From: Candidatus Altimarinota bacterium
GTDB taxonomy: Bacteria; Patescibacteriota; Gracilibacteria; BD1-5; UBA2023
Length of the DNA stretch: 40,616 nucleotides
Direction: 5' to 3'
Assembly (NCBI GenBank): GCA_028689065.1
Contig: JAQTWX010000002.1
Location: 90,656-131,271, forward strand
Positions 1-40,616 of this stretch are shown here, piece after piece. Position 1 is the stretch's first letter. Every line of letters starts with the position of its first letter. Position numbers and translations under genes: made by a program. The notes below the pieces were generated by a model. It worked only from the letters and a program-made list of their open reading frames with translations. It made no database searches and was not told the DNA's origin.

Positions 1-1602
<1,602 letters not shown>

Positions 1603-1700
1603 AATCGCTCGCGATGGTTATAGATTTGTGATAATTTTAATGTTTTTATCTCTTCGTATGATATGGAAATCCTCTCTTTTGTCCACTTTTTCTAGACCAA

Positions 1701-1732
1701 AAAAATCCCCCAACTGGAGTTGAGGGATTTTT
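1701..1732 (-). terminator. Rho-independent terminator of the small pilin gene
   Basis: An inverted repeat, AAAAATCCC-n-CAAC with loop TGGA and then GTTG-n-GGGATTTTT, lies 18 bases after the stop of the minus-strand gene at 1750-2106. The A/T flanks make it symmetrical, so it could work in both directions. Confidence 0.85.
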
Positions 1733-1749
1733 GGAATATATAAGGAATA

Positions 1750-2106
1750 TTACGCACCAGAAGTGAGAACTTTTCCGAGAACCCATTGAACGATAGAGTT
1801 TGCAAGGAAGATAACTACAAGTCCAAGACCAACCTGAATAAGAATAGTTTTTCCCTTCTTTACCTTATCATCCTCTCCACCTGCAGTCATGATAAGAAAT
1901 CCTCCGTAGAGACCGTAACAAACAGCAAGAATTGCAAGAAAACTCATAGCATTACTGATAAGGTTTTGAATAGTTGTATCAGCTGCATTTCCACTACCAG
2001 AAACATTAGACTGAACTTTTGTACCACCAAAATCTATAGCGAAAGTCTGTTCAAGAGAAGCAAGAGTTGCAAGAGAGATAAAACCGATTTTTTTAACTAT
2101 TTGCAT
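1750..2106 (-). CDS. VirB2/TrbC-like pilin family small membrane protein
   Basis: A 118-residue protein with an N-terminal signal-like hydrophobic segment (residues 5-23, ending near FAID). Two more hydrophobic helices follow, at about 53-76 and 90-108. The short polar loop between them, TAGGEDDKVKKGK, is the pattern seen in VirB2/TrbC-type pilins and the Mbov_0395-like pilin-like family common in CPR genomes. Its role is probably a small pilus or secretion subunit, but no VirB/Tra genes are nearby, so the function is inferred from topology only. It has its own promoter at 2142-2170 and its own terminator at 1701-1732, so it is a monocistronic unit. It contains no UGA codon, consistent with high expression. 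Confidence 0.7.
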   Translation of the reverse strand: MQIVKKIGFISLATLASLEQTFAIDFGGTKVQSNVSGSGNAADTTIQNLISNAMSFLAILAVCYGLYGGFLIMTAGGEDDKVKKGKTILIQVGLGLVVIFLANSIVQWVLGKVLTSGA

Positions 2107-2141
2107 ATATGTAAAATTAAATAAATAAGACTACGGAGGGC

Positions 2142-2170
2142 ATTATATAGAAGCTATGCTCAAAAGTCAA
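2142..2170 (-). promoter_or_regulatory. Promoter of the small pilin gene
   Basis: On the minus strand, TTGACT (2170-2165), a 17-base spacer and TATAAT (2147-2142), 36 bases before the start codon. This is the closest match to the sigma-70 consensus in the window. The -10 is followed by GCCCTCCG, and the 19-mer TTCTATATAATGCCCTCCG recurs exactly upstream of the lipoprotein at 5683. Confidence 0.8.
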
Positions 2171-2195
2171 AAAAAAAGTGAAAAATCACTTTTTT
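2171..2195 (-). terminator. Terminator of the rpsF-ssb-rpsR operon
   Basis: An A-tract, GTGA, loop AAAA, TCAC and T-tract form a small symmetric hairpin 8 bases after the rpsR stop on the minus strand. It abuts the -35 box of the next promoter at 2165-2170. Confidence 0.75.
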
Positions 2196-2203
2196 CTCTT
2201 GAA

Positions 2204-2491
2204 CTAGATAAGTTCTTCTGTTTTTTCTACATCAGATACTGGTGTAGTTGCAAGAATCTTTGCTGCTGGAGCAGTTGTTGCACGTGGATTCAAAACATAT
2301 GGAAGAAGTGCCATATAACGAGCTCGTTTGATTGCTTGAGCAAGCTTTCGTTGATTCTTAAGAGCAACATTAGAATAATATCGTGGAACGATCTTATTGA
2401 ACTTCGTAATATATTGACGAAGAAATGTAGTATCTTTATAGTCGATATTTTTTATACCGAGAGCCTCAATTGGGCAAGTAGTTTTAGCCAT
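2204..2491 (-). CDS. rpsR: 30S ribosomal protein S18
   Basis: A 95-residue component of the small-subunit platform that binds next to S6. The family core is clear: a CPIEALG start, YKDTTFLRQYITKFNKI, then NVALKNQRKLAQAIKRARYMALLPY at residues 42-66. A variable Ala/Thr/Glu-rich tail of about 25 residues extends beyond the usual bacterial length. It is the last gene of the classic rpsF-ssb-rpsR order and lies 28 bases downstream of ssb. It ends in TAG and has no UGA codons, like the other ribosomal protein genes here. The start ATG is preceded by CCATTCTT, with no Shine-Dalgarno sequence. Confidence 0.96.
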   Translation of the reverse strand: MAKTTCPIEALGIKNIDYKDTTFLRQYITKFNKIVPRYYSNVALKNQRKLAQAIKRARYMALLPYVLNPRATTAPAAKILATTPVSDVEKTEELI

Positions 2492-2519
2492 AAGAATGGA
2501 TTAATATTAATAATTAAAA

Positions 2520-2930
2520 TTAGAATTTATCATCAGCCAAGTCGTCAAAATGATCGAGTACAGAATCATCGATAATTTCTTCATCTTCCGCAAAATCTTC
2601 ACGTTTATTGAGAAATATCAAGTTGGAGATAACTACTTCTGTTTTATGAAGTTTCATTCCATCTTCTTTATCAATAACACGAGTTTTGAGACGTCCTTCG
2701 ATATATACGAGTTTTCCTTTTATGAGAAATTGCTCTATACGTTCCGCAAGAGGACCCCAAGCAACACAATTTGTATATTCTGCCTCGCTTTGATTTACTC
2801 ATGCAGCATCACGATAATAACGATTTGTTGCAACAGTAAAGAGTGCTATTTTTTTATCTCCGACAGTAGATTTGATATATGGATCTTTTGTAACATTTCC
2901 AATAAGGATAACTTTATTAACGGTTCTCAT
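2520..2930 (-). CDS. ssb: Single-stranded DNA-binding protein
   Basis: A 136-residue OB-fold protein that coats single-stranded DNA during replication and repair. It begins MRTVNKVILIGNVTKDP, the usual SSB opening, and continues with YTNCVAWGPLAERIEQFLIKG and VYIEGRLKTR. The acidic C-terminus ends in DDLADDKF rather than the canonical DDDIPF tip, but still carries an acidic, Phe-terminated tail. One UGA (2799-2801, codon 44) is read as Gly in the loop before VNQSEAEYTN. With the standard code the gene would be split and is easily missed. It sits between rpsF and rpsR, as in most bacteria. The reading from 2930 to 2520 is continuous and ends in TAA. Confidence 0.93.
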
Positions 2931-2959
2931 AGTATTATGCGAGATGGAGTAATAATAAA

Positions 2960-3247
2960 TTAATCTTCAAGACGAACAAACATATGTCTCCAGATATCTT
3001 TCTTGAGATTAAAAGCCTTTGTTGCAGCAAAAAAGTCTCCTTTTTCAAGAGTAAGAGTATAGAGTGCATAGTATCCAGTTTTAGAATTTCGAATCTTGTA
3101 AGCAAGATCTTTTACTCCCCAGATATCTTCTTTGTCGATAGTTGCACCAACAGTTTCAAGTTCGGCTTTTACTTCGCCAAGAAGTGTTGCAGCATCTGCA
3201 TCTCCGAGTTCCGGATTGAGGATGAGCATAAGTTCATATTTTCTCAT
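2960..3247 (-). CDS. rpsF: 30S ribosomal protein S6
   Basis: A 95-residue protein of the small-subunit platform and partner of S18. It starts MRKYELMLILNPELGD, and contains the IDKEDIWGVKDLAYKIRNSKTGYYALYTL segment (residues 38-66) and WRHMFVRLED at the end. Length and motifs match the family without the acidic tail of some homologues. It is the first gene of the rpsF-ssb-rpsR operon, and a TTG-N16-TATAAT promoter lies about 130 bases upstream. It has no UGA codon and ends in TAA. Confidence 0.96.
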   Translation of the reverse strand: MRKYELMLILNPELGDADAATLLGEVKAELETVGATIDKEDIWGVKDLAYKIRNSKTGYYALYTLTLEKGDFFAATKAFNLKKDIWRHMFVRLED

Positions 3248-3374
3248 AGAGCCTATGGATTAAATCTTGCAGTGTAAAAACTGAAGAAAGATATAAATAA
3301 AAATGAAGCTTACGACAGGATAATGAAGAAAGTCTTGAGGTACTCTCTACCATTTCCTGAAAAAGTTCCGGAGG

Positions 3375-3402
3375 ATTATAGGGGAAAGGGATAAAAATGC
3401 AA
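3375..3402 (-). promoter_or_regulatory. Promoter of the rpsF operon
   Basis: Minus strand: TTGCAT (3402-3397), a 16-base spacer and TATAAT (3380-3375), followed by CCTCCGGAA. This leaves an untranslated leader of about 120 bases before rpsF, unusually long for this window. I saw no convincing S6:S18 autoregulatory hairpin, but did not fold it. Confidence 0.7.
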
Positions 3403-3444
3403 AAGATTTTATATATTTGTCACGTCATTATTTTTCTCTCTTGT

Positions 3445-3477
3445 TTTTACACATCTTTTACATACTATGTATAGAAT
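3445..3477 (+). promoter_or_regulatory. Tandem-repeat operator/promoter, site 1 (two-component operon)
   Basis: TTTTACA (3445-3451), 4 bases, TTTTACA (3456-3462), 9 bases, then TAGAAT (3472-3477) as the -10. Two direct 7-mers with an 11-bp period in place of a -35 is the layout of Pho boxes bound by OmpR/PhoB-family regulators. The same layout recurs at 5963 and 6779, so this regulator gene probably regulates itself. Confidence 0.72.
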
Positions 3478-3507
3478 CCGAAGGGTAGATATAGTTTTGA
3501 TTCTATA
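3470..3507 (+). repeat. Inverted repeat in the two-component operon leader
   Basis: TATAGAATC (3470-3478) and GATTCTATA (3499-3507) are perfect 9-base inverted arms separated by 20 bases; the left arm overlaps the -10. A competing stem can form between GGGTA-GA-TATAG (from 3483) and CTATACCC (from 3503). It could be an RNA structure or a second protein site. Confidence 0.45.
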
Positions 3508-3598
3508 CCCATTATAGGCTGATAAATTTTATTATAAATCCACTTTATATACACAAGGATAAAAAACCTGTCCACAAATAAACTTATCTCGATGTAAT

Positions 3599-4255
3599 AT
3601 GAAAATTCTCTTAATTGAAGATAATCGCATTCTTGTGAAAAACATCTCAGAATATCTGAAACTGAAGTCATTTCAGATAGAAACGACTTTTGATGGAATT
3701 ACAGGAAAAGAGAAAGCAAAAAACGAATATTTTGATGTAATTATCCTCGATATAAATCTCCCAGGGAAAGATTGACTTACTCTCTGTCAAGAACTTCGAG
3801 AAGAATGACTCAATACTCCTATTCTTTTCCTTACATCGAGCAATACTTCAAAAGATGTGGTCAAATGACTCAATATAGGGGCGGATGATTATCTCGGAAA
3901 ACCTTTCGATTTCGAAGAGCTTATAGCTCGAATTCTCTCGCTTGGGAGACGAAATATTTCCAATAAAATCACAACGATACAGATTGGTGATATACTTATA
4001 GATACAACAAAACGTCTCGTTACAAAGAATAATAAAGCTATGGAACTTTCTACAAAAGAATTTGATCTGCTTCAGTATCTCGTTCAAAATCGATGCACTC
4101 CAATCGATCGTCAAATACTTCTCGAAAAAGTTTGGGGTGAATTCGATGCTTATATGTTCTCTCGAACTGTTGATGTTCATATAAGTACCCTCCGCAAAAA
4201 ACTTGGAGAAGGTATTATTGAAACCAAAAAAGGATTTGGATATGTAATAAATTAA
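3599..4255 (+). CDS. OmpR/PhoB-family response regulator
   Basis: A 218-residue two-domain regulator. The receiver domain (1-120) has the acidic pair E7-D8, the phosphoacceptor D51 in ILDINLPGKDG, the T/S position in FLTSS and the conserved Lys in GKPFDFEEL. A winged-helix DNA-binding domain (about 125-218) carries ELSTKEFDLLQYL, the recognition-helix region SRTVDVHISTLRKKLG and ends KGFGYVIN. Three UGA codons (59, 70, 90) are read as Gly; codon 59 is the G of LPGKDG, a family-invariant position. The histidine kinase starts 30 bases downstream. A tandem direct-repeat operator of the type bound by this family lies upstream and at two further promoters in the locus. There is no Shine-Dalgarno sequence. 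Which signal it answers is unknown. Confidence 0.95.
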
Positions 4256-4285
4256 TTAAAATTCTCTCATCTTTAGTAACTATTT

Positions 4286-5548
4286 ATGTCTTCCATTCAT
4301 TCTCTCTCAAAACAAAAACGTCGGCTTTCGGTTCTTTTTTCGTTCGCAATTTTTCTTATCATTATTGTTCTAGATATAGGATTTCTTTCTTATAAGTATT
4401 TTGATTATCAGAAACAGGAAATTGGACAACTTTCTCTACAATCGCAAGGAATATTGAAAACCATAAGAGAAAATCCAAATATTGAGGAAAATATATTTCA
4501 AGGAAAATGACTCCCCTCTCCTATCGGAATACATAGAAATGGGACAAGCGGACAATTATGAACAAGAACAAGAATCCAGATGGAAAATTTTTTCCTCTAT
4601 GATCGACAAAATAATACCATTCTCTTCTCTCCACAAAAAGATGATGAACTGTATTTCTCCATCTTGAGTACTATACAACCAAAAACAAAGGAACGAAAAA
4701 TAATCTTTGTGCTCAACGGAAATGAATATTTCTTCTTCAATACATTTATTACACCAAAAATAGGAGCAGTATTTTTCAGCGAATCGAGGATGACTTTTGA
4801 AAATATACTCACAGATATTTTTATATATCTCATTGGAGCTATCCTTCTTTCTCTCGGAGTCTATATTCTGAGTTCTCGTTTCGTAAACAACACCCTTTCT
4901 CCTGTGGAAAAAAATATGGAGCAAATGGAACAATTTATTCACAATGCTGGACATGAACTTAAAACTCCTCTTTCTGTTATAAAGAGTTCTCTCGAGCTCA
5001 TGAAACTAAGTAAAAAGTATGATGAAGGAATTGCCGAAAGTATCCATGAACTTGATAGAATGAATAATCTCATACAGGCACTTATTCATCTCTCTACAGT
5101 TGATGAAAATCAAGAAAATTCGGAAGTGATAAATATACAGGAAGTATGCGAAAAACTCAAAAAAAATTATCTAGCATCACTGAATGAGAAACATATTTCT
5201 CTCAATATTATTACAAAAAAACCACTCTTTATTCAGGCAAACCGAGAATATACAGAAATATTTCTCAGTAATCTCCTCAGTAATGCTATAAAATATAATC
5301 AGGAAAATGGAGAAATTAATATTATTCTTGAAGAAAAAAGTCTAACATTACAAGATACAGGCATTGGTATCGCGAAAGAAAATCTCGGAAAAATCTTTGA
5401 TCGATTCTATCAAGAAAATAATACACGAACTGAAAATTCCTTTGGGATATGACTCTCCCTTGTAGATCGTATCGCTTCCGTTTATAAATGGACCGTTATA
5501 ATAGAAAGTGAGAAATGAATAGGAACAACCGTAAAAGTAAAGTTTTAG
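4286..5548 (+). CDS. Membrane sensor histidine kinase
   Basis: A 420-residue kinase that phosphorylates the adjacent regulator. It has two membrane helices (about 17-36 and 178-197) bracketing an extracytoplasmic sensor region of about 140 residues. The HisKA domain follows, with the H box HNAGHELKTPLSVIKSSLEL and phosphoacceptor His223. The HATPase domain has the N box NLLSNAIKYNQ, G1 DTGIGIAKENLGKIFDRFYQ, and G2 NSFGIGLSLVDRIA. Four UGA codons (4508, 4559, 5450, 5516) are read as Gly; the one at 5450 supplies a glycine of the G2 ATP-lid motif. There is no recognisable PAS or HAMP domain. The sensor region (GLPSPIGIHRNG..., then NNTILFSPQKDDELYFS) matches nothing I recognise. It ends in TAG. 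Confidence 0.94.
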
Positions 5549-5562
5549 AAATATAGAAAATA

Positions 5563-5589
5563 TTGATTATTCTCTATTTTCTATATAAT
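5563..5589 (+). promoter_or_regulatory. Possible promoter of the lipoprotein gene
   Basis: TTGATT (5563-5568), a 15-base spacer and TATAAT (5584-5589), inside the exact 19-mer TTCTATATAATGCCCTCCG that also forms the strong promoter at 2142-2170. The spacer is short, so strength is uncertain. The shared 19-mer is the main support. Confidence 0.55.
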
Positions 5590-5682
5590 GCCCTCCGAAA
5601 AAAGAAAGAAACAATCACCATCTTTCTCAGATACATACTTTCTCTTATTATAATATTTTACATTGCTTATTTTATAGATTTT

Positions 5683-5934
5683 ATGAAGAAATTTTCATTT
5701 TTCACAAGTATTCTTATACTGAGTTCTCTTATATTTTCTGCTTGTTCTATGGAAGAAGATGAAAAAGAAGAAGAAAATAAAAGAACTTCCATTCCATCTT
5801 CTGCATATACAGACGTAACTACTCCAGTAGTACAAACAACTGCTAATACTGTAGCAAATCCAACATCTATTACTACTCGTCAGCCGACCCAAACAGTTCA
5901 GAGAAAACATAATACAAAAACGAAGGCCTCATAA
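5683..5934 (+). CDS. Small Thr/Asn-rich lipoprotein
   Basis: An 83-residue secreted lipoprotein. The signal peptide MKKFSFFTSILILSSLIFSAC ends in a lipobox with the acylated Cys at residue 21. A charged stretch (MEEDEKEEENK) follows, then a low-complexity Thr/Pro/Gln/Asn tail ending in basic residues (RKHNTKTKAS). Upstream in-frame codons extend to 5563, but that would put 40 hydrophobic residues before a perfect signal peptide and would consume the promoter, so I chose the ATG at 5683. It lies between the kinase and the Spy-like gene and ends at a terminator overlapping the next promoter. The sequence suggests no enzymatic function; it may be an envelope stress sensor or surface linker. Confidence 0.75.
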   Translation: MKKFSFFTSILILSSLIFSACSMEEDEKEEENKRTSIPSSAYTDVTTPVVQTTANTVANPTSITTRQPTQTVQRKHNTKTKAS

Positions 5935-5962
5935 AAATATTTTTGTAAAATAAATATTTTTA

Positions 5963-5995
5963 TTTTACATTTTCATTACATAGGATTCTTATAAT
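5963..5995 (+). promoter_or_regulatory. Tandem-repeat operator/promoter, site 2 (Spy-like gene)
   Basis: TTTTACA (5963-5969), TTTT, CATTACA (5974-5980), 9 bases, then TATAAT (5990-5995). It has the same period and gap as sites 1 and 3; the second 7-mer has two mismatches. The -10 overlaps the 5' arm of the terminator at 5993-6034. Confidence 0.7.
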
Positions 5996-6034
5996 TACTC
6001 CTGTAATCTCATAAAAGAGCTTACAGGAGTAATT
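5993..6034 (+). terminator. Terminator of the lipoprotein gene, overlapping the next promoter
   Basis: AATTACTCCTGTAA (5993-6006) and TTACAGGAGTAATT (6021-6034) are perfect 14-base arms, followed by a T-rich run. Read-through RNA from upstream would form the whole hairpin. RNA starting about 7 bases after the -10 at 5990-5995 would lack most of the 5' arm. Confidence 0.85.
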
Positions 6035-6056
6035 TTTATTTTTTATCTTACTATCT

Positions 6057-6698
6057 ATGAAAACCAAAATACTTATCGGAGGACTTATCGCAGTTGTCAC
6101 AACCGCTGGAACTCTTACATATGCTGCCAATATTTCCACTGGAGCGACAAATACTGTAAAAAATACTTTGGCACGAATGCACCTGACAGGAAGTGGTGAA
6201 TTCAATAAAGAACATTTTAATAAAATGGATGATCGAAATACTGATGGACTTAAAAAAATGAACTTTCCATGACAGGGTGGATTTATAGGGAAATGACCAA
6301 TTTCCCAGCTAACTGATGCCGAGAAGGCAGAACTTGCAACTATGACTAATACCGAGAAACAAGCATTCTTTGAAGCGAAAATGACCGAACAAAAAGCACT
6401 TCATGATGCAAAAGAAGCAGTTATAGATAAACTAATAAATGGAGAGATTCTCTCTGATTCAGAAAAAGCAACACTCGCAATTATCAAGACAGAACGAGAT
6501 ACTGCAAAAACAGAACGTCTCGCACGAGAAAAACAAATAACTGAGCTCAAACCTATCATGGAAAAAATGAGAGCCGGAACGAGCCTCACAACCGATGAAC
6601 AAGCAAAACTCGATGCCTTCAGAGCAACAATGCCACAAGGAAATAAAAAAGGACAAGATGGTAAAAATGAACGAAGAAGTGGAATGATGGGAAGATAA
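6057..6698 (+). CDS. Exported Spy/CpxP-like helical protein
   Basis: A 213-residue exported protein. It has a signal peptide (MKTKILIGGLIAVVTTAGTLTYAA, cleavage near residues 23-25) and a short Gly-containing linker. A long charged, all-helical region follows (about 83-195), rich in Lys, Glu and Ala with almost no aromatics. Two LT-containing segments, SQLTDAEKAEL and SLTTDEQAKLDAF, resemble the LTxxQ repeats of the Spy/CpxP periplasmic chaperone family, though they match loosely. UGA at codons 72 and 80 is read as Gly in the linker (FPGQGG, GKGP). Its promoter carries the same tandem operator as the two-component operon. That context fits CpxP/Spy-like envelope-stress feedback, but the assignment is inference. 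Confidence 0.65.
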
Positions 6699-6717
6699 TA
6701 TGAAGTAACTTTTAAAA

Positions 6718-6750
6718 AACTTTCTCTGCAAATTGTAGAGAAAGTTTTTT
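6718..6750 (+). terminator. Terminator of the Spy-like gene
   Basis: AACTTTCTCT (6718-6727) and AGAGAAAGTT (6737-6746) form a 10-base stem with a 9-base loop, followed by TTTT. Confidence 0.88.
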
Positions 6751-6778
6751 ATTGACTCTTTGTGGAAAAAATGTATCA

Positions 6779-6811
6779 TTTTACATACGTTTTACATATG
6801 TTTCCTATTGT
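6779..6811 (+). promoter_or_regulatory. Tandem-repeat operator/promoter, site 3 (exporter operon)
   Basis: TTTTACA (6779-6785), TACG, TTTTACA (6790-6796), 9 bases, then TATTGT (6806-6811) as a weak -10. The two 7-mers are identical to those of site 1. A weak -10 is expected for a promoter that depends on an activator. Confidence 0.72.
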
Positions 6812-6842
6812 AGTATTCATATTTCTATAATCATCAGAAAAC

Positions 6843-8915
6843 ATGATACTCTCCCCTCTTGTAAAAAAAATTATTACAGGAACTCTCGTTGTAAGTATAT
6901 CTTATAGCGGATACGCATATTTTTTTAAGAAAAGCACATCGAGTACTACTTTTACTACAGTTACTACGACAGTAAAAAAAGGAAATATCGAAAATTCCGT
7001 TCAAGTCATAGGAACCTCCGCTCTCGTATATGAGCAAAAGATGCAATTTAGTCAAGCGGGGAAAGTGGCTAAAATCCTTTTTAAAGAAGGAGATACAGTA
7101 AAGAAAGGAGATATTATGGCGGAACTTGATACAACCGATGTTCTTAATGATATCAAACAACAGGAAGTAAATGTTACAAATGCACAAGTTAAACTCACGC
7201 AACTCATCAAAGGTGCAACCGACAAAGATCTCCTCAATGCAGAAAATACCGTCACAAGTGCAAAAAGTAAAATTATTACTCTAGAAAATAGCAAAAAAAA
7301 TCTTCTCATTGATCAAGAAAATAAACAGAGAGATTTTCAAAGTCAGATTCTCTCCAAGCAAAATGATATAAAAAGTAAACAAGCACAGCTCGCAAATGCG
7401 AAAAATGAACTTGCTACTCTCGAAAAAACTCAAAGTAAATGATTAACTGATACCGATACGGATGTTACAAAAGTACTCGATACCGCTTTTACTGATGCAA
7501 GAAAACAGATTATTGATGCAGAATCAAGCCTTTATAACGCAGATGTTATACTTGGTATAAGCGATACGAATCGAACAAAAAATGATACCTATGAAACCTA
7601 TCTTTCTGCAAAAAATACTGTTCTAAAAACACAAGCAGAAAATGATTGGAGAATAGCAAATACTCTCGTATCTCAAGCAAAAACTTCTCTTAATATTCTC
7701 CCAACTACAGAAAACAATAGTGTGGACATTAAAGCTCTTCTTTCTCTGCTTAATCAAGTATTCGATTCCCTTATAATACTCGGAAAAGATGGAACTGACG
7801 CGATGAATGCAAGTATTATATCTTCTACTTTATCACAGACTACCATAGATGGATATGCTGGAACGTTCAGTTCTATTACTTCCGCTTCTCAATCAAGTCT
7901 TAGTGCCATAAAAACAACCATTGCAAATATCGATAAACTTACCGATCCTACGCTCATAAAAGCGAGCAATGACAATGCACTCAGTACAAAAAGACAATCC
8001 ATAGCTGATCAGGAATTTGCTTTAGAACAAGCAGAAAGAGATCTTATTAAACTTCAGAGTGATATGATATATTCTGCAAGCACATATGACGCTCAGATTG
8101 TAGCACAGGATATATCTATTCAGGATGCACAAAATTCGTTCAAGTACAACGAAGCAAATCTTGAACTCCTAAGAGCAGGAGCAACAAAAGAAGAAATAGC
8201 ACTTGCCAAAAATTCAATTACTTCCCAACAACTCGCACTTCAAAAAGTAAAAGAAAACATCAAAAAATATCAACTCGAAGCACCATTTGATGGAGTGCTC
8301 CGTAAAATCGATTTCAAACTCGGTGACAATATCATTACCAGTTCCAGTGTTACTCCAGAATACCTCTATATAGAGAACCCCAACCTTGTAGAGATTACTG
8401 CCACGGTCGATCAGCTCGATGTCGTAAAACTCAAACTCTGACAAGACGCAAAAATCGTATTCGATTCTTTTCCAACTCTCACCCTTACGGGAAAAGTGAG
8501 TGATATCAATTCCACTCCTACACAAACTTCCGGAGTAACTTCCTATACTATTAAAGTATCAATGGATAAAGGAAATCATCCGATTTTCAGTGGAATGAGT
8601 GCAAAAGTTGATATTATCATCGAAAGTAATCAAAATACTCTTATTGTCCCAACATCCTTTGTACAAAAATGACGTAGCGGATGAACAGCTTCCGTTTTAA
8701 AACGCATCGGTACTGTAGATATTAAAACGGATGTAGAACTTGGAATCAGCAACCCGAGTAATACTGAGATTAAAAGCGGAGTAAATGAATGAGATATTCT
8801 TACGAGAAAAATCAATACCTCGGTAGGAACCACTCCTACTACAAGTGGACTTCAGATACCAGGAACATGAGGATGAGGTGGAACAAGAAGCAGTAATTTT
8901 AACAGAGGAGGATAA
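6843..8915 (+). CDS. MacA-like membrane-fusion protein (HlyD family)
   Basis: A 690-residue periplasmic adaptor, anchored by an N-terminal membrane helix (about 5-25), for the ABC exporter encoded next. The first half of the lipoyl/barrel-sandwich domain is at about 60-95 (FKEGDTVKKGDIMAELDTTDV) and the second half at about 475-500 (YQLEAPFDGVLRKIDFKLGDNI). Some 370 residues of mostly coiled-coil lie between them, so the protein is far longer than a typical MacA (about 370-390). Beta-barrel and membrane-proximal domains follow, then a Gly-rich tail. Seven UGA codons (7440, 8439, 8670, 8682, 8790, 8868, 8874) are read as Gly; two sit in the terminal Gly run. It starts 53 bases after the operator and ends 39 bases before the ATPase gene. 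Confidence 0.85.
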
Positions 8916-8954
8916 CATACATCAACCCATTTATTAACCAATAGTAACTTTTCC

Positions 8955-9626
8955 ATGTCTCCTCTTATTCAAATGCACCAGATTACAAAATCCTATCAAC
9001 TCGGAAAGGAAGATTTAATGGTGGTAAAATGAATCGATATTGAGATACATAAAGGGGATTTTCTCTCTATCATGTGACAATCTGGATCTGGAAAATCCAC
9101 TCTTATGAATATTATCGGGATGCTCGATAATCCTACAACAGGAGAATATTACTTCAATGGACGAGATGTGGCACACTTAACCGACGATGATCAGGCGCTT
9201 ATACGCCGAGAAAATATTGGTTTCATTTTCCAAAACTATAATCTCCTTCCGAGAACAAGTGCATTAAATCAAGTAATAATGCCACTCATATATCAAAATA
9301 TCGGAAAACAAGAACGCACAGAACGTGCACTCAAAGCTCTTCAAAAAGTCGGGCTTGCCGATAAGATTAACAATCTTCCCAACGAAATGTCTGGAGGACA
9401 ACAACAACGAGTTTCCATCGCCCGAGCTCTTGTTACAAATCCATCCATCATACTTGCTGATGAACCAACTGGAGCACTCGATAGTAAGACCGGGGTGGAA
9501 ATTATGGAACTTCTCACTGAACTCCACAAAGAAGGAAAAACTATCGTACTTATCACACATGAACATGAAGTTGATGCCTATGCAAGTCGGCATATACTCT
9601 TGCGAGATGGAAATATAGTAAATTAA
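8955..9626 (+). CDS. MacB/LolD-type ABC transporter ATPase
   Basis: A 223-residue ATPase that powers the adjacent permease. The Walker A sequence GQSGSGKST occupies residues 41-49, and its first, invariant Gly is encoded by UGA at 9075-9077. This is one of the clearest proofs of UGA = Gly here. The rest of the fold is complete: Q-loop Q93, signature MSGGQQQR at 145-152, Walker B IILADEP with D169/E170, and switch His202. A second UGA is codon 26. Length and the tight IGFIFQNYNLLPRTSALNQV region match the MacB/LolD/FtsE group. It overlaps nothing and lies 12 bases before the permease. Confidence 0.95.
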
Positions 9627-9638
9627 TACCCTCAACCT

Positions 9639-10832
9639 ATGATTCTCACAGAACATATCACTGGAGCTTTAAATTCCATCATTGGAAATAAACTCCGATC
9701 AGCTCTGAGTATGCTCGGGATTATTATTGGAGTCTCCGCCATTATTATTCTTATGGCACTTGGACAAGGGACAACGAAAACAGTAGTGGACCGATTTAAT
9801 AGTATGGGTGCTAATCTTATTACCCTTTCCGCAGGACAATCCAATGCATCAAGAATTGGATGAGGAAGTAGTTCTAATAGTGCCCAACTCATCAACGACA
9901 CTTTTCTTGATTTTGTAAAAAATATACCCGGAGTAAAAGATGTATCTCCAAGTGTTTCTGCAAGCAGACAATTCATCTACGGAACTTATAACACCAATGT
10001 AAGTATTATAGGAGTACGAGGACTTTATCAATCACTCAAGAGTCTCACTGTAGTCGATGGAAACTTCTTTTCTGATGACGATGTATTAGAAGGAAATAAA
10101 GTTCTTGTTATCGGTCATCAAATTGCATTGGATGCATTTGGAACTGAAAGTCCTGTAGGAAAGGAGGTAAAACTCGAAAATGGAATTTATACCGTTATCG
10201 GAGTACTCGCAGATAATTCCCAAACCAATCGACGAATATTTGCCCCTATAACAACCGTTATGTCGAAAATATCTGGAGCTCATTACTATAGCTCTATAGA
10301 TATCGCTATCGATGACCCTACAAAAGTGGAATTTATGAAAACTTTTATAGAACGTGAACTTTTGCGTTTCACGGGCACTACTACTGCAAATGAACCTTTT
10401 ACTCTCAATACTCTTTCTGAAGTACTTGCATCCGTGCAACAAGTTACTGGGACACTCACTCTCTTTCTTGGAGGAGTTGCTGCCATCTCTCTCATAGTCG
10501 GAGGTATCGGGGTTATGAATATCATGCTCGTATCAGTCACCGAACGAACCAGAGAAATCGGAATCCGTAAAGCACTTGGAGCATTCAAGAGTGATATTCT
10601 CACACAATTCCTTATAGAAGCCCTTTTTATCAGTATCATCGCGGGACTCATAGGTATCGCTATCAGTTATGGGGTAGTCACGGTAGTAAATAAATACCTT
10701 TCCGCCGTTATTAGTACCAACTCCATTCTTCTCGCATTTGGTTCGGTTGTATTTATCGGAATATTTTTTGGAATCCTCCCTGCAAGCAAAGCTGCGAATC
10801 TGAAACCAATCGATGCACTCCGATATGAATAA
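9639..10832 (+). CDS. MacB-like ABC transporter permease (FtsX domain)
   Basis: A 397-residue permease with the MacB topology. One N-terminal membrane helix (SALSMLGIIIGVSAIIILMAL, about 20-40) is followed by a large extracytoplasmic MacB-type periplasmic core domain (about 45-270) and three C-terminal helices. The FtsX hallmark segment SLIVGGIGVMNIMLVSVTER leads into TREIGIRKALGA. It ends LKPIDALRYE, the usual family ending. One UGA (codon 75, at 9861) is read as Gly beside GSSS. With the ATPase and the long adaptor it forms a tripartite-like exporter. No outer-membrane channel gene is present, as expected in a lineage without a classical outer membrane. The substrate is unknown; peptides or lipoproteins are typical for the family. 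Confidence 0.93.
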
Positions 10833-10856
10833 AAAATATTTTATTGTAACAAATCC

Positions 10857-12677
10857 TTATTCTACCGTTACGCTCTTTGCAAGATTTCTCGGTTTATCAA
10901 TATCTCGACCGAGAGTATTTGCCATATGGTAGGCAAAAAGCTGAAGAATAATCACTTCTAAGAAAACTTCTGTTTCTGGAAGACTTGCCTCAAAAGTTAG
11001 ATAGTCATCATAGATATCTTTTTTCGTGTCATCACTAGTAATTATTCCAATCATTTTCCCACCTCGAGATTTTACTTCTTGAACAGAACTACAATTCTTG
11101 GAATGAAGTGGAGAACTTCCATTGATTATAATAGAAGGAAAATATTCATCGATAAGAGCGAGCGATCCATGTTTAAGTTCTCCGCTCGAATATGCTTCAG
11201 AATGTCTATATGTAAGCTCTTTGAGCTTCAGTGAACCTTCCATAGCAATCGGAAGTTCATAAGAACGTCCAAGATAAAAGAAATTCAGATATGAAGCATA
11301 TTTTTCTGCTACTTCCCGAATCTTGTCGCTCGTCTCCAAAAGTTTCTCGATACGAACAGGAATCTTTTGCATATCCTCTATAATTGAGAGAAATTTCATA
11401 TGTTCCAAATTTCATTTTCGTCCAAAAGCCAGTGCAATCACAAGAAATGTAGCAACTTGTGCAGTAAATGCCTTAGTAGAGGCAACTCCTACTTCTACTC
11501 AGGCATGAGTAAAAAGTCCCGCTTTTGCCAATCGAGCAATAGAAGATCCCGGAACATTAACAATACCGAAAGTATATCCACCACGCTCATTTACAATCTT
11601 CATAGATTCCAAAGAATCCGCGGTTTCTCCGGACTGACTTACAAATATATAAAGTGTTTTTTTATCAATGAATTGTTTTCCATATTTAAACTCAGTCGAA
11701 ACAGTCACTTCGGTAGGGATATCTGCCAAATGTTCAAGATATTGTTTCCCTAGTAATCCTGCATGATAACTGGTTCCTGAAGCGATAATATGAACTCTCT
11801 CAAATCCTTGTGTTACTACCTCGTCGAGAGTATTATTTCTAATGGTTTTTGCTTGAAAATCTATTCTTCCAGCAAATACATTACGAAGAACTTCTCCTTG
11901 TTCATAGATTTCTTTGAGCATAAAGTGTGGAAAATCCCCAAGTTCCATATGTTTCTCGGTCTCGGTAATACTTTCTTTATCACGAACCAATTCCACTCCA
12001 CAATTCACCACCTTATAATCATTATTTTCTATACAAAATAAATCACCATCCTCGAGAGTAATATATTCATCCACTAAACCAATAAGACTTCGATAATCGC
12101 TCGAAACGTACCAAGAATCCCTCCCTATTCCAATAACCAGAGGACTTCCAATTTTAGCACCAAAAAGCTTTCCAGGATTTTCTTTATCCAAGAAAACAAG
12201 AGCATATGCTCACTCAATAACAGTAGTAAGTTTTTTGAGCGTCTCAAAATCATCTCCCATAAAAAGGTGTTCAAAAAGCTTTGCAGCCACCTCTGTGTCT
12301 GTTTCTCCATAGAATTGGTATCCTTGTCATTGAAGCATTGTTCGAAGCTCGGAATAATTCTCGATAATTCCATTATGCACAACTGCAAATCGTCCATTTG
12401 CAGAAGTATGTGGATGGCAATTATTTTCCGTTACCCCTCCGTGAGTTGCCCAACGAGTATGTCCAATACCAGTAGTATACTCAGAGAGACTCGAAAGATT
12501 TATCTTATTTTTAAGTTCCATCACCTTTCCTATCGCTTTATTTATATATAAATCGCGATTTTTACTTATCATACAGATTCCCGCACTATCATATCCACGG
12601 TATTCCAATCGAGAAAGTCCTTTAAGAAGAATCGGAGCTGCGTCTTTTCAACCAGTAAAACCAAAAATTCCACACAT
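10857..12677 (-). CDS. glmS: Glucosamine-6-phosphate synthase
   Basis: Makes glucosamine-6-phosphate from fructose-6-phosphate and glutamine, the first step toward UDP-GlcNAc for peptidoglycan. It has 606 residues, normal length for the family. The N-terminal glutaminase domain starts MCGIFGF with catalytic Cys2. It contains EYRGYDSAGI, HTRWATHG and HNGIIENYSELR, then two SIS domains (FVSQSGETADS, SRGGKMIGI) and the typical end AKSVTVE. UGA codons read as Gly are at codons 10 and 117, in VIEGAYALVF, in AGVEVGVASTKAF and in RKGNLEHM; the last three fall at conserved glycines. The standard code would break the gene into at least four pieces. It has its own TTGTCA-N16-TATACT promoter and converges with the permease gene only 24 bases away. 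Confidence 0.96.
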
Positions 12678-12711
12678 AGTAAAAGTTGATAATGAGGTAG
12701 ATTTGCGAAAA

Positions 12712-12739
12712 AGTATATGAATACCTTAAAAAATGACAA
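12712..12739 (-). promoter_or_regulatory. Promoter of glmS
   Basis: Minus strand: TTGTCA (12739-12734), a 16-base spacer and TATACT (12717-12712), 35 bases before the start codon. I see no glmS-type ribozyme in the 77-base gap. Confidence 0.7.
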
Positions 12740-12754
12740 ATTTCTTTTATGGTT

Positions 12755-14362
12755 CTATTTCGGATAGTTTTCGATAATTTTCTCTGCGACGATGAGTCCA
12801 TCAATCGCTGATGAGGTGATTCCTCCAGCATATCCAGCACCTTCCCCACTTGGATAAATTCCAACAACATTTGATTGCAGAGTTTCTTTGTCCCGAGTAA
12901 TCCGAAGTACTGCTGAACTTCGTGCCTCGATGGCGGTCAATATCGCATCGTTTGAGGCAAATCATTTTATTTTTTTATCAAGTTCAGGAATTGCTTTCCG
13001 AAGAGCTTTGGCGATAAAATCCGGGAGACACTCGTCGAGTGAAGTCATAGTAATTCCAGGAAGATAGGTGGAATCTAGTTTACTGATTCCTTTGGACGGT
13101 ACTTTCCGAAGGAAATCCCCGACCAGCTGAGCTGGTGCGTGGTAATTACTCCCACCAAGCTTGAATGCTTTTTCTTCCCATTTCCGCTGAAACTCTATTC
13201 CTGCGAGTGGATGAGTCGATCCGAAATCCTCGGGAGTCACTCCGACAAGTAGTGCACTATTAGAGATTCCACTATCTTGTAGATATTCACTCATCCCATT
13301 AATGCAGAGCCTTCCATCCTCACTCGAAGCTGCCACAACGTGCCCACCAGGACACATACAGAATGAATATACACTCCTTTCGGCTTCAGAATGTGTCACA
13401 AGTTTATAACTCGCTGTTCCAAGCTTCGGATCTACACAAGCATCTCCGAATTGCGAGCGGTTTATCATGTTTGCATCGTGCTCGATTCGGACTCCCATGG
13501 CAAACGCCTTCTGGGTCATCTCCAATCCCTTGTTGTATATCATCTCGTAGGTATCACGAGCCGAGTGTCCGACTGCGAGGACGAGCGTGTCGGCTTCAAT
13601 ACGCTCGTTTCAGTTTACTCTGATGGCAACGAGTGTATCATCGACGATTTCCAGGTCGGTCAAACACGTCTCAAATCGGACTTCCGCCCCAAGCGAGATT
13701 ATCTTCTCTCGGAGTTTCTTTACGAGAACCCGGAGTTTATCAGTCCCGACATGGGCTTTTGCGGTATAGAGGATCTCTGATGGCGCTCCCGCTTCTACAA
13801 GTTCCTCGAAAACATATTTCGAACGAGGATCGTTTATCATGGTATAGAGCTTCCCGTCCGAGAAGGTCCCAGCTCCACCTTCTCCGAATTGGATATTGGA
13901 ACTCGTATCAAGTTTCCCGGTTTTCATAAATGTTTCCACATCCCGGATACGATTCTCCACATCACGTCCTCGCTCAATAATAATCGGTTTCAGTCAAGCT
14001 TTCGCAAGAGCCAATCCTGCAAAGAGTCCCGCTGGTCCGGTTCCGACCACGACCGGTCTTTTTCTCCCGAAATCTTCCGGGACTTGTTGAATATTGTAAA
14101 CGTACTCCTCCACCCATTTCGCACGATGCTTGACCGGATTCGGCTTAAATATATTCACATTCTTATCCTTCAAATCCACGTCCACGCTATAGATAAAGAG
14201 GATATTCTGCTTATCTCGTGAATCGATGGATTTTTTTACAATCTTGTACGACAAAATCCCCTCTTTTGGTATAGAGAGGATTTTCACTATCTTGTCAGCA
14301 AGTACGGATTCGTCATCCGCAAGCGTGAGTTTGATTTCTTCGAGACGGAGATATTGGGACAT
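12755..14362 (-). CDS. FAD-dependent dehydrogenase (COG2509-type)
   Basis: A 535-residue flavoprotein of the uncharacterised NAD(FAD)-utilising dehydrogenase group. An N-terminal domain of about 100 residues (LRLEEIKLTLADDE...) precedes the dinucleotide-binding GTGPAGLFAG at 107-116 and IIIERG. Other group markers are FGEGGAGTFSDGKLYT, MCPGGHVVAAS and the C-terminal flavin segment GIYPSGEGAGYAGGITSSA. UGA codons read as Gly include codon 123 (LAKAGLKP, the conserved Gly after the Rossmann helix), one in RVNGNERIEA, and one in KIKGFASNDA. It lies 15 bases downstream of pheT, so the two are probably co-transcribed. The physiological substrate of the family is not known to me. Confidence 0.88.
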
Positions 14363-14377
14363 TTTTCTATAAAAAAA

Positions 14378-16819
14378 TTATTTTCTCAAGTTCATTCCTT
14401 CTCCTTCCAATTTCTTGATAATGTTTTCCTGAATAATAAGTGCTTCTTCGTCGGTGATGGTTTTCGTAAGATCCTGGATAAGGAACGAGAACGAGATGGA
14501 TTTCTTCCCTTCTCCGATTTTCTGAGCATCTCGGAATTCGTCCACCACCGAAAAGCTTGAGAGCAATGGACTTACACTGGCAATCTTCGCGATGACCGTG
14601 CTCACAGGAATTGTCTCGGAAAATACGAAATTGAGCTCACGGGTGATTCCTGGGAATTTTCCGATTTCAGCAAACGCATGGCTGGTGGTTGTAAAATAAT
14701 GCGAGAGTTTTTGGTAATCCACTTCGAAGAGGAGAATATCCGCATTTGCAAGCCCGAAAGACTCGGCAACACCCGGGTGAAGTGATCCGAAGCTTATAAT
14801 CATTTTTCCATCAATCATATATCGTCCAGATTTATTTGGATGAAGCGAAGTGATATTTTCAGTTCATTGTTCTATTGTAAAGTTTTTTCCTGGAAGGATA
14901 GCCCGAAGAAATCCGTCGAGAACGGTTCGGAGAGCCTTGATATCCTGTCCGGCCAATACTCCAGCAAGCGCTTTATTTTCGATAAATTCATTCTCCCCAA
15001 GACGTTCAAAAACTTTTCCGATTTCGAAAAAGGCAAAATCCTTTTGTTGCTTCAGATTTTCAGCAGCCGCTTCCAAAAGATTCGGAACCATAGAACGCCG
15101 CATCATCGTGTATTCCACATTGAATGCATTCTGAATATGCACAGCATTACTGTCATCCGCATATCCGACGAGCGCATCTTTGTTTTGGTTGGAGAAAGAA
15201 TAATTGTACGTTTCGAAAAATCTCTCTGCGGAAAAATACGCATTGATACTATTTCGAAGTTCGATGGATTTATTCTTTTCAGCGATAGAAAACGGTCCGG
15301 TAATCGGAGTATTCGGAACTTGCTCGTACCCGTTAATTCGTCCGATTTCCTCGACGAGATCTTCTTTAATGGAGATATCCTTTGTGGCTCTCCAAGACGG
15401 AACCCTTACAGAGAAAGCATCACCAGAAAAAGTCGTTTCAAATCCGAGTCGTGCAAGAATCTCTTCTGTTCGTTCTTTCGAAATCTTGAGTCCAAGTTTT
15501 TTCTCGACGAAGGCAAGATCGGTGTGAATAGCAATATCCCGAACTTTCGCAGTATTGAGATAGGAAAAAGCCCCAGTGCACGTTCCGTTCTTTCCGAGGA
15601 ATGTAAGTACATCGAATATCCGTGGAAGCGCTCGGCTTGCAAGTGTCGGATCGAGGGATTTCTCATAACGCATCGATGCGTCGGTTCGTATTGCGAGTCG
15701 CTGGGAAGTGAGACGGATGGAAACCGGGTCGAAACACGCAGATTCGAAATAGACGTTTTTTGTCGTTTCGCTCACGGCTGAGCTCATTCCTCCGATAACT
15801 CCCGCAATGGCGAGAACTTTCTCGGAATCGACAATGACGATATCCTTGCTTGAAAGCGTATATTCTTTGGAATCAAGAGCGATAACGGTCTCATCATCGT
15901 ATGCCTGACGAACCGTCACATCTCCGATGACTTTATCCGCATCGAAAGCGTGCATCGGCTGCCCAAGTTCGGTCATGATAAAGTTCGTGATATCCACGAG
16001 ATCGTATTTCGGAGCGATTCCCGCTTTTCGAAGCATCTGTTCGATTCCAAGCGGAGAAATCCCGGACCCTATATCTTTAATGGAAATAAGCTCGTATGAG
16101 AGCACATTCGGAGACTCGATCTGAACGGAAAGTTTTCCGGAAATAGCCGGAAGCTTCCCAGTATATGGGACAAATGGAAGTGAAAATATCGCACCAAATT
16201 CACGAGCATTTCCCTCAACACTGAACAAATCTGGACGATTTGTAATGAATTTATTGTCGATTTCAAAAACGGTATCCTTCAAAGAAAAAGAATAATTTGC
16301 CGTTCCATTCCCCGGAACAGTTACCTCGAGAGTATAAAAAGGGGTTCCGAGTTTGGACTGTAAAAGTTCTTCGGGAAAATACCTTTCAAGCTGCATGATT
16401 CCAGGAGCTCGCTCCTCTTGGAGCCCGAGTTCATCCTCACTGCAGATCATCCCTTCGCTCACCTCTCCGCGAATCTTGGAGGATTTGATTTCGAAGTCTT
16501 GTTCCGCTCCGAGTTTCGCACCAACAAGTGCTACTGCGACGTATTTCGCAGTTCGTACATTTTCCGCTCCGCAGACGATGTTTCGGGACCCCACTGGACC
16601 ACAATCGAGCTCTACGAGATTGAGGTGATCAGAATCCGGGTGCGGTCGAGTCGAAACCACTTTCGCGATCACGACTTTATCTTCGAGCCCTATTTTTTCG
16701 ATTCCGTCGATTTCGGCAGTATGAATAGAATAAAGGTGTCCAAGATCTTTCGCTCCTTTTGATGCAAGAAGTGCAGAAATATCAGTATACTCGGATATCC
16801 AAGAGAGAGGAATTTTCAT
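14378..16819 (-). CDS. pheT: Phenylalanyl-tRNA synthetase beta subunit
   Basis: An 813-residue beta chain of the heterotetrameric PheRS. The N-terminal tRNA-binding domain (about 40-150) carries VVIAKVVSTRPHPDSDHLNL. The B3/B4 editing domain and B5 domain follow, with GISPLGIEQMLRKAGI, YDLVDITNFIMTELGQPMHAFD and later DLVEEIGRINGYEQVP, and then the catalytic-like core. The FDX-ACB anticodon-binding domain closes the protein (PGITRELNFVFSETIPVS). A single UGA at 14864-14866 (codon 652) is read as Gly between IEQ and NENIT and joins what would otherwise be two ORFs. pheS is not adjacent in this window, which is uncommon. A promoter lies at 16865-16892 inside the terminator of the upstream surface-protein gene. 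Confidence 0.96.
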
Positions 16820-16843
16820 AATGGGAAATGAAGTTAAAATAAC

Positions 16844-16888
16844 AAAAAACAGTATTTTCCGAGGATTATATGAAAGATACTGTTTTTT
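16844..16888 (-). terminator. Terminator of the SLH/PKD gene, with the pheT -10 in its loop
   Basis: On the minus strand, AAAAAACAGTAT pairs with ATACTGTTTTTT (12 bp) and a U-rich run follows. The loop contains TATAATCC, the -10 of the next gene, pheT. Confidence 0.75.
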
Positions 16889-16892
16889 TCAA
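16865..16892 (-). promoter_or_regulatory. Promoter of pheT
   Basis: Minus strand: TTGAAA (16892-16887), a 16-base spacer and TATAAT (16870-16865), followed by CCTCGG. The start codon is 46 bases downstream. The promoter lies within the terminator of the gene before it. Confidence 0.75.
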
Positions 16893-16908
16893 ACAAGAAT
16901 AGAAAAAA

Positions 16909-18675
16909 CTATGGCACTGCGAATATAGCTCCTCGAGAATAAAGCGTGGTTTTGTCAGGCGAAGTGATAGAAGGAAATACGATATCACAGCCTCTTATCT
17001 GTGCAGTGAATTCTCCAGAATATTCACATGGACAAGTTAAGCATTGTACATTTCACTGTATCATCCCTGATGTTTTTACTTTATTTTCCAAACAAAGATT
17101 ATTAAAAACATTTGATTTCGGTTCCTTATATTCGCTTACAATAGGACATCCTTTATTGGAAGCCGGACCAAATACATCTGGACAAACATCAAGGACATTT
17201 CCTTTTGTATCATAATCCAGTACTCCATCTTTATCCTTATCAAGGTTTGGAGAGATAATAACAGTAAGTTGAGCAGAAGCTACATTTCCTAATCCATCAC
17301 GAACAATAAAAGGCACAGAATATACCCCCTCGTTCATAAACGTATGTACTGGATCTTTTAGAGTAGAATTTCCTCCATCAGAAAAATCCCAATAATAAGA
17401 ATATCTTCCATCTCATCCAGTAGTAGTCGAGAAAAAAGACATAGGAATACCGACTGTTCCATGAAGTGTCGTGATGGAAGTTAATAATGTATTATTAGTA
17501 TTGTTAGTATTAGTATTGTTAGTATTAGTATTGTTAGTATTAGTATTGTTAGTATTAGTATTGTTAGTATTAGTATTGTTAGTATTAGTATTGTTAGTAT
17601 TAGTATTGTTAGTAACAATACTTGGTCATATCTGTGTGGAAATCCCATCATTATTTCCAATAGAAACCTGTTGATACGCAGTAGAACTTTTCCCGGTTGC
17701 ATCAGAAACAACAAGTTTCACAAGCCATGAACCAGTTGATGTAAAGTTAAAGTCATCTAAACAACTTCCTGTTGCAACTATTTGTTCATTAGTATTCATA
17801 TTGATAAATGTCCAATCATAAACAAGTGACGAATTAAGATTTCCCGTTGCATATCATCCGAAATCATATGTCATTGTAGTATTATCTGAAAATGTTGTAA
17901 CAGTCTGGGGCTCGGAACAATTTTGTTTACTTTGGTCGAATATCTTAATCATAGAAGCAAAGTCTACTGGAACCACTGCGGTTTTTACTTGACACATATT
18001 AATGGAAAAAATCTTCGAAGCCATTACAACAAATTCCTTTCTCATAATATATTCATCGGGGAATATATTTCCGTCTTTATCAGTAGAAATAAGTCCTACT
18101 TCTACAGCCTTTTGTGCATATCCATACCAATAGGTATTCACATCTTGTAAGATTACGTTTTTTGCATAAAAACCATTATTCTTAGTCTCATCCCAGAGTC
18201 CTGCTTGACGCAAAAGAACAGCAGCAGCTTCTATTCTTGTAACATTATTCACTGGACAAAATGGTACCTCAGAAAAAGTTTCTTGGTTCTGGCACTGAGT
18301 TTTCCCTGTTTCATCAAGCGTATATCATCGAATAATTTCTTGTTCTTTTGCATAAGAAATACAATAAAAATATTGATTGCTTTTGAAGACATCAATAAAT
18401 GGATTAGTATTGTAATGTATAATATCTATTATGCTTGGCGTAATACATTTTTGACAACTTACTCCAACAACAGTTCCTACAAATTCATCTCGAGGAAGAA
18501 GTCCATCAGGATGAAACAGATGATCGGAAGTATCAGCAATCACTCCTGCATTATATATTTGACTAAGATCAGAATAATACGAGGCTCCAGCAGGAACATC
18601 AGTAAAAGGAAGTTCTGCTGCAAACGAAGAAGTAGGAAAAATAAGTAATAATAGAAGAAGTTTTTTTTGAAACAT
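16909..18675 (-). CDS. Secreted SLH- and PKD-domain surface protein
   Basis: A 588-residue exported protein. The signal peptide MFQKKLLLLLLIFPTSSFAA leads into an SLH-like repeat (FTDVPAGASYYSDLSQIYNAGVI, then DGLLPRDEFV). A second SLH-like unit has TRIEAAAVLLRQAG, VNTYWYGYAQKAVEVGLI and MRKEFVVMAS. Two PKD-like Ig folds (YDWTF..., then YYWDFSDGG...FMNEGVYSV) flank an Asn/Thr minisatellite linker. A TSP3-like calcium-loop stretch (DKDKDGVLD to CPDVFG) and a Cys-rich end (CLTCPC) follow. Five UGA codons are read as Gly, for example DFGG and TTGGDGRY. Upstream in-frame codons reach 18741, but the Met at 18675 begins the signal peptide. It is probably a cell-surface or S-layer-attached adhesin or architecture protein. 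Confidence 0.85.
17492..17613 (-). repeat. 15-bp tandem repeat encoding Asn-Thr linker
   Basis: About eight copies of a 15-bp unit (plus strand GTTAGTATTAGTATT) stand head to tail and encode repeated NTNNT in the linker between the PKD-like domains of the surface protein. Copies are nearly identical at the DNA level, so copy number is likely to vary between strains without shifting the frame. Confidence 0.95.
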
Positions 18676-18748
18676 ACAGAAATAAATATAGGAAGATTGA
18701 GAAGTTTTCGGAATTATAACACAAAAACAAATAAGAAACAAACGAAAA

Positions 18749-19630
18749 CTATAAATCCAACACTCGTATCTTCCAATTTCCTTCTGGAAGACTATCTCCG
18801 AGTATCCATTGATTTAATTGTCTTACCATAGCATAATCATGTTTTTTCTCCTGACACCATGTCTTTATATCAGGTATATTAAAAACTTCTACAACCCTTG
18901 TTTTTGGCTCTACAAAAAAATCACCCAAATCATTCGCATTAAATATCTTATATCTATTTTCCATAAGATATTTAATGGCAAGAATCCGAAAAACATACCG
19001 GGTAGTTTCTTCGTTCATATAGAGATCATAATAGGAGGTAACACCTTGATCATCCATAGCACGACGAAGTCCATTTTCTCATCGATTATAAGCAGCAGCT
19101 ACAAGTGTCCAATTATGAAAATCATCATAGAGTTTCTGGAAATATTTAATTGCTGCATCGGTTTCTAGCTCGAAATTATATCGTTCATCTACACTGTCTG
19201 TTACCTGAAGTCCATACTGTTTTGCAGTACCTGGAATAAATTGCCAGATACCTCAAGCTCAGGCACTACTCAAAGATTCATTACGGAGACCACTTTCTGC
19301 AATAGCAAGATACTTAAAATCATCTGGAATTCCCGCTGCTTTTAATTTCTTTTCTATATAAGGTATATAAAGAGGATCTCTCTTATGATACAGAACAAAT
19401 TGATACAAATTATATCGTGTTACAGAAAGTTCTCGTTCAAATTTCTCCAAATTATAATAATATTTTCCCTCAAAAGGAACATTTTCTCCTGCAAAATTCA
19501 CTTTCGAATAATCAATAATCTTTGAGATATCCACAGAACCTTGTCATTTCTCACCTACGAGAAAAAATATTCCGATACTTATCAAAAGGAAAATTATAGA
19601 GATTATAAGAACAATTCGACTTTTATTCAT
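18749..19630 (-). CDS. Membrane-anchored lytic transglycosylase (SLT domain)
   Basis: A 293-residue peptidoglycan lytic transglycosylase with an N-terminal signal anchor (about 5-25, VLIISIIFLLISIGIFFLV). The SLT fold is clear: YIPYIEKKLKAAGIPDDFKYLAIAESGL with catalytic Glu112, SSAGAGGIWQFIPGTAKQYGL, then AAIKYFQKLYDDF and TLVAAAYNRGENGL. UGA supplies two glycines of SSAGAGG and the Gly of AYNRG, all invariant in the family, so the gene is strong evidence for UGA = Gly. Another UGA is codon 29. It follows tsaE by 28 bases on the same strand. The C-terminal 60 residues (NIPDIKTWCQEKKHDYAMVRQLNQWILG) match the end of this transglycosylase type. Likely role: cutting the wall for pilus insertion or growth. 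Confidence 0.92.
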
Positions 19631-19658
19631 ATATACAAATGGGGATTATTTTAATATA

Positions 19659-20075
19659 TTAAGAAATAACATATATCCTCCTCTCATCTTCCTTTTCTGT
19701 TTTTAATATTTCAACATCTATCGTTGGATTAAATCTTCCATGAAGAATTTCTGGCCATTCGATAAGACAAATATTTTCTGGATTATCAAGAATTTCTTCT
19801 CATCCTATATTTACAAAATCATCATAAGATTCCAAACGATAGAGATCAAAGTGATATATATTCTCTCCATATTTATTATAATACGTATATGTTGGACTCT
19901 TTACTGATGTTTGTACACCGAGAATAGATGATATAATATGTTTGGAAATAGTTGTCTTCCCTGCTCCGAGATCCCCTCGAAGAAATACCCTATCTCCTTT
20001 TATTGGACAGATAGGAATTCAATAAAAATTTTTTTTTGTGAGAGTGTATTGAATTTTTTTTTGCATAATTTGCAT
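19659..20075 (-). CDS. tsaE: tRNA threonylcarbamoyladenosine biosynthesis ATPase TsaE
   Basis: A 138-residue P-loop protein that helps TsaB/TsaD form the t6A base next to the anticodon of ANN-decoding tRNAs. The Walker A segment is FLRGDLGAGKTT, followed by the family motifs SPTYTYYNKY, YHFDLYRLES, ICLIEWPEIL. Two UGA codons are read as Gly, in NFYGIPI and in NIGGEEIL; the second is the conserved Gly of the DF..IG.EE.L motif. Because of these UGAs no long standard-code ORF exists here. A second Met three codons later (20066) is an alternative start. It is divergent from the pilus genes and upstream of the lytic transglycosylase. Confidence 0.93.
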
Positions 20076-20098
20076 TATAATAATTATTATGATAATAT
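20070..20098 (+). promoter_or_regulatory. Possible promoter of the pilus gene cluster
   Basis: TTGCAT (20070-20075), a 17-base spacer and TAATAT (20093-20098), 38 bases before the PilN-like gene. The region is very AT-rich, so chance matches are likely; TATAAT at 20076 is a competing -10 without a good -35. Confidence 0.35.
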
Positions 20099-20135
20099 CA
20101 ATCCGTTATGTTTATTATTTCATATAACTTTTCTT

Positions 20136-20699
20136 ATGACAACAACAGAACTACCACAAGAAGAACTCAATAAAAAACAAGAAAAAGATATTTTTCTTAT
20201 CTTTTCAGTAATACTTTTTTCTATTGTATGTGCTATCTCTGCATTTCTATTTTTTGAAAATATGATGCTTACCTCTTCTATTGAAGCAAATAAAGCTGAG
20301 ACAATAAATTATGTAAATAGCATAGAAAAGCTCAAAAGTGATAAAAAAATCATAGCAGCAGAGCTTGTTATGAATAATAAGACTGAGATCCTTGATGCTA
20401 TCAAAAAAAGTGAAGCTCAATCATATATCAATGAACTTATAGATATATCTCGAAAATATAAGATAATATTTTCTGGATTCTCTTATGAAAATGGAAAAAT
20501 CACAACTGCTGCCACTTCTATCCCGGAGACAGTACTTGCAAATGATGATGGAGTTACCAAAATATCTCACCTCGTTAGAGATTATCGAACAGGAAGTGGA
20601 TATATCTTCCAACTTGCTCCAGTACTTTCTATCTCTGGTTATGAACAAAAACGTACATTCTCTCTAGAATTCAATGTATCGAATAATTCACAAAAATAA
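20136..20699 (+). CDS. PilN-like type IV pilus alignment protein
   Basis: A 187-residue protein with a short acidic cytoplasmic N-terminus (MTTTELPQEELNKKQEKD), one membrane helix (about 19-44) and a coiled-coil (SIEANKAETINYVNSIEKLKSDKK). A small extracytoplasmic alpha/beta domain follows, with YINELIDISRKYKIIFSGFSY. This matches the PilN/PilO bitopic layout. It is the first of three genes, followed by a PilO-like protein and PilC, which supports a role in the inner-membrane alignment complex of the type IV pilus. In-frame codons extend upstream to 19938 but run into divergent tsaE, so the ATG at 20136 is chosen. It has no UGA codon. The family call rests on topology and order, not a sequence motif. 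Confidence 0.65.
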   Translation: MTTTELPQEELNKKQEKDIFLIFSVILFSIVCAISAFLFFENMMLTSSIEANKAETINYVNSIEKLKSDKKIIAAELVMNNKTEILDAIKKSEAQSYINELIDISRKYKIIFSGFSYENGKITTAATSIPETVLANDDGVTKISHLVRDYRTGSGYIFQLAPVLSISGYEQKRTFSLEFNVSNNSQK

Positions 20700-20740
20700 T
20701 TCATAAATAATCTATTTTTATTTCTCATATAAAATCAGCT

Positions 20741-21292
20741 ATGCAAACAACTCTTCAAAATAAAGAGAAAAATAATAAACAAATGCTTTCTCTTATATTC
20801 CTTTCCCTTAGTATTGTTATCGGATTCTTTTTCACTATGGATCAAGGATATACTTACATGGAAAACAAAGATATGCTTGAAACAACTCGACAAGAAGTAA
20901 GTGAAAAAAAACTCTCACTTGAACAACTTCAAAACATGGCAAAAAACATCGAAAGTAATATAGAGCTTCAAGATGATCTTGGACGATATGGAGATACCTT
21001 TCGAGAAGATACAATTATCGACAGTATCTTTACTCCTGTTAATGGGATAAATATCGCAAATATCACCATGTCCAAGGGAGAAAAAGCTCCGAATGGACTC
21101 TCTCTTGCTACTATTTCACTCTCACTCAAAGCGCAAAATATCGCTACTCTTGAGAGTTTCCTGAACTACCTTACAAACAGTAAAACAAACAAGAAATCTT
21201 ACATTATCAAGAGTCTAAATTTTCCATTTGATACCACCAGAGATAGTTCTGTCTCTGTTATGATGGAGCTTGGTATGTATTATTTTGAATAA
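20741..21292 (+). CDS. PilO-like type IV pilus alignment protein
   Basis: A 183-residue protein with one membrane helix (about 16-34, LSLIFLSLSIVIGFFFTM). A coiled-coil follows (NKDMLETTRQEVSEKKLSLEQLQNMAKNIES), then a compact beta-rich domain ending LESFLNYLTNSKTNKKSYIIKSLNFPFD...MMELGMYYFE. The last segment, a helix, strand and measure of residual differences, is typical of PilO C-terminal domains. It lies between the PilN-like gene and pilC, all on the plus strand with gaps of 41 and 59 bases, so one operon is likely. It has no UGA codon. The start ATG has no Shine-Dalgarno sequence (AAAATCAGCT before it). Confidence 0.72.
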   Translation: MQTTLQNKEKNNKQMLSLIFLSLSIVIGFFFTMDQGYTYMENKDMLETTRQEVSEKKLSLEQLQNMAKNIESNIELQDDLGRYGDTFREDTIIDSIFTPVNGINIANITMSKGEKAPNGLSLATISLSLKAQNIATLESFLNYLTNSKTNKKSYIIKSLNFPFDTTRDSSVSVMMELGMYYFE

Positions 21293-21351
21293 ATACCAGC
21301 AATTTCTATACAAATTATTCTACATCTCAATAATTATTAGCTTTCATTATC

Positions 21352-22455
21352 ATGAAAACAGAAGCACAATCAATTACGAAAGAACTCCGTGAGGTACGAT
21401 TCTGGCATCGTATCAGCACAAAGGAAAAGGCTCTTTTTTATGAACATCTTGCAAATATGGTGGATGGTTGAGTACCAGTTATTGCTGCTCTTCGTTCATT
21501 TCTCGATAAAAATAGAAACGTAAAGATGGAGGTAGAAATTACCAATCTTCTTGTTTTTGTGGAATCTGGAGATAGCTTCAGTATTGCTATGAAAAAACTT
21601 CCAAGTATTTTCGATAAGAGGGAAGTTGCAATTATAGAAGCAGGAGAACAATCTGGAAGTATGCAACATTCCTTTGTAAGTTTGGCAAATGAACTCAGAA
21701 ATCAGGAAGAACTTACATCAAAAGTAAAAGGGGCTCTTACTTATCCTTTTATCATCGTTCTTTTTCTATTGGGAGCCGTTATGACGATAATGACCTATAT
21801 TATCCCAAAATTGGAACCACTTTTCATGGATAGCGGAGTAGAACTTCCCTTTGCCACACAGACACTTATAGCTACGAGTCGTTTCATCCAAGGGAATTTC
21901 TGGGGAATTATAATCATGATAATTGTTGCTATTCTGATTTTTCAAGCCTATGAAAAAAGTATTATCTGACGACGTTCTCTCGATGCACTTTATCTCAAAA
22001 TACCTGTAATCGGAGATGTATATCGTAATTTCATTATCGTACGAGTTGCTTCCACTCTTGCTCTTCTTCTTGAAGCAGGAATTCCTATCATTCGAACTCT
22101 TTGACTCACTGGAGAAGGAAGTAATAATCTTGTATTCCAAGAAAAGATAGAAAAAATCTCAAAAAACGTACAAAACGGAAAAAAAATAGCAGAAAGTATT
22201 GAAGCATCTGATCCAGATTTTCAAGTATTTACTCAAGATTTTTATCAGATTATCGCCGCAGGAGAACGTACTTCCACTGTAAACAAAGTATGTCATAAAC
22301 TCGCAGCCCAATACACAAGAGAAGTAGATAGTTCTATTTCCGTACTTGTTCGCTTCATCGAACCTCTCGCTATCCTTATAGCTGGAATGTTTGTCCTCTG
22401 GTTCGCCTTCGGGATATTTTCTGCAGTATTGAAAATTACCGAGACAGTTGGGTAA
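21352..22455 (+). CDS. pilC: PilC/GspF-family pilus inner-membrane platform protein (copy 1)
   Basis: A 367-residue polytopic protein that forms the inner-membrane base of type IV pili or type II secretion. It has two homologous GspF domains: FYEHLANMVDGGVPVIAALR with EAGEQSGSMQHSF, and later RVASTLALLLEAGIPIIRTLGLTGE with DFYQIIAAGERTSTVNKVC. Membrane helices lie at the end of domain 1 (about 140-160 and 185-205) and at the C-terminus. UGA at codons 40, 206 and 251 is read as Gly; codon 40 is in the conserved Gly-rich turn (DGG). It is the last gene of the pilN-pilO-pilC-like set. A second, more canonical paralogue lies at 31159-32271. Confidence 0.92.
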
Positions 22456-22469
22456 ATATTTTACCAATA

Positions 22470-22502
22470 AAAAGCACTTGAATATACTTCAAGTGCTTTT
22501 TA
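22470..22502. terminator. Bidirectional terminator between pilC and the GIY-YIG gene
   Basis: AAAAGCACTTGAA (22470-22482) and TTCAAGTGCTTTT (22488-22500) form a 13-base perfect stem with a 5-base loop and A/T flanks. It serves convergent genes. Confidence 0.92.
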
Positions 22503-22748
22503 TTATTTTCTCATAAGTATAATCTTCTGTTCTCTTGTCAGTTGTTTGATGGCGTATTCCCGTTTTCGTGCGTCGCTCATCGTCTCGAAAGTCTCGGTAT
22601 ATACGAGCTCCACCGGACGGCGGATCTTCGTATAATGAGCTCCGGATTTCAGATGGTTGTGCTCATGAAGTCGTTTCTCTATATCATTGGTCGAGCCAGT
22701 ATAGAACGAATCGTCCGAGCAACGAAGAATATAAGTGAAGTAAAGCAT
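22503..22748 (-). CDS. GIY-YIG domain protein (UPF0213/YhbQ type)
   Basis: An 81-residue single-domain GIY-YIG nuclease-like protein. The signature appears as FTYILRCSDDSFYTGSTND with the paired Tyr and Gly residues. The conserved Arg is in EKRLHEH, followed by the helix RPVELVYTETFETMSDARKREYAIKQ with its catalytic-type Glu. It has the usual length of the small stand-alone UPF0213 group; the cellular role of that group is unclear, with DNA repair proposed. It starts one base after the ABC-F gene ends, so they are co-transcribed. It has no UGA. The stop lies in the flank of the shared terminator. Confidence 0.9.
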   Translation of the reverse strand: MLYFTYILRCSDDSFYTGSTNDIEKRLHEHNHLKSGAHYTKIRRPVELVYTETFETMSDARKREYAIKQLTREQKIILMRK

Positions 22749-22749
22749 A

Positions 22750-24210
22750 CTATCTATCTAATTCCAAATACTCATCAATCCGAATCTGCCAGAGGAATTC
22801 ATCCACGTGGGATACAATAACCATAGCTCCTTCATAGGCATCGAGTGCTTCGGCGATGATTGGAAGATGGCGGAAGTTGATGTGATTGGTCGGTTCGTCG
22901 AGGATGAGGAGTCCTGGTTGAAGGAGTACGAGTCGTGCGAAGGAAACAAGTCCTTTCTGCCCTTCTGACAGGTATCGGATCTGTTGTTTCATGATCTCCC
23001 CGGTAATAAGGAACCCGGCGGCAGTTCCGCGAAGATACTGTTCCTCGACGAGGATTCCTCTCTCTTTGATGGCGTCCGCGAGACACTCGTACACGGTCTG
23101 ATCGAAATCGAGCGTAGAGAAGTCCTGACGATAGTACCCGACACGGATTCCGGGAGCGATGGTCGCCCCGGCAGACTTACCAGAAGCAAGTGTTTCGAGA
23201 AGTGTTGTCTTCCCTATCCCATTCGGTCCGGAGAGTGCTAGATGTGTATCTTTTCCAAGTTTTATATCCGCGGTCTTTTCGACGATTTCATGGTTTTCAA
23301 TAACCGAGAACTTTTGTATGGAGAGAATAGTCCCTCCGATATCTTCCTGCATCGGGATAGTAAATGGTCGAATGGCACGGTCTTCGCGACGAGTATCGAC
23401 CATTGCATCTTCAAGTTCTTCTGCTTTATCTCGCATCTTTTTTGCAACAAGACGGAGTTTCCCTCCCTTGTGCGCAAAGACATTGGCTTGTTCTTTGTTC
23501 GCTTGTGCTTCTTTGGCAAGCTGGGCGTTTTTCATATTTTCCCGTTCAATCTGTGCCTTGATTCGCTCGACCACGTCGTAGTAATCCCCGACGAACTGCT
23601 CCACCTTCTTGGTAAATACATCGAGGTAGAGAACTCCATCAGTAAAAGCATTCAAAAACTCTGCATCATGAGAGATGACGATACAAGTTTTCTTATACGC
23701 TCGAAGAAAATCGGTCAGGTGGTCGATTCCTGCTCGGTCGAGATTGTTGGTCGGCTCATCGAGGAGAAGGATATCCGGCTTCTGGATAAGTGCGGATGCT
23801 AAAAGGAGACGTGCCTGCTGTCCTCCGGAAAACGCGTTGATAAGCTTATCGAGAGGTGCCTTGAGATTGACAATTTCGAGCACTTCTGCGATTCGAGCAT
23901 CGATATTATATACTGTGTCGTCTGCAAAGTATTTTCGGAAAAATGCCTGTACAGTAAGCTCTTTATCTTCCGGGAGCATAATCTGTCGAGAAATAGCGAT
24001 ACGAAGGTCACGATCAATACTAATTTTCCCATATTTTGGTTGAAGTTCTCCCATCATGAGCTTGAACATGGTACTCTTTCCCGCACCATTCTGCCCCATG
24101 ATTGTCATCTTTTGTCCTTCACGAACAGAAAAACTTGCCTCCTCAAGGATTACTTTAAGTCCAAATTCGAACTGTACTTTATCAAATCGTATAACGGTTT
24201 CTGAAGCCAT
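22750..24210 (-). CDS. ABC-F family ATPase
   Basis: A 486-residue soluble protein with two ABC ATPase domains and no membrane helices, the ABC-F plan of ribosome-associated translation factors and antibiotic-protection proteins. Domain 1 has Walker A MGQNGAGKST (about 38-47), signature FSGGQQARLLLASAL and Walker B ILLLDEPTNNLD. A charged coiled-coil linker follows (RIKAQIERENMKNAQLAKEA), then domain 2 with SGPNGIGKTT, YLSEGQKGLVSFARL, and LLILDEPTNHIN. The second signature reads LSEGQ rather than LSGGQ. It is shorter than EttA-type members (about 555), with no visible arm subdomain. It has no UGA codon, and richer GC in the coding strand than its neighbours. Confidence 0.93.
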   Translation of the reverse strand: MASETVIRFDKVQFEFGLKVILEEASFSVREGQKMTIMGQNGAGKSTMFKLMMGELQPKYGKISIDRDLRIAISRQIMLPEDKELTVQAFFRKYFADDTVYNIDARIAEVLEIVNLKAPLDKLINAFSGGQQARLLLASALIQKPDILLLDEPTNNLDRAGIDHLTDFLRAYKKTCIVISHDAEFLNAFTDGVLYLDVFTKKVEQFVGDYYDVVERIKAQIERENMKNAQLAKEAQANKEQANVFAHKGGKLRLVAKKMRDKAEELEDAMVDTRREDRAIRPFTIPMQEDIGGTILSIQKFSVIENHEIVEKTADIKLGKDTHLALSGPNGIGKTTLLETLASGKSAGATIAPGIRVGYYRQDFSTLDFDQTVYECLADAIKERGILVEEQYLRGTAAGFLITGEIMKQQIRYLSEGQKGLVSFARLVLLQPGLLILDEPTNHINFRHLPIIAEALDAYEGAMVIVSHVDEFLWQIRIDEYLELDR

Positions 24211-24244
24211 AGAAAAAATAATCGTAAAATAATTAAACGGGGGG

Positions 24245-24272
24245 ATTATAGGGAAAAAGTCAGAAAAAACAA
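24245..24272 (-). promoter_or_regulatory. Promoter of the ABC-F gene
   Basis: Minus strand: TTGTTT (24272-24267), a 16-base spacer and TATAAT (24250-24245), followed by CCCCCCG. It lies 35 bases before the start codon and directly after the terminator at 24291-24317. Confidence 0.65.
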
Positions 24273-24290
24273 ATCGAGAAACCTTAAAAG

Positions 24291-24317
24291 ATAAATCCCT
24301 CCAAGAGAGGGATTTAT
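24291..24317 (-). terminator. Terminator of the 240-residue unknown gene
   Basis: ATAAATCCCTC (24291-24301) and GAGGGATTTAT (24307-24317) form a perfect 11-base stem with a 5-base loop, 9 bases after the minus-strand stop. Confidence 0.85.
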
Positions 24318-24325
24318 TGTAAATA

Positions 24326-25048
24326 TTATTTCTCTATACTTCCATCTATCCATTCTTCTTCCTCTTTTTCCTCTTCTCATCCATCCTCCTCAGAAATAAC
24401 ATCTGGATCAATACTACCGATAATAAATCCGATAATACTCCAAAGATTTCGTGCAGTTACATCTCTATCTTCTGTCGCTATATAAGAAACAGGATAGATT
24501 TTACCGATAATAGAAAGGCTTTTTCCTGTCTCTACAAAAGCATAGAGCTCAGTATCAAATGTATCATTTTCATATACCAATCGGAGTCGAATACGAAAAT
24601 CTTCTATCTTTTCATTCCATACTCCACTCACATGAATCCCTCCGACAGAGAGTCCAAAGGTCTCGAAATTATAGTCCCCCTGGAGAGGATAGTGTTCCAA
24701 AAATAAAGGCATTCATGAGAGATTCTTTTCTGTAATCTCATTCATTTCTCGTGTTTCTATTTCAGGATTTTTTTGGAAAAATACATTGGGAAGTACAATA
24801 TCTCCTGCTTGTTTTTCATCACTTACTGGAAGAGATTCAGAGAGAAAAAATACCGTATCTGGATTAAATTCTTCATTTATCGATACAAGTACCCGTTCGA
24901 TAGATATGGTATATTCTCCAATAATACGAATATTTCCATGAGAAAAAACCTGATATGAAAGATTCGGAAGTGATACTTTTTTTGCTTCTGTTTGTGCAAT
25001 TATCAGATTAAAAATAGCAGGGTCACGAACAATAATAGCATGTATCAT
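24326..25048 (-). CDS. Unknown protein, 240 residues, acidic tail
   Basis: I do not recognise this protein. Read through two UGA codons (24713-24715 as Gly before MPLFLEHY, and 24377-24379 in the acidic tail) it is one 240-residue protein; the standard code gives two adjacent 111-codon halves. There is no signal peptide or clear membrane helix. The composition is beta-rich with alternating hydrophobics (YTISIERVLVSINEEF, IRLRLVYENDTFDTELYAFVE). The first half reads like a sensor or ATPase-inhibitor fold but shows no motif I can name. It ends in a Glu-rich stretch and IDGSIEK. It has its own promoter and terminator, so it is a single-gene unit. Confidence 0.8.
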
Positions 25049-25079
25049 AGAATATACTTAAAGAGGTAATTTTGGGGCG

Positions 25080-25107
25080 ATTATATGAAAAAAGTATTTT
25101 TAATCAA
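25080..25107 (-). promoter_or_regulatory. Promoter of the 240-residue unknown gene
   Basis: Minus strand: TTGATT (25107-25102), a 16-base spacer and TATAAT (25085-25080), followed by CGCCCC. It lies 32 bases before the start codon. Confidence 0.72.
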
Positions 25108-25116
25108 AAGAAACAA

Positions 25117-25154
25117 AAAATATCCACACCAATTCCCTTGGTATGGATATTTTA
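25117..25154 (-). terminator. Terminator of the GGDEF-like operon
   Basis: AAAATATCCACACC and GGTATGGATATTTT form an inverted repeat with one mismatch and a 10-base loop, directly after the minus-strand stop at 25157. Confidence 0.8.
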
Positions 25155-25156
25155 TA

Positions 25157-25612
25157 TTATACTTTTGTGATGATGTCTGGTTTTGTTATAGCAGAAACAT
25201 TATTTGCTATATGTTCACATGGAAGATCTCTCTTTTGTCTTTCAAGCTCTTTTATTATAAGTTTCTTCAGACATTGTTTTATAAAATTAATTTCTTGAGT
25301 AATATCTATATCAAAAGCAATTAAATGAATTGTATTGTAATATTCAAAGAATATTTGTCTAAATACATCTTTGATATTTTTTTTCCATTCATCATCCGAT
25401 CGTCCTTGTTGAAATTTGTTAAAAATCATTTCTAATGTCTCCTCTGAATCTTTTCCTTCTTTTTGTTTCAGATAAAGATTATCATTTTTATACTCAAAAA
25501 GAGAGAGGATATTACTTAGTTCTTTATCATCCGACAAAAGCCACTGGTAAAAAGCAATCAATGAAGATTCTGAAGTCATGTTTTCAGGGGATGTGGAAAA
25601 TTTGTTGTTCAT
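25157..25612 (-). CDS. Unknown 151-residue helical protein
   Basis: I do not recognise the family. The protein is mostly alpha-helical and charged, with no signal peptide or membrane segment, so it is probably cytoplasmic. Features are SLIAFYQWLLSDDKELSNIL near the N-terminus, a polar middle (KQKEGKDSEETLEMIFNKFQ) and a long helix INFIKQCLKKLIIKELERQKR. It starts one base after the stop of the GGDEF-like gene upstream, with no room for a promoter, so it is probably translated from the same mRNA and may act with that protein. It has no UGA codon, which contrasts with its neighbour's 14. Confidence 0.75.
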   Translation of the reverse strand: MNNKFSTSPENMTSESSLIAFYQWLLSDDKELSNILSLFEYKNDNLYLKQKEGKDSEETLEMIFNKFQQGRSDDEWKKNIKDVFRQIFFEYYNTIHLIAFDIDITQEINFIKQCLKKLIIKELERQKRDLPCEHIANNVSAITKPDIITKV

Positions 25613-25613
25613 A

Positions 25614-27623
25614 TTATATTACATGGGTAAATAAAAATTTTAAAAGTCCTCATTCTCTCTGGAAGTGGAGCATACCTCCGCCCGGAAGTGAAATGTCTTT
25701 CGGGAGAATATTCCCGGTCGTAACAGTATCAATAATTCTATTGAGTAATTTGCCAAATTCTGGATTTTTTAGAAGTCTTGTTAGATTCTGTTCATTCACT
25801 CCTGATCAAAGCTCTAGACTTATTGTTTCTCGTATATTTTTGTATTTTTTGAGGAGTACTCTCTTTCTTAAAAGTATCGCTTCGATAGTTTTATGAAGAG
25901 CAGTAGATTCATCGAGATTTTTAAATATTTTCTCATTATCTTCCGCTGTACGAACTGCTTCAAGAGTATGACTCGAACGTCCTTCTAGTCCTGTATACTG
26001 AAGTTCTTTCTCTATAGAAACAAGTATCTGAGCACTTTCTTTCTTTCATACTCCCAGAAAGAATACTCGAATCTCGTCTCCGCCGAGCGATATGAGTGCA
26101 TCTGGATAAGACATTCTGATTCTCTCGACAAAAAGCGTAAATTTATCTGTCATTTCTTTTCCTGCTGTCAGAAGATCATCGGGTGAGTACGTTCCAGAAC
26201 CGACTTTCTTGGCAAGTTGTCAGAAAGATTGGAGGTTTTCTATTCCCATGTCCTTGATATCTATAAAAACCCGCATCCCAGATTTATTACCAACCATGTG
26301 CATGAAGTGCTCACGAGTCATAACACCCTTGAATGTCTCAAGAAGTGATTGTGTTCTAATAATTCCCTGCGAGAAATCCTGACTGATATCTCTGGCTGTT
26401 TTCAGATCCTTTTCAAGATTACGTGCCGGAACAATGAAATCGAATCATTTATTGAGCGTATCGATATACCTCTCTATGTATTCTGCAAGAGCCTTTGGCT
26501 CGATACCAGCTCATGTTGCCCCATGCTTTCGAATCTGACGAAGAAGCTCCGGATTCAATATTTTTTGTCCTCCGATCTCAAATACCACAGAATCTTCCGC
26601 TCCATCGATTGTAAATTTCACATCTTTCCACTGTGTCATAATCCCCTCTTCTATTTGTAAAAATGCCTTCGCATAGACTTCATAACGACTCTTATCAAAA
26701 GTATGAACAGTGATTTCGAAACTTGCAAGTCCATCGCGAGCTACCCCCTCCGCTCCAGCAAATGAGAGGAGTTTATCCTTCCCTTGAGCCTGCTCTCAAA
26801 CACTCGCTTTCCCAATTCAGAAGTTGAAATACTTCCGAATATCGGCTTCTATATCGGCAACACTTATGCCTTTTTCCTGAGCCTGTGCTCAGATAGTATC
26901 GTGCATATCATGGATTACTCCATCTATGAACTGCTGTTTTGATGTCATATTGCCAAACAGAGCCTGTCCCACAGGAGTTCCTGGTGGAACGGAAATACTC
27001 AGATTCTTGTAATCATCTCTCACTAAACGTATATGATTGGTATGTTCATGTGCACGGACATACCCTTCAGCTCACTGCATGATTTTTGTTTTGCTCACTT
27101 CCATAAGAGAGTCCACAAAATCCTGTCCATGGGTATCATTGAGTTTCTTGATTCCTGCAAAACCTATATTAACGATATCGTTTCCGGGAATAAGACGTAA
27201 TACTTCGATGAGCGGATGATTCTTCGCAAGGATATTTGAAAGAATACGTTTTTTAATAGTATCGAGAGATAAACTAAAATGAATGGATTGTATGTTTTTT
27301 TGTTCTATGATTCGGGAAAATTCTTCACGAACTTCTCGTTCTGCATGTCCATGAATATTTTCAATAAAAAGATTCTTTCCTTTTATTCTATAATTTATGA
27401 TTTTCCCTATTTCAGAAAACTTCGGAATGACAATTGCTCAAATATCCGAGTGGCGAAGTATATTTTTTACATGTGAACTTTCCTTGATGTCCAATACTCA
27501 TATAATCCTACGTGCAAACTCTTCCTTTAATATAGGACTTTTTTGGATGTTTCACTTTGAAATTGACAAAATCCCTCTCTTTTCTGAAGGTGATAATCAG
27601 GTAAATAATGGCGTATTAAACAT
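25614..27623 (-). CDS. Large protein with two degenerate GGDEF-like modules
   Basis: A 669-residue cytoplasmic-looking protein that is invisible to standard-code ORF finding because 14 UGA codons interrupt it (residues 9, 24, 42, 62, 184, 245, 269, 276, 371, 393, 468, 526, 606, 658). Read as Gly, the frame is open from ATG to TAA with exactly 670 codons. Residues 152-169 (NIGFAGIKKLNDTHGQDF) resemble the metal- and base-binding first half of a GGDEF domain, with the active loop lost. Residues 449-524 have FIDIKDMGIENL followed by SLGGDEIRVFF (GGDEI at 514-518), the shape of a second GGDEF module. Between them is a mixed region with FAGAEGVARDGLA and a short helical linker. I see no membrane helix or signal domain. 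The assignment to GGDEF is inference from motif spacing; cyclase activity is not established. Confidence 0.7.
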
Positions 27624-27718
27624 CAAGAGAAAATAGGTAGTTACATATATATCTCTATATTGCCATATAATGAGTATTTAAGCAAAAAATGGTCTTATAA
27701 AAATACTTGAAAATACTT

Positions 27719-27746
27719 TTGCCTTTTCTTTCCTTTTCCATATACT
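27719..27746 (+). promoter_or_regulatory. Promoter of the tRNA-His/rpsA unit
   Basis: TTGCCT (27719-27724), a 16-base spacer and TATACT (27741-27746), followed by TGCCCCCG. About 60 bases of leader precede the tRNA. rpsA follows the tRNA by 32 bases without an obvious promoter of its own. Confidence 0.62.
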
Positions 27747-27809
27747 TGCCCCCGCTTCTTCCAAAAGAGCTCTTTTTTATGTTTCTTTTTACATAAAAAT
27801 TATAACCAT

Positions 27810-27887
27810 GGCGGTCGTAGTTCAATTGGTTAGAGCGCCAGACTGTGAATCTGGATGTTGCGAGTTCAAGCCTCGTCGACCGCCCCA
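27810..27887 (+). tRNA. tRNA-His (GTG)
   Basis: A complete cloverleaf. The acceptor arm GCGGTCG pairs with CGACCGC. The extra G-1 at 27810 faces C73, the identity element of tRNA-His. The anticodon loop is CTGTGAA with GTG at 27845-27847, and the T-arm contains GTTCAAG. CCA is encoded in the gene (27885-27887). It is the only tRNA I find in the window; the tRNA-Gly(UCA) needed to read UGA is not here. Confidence 0.97.
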
Positions 27888-27919
27888 TTAATTTTTTATT
27901 TTTTAACCTTTATTTCTTT

Positions 27920-29104
27920 ATGTCTAAGACTGAAGATTTTGGATTAGTACTCAAAGATTCTGCTCCAATTCATACTCCTAATATGGGAGAGCTTGTATCT
28001 GGAACTGTTATCAGTGCAAATCAGAAGATGATTCTTGTGGACCTTAATGGTCAATTTACCGGTATTATTTCCGGATCTCACATGACTTCTTCTACAGAAG
28101 ATTCATCTGCAATAAAAGCAGGAGATCTCGTTGATGCAATTGTAATTGGTGATGATAAAGATTCAGGACTATTTATGCTTTCTCTTCGAAAAGCAAGTCA
28201 GATTAAACTTATCGCAAAACTCCACTCAAATTTTGATACAAAAGAAATTATTACTGTTATACCAAATGAAGCAAACAAGGGAGGTCTCCTTATTGACCTT
28301 GACGGAATCAAGGGATTTATCCCAGTTTCTCAACTCACTCCTATGAACTACCCTCGTGTAGAAGGAGCAAACCCAGAAAAGATTCTTGAACACCTCGGAC
28401 GATTGGTTGGAAAACCATTCAAGGTTCGTGTTATCAATGTTGACCAGGACGGAAAGAAGATTATCTTCTCTGAAAAGGCAGCACTTGAAGAAGCACGTGG
28501 AGAATCTCTCAAGAAACTCAAGATTGGAGACAATGTTGACGGAACAGTGAGTGGTATTCTTACTTACGGTCTCTTTATTACCTTCAATGGTCTCGAAGGT
28601 CTCGTACACGTTTCTGAAATTGATTGGGGACATGTATCTGATCCAAGCAAATTTGCGAAGGTTGGAGATAAAGTAAAAGTTCAAGTTATCGGTATCGATG
28701 CTGATAAAATTAGCCTTTCTATGAAGCGCCTCAAGCCAAATCCATGGCAAGTTCTCGCTGAAAAATACAAGGTAAATGATATCATCGAAGCTCCAGTAAT
28801 GCGAATTTCTCAGTTCGGAATATTCCTTTCTCTTGATGGAGGAATCAGTGGTCTTATCCACCTTTCTGAAATTTCTCATACTATGGTAAAAGATGTTTCT
28901 GAATATGCAAAGGTTGGTGAAAATGTAAAAGCAAAAATTATTACTTTCGATCCAATCGCAAAACGAATCGGTCTCTCTATAAAAGCTCTTGAGGCAGCTC
29001 CAGAAGTGGTAGCTCCTACTGAAGCTCCTGTAGTAGAAGAAAAGAAAGTGAAAAAGACAACAAAAAAGAAAGAAGAAGCTTCTGTTGAAGTAGCTGCTGA
29101 ATAA
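27920..29104 (+). CDS. rpsA: 30S ribosomal protein S1
   Basis: A 394-residue RNA-binding ribosomal protein with four S1 OB-fold repeats. Repeat 1 is about 22-93 (MGELVSGTVISANQKMILVDLNG), repeat 2 about 110-190, repeat 3 about 203-275 (GDNVDGTVSGILTYGLFITFNGLEGLVHVSEI) and repeat 4 about 288-365 (VNDIIEAPVMRISQFGIFLSLDGGISGLIHLSEI). A Lys/Glu/Ala-rich tail closes it. S1 usually has four to six repeats. It uses only GGN glycine codons, with no UGA at all in a Gly-rich protein. The open frame extends upstream into the tRNA, but ATG 27920 is the first start after it. In a genome without Shine-Dalgarno sequences, S1 is likely important for mRNA loading. Confidence 0.95.
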   Translation: MSKTEDFGLVLKDSAPIHTPNMGELVSGTVISANQKMILVDLNGQFTGIISGSHMTSSTEDSSAIKAGDLVDAIVIGDDKDSGLFMLSLRKASQIKLIAKLHSNFDTKEIITVIPNEANKGGLLIDLDGIKGFIPVSQLTPMNYPRVEGANPEKILEHLGRLVGKPFKVRVINVDQDGKKIIFSEKAALEEARGESLKKLKIGDNVDGTVSGILTYGLFITFNGLEGLVHVSEIDWGHVSDPSKFAKVGDKVKVQVIGIDADKISLSMKRLKPNPWQVLAEKYKVNDIIEAPVMRISQFGIFLSLDGGISGLIHLSEISHTMVKDVSEYAKVGENVKAKIITFDPIAKRIGLSIKALEAAPEVVAPTEAPVVEEKKVKKTTKKKEEASVEVAAE

Positions 29105-29115
29105 TTCAGATTACA

Positions 29116-29150
29116 AAAATCCCTCACTTCATGAAAAGTGAGGGATTTTA
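29116..29150 (+). terminator. Terminator of rpsA
   Basis: AAAATCCCTCACTT and AAGTGAGGGATTTT form a strong stem with a loop of about 6 bases, followed by ATTTTT, 12 bases after the rpsA stop. Confidence 0.92.
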
Positions 29151-29159
29151 TTTTTGTGC

Positions 29160-29187
29160 TTGCTTCCCTGTCGATAACACATATAAT
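29160..29187 (+). promoter_or_regulatory. Promoter of the small membrane protein/protease unit
   Basis: TTGCTT (29160-29165), a 16-base spacer and TATAAT (29182-29187), followed by CCATC. It lies 34 bases before the start codon at 29221. Confidence 0.72.
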
Positions 29188-29220
29188 CCATCTGTATATT
29201 TTAGTTATTGAATATATTCT

Positions 29221-29484
29221 ATGTTTTTTATTAAAGTATTGTACGCGCTTTTTGGAATTGGTATAGGACTTGGTATTCTTAAATACCGAAAAATAGTCTA
29301 TAGTTGGACTGGCAGGTGGTACTGGGCAGAGAAATACCTCGGATCTGGTGGGACAGTATTTGTCATATCTCTTATCTGAATGGGATTTATATTTGTTAGT
29401 GTTGCCTATCCATTCGGAGTATGGGATAAACCACCGTCTAATAATACTATAAATACTGAGACTACTCACTCAAATCTTCCCTAG
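29221..29484 (+). CDS. Small two-helix membrane protein
   Basis: An 87-residue protein with hydrophobic helices at about 3-20 (FIKVLYALFGIGIGLGIL) and 46-65 (TVFVISLIGMGFIFVSVAY). A basic, aromatic loop lies between them (KYRKIVYSWTGRWYWAEKY), with a polar tail. UGA at 29377 (codon 53) is read as Gly inside the second helix. The Gly-rich first helix suggests helix packing. I do not recognise a family. It lies between a clear promoter and the S41 protease gene 40 bases downstream, so they may be co-expressed. Confidence 0.75.
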
Positions 29485-29524
29485 AAATAAAACACATAAT
29501 AATTCCTCACTGTAAAATTTGTCT

Positions 29525-31117
29525 ATGAAAAAAATTATCCTTCTTATTCTTCTTCTCTCTACAACAAGTGTTTTTGCAAAGAATATTGATTATCGAAATA
29601 TTAATTCTTATCCGATTGGAAGTGAAAACAGAGCTCTAAACTTTTGAGGATTTTTAACTGTATATTTTAATAGCATTGCGGCATACGAAAATATTCCTGA
29701 AAGTTATCAGTATATTGCTCTTAATTTTCGAAATGTAGAAAAAGGTACTCCTCTTTATAAAGCCCTTCAAAAGGGGGTATATATGGGATTTTTCAAAAAT
29801 CTGTCTATTGATCTTAAAACAACAGAACTTGCCACTCCAGAACAATTCACACGAGCAGTAGAATCTAATCTCGGACAAAAAATAGAACAGGTTGGTACAG
29901 GAAGACTTCTTACTCTTAAAGCAGTTCTTGATACTCTTGAACAACTCTATCAAGAACCTTCGCTTTCCTCTCAAGATAACAATGGAATAACAATGGAAAC
30001 TATAAATATAGGAGAATTTTATCCTATTACTACCGTTTCTAATTTTGCTATACTTAATGATGTTTATGAGAAACTCAAATATAGTTATTATGATAGTGCC
30101 AAACTTCAAGATGAAGTTCTTATACAAGGTGCCACAAAAGGTATGACAGAAGCAAGTGGTGACAAACATACCGCATATTTTCCTCCTGTTGAATCTAAGA
30201 ATTTTCAAGAAGGACTTGGTGGAGAGTTTGAAGGAATAGGAGCTTATATTGATATGCCAAAACCAGGAGAACTTCATATCGTCTCTCCTATGTCTGGAAC
30301 TCCTGCAGAGAAAAGCGGACTTAAATGAGGAGATATTGTGACAAAAATTGATGATCTCATTGTTACGGAATCTATTACTCTTCAAGAAGCAATTAGTAAG
30401 ATAAAATGAGTAAGCGGGACAAGCGTGAGGCTTCATGTAAAACGTGGTACCGAAGAGCTTGATTTTACTATTGTTCGTGCAAAGATTACTATCAATTATG
30501 TAGAGTATAAAAAACTTGATAATATGGATCAGTATATAAAAATCACCACTTTTGGAGCAGGAGTGAAAGATGCATTCATACAAGCACTTACTGCTATATC
30601 AAAAGATCAAAGTAACGGAAAAATTATTATTGATCTTCGAAATAATCCAGGAGGAAGTCTCGATGAAGTTGCTGCCATACTTGATTATTTTGTCCCAAAG
30701 GGACAAAGTGTTGTACATATCAAGTATAAAAATACTATCTCTGAAATACAAAGCGAAGGACAAAATCTCATAGATTTCACAAAAAGAAAAATTGTTATTC
30801 TTATAAACTGAGGAAGTGCTTCTGCTTCTGAAATTATGACAGGAACTATCAAAGATTACCTCGGAAACAATGTTCGAATCATCGGAGAAAAATCCTATGG
30901 AAAAGGTTCTGTACAAAGTCTTGATGCTTATGTTGATGGGTCAAGCTTCAAATACACTATAGCTAAATGGTTTACAGGAAAAACCCAAACAGGAATTGAT
31001 GGAACTGGAATTCAGCCAGATATCGTAGTGGAGTTCAATGAACAACTCTGGAAAAATACTATTACAACTACTGCACGGGATAATCAAATGGAATATGCGA
31101 AGAATCTAAATTGGTAG
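29525..31117 (+). CDS. S41-family C-terminal processing protease with SLH-like N-terminus
   Basis: A 530-residue exported serine protease that trims protein C-termini in the envelope. The signal peptide MKKIILLILLLSTTSVFA is followed by a region of about 90 residues resembling an SLH unit (LNFRNVEKGTPLYKALQKGVYMG, then LATPEQFTRAV), a peptidase N-domain, and a PDZ domain (GIGAYIDM..., GLKGGDIVTKIDD). The catalytic core has IIIDLRNNPGGSLDEVA, then ILINGGSASASEI with the catalytic Ser in the SASAS run (431-435) and the general base Lys460 in YGKGSVQ. UGA is read as Gly at four places, including PDZ GLKGGD and NGGSASAS, both strongly conserved. It shares the SLH-like layout with the surface protein at 16909. 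Confidence 0.93.
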
Positions 31118-31118
31118 A

Positions 31119-31167
31119 ATTCATTAAAAAAAATAGTCCACTACAGCGGACTATTTTTTTAATGAAT
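31119..31167. terminator. Bidirectional terminator between the S41 protease and pilC copy 2
   Basis: A long inverted repeat (about 20 bases per arm, ATTCATT-A8-TAGTCC against GGACTA-T7-AATGAAT) with a short loop lies between convergent genes. The right arm overlaps the stop codon of the minus-strand gene. Confidence 0.9.
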
Positions 31168-32271
31168 CACATTTACCATATTGAAGAATGGCAACATAAT
31201 CGCCATAATGATAACTCCAACGATGCCTCCGATTCCGATAATAATTATAGGTTCTATCATACTTGAAAGTCCTTTAATAGTTGCATCCACATCTTTATTA
31301 TACCGAACTGCTATTTTTTCAAGCATATGTGCAAGCGAACCAGTCTGTTCTCCAATCTTAACAGACATGGAAAGTTCTATAGGGAAACATGCTATTCTAC
31401 GCTTAAATCCAACCTCATTATCCCCTATTGTTTCTCCTCGAATCTTTCGCTCAATATATTCTCCTCCAAGTGCTGCAGAAAGTGTTTTTCCTGCTTTGAT
31501 ATCAAGTATTATTGCGTCAATCTCTGTCTCGTAATATGTGTTCTCCATACCAGTTCGGACAATAGAAAGCGAGCGATTAATAAGAATGCCCGCATTAAGA
31601 AGTGTTGCAAGAAATTCTGTAAATATAATGAGAATCTTTTTTCGAATAAGACTCCCAAAAATAGGAATAGTAAGAATATATCGATCGAATCCATATCGGA
31701 AACGAGGATTTCTAAGAGCAAAAATAAATCCTATAATACACAAGACAATACCAATCCCCAAATATGCTCATTCGCTTCTGAGAAAATGACTTGCACTAAT
31801 AATAAACTGTGTAAGAGGAGGAAGATTGACATGCGAATCTTGATAGATTTTCTCTATCTTTGGTACCACATATGTCATAATGGTTACAACCATACCAATT
31901 GCAACAAGTATTATAGAAACGGGATAAATAAGAGCCTGTTTAACTTTACGTTCAAGATCTTGTTGTTTTTCTTCGCGTTCTGTAATAAGTGTGATTACCT
32001 GTCCCATTTTTCCTGTCGCCTCCCCCATCTCAAACATTGCTCGATCAAATGGGGAAAATATTTTCGGAAGACTTTCACAAACTTGTATAATATTTTGTCC
32101 TGATTCAATGGCTTGTTTAAAATAAACACTTGTGTCCTGAATATGTTTATTTTCTGATTGAAAATAGATAATCTGTAATGCACGAACTATAGGAATTCCC
32201 GCATTAATAAGACTCCCGAAATTATCAAGAAAGAGGATTTTTTCTTTGCGAGAAAAATGTAATTTTTGCAT
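31159..32271 (-). CDS. pilC: PilC/GspF-family pilus inner-membrane platform protein (copy 2)
   Basis: A 370-residue polytopic protein with two GspF domains. The first has FLDNFGSLINAGIPIVRALQII, MFEMGEATGKMGQVI and VKQALIYPVSIILVAIGMVVTIMTYVVPKI. The second has IFTEFLATLLNAGILINRSLSIV, MSVKIGEQTGSLAHMLEKIA, and the C-terminal IEPIIIIGIGGIVGVIIMAIMLPFFNM. It is closer to the textbook PilC sequence than copy 1. One UGA (31768-31770) is read as Gly in LRSEGAYLG. It stands alone, away from PilN/O-like genes, with a promoter sharing its -35 with divergent hsp20. Two different platform proteins suggest two pilus or pseudopilus machines. Confidence 0.94.
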
Positions 32272-32305
32272 ATTTTATGTATGGATAGGAAAGATTCTTT
32301 TGTCC

Positions 32306-32334
32306 ATACTAGCACAAAAGAGAAAAATTTGCAA
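32306..32334 (-). promoter_or_regulatory. Promoter of pilC copy 2, sharing its -35 with hsp20
   Basis: Minus strand: TTGCAA (32334-32329), a 17-base spacer and TAGTAT (32311-32306), 35 bases before the start codon. TTGCAA is its own reverse complement and is also the -35 of the hsp20 promoter. Confidence 0.6.
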
Positions 32335-32356
32335 AAAAACCATTCCTGAATAGGAT
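32329..32356 (+). promoter_or_regulatory. Promoter of the hsp20 operon
   Basis: TTGCAA (32329-32334), a 16-base spacer and TAGGAT (32351-32356), 39 bases before the start. It is divergent from, and shares the -35 with, the pilC copy 2 promoter. I see no CIRCE-type inverted repeat. Confidence 0.58.
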
Positions 32357-32394
32357 GTGTCATAAATAGTCACTATCCCCTTAATAATCCCTCT

Positions 32395-32832
32395 ATGTTC
32401 AAAGCATTTCAAGGAGACGATCATGATGAAGATATAAAACACTGACACCATTCTGTTGAAGTGAGAATGGAAGATGATAATATTATAGAGGAGGAACTCG
32501 GACAAGTAGCGCTTGATATTCTCGATTGTCCTGATATGATAGTCATCATAGCACCGATTGCCGGAATGGATACAGAAAATGTAGATATTTCCGTTTCTCG
32601 AAATATTCTCACTATTTCAGGAGAACGACAGCGTCCTGAAATCTATGATAGTGCTGATCGTATACTTGTAGAAGAATGTTTCTATGGACCATTCTCTCGA
32701 TCTGTAATACTTCCTGAAAATCTCGCTTTCAACAAAGTGAGTGCGAATATGGAAAACAATCTTCTCCGCATCGAAATCCCAAAACTTATTTTCGGAGAAA
32801 AAACTATTAAAATCAATAAATTAGAAGGATAA
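32395..32832 (+). CDS. Hsp20/alpha-crystallin small heat-shock protein
   Basis: A 145-residue ATP-independent holdase chaperone. The alpha-crystallin domain occupies about 45-140: MIVIIAPIAGMDTENVDISVSRNILTISGERQRPE, then VEECFYGPFSRSVILPENLAFNKVSANMENNLLRIEIPK. The family A-x-x-x-n-GvL motif appears as VSANMENNLLRIEIPK. The N-terminus is short and acidic with His residues (DDHDEDIKHGHHS) and includes one UGA (32443-32445, codon 17) read as Gly. It is the first gene of a four-gene plus-strand run ending with rsmA and a terminator. ATG 32395 gives a plausible N-terminus; an internal Met at 32461 is possible but would drop the UGA-containing segment. Confidence 0.92.
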
Positions 32833-32844
32833 TCCCCTGCAATC

Positions 32845-33111
32845 GTGTTTAATAAAGATGAAAAGATTCACAAGCAATCTATTAAGAAAATAGATGCCCT
32901 CGTAACATGACTCCTTCTCTGAGGAGTAGTTGCCTCGATTTATGGTATTAAAAAAACCAATAAATATCTAGATAAACAACAAAAACAAGAAGGTGGAATA
33001 AAAAAGGGTAGTATCAAAAAAATATTAAAGATGCTTATTTTCTGATATCCAGAACCCCTACCTGTAGTAGAAAAAAAGAAGAGTTTCTTTGAACGACTTT
33101 TTAAAAAATAA
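32845..33111 (+). CDS. Small membrane protein, 88 residues, GTG start
   Basis: An unrecognised protein with a basic N-terminus (FNKDEKIHKQSIKKIDA), one hydrophobic helix (ALVTGLLLGGVVASIYGI, about 19-36) and a long basic cytoplasmic tail (KKTNKYLDKQQKQEGGIKKG...FFERLFKK). Three UGA codons are read as Gly, two in the membrane helix and one in LIFGYPEP. No long standard-code ORF exists here, so the gene is easily missed. The start is probably GTG at 32845, 12 bases after hsp20; no in-frame ATG lies near. It ends 4 bases before the next gene. It is supported by the open frame, its place in a tight gene run and typical composition, not by homology I can name. Confidence 0.65.
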
Positions 33112-33115
33112 ATCT

Positions 33116-33826
33116 ATGAGGAAAGTTATTTTTACACTCAGCATTCTTTTGTCGATTCTATTCAGTGGGGCATTCTTATGAGTTTTTGCTACTGAATCTA
33201 CAACAACCTCAAAGTACGCAAAAGAAATAGATGCTTGTATTGATGCGAATAAAGAATGAAGAGCAAAAAGTATAGAGAGTTATATTTGTCCTGTTGGAAC
33301 CCTCAGTCCACAACAAATCGCTTTTCAGGTCATTATGAGTATAGAGTTTCAAAAACTCGACGATGAGATAAAAACGATTCTTAAAGTTATTTACACAGGA
33401 AATAATAAAGATATTGGACAACTTGCTGCTACTATCAAAAATTATTTTGATGATTTATATTCAAAAAAATATAAAGATATATGTAATAAAACCGTTCAGA
33501 ATGAAGCTACTCTATATTTTCAGTCAAAAGGAGGATCTCTTGTCACTGACAATGATATTCAAAGTTTTCTCTTTGGACAATCCAATAATAGCAATAAACT
33601 TTTTTCTTGTCAGGAATTAGTTGATAGAAAACTCAAAGCGTATAAAGAATCTGCATGGCTTCTCGGAGAAGCAGCTGTGGTTAATTCTTTCAAAAATGAC
33701 AAGCATACATATATGCGAAAACTCAAGGATCAATATGAAAAATTCCTCAATAAATGGACAGTATATATTGGGCAACTCAGTATCATAAAAGATAAATGGA
33801 CATCAAAAACTAAAGTAACTCAATAA
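33116..33826 (+). CDS. Exported protein of unknown function, 236 residues
   Basis: An exported protein with a signal peptide (MRKVIFTLSILLSILFSGAFLGVFA, where UGA gives the Gly). The mature part is mostly helical with four Cys (DACIDA, YICPVG, DICNKT, FSCQEL), which could form two disulfides outside the membrane. Other features are VGTLSPQQIAFQVIMSIEFQKLDDEIKTIL and a basic helical C-terminus. A second UGA is read as Gly in NKEGRAKS. I do not recognise the family. It lies 4 bases after the small membrane protein and 15 bases before rsmA. The length and the coherent signal peptide make the readthrough gene convincing. Confidence 0.8.
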
Positions 33827-33841
33827 AATAACGATATTACA

Positions 33842-34807
33842 ATGAATCACCAAGAAATTCTTAAATATTATGGTATCCGAGCACAAAAATCCCTCGGACA
33901 GAATTTTTTGGTCAATGACAAAATACTCGAAACCATTGCAGATAGTATCGATATAACAGGAAAAAATATCCTCGAGATTGGACCCGGATACGGAGCACTT
34001 ACAGAAAAAATCCTTGCTCGAAAACCAAAAACACTTACTCTTGTCGAGCTAGATAAGACAATGATAAGTATTTTAAAATATAGAATTAACGAAGGAACTC
34101 TGGTTATTCCCGAAGAAACGATATTCACAATTATCGAAGGGGATATTTTGAAATATACACCATGAAAAAATATATCTCAGGATTTGGAAAACTCTAAAAA
34201 ATGATGAAATTTGTCATGAAAATCGAGTATCTGAGCGAGTTGTACTGAAGATAGTACGATGAGTGAAGAAACGGAGATTTGAACGCAAAGTTCGCATTTT
34301 AGAGAGTCTTCCTATTCGGTTATTGCCAATATCCCGTACTATATCACCTCTCCCATCCTTTTTCGATTCCTTCATGAGCTCGAAAATAAACCAGTGGAGA
34401 TGGTAATTCTTATGCAAAAAGAAGTGGGTGATAAAATACTCCGGAAAAAATGATATAATAATTCCTATCTCTCACTCGCTCTAGAATTCTCGTGCGAAGC
34501 AATCAGAGAAATATGTCTCGTTGAAAAAGAGAACTTCATACCAGCACCGAAAATAGACTCGAGTGTGCTCTATTTTAAAAGAAAAGAATGATATAATATC
34601 CTGAAAGCGAAACAGTTTCTAAAAATCACAAGTGCCGGATTTATCTCCCCGAGAAAGAAACTCCTTTCTAATCTCGCAAATACTCTTCAGATAAATAAAG
34701 AACTTATCCTGACTTATTTTGAACAACTCGGATTTCTCGAAACTATTCGCGCAGAGGAAGTGGAAATTGAGAAATGGATGAAACTTATAGAAAAAATTGG
34801 AAAATAA
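33842..34807 (+). CDS. rsmA: 16S rRNA dimethyladenosine methyltransferase RsmA/KsgA
   Basis: A 321-residue SAM-dependent enzyme that dimethylates A1518 and A1519 of 16S rRNA. The family markers are [16 protein letters not shown], motif [35 protein letters not shown] and the catalytic [11 protein letters not shown]. They continue through [28 protein letters not shown] and the C-terminal [15 protein letters not shown]. About 50 residues between GDILKYTP and VIANIPYY carry six UGA codons and no family motif, an insertion some 30 residues longer than usual. Eight UGA codons in total make it unreadable in the standard code. It is the last gene before the terminator at 34831-34880. Confidence 0.93.
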
Positions 34808-34830
34808 AAAATATAGATTATACTCTCTTT

Positions 34831-34880
34831 ACCAGTGAGACGGTTTTCCTCCTTTACACCGTTTCCTGGTATTTTTTATG
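34831..34880 (+). terminator. Terminator after rsmA
   Basis: ACCAG...ACGGT and ACCGT...CTGGT form two 5-base stem segments with a small internal bulge, followed by ATTTTTTAT, 24 bases after the rsmA stop. Confidence 0.75.
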
Positions 34881-34912
34881 TAAATTTTTAAACAAACATA
34901 TAATGAAATCTT

Positions 34913-35326
34913 CTATCCAATCAAAACATCACTGAAATCATCCACTATCCCGTCTCCGAGATATATATGGATTGCATTACGTGTAGCAAGGAGTCCGAGT
35001 ACACTTGCTTGCTTCCGACGAGAAGATACCTGAAATCCAATCATCTCACGAACCGTTTCAAAGTTCATAGTAAGAATATCTGAAATATTCATCCCGATAA
35101 TAGATTCTCCAAATATACTCGTACAAGCAGTTGTCACAATCGCAGTATTTCCCTCAAAAGAGAAATCTTCTATCATCCCCGTATCATCGAGTTTCAAAAA
35201 TACTGTCAGAGCATCGCCACAGTTTCGATTCTCCTCAAAGTGTTTGATGGTTGCATCTTCCAAAATCCCCTTATTCGGGGGATTTTTTGCATACTCAAGG
35301 AATATTTCAGTGTAAACTGCAGACAT
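34913..35326 (-). CDS. SufU/IscU-like Fe-S scaffold homologue with altered cysteines
   Basis: A 137-residue member of the NifU-N/IscU fold, recognised from YTEIFLEYAKNPPNKGIL, NRNCGDALTVFLKLDDTGMIEDFSFEG and GESIIGMNISDILTMNFETV. It starts three bases after the cysteine desulfurase gene ends, the normal SUF arrangement. Only the first ligand, Cys36 in NCGD, is at its usual place. The second ligand position (normally GC in F..yGC) is Ala, and Cys68 appears six residues later in TTACTS. The third (HC..LA) is Ala in RRKQASVLGLLA. It may be a relay or a degenerate scaffold. It has no UGA codon and ends in TAG. Confidence 0.82.
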   Translation of the reverse strand: MSAVYTEIFLEYAKNPPNKGILEDATIKHFEENRNCGDALTVFLKLDDTGMIEDFSFEGNTAIVTTACTSIFGESIIGMNISDILTMNFETVREMIGFQVSSRRKQASVLGLLATRNAIHIYLGDGIVDDFSDVLIG

Positions 35327-35329
35327 ATT

Positions 35330-36556
35330 TTAATTTTTAATAGAAAGAATTTCTGTAAATACCTCAAAAAATCGATCAATATCCTCTCGGGTATTATAGA
35401 GGAAAAGACTCATTCGAATACTTCCAGTAATACCCTGATTCTGCATAAGTGGTTCCGCACAATGATGTCCAGCTCGCACGCAGATGTTTTGATCAGCGAA
35501 AGCATCTGCGATATCAGAAATATGCATTATTTCGGTTGCAAAGCTGAATACTCATATTCTCCCCTCTTCTTTCTCTGAACCAATCAATTTTATTTCTGGA
35601 AACTGTTTTTTAAATTCACCCCATTTCTCAAGTGTATAATGTACGAGGTCTTTCTCGATTCACTCTATCTCTGTATATCCACCGATAGATTCCATGAATT
35701 CTATAGCACGAAGGAGACTTCCTGCTCCGATAATATGCGGAGTTCCGGGCTCAAACCGAGATGGAAGACCTGCGGGGGCGAAACTATCTTCATGAACCCA
35801 ATTAATCGCTCCACCTCCACCGATAGACGGAACAAGTGATTTCAGAAGTGACTTCTTTCCATACATAATCCCGAGACCTGTATCGGACATAAGTTTATGT
35901 CCTGTGAACACGAGATAATCGATATCGAGAGTCTGAACATCTACCCGAAAATGCGGAACTGCTTGACTTCCATCAATCATAAAAATACTCGATGGATTTT
36001 TAGAACGAATCAAATCCCTCGCACGGACGAGGTCAAAAACCGATCCAGTCACATTGGATGCAGCAGTCAAGGAAACGACTCGGACATCAGGAGTGAGTTT
36101 TGCTTCAAAGTCTCGGAAATCCAACCCAAAATCCGCATCGAGTCCAATGAATTCTACTTCGATTCCAATTGTTTCCTTGGCAATAAGCCACGGAACAATA
36201 TTCGCATGATGCTCAGCCCGAGAGAGGAGAACTTTATCCCCTTTCCGGAGTTGTCCGGAGTGGACGAGAGAACTTGCAAGGATATTGAGAGCGGAAGTCG
36301 CATTGTAACTATATGAAATCTCCGCAGTCTCTCGAGCGTTGATGAGTCGTGCCACCGCTTCCTTCGACCCATGATAGAGTACTTCCGAAGCTTCTGAGAG
36401 ATCATATGCTCCACGATGAATATTGGCGTACTCTTGCTCCATATGCTGTTTCATCCCCTCTATCACCACGCCCGGTTTCTGAGCCGTCGAGGCACTATCC
36501 AAGTACACCAAATCCGAATGATGCGAAAAAACAGGAAAGTGAGAGCGGAGGGACAT
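35330..36556 (-). CDS. sufS: SufS-type cysteine desulfurase
   Basis: A 408-residue PLP enzyme that takes sulfur from cysteine for Fe-S and thio-cofactor assembly. It has YLDSASTAQKP, ANIHRGAYDLSEAS, the His stacking motif SRAEHHANIVPW, the PLP Lys221 in FTGHKLMSDTGLGIMYG, RFEPGTPHI and the catalytic Cys366 in VRAGHHCAEPLM, typical of the SufS (group II) class. UGA is read as Gly at two sites: IEGIEKDLVHY and GRIGVFSFATE, the latter at a conserved position. No SufB, C or D gene is in the window; only the scaffold-like gene follows. The start at 36556 gives the canonical N-terminus. Confidence 0.96.
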
Positions 36557-36580
36557 GATAGTATTTGATTTTATATAAAT

Positions 36581-37201
36581 TTACAATTTAGATTGTCACT
36601 GAATGAAGAGTAATATATATACTATAACCAATAAAATAAGAAATGTATTTATAAGAAAAGATCCTACATTTTTAATGTACTTTTCCGGTTCTGTCTGAAT
36701 ATTTTTATCTGTAACGGAATCTGATATATTATTTATTTTCCCATTCTTTTGAAGTTCCATAATAACTTCTGACATCCAATATATTCCACTTGTAGAATAT
36801 TCATCTGAATGCATCCGATAGTGTTTTCCTTCTACATCAAACTGGATTTCCGAATTAGATACTCTACGTTCATTTAGTCATTGTGATAAAGTTTTCAGCT
36901 TATTAATAAGCTGAATATTTTTCATAAGTCCAACGTCAATATTTTTTCATCCAAGACGAATAGTCCCTTTTTCAACATCTATAGAAACCCTATAGTGCCA
37001 TGCTGTTCAAAAAATAAGAATCGTTACCAAACACCAAAGACAAAAAGGAATGATCTCATTGAAATTAAGATTACCGCCCGCTTCTATAAAATCAATATTT
37101 CCAAAATTTCCCAGTATAGCTATACTAAGAAATATATAAGAAGGAAGGAAAAGTATCAGGAAAATCGGATTATGTGTTCCTGTGCACGTAACTTTTTTCA
37201 T
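36581..37201 (-). CDS. Membrane protein with three helices, unknown function
   Basis: A 206-residue protein with two N-terminal membrane helices (about 12-33 and 47-65). A soluble domain (about 66-175) has SIDVEKGTIRLGG and IQFDVEGKHYRMHSDEYSTSGIYWM, followed by a C-terminal helix (FLINTFLILLVIVYILLFIQ). Four UGA codons are read as Gly (LIFGTAWHY, RLGGKNID, SQGLNERR and FIQGQSKL). The last one adds five residues after the helix before TAA at 36581. The domain architecture (two helices, soluble, one helix) is like some DUF3592 proteins, but I claim no homology. It lies between tyrS and sufS on the same strand. Confidence 0.78.
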
Positions 37202-37219
37202 GATAAGTATCTTAAAAGA

Positions 37220-38422
37220 TTATTTCACAAATACATTTCGAAATTTTTTCTTCCCCATCTGAATAAGTGTTCCTTTCTCGGATGAAAGAGAAATTATCAT
37301 TTTTACATCAGAAATAACTTCATTGTTCACTCGCACACTTCCGCCTGAGAGAGCATTTCGCACATCTCCGGTTGTTGCACAGAACTTGAGCTCCTTGAGA
37401 AGATTCCCGAGTTCTATCTCCGAAACCCCAAGATAGATTTTCTCGATTTCATCTTCACTCGGTACAATCCCATCGGTGAGTACTTTCTCGAAATACACTT
37501 TTCCGGCGATTGCCGCTTCCTCTCAATGATAGAGTGAAACGATAATATGGGCTAGATCCATCTTAATATATTTCGGATTCTCATCCGATAAAAGTCGTGT
37601 CTTATATGGTTCTATTTCTGAGAGAAGGAGTGTAGTACAATGAATGAAGTATGGGAGGATAAGCTCATCCTTAATCTCCATAATCTTCACGAACATATCG
37701 TTCGGAGCATCGGAGAGTCCAATAAAGTTCTTGTAGGTTTTGCTCATCTTACGACCATCTGTCCCTTCGATGAGATTAAACATCATAATATCTTGTTTTT
37801 CCTGACCATATGCTTCTTGGAGGGTTCGCCCTGCGAGGAGATTGAAATACTGATCATTTCCTCCAAGCTCCACATCTGCCTTCGCTTGGACACTATCCCA
37901 TCCCTGCATAATCGGGTAGAGAAATTCTTGGAGGGAAATACGCACTCCTCCATTATACCGCTTGGAAAAGTTATCCCTATCGAGCATCTCTGCAACCGAG
38001 AAGTTCTTGGCAAGCTCTCCAACGGTATTAAAATTTGTCGTATCCATCCACTCACTATTGTAATGAACCTCAAGTTGGGAGAGATCGAGAATCTTTCCGA
38101 ACTGTGCGAGATAATTCTCCGCATTCTTTCGGGTCTCTTCACGCTTCAGCATCGGACGCTCCGCATCCTTATCGGATGTATCTCCTACTTGAGCGGTCGC
38201 ATCACCAATTATGAGGACAATCTGGTGCCCGAGCTCCTGAAAAGCACGAAGCTTCAGAATAGGAACCGCATGTCCGATATGAACCACTTCCCCTGTTGGA
38301 TCAATTCCAAACTTAATGCGGAGTTTCTTTCCGGATGCAAGTCGTTTTTCGAGATGTTCTCGGTCAATAATACGAGAAACCCCCTTTTCGAGGAGGTTTT
38401 GAATAAGAATATTTTGTGACAT
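37220..38422 (-). CDS. tyrS: Tyrosyl-tRNA synthetase
   Basis: A 400-residue class I synthetase that charges tRNA-Tyr. The HIGH motif is at residues 48-51 (VVHIGHAVPIL), and KMSK at 225-228 (TDGRKMSKTYKN). The tyrosine pocket segment is FLYPIMQGWDSVQAKADVELGGNDQYFNL. A C-terminal S4 RNA-binding domain ends the protein (ALSGGSVRVNNEVISD). One UGA (37523-37525, codon 300) is read as Gly in SLYHGEEAA, a conserved Gly linking the catalytic core to the S4 arm. It lies 24 bases after a small unknown gene and upstream of the membrane protein. Confidence 0.96.
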
Positions 38423-38446
38423 AAAAATGAATTGAATTAAATACCT

Positions 38447-38692
38447 TTAGATTATTTCCCATTGAAATCCCCCCTCTCTTGCATTCAGTATTTTACGAAC
38501 TTTTCATATAAATAATTTTTGCATCTTCTCCATTCCTCTTATATTCAACATATCTTTTATATCTTCTTCTTTTTTAGAAATCTGTAATATTCTATGATAT
38601 GCTCACTGGTACATTACAACATCTACACAAGCAGGATCATGCTGATAAGATTCTTCCAATTGAGATATTAATGCGTGATGAATTTCATTCAT
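38447..38692 (-). CDS. Small unknown protein between clpP and tyrS
   Basis: An 81-residue protein hidden by two UGA codons (read as Gly in MYQGAYHR and LFIGKVRK). It is helical and charged, beginning MNEIHHALISQLEESYQHDPACVDVV, with ILQISKKEEDIKDMLNIRGMEKMQK in the middle. It starts 9 bases after the clpP stop and ends 24 bases before tyrS, so it fills an otherwise unexplained 278-base gap in a co-directional run. I do not recognise it; it has one Cys and no membrane segment. The open frame, tight spacing and amphipathic composition are the only evidence. Confidence 0.6.
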
Positions 38693-38700
38693 GAAAAGAT

Positions 38701-39324
38701 TTACTTATTCGTAATTATTTTATCTATAAGCCCATATTTCAGTGCCTCTTCCGGAGTCATATAATTATCTCGATCACAGTCCTTTTCTACCTGCTTGACG
38801 TCTTTTCCTGAGTGTTTTGCAAGAATTCCGTAAAGTACCCCTCCAGTTCGGATAATATGTTCTGCAGCGATTTTGATATCTACTGCCTGTCCTTCGGTTC
38901 CACCGAGTGGTTGGTGAATCATAATTTCAGAGTGTGGGAGACTATATCGTTTCCCTTTTGTTCCTCCTGCAAGAATAATAGACCCCATGGATGCAGCAAG
39001 TCCTACACAAACGGTGATGATATCACACTGTACATACTGCATAACATCATAAATGGCGAGACCAGCCGTTACATGTCCTCCTGGGGAATTTACATAAATC
39101 GTAATAGGAGCTTTAGGGTCTTGTTTTTCGAGAAATAAAAGCTGTGCAATAACCGTATTTGCAACTGCCGAATCAATGGCATCGCCGAGAAATACCACTC
39201 GATCTTCAAGGAGACGAGAATAGATATCGTAGGCACGTTCCTGTCCTCCAACTTTATCAATAACCGTTGGAATAAGCGTTGCTTGTATCTGTTTATTTTT
39301 CTTTTGTATGCTCTGAACTGTCAT
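38701..39324 (-). CDS. clpP: ATP-dependent Clp protease proteolytic subunit
   Basis: A 207-residue serine protease that forms the ClpP chamber with ClpX or ClpC ATPases. The catalytic triad is visible: Ser112 in GLAASMGSIILAGG, His137 in SEIMIHQPLGG, and Asp near 186 in EKDCDRDNYMTPEEA. The oligomerisation and processing segments RVVFLGDAID, IYVNSPGGHVTAGLAIYD and ALKYGLIDKI are canonical. It has no UGA codons. The gene starts 31 bases after the pilin-like gene stops and may share its transcript. There is no Shine-Dalgarno sequence (TTATTATCC before ATG). Confidence 0.97.
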   Translation of the reverse strand: MTVQSIQKKNKQIQATLIPTVIDKVGGQERAYDIYSRLLEDRVVFLGDAIDSAVANTVIAQLLFLEKQDPKAPITIYVNSPGGHVTAGLAIYDVMQYVQCDIITVCVGLAASMGSIILAGGTKGKRYSLPHSEIMIHQPLGGTEGQAVDIKIAAEHIIRTGGVLYGILAKHSGKDVKQVEKDCDRDNYMTPEEALKYGLIDKIITNK

Positions 39325-39355
39325 GGATAATAAGGTTATTTGTAAATTAAAATAA

Positions 39356-40135
39356 TTAGAATCCGCTGATTGGATATGCTACTCGAGTATTTTCATCGAA
39401 AATATCCCCCACATAAGATTCTCCATCTTTGAGATTATTATTTGCAGTCCCACTTCCGATAAGAGTATTTGGACAATTCACACAAGTTGATGCGTCAAAA
39501 TTTCCAGAAATTTTTGTCACCATTCCTTTTTGTTCATCAGAAACAACAGTCGCGAGATTATACGCGATTCCTTTTTTGGAAGTACTTGTCCAATTCGTAT
39601 TGTTTTTTGCGTATACCCCATAAACATATTCTCCAATTCCATACTCCTGAAGCACTCCGTCATTTCCAACTTTTATATCTTTGAGAGCAGGATCGATGAG
39701 TTCCTGAGAGAGATACTGTTTACTAAGAACACTAGAATCTATTGTTCCTTTTGCTCCTACCTGGGTAATACTTCCTGATGCAAAAACTTTTCCTCCTCCA
39801 ACAATTGCACCAGTAAGAACGGAAGCAATTTGGTCTCCATCATATGTTCCAGAAAAAGTATTGGAAATAGTTCCTGTTGCAGCATTATTATATCCCCATA
39901 CATTTGTATTTTCATCATACTGAGATGGCATTGGATAATAATTTTTGTCTACAAAAAAAGTATTGAGTGCTGTATTTATACTTGCTATATGTCCTATCTT
40001 CGTTGAATTCTTTGCTTTATCAGTGGTTCCAGAAAAACTTGTGTAAGCAGTAATGCTTATGATTGCAAGGATAGTGATAACTACCAAAAGTTCTACAAGT
40101 GTAAAAGCGCCTCGAGAAGTGATATTCTGTTTCAT
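39356..40135 (-). CDS. Type IV pilin/pseudopilin
   Basis: A 259-residue prepilin. The leader MKQNITSRG ends in G, followed by AFTLVELLVVITILAIISITAYTSF: the prepilin peptidase site and hydrophobic helix with Glu at mature position +5. The C-terminal region is soluble, Gly/Asn/Thr-rich, with one Cys pair (STCVNCP) and motifs like FFVDKNYYPMPSQYDENTNVWGY, as in GspG/PilE-like major pseudopilins. It has no UGA codon, consistent with abundant expression. It is not next to the pilC genes. It has its own promoter and a leader hairpin at 40157-40183. Confidence 0.93.
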   Translation of the reverse strand: MKQNITSRGAFTLVELLVVITILAIISITAYTSFSGTTDKAKNSTKIGHIASINTALNTFFVDKNYYPMPSQYDENTNVWGYNNAATGTISNTFSGTYDGDQIASVLTGAIVGGGKVFASGSITQVGAKGTIDSSVLSKQYLSQELIDPALKDIKVGNDGVLQEYGIGEYVYGVYAKNNTNWTSTSKKGIAYNLATVVSDEQKGMVTKISGNFDASTCVNCPNTLIGSGTANNNLKDGESYVGDIFDENTRVAYPISGF

Positions 40136-40156
40136 AAAGAAAAAGGTGAGAAATAG

Positions 40157-40183
40157 AAATACCCCCGCATTGTAGGGGTATTT
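40157..40183 (-). promoter_or_regulatory. Leader hairpin upstream of the pilin-like gene
   Basis: AAATACCCC (40157-40165) and GGGGTATTT (40175-40183) form a 9-base stem with a 9-base loop, overlapping the predicted promoter. It is not followed by a clear U-run on either strand, so a terminator role is doubtful. Confidence 0.5.
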
Positions 40184-40196
40184 GTGAAAAATTCAA
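40169..40196 (-). promoter_or_regulatory. Promoter of the pilin-like gene
   Basis: Minus strand: TTGAAT (40196-40191), a 16-base spacer and TACAAT (40174-40169), followed by GCGGGGG. It lies 34 bases before the start codon and has the same spacing as most promoters here. Confidence 0.62.
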
Positions 40197-40494
40197 GTAA
40201 ATTTTATTTTTGATTTGTCTTTTGGCAAAAGCCACACTCTATTCTTTCGTATAATTTATCTCTCATTATTTTCTATATAAATTTATTCTTTAACACAAGA
40301 TATATTTTTTGCGTAAAAATAATTACTTAAAAATTCACATACAATCTTACTTTTCATGCAAAAAAATATATCCATATATATTTTTTATATAGATAAATAA
40401 ATTTGATTTATATAGTAAAATACATATATTATTTATAGTAAAAACTATACGATATATATACCAAGATATTATATTTATTAAAGCAAAATACATA
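40197..40494. other. AT-rich intergenic region with no gene seen
   Basis: About 300 bases of very AT-rich sequence between the divergent pilin-like gene and the partial gene at 40495. It contains several TATATA-type runs and TATAAT-like matches, none with convincing spacing. I see no gene or RNA in it. Confidence 0.5.
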
Positions 40495-40616
40495 ATGATA
40501 GATTTCAACAAAATTGTTAATAAACTGTGAAAAAAAAGATGAGAATTTATCGATATAGATGATATAGCAGATATTGTCGATCCAGATTTTCGAAAAAAAT
40601 CTCTGAACAAAAGAGC
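40495..40616 (+). CDS. Start of an unknown gene, cut by window end
   Basis: Forty codons are visible, reading MIDFNKIVNKLGKKRGEFIDIDDIADIVDPDF then RKKSLNKR, with two UGA codons read as Gly. The charged, Ile/Asp-rich start has no signal peptide. The frame is open to the window end. I cannot name it; the start is the first ATG after the AT-rich region. Confidence 0.55.

Follow-up and report, generated by a model that had tools for sequence, protein, structure and literature searches.

The locus raises the question of whether a tandem box recurring in front of three neighboring promoters is the operator of the response regulator encoded beside it, and what such a regulator would control. The window, that is, the whole stretch of DNA analyzed, is 40,616 nucleotides long. 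In the initial annotation a TTTTACA-N4-TTTTACA-N9-(-10) arrangement, with CATTACA as one half-site, was reported as an operator common to three promoters lacking a -35 element. It was interpreted as an autoregulated, local envelope-response regulon of a code-25 CPR bacterium, with a Spy-like gene and a MacA/MacB-like exporter as further targets. The three promoters are laid out as follows.

3445..3477, + strand: promoter of the two-component operon; operator halves TTTTACA 3445-3451 and TTTTACA 3456-3462, -10 TAGAAT 3472-3477
5963..5995, + strand: promoter of the Spy-like gene; operator halves TTTTACA 5963-5969 and CATTACA 5974-5980, -10 TATAAT 5990-5995
6779..6811, + strand: promoter of the exporter operon; operator halves TTTTACA 6779-6785 and TTTTACA 6790-6796, -10 TATTGT 6806-6811

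The sequence confirms these coordinates, and the 11-bp period and the 9-bp gap to the -10 element are the same in all three boxes. No TTGACA-like -35 element is found 16-18 bp upstream of the -10 element at the three promoters, as had been claimed, and that space is occupied by the box, which lies at approximately -37 to -22. Since a box at this position leaves no room for a -35 element, recruitment of RNA polymerase to a -10-only promoter would be the natural reading. The gene order, read with code 25, is given below.

3599..4255, + strand: OmpR/PhoB-family response regulator, 218 aa (Response_reg and Trans_reg_C)
4286..5548, + strand: membrane histidine kinase, 420 aa (HisKA and HATPase_c)
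5683..5934, + strand: small lipoprotein gene (MKKFSFFTSILILSSLIFSACS...), from reading of the sequence
6057..6698, + strand: exported protein of 213 aa with a signal peptide and a helical model, possibly Spy/CpxP-like
6843..8915, + strand: MacA-type (HlyD/RND_mfp) adaptor, 690 aa (TIGR01730 over its cut-off; PF13437, PF13533)
8955..9626, + strand: MacB-type ATPase (PF00005; the best NCBIfam match is MacB)
9639..10832, + strand: MacB-type permease, MacB_PCD and FtsX (PF12704 and PF02687 over their cut-offs)

The first gene was correctly described as encoding an OmpR-family regulator, with both PF00072 and PF00486 exceeding their cut-offs in the profile search. In the alignment of regulator orthologues Asp51 is invariant and the SRTVDVHISTLRKKLG recognition-helix region is kept. 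The kinase contains an extracytoplasmic segment flanked by two long helices. Upstream of the small lipoprotein gene just one TTTTACA half-site is present, at approximately 5656, and the equivalent gene in genome G005 carries a full site with one mismatch (L146:1793). The adaptor, the ABC ATPase, and the MacB_PCD/FtsX permease are found in one cluster, as in a MacAB-type exporter, with the box located upstream of the adaptor gene, which supports the exporter as a target, as proposed. The window differs from E. coli MacB in that the ATPase and the permease are two separate genes. Those relatives that bear a name belong to Candidatus Gracilibacteria (MAGs) or SR1/Absconditabacteria, in agreement with a code-25 CPR host.

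The description of the 6057-6698 product as Spy-like found weak support. The protein has a signal peptide and LTxxE/Q-like motifs, and it is modeled as a helical hairpin with a pLDDT of 82-93 over approximately residues 90-190 and a pTM of 0.43. An E value of 0.007-0.015, below the gathering score, is obtained for the SR1 counterparts with the LTXXQ profile. For the window protein itself this profile gave no match at E up to 5, and searches of Pfam, NCBIfam, PDB sequences, and folds gave none. Foldseek with the model returned nothing at E < 1, and VIA-align reached a Z of 2.8 at most. A Spy fold may be compatible with the absence of fold-search matches, and the features of the sequence and the model hint that the product could be Spy-like.

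The rarity of the arrangement was determined by pattern searches of the 1.04-Mb genome, with a reversed control. Within the window, TTTTACA-N4-TTTTACA with up to three mismatches appears 19 times against 13.7 expected; the bare pattern is not rare at this stringency, and the window by itself could therefore not settle the question. When no more than two mismatches to the bare pattern are allowed, the three named sites are the only ones in the window, where no other copy had been noticed; all further loose matches have more than two. Perfect TTTTACA-N4-TTTTACA occurs twice in the whole genome, both times inside this window. The extended pattern TTACA-N6-TTACA-N9-TANNNT has exactly 3 perfect matches in 1.04 Mb, namely, the three named promoters, against 0 in the reversed control. 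With one mismatch allowed, 1 more genome match is obtained vs 8 in the control. A genome scan had been suggested as a check for random occurrence, and by the counts of 3 and 0 the frequency is not random.

Conservation upstream of orthologues, the second check suggested, was found in related genomes at loci located through kinase homology. The site lies upstream of the orthologous regulator in G001, G002, G004, G016, G017, G049, and SR1, which supports the proposed autoregulation. It precedes the Spy-like orthologue in G002, G004, G005, and G017, the last of which has two Spy-like genes, each with its own site. Upstream of the MacA-type gene it is present in G004, G018, G002 (on a separate contig, L143), and SR1. 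At these loci the sites precede the same genes as in the window. The regulator promoter of G004 carries five TTTTACA half-sites in a row with an 11-bp period. Half-site identity between congeners is 96-100%, vs 25-44% in the flanking DNA; most half-site columns are fixed by the search, and the informative part is that sites exist at these positions and that in the unsearched columns (T at -2 and C/T at -1) one half matches the other over 46 sites. Counting against the operator reading, several regulators of family f2 have no perfect upstream site; in three of them a variant with a gap of 10 bp, TTACT-N6-TTACT or TTACG, takes its place. Half-sites are present in G018 with an 8-bp gap. Because of these 10-bp and 8-bp cases, the gap is not absolutely constant across the order.

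Spacing counts from loci chosen for having a site are biased, and the conclusions rest on an unbiased set of 19 loci (L145-L163) fetched by kinase homology alone, two of which are from G004 and one from G048. In this set TTACA pairs appear 30 times at N6, whereas none of the other spacings between 0 and 16 gives more than 5. A 9-bp distance to TANNNT is seen in 23 cases, vs no more than 5 for any other distance. No N6 pairs were found in 61 non-Gracilibacterial control loci, mostly from Firmicutes. In f1, the family of the window, the site is present in 8 of the 8 genomes that encode the orthologous two-component system, vs 1 of the 19 without it (Fisher P 4e-6); in G024, which belongs to these 19, a one-mismatch site accompanies a more distant homologue. 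The family contains 25 sites in total, with 0 control matches. Across genomes other than that of the window, with G048 left out, 29 of 58 perfect sites lie within 5 kb of a kinase of this two-component family, where 2.3% is expected (P ~3e-32).

Judged from sequence, the boxes are probably the operators of the 3599-4255 regulator, which, as an OmpR/PhoB-type activator, would control its own operon along with an envelope-protection regulon, with the operator replacing the -35 element. An envelope disturbance would be sensed by the membrane kinase (4286-5548), and the regulator, phosphorylated by the kinase, would then dimerize. Proteins of the OmpR/PhoB family bind head to tail on tandem half-sites (PMC4660055). 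The two DNA-binding domains would accordingly be placed head to tail on two TTACA half-sites, 11 bp apart, at approximately -37 to -22, and the dimer would recruit RNA polymerase to a promoter with a -10 element and without a -35 element. The operon itself, the exported helical (Spy/CpxP-like) protein, and the MacAB-type exporter would be switched on. We infer the binding by this regulator, activation over repression, the signal, and a chaperone role.

The boxes are assigned to the neighboring regulator because of adjacency, co-occurrence, and a difference between the operators of two paralogous systems in G004, where position -2 is A in 6 of 6 half-sites of the second system and T or C in 6 of 6 of the first. 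It is unlikely that the boxes are bound by another OmpR-family regulator encoded in this genome, their closeness to the operon reflecting cross-control. Five Trans_reg_C domains are present in the genome, and paralogous systems elsewhere (the second system of G004 and that of G048) have the same core. Nevertheless, the sites track this system across family f1 and adjoin kinases of its family, the regulator's own promoter is boxed in many genomes, and the G004 paralogues are told apart by their -2 bases.

There is a similarly small chance that the neighboring regulator binds and represses, with the box blocking polymerase until it is released on signalling. The box does overlap the promoter, and PhoB and VicR activate or repress depending on position (PMC10294691; PMC4168254). 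Polymerase would, however, be left without a -35 element to use unaided, and a constant 9-bp gap fits an activator that touches sigma, not simple blocking. The same constant distance to the -10 element, together with the 32 copies with TATAAT in G048, would also suit a class of promoters recognized by an alternative sigma factor, in place of an operator. This explanation is very improbable: the motif consists of two tandem copies spaced by exactly one turn of the helix (G004 has five in succession), the -10 element is of the ordinary TATAAT-like kind, and the linkage is to a two-component system, not to a sigma factor. Chance similarity in AT-rich intergenic DNA, to which the frequent loose matches of the bare pattern in the window might point, was ruled out by the genome-wide rarity and the conservation across genomes.

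Sites of this kind also occur beyond the order. Repeated real sites outside it are found only in family f13 (SR1/Absconditabacteria); class-wide matches outside the order and f13 are scattered and at about the control level. In SR1 RAAC1 (CP006913.1, L150) sites are located upstream of the regulator, an exported protein with an LTXXQ match below threshold, and a divergent MacA-type adaptor, the same three kinds of target as in the window. In the Absconditabacteria locus L151 sites precede the regulator and the exported protein, as in the window. In G048, 32 perfect sites are detected vs 4 in the control, and for 20 of the 31 readable downstream genes the start codon falls 23-49 nt beyond the -10 element. 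A strongly hydrophobic N-terminus is found for 28 of 31 G048 targets vs 24 of 91 background genes (P 3e-10), the background being 120 kb itself without any site, and the sites being partly non-independent where target genes are tandem paralogues. In other f2 genomes, the genes behind the sites include some for exported helical proteins and others read by eye as encoding S-layer-homology proteins, Dps, and superoxide dismutase.

The regulon is local, as first described, in this genome (3 sites) and its near kin, but it is not so in other genomes, where up to approximately 30 sites occur. A wider proposal, which we hold at slightly less than an even chance, is that the regulator-operator pair predates the split between Gracilibacteria and SR1/Absconditabacteria. 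It would serve this code-25 lineage as its general envelope-protection switch, having remained at about three promoters in most genomes and expanded to about 30 exported-protein promoters in at least one, with paralogous systems separated by a change beside the half-site core.

The gene-control circuit is real and, apparently, so far undescribed. The literature searched, which covers a minority of subscription journals, yielded no transcription-factor regulon that had been defined in Gracilibacteria or Absconditabacteria. The circuit provides such a regulon: its operator is precise, its set of targets is conserved, and one complete genome that carries it is named (CP006913.1). The bacteria concerned are regarded as reduced and as having no outer membrane. 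The progression from three sites to about thirty in G048 is a natural series for studying regulon expansion.

The circuit is best read as conventional in build, with a likeness to PhoB, PmrA, and WalR at the DNA and to BaeSR in its targets. The pho box of E. coli also consists of two 7-mers with N4 between them, in 11-bp units bound head to tail (PMC4415409), and PhoB likewise requires strict spacing to the core promoter (PMC10294691). The polarity is shared (CTGTCAT for pho and C/T-TTACA-T here), although the letters of the half-sites differ. The window regulator scores 160.6 with TIGR02154, against a PhoB cut-off of 296.2. The label of a Pho regulon was rejected on the basis of this score and of the three full sites, none of which stands before phosphate-uptake genes. 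Of the solved structures related to the regulator over its full length, 4s04 and 8jo2 of PmrA/BasR rank with the best. PmrA binds as a dimer to two half-sites in tandem, upstream of the promoter (PMC4660055). The PmrA model, however, gives 161.9 against a cut-off of 330, and the targets of PmrA are others. The WalR/VicR box of Firmicutes, TGTWAHA-N4-TGTWAHA (PMC4168254), is an exact fit to the reverse complement TGTAAAA-N4-TGTAAAA, and its targets also belong to the cell envelope. The window-type box differs in that its orientation and its distance to the -10 element are always the same, and the NF040534 (YycF) score is 142.9 against a cut-off of 340.

In the Cpx system, cpxP, a relative of Spy, adjoins cpxRA. 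The CpxR box resembles the present one through GTAAA direct repeats on the reverse strand (PMC12802237) but has a 10-bp period (N5 between 5-mers) and variable spacing, whereas here the period is 11 bp and the spacing is fixed. The core BaeSR regulon comprises spy, mdtA, and acrD, with mdtA being the adaptor gene of an efflux operon (PMC3160322). The window locus, with shared boxes at a two-component operon, a candidate Spy-like gene, and a MacA-type adaptor gene, may have the same combination of a two-component system, Spy, and an exporter. The BaeSR pumps are RND pumps in a diderm, unlike the MacAB-type ABC exporter found here in a lineage thought to be without an outer membrane (PMC6851277). 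The NF007982 (BaeR) score of the window regulator is 123.6 against a cut-off of 380. As the regulator lies far below the PhoB, YycF, BaeR, and PmrA equivalog cut-offs, it is placed as a member of the OmpR/PhoB family and in no named subgroup.

The regulator gene of the related genome G004 is preceded by five consecutive TTTTACA half-sites with a period of 11 bp (locus L093, positions 11230-11293), an array that appears to have arisen by tandem expansion of the operator. G004 also has a second two-component system, paralogous to the first, with three sites of its own (L125:3032, 5618, and 6319). Every half-site in this set has an A at -2 and a C at -1, the two columns just before the TTACA core, and differs in this respect from those of the first system. 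The difference possibly insulates the paralogues from one another.

In the regulator upstream regions of loci L103, L129, and L132, the half-site appears as the variant TTACT (or TTACG) with an 11-bp period and a 10-bp gap to a TATAAT-like -10. Two family-f2 genomes, G050 and G042, carry sites ahead of other genes:

L129:8488, L132:2826, and L139:3351, sites preceding Dps-like or superoxide dismutase-like genes

The Dps-like gene is downstream of sites in both genomes and the superoxide dismutase-like gene in G042; the regulon in these genomes may extend to oxidative stress. In G005, a site with one mismatch (L146:1793) lies ahead of the gene for the small lipoprotein, itself downstream of the kinase gene; the lipoprotein gene of the window has a half-site only.

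At the promoter of the two-component operon, TATAGAATC (3470-3478) and GATTCTATA (3499-3507) form an inverted repeat, one arm of which covers the -10.

In the promoter of the Spy-like gene, a perfect 13-bp stem with a short inner stem (5994-6033) starts at the -10 and is followed by a T-rich run. An MFE of -20.9 and a z of -6.3 were computed for this stem by folding. The position and sequence of TGTAATCTCATRAAAGAGGTTAC in the hairpin region are largely retained among the congeners compared. The hairpin could be either an element of the 5' leader or a terminator belonging to the lipoprotein gene upstream.
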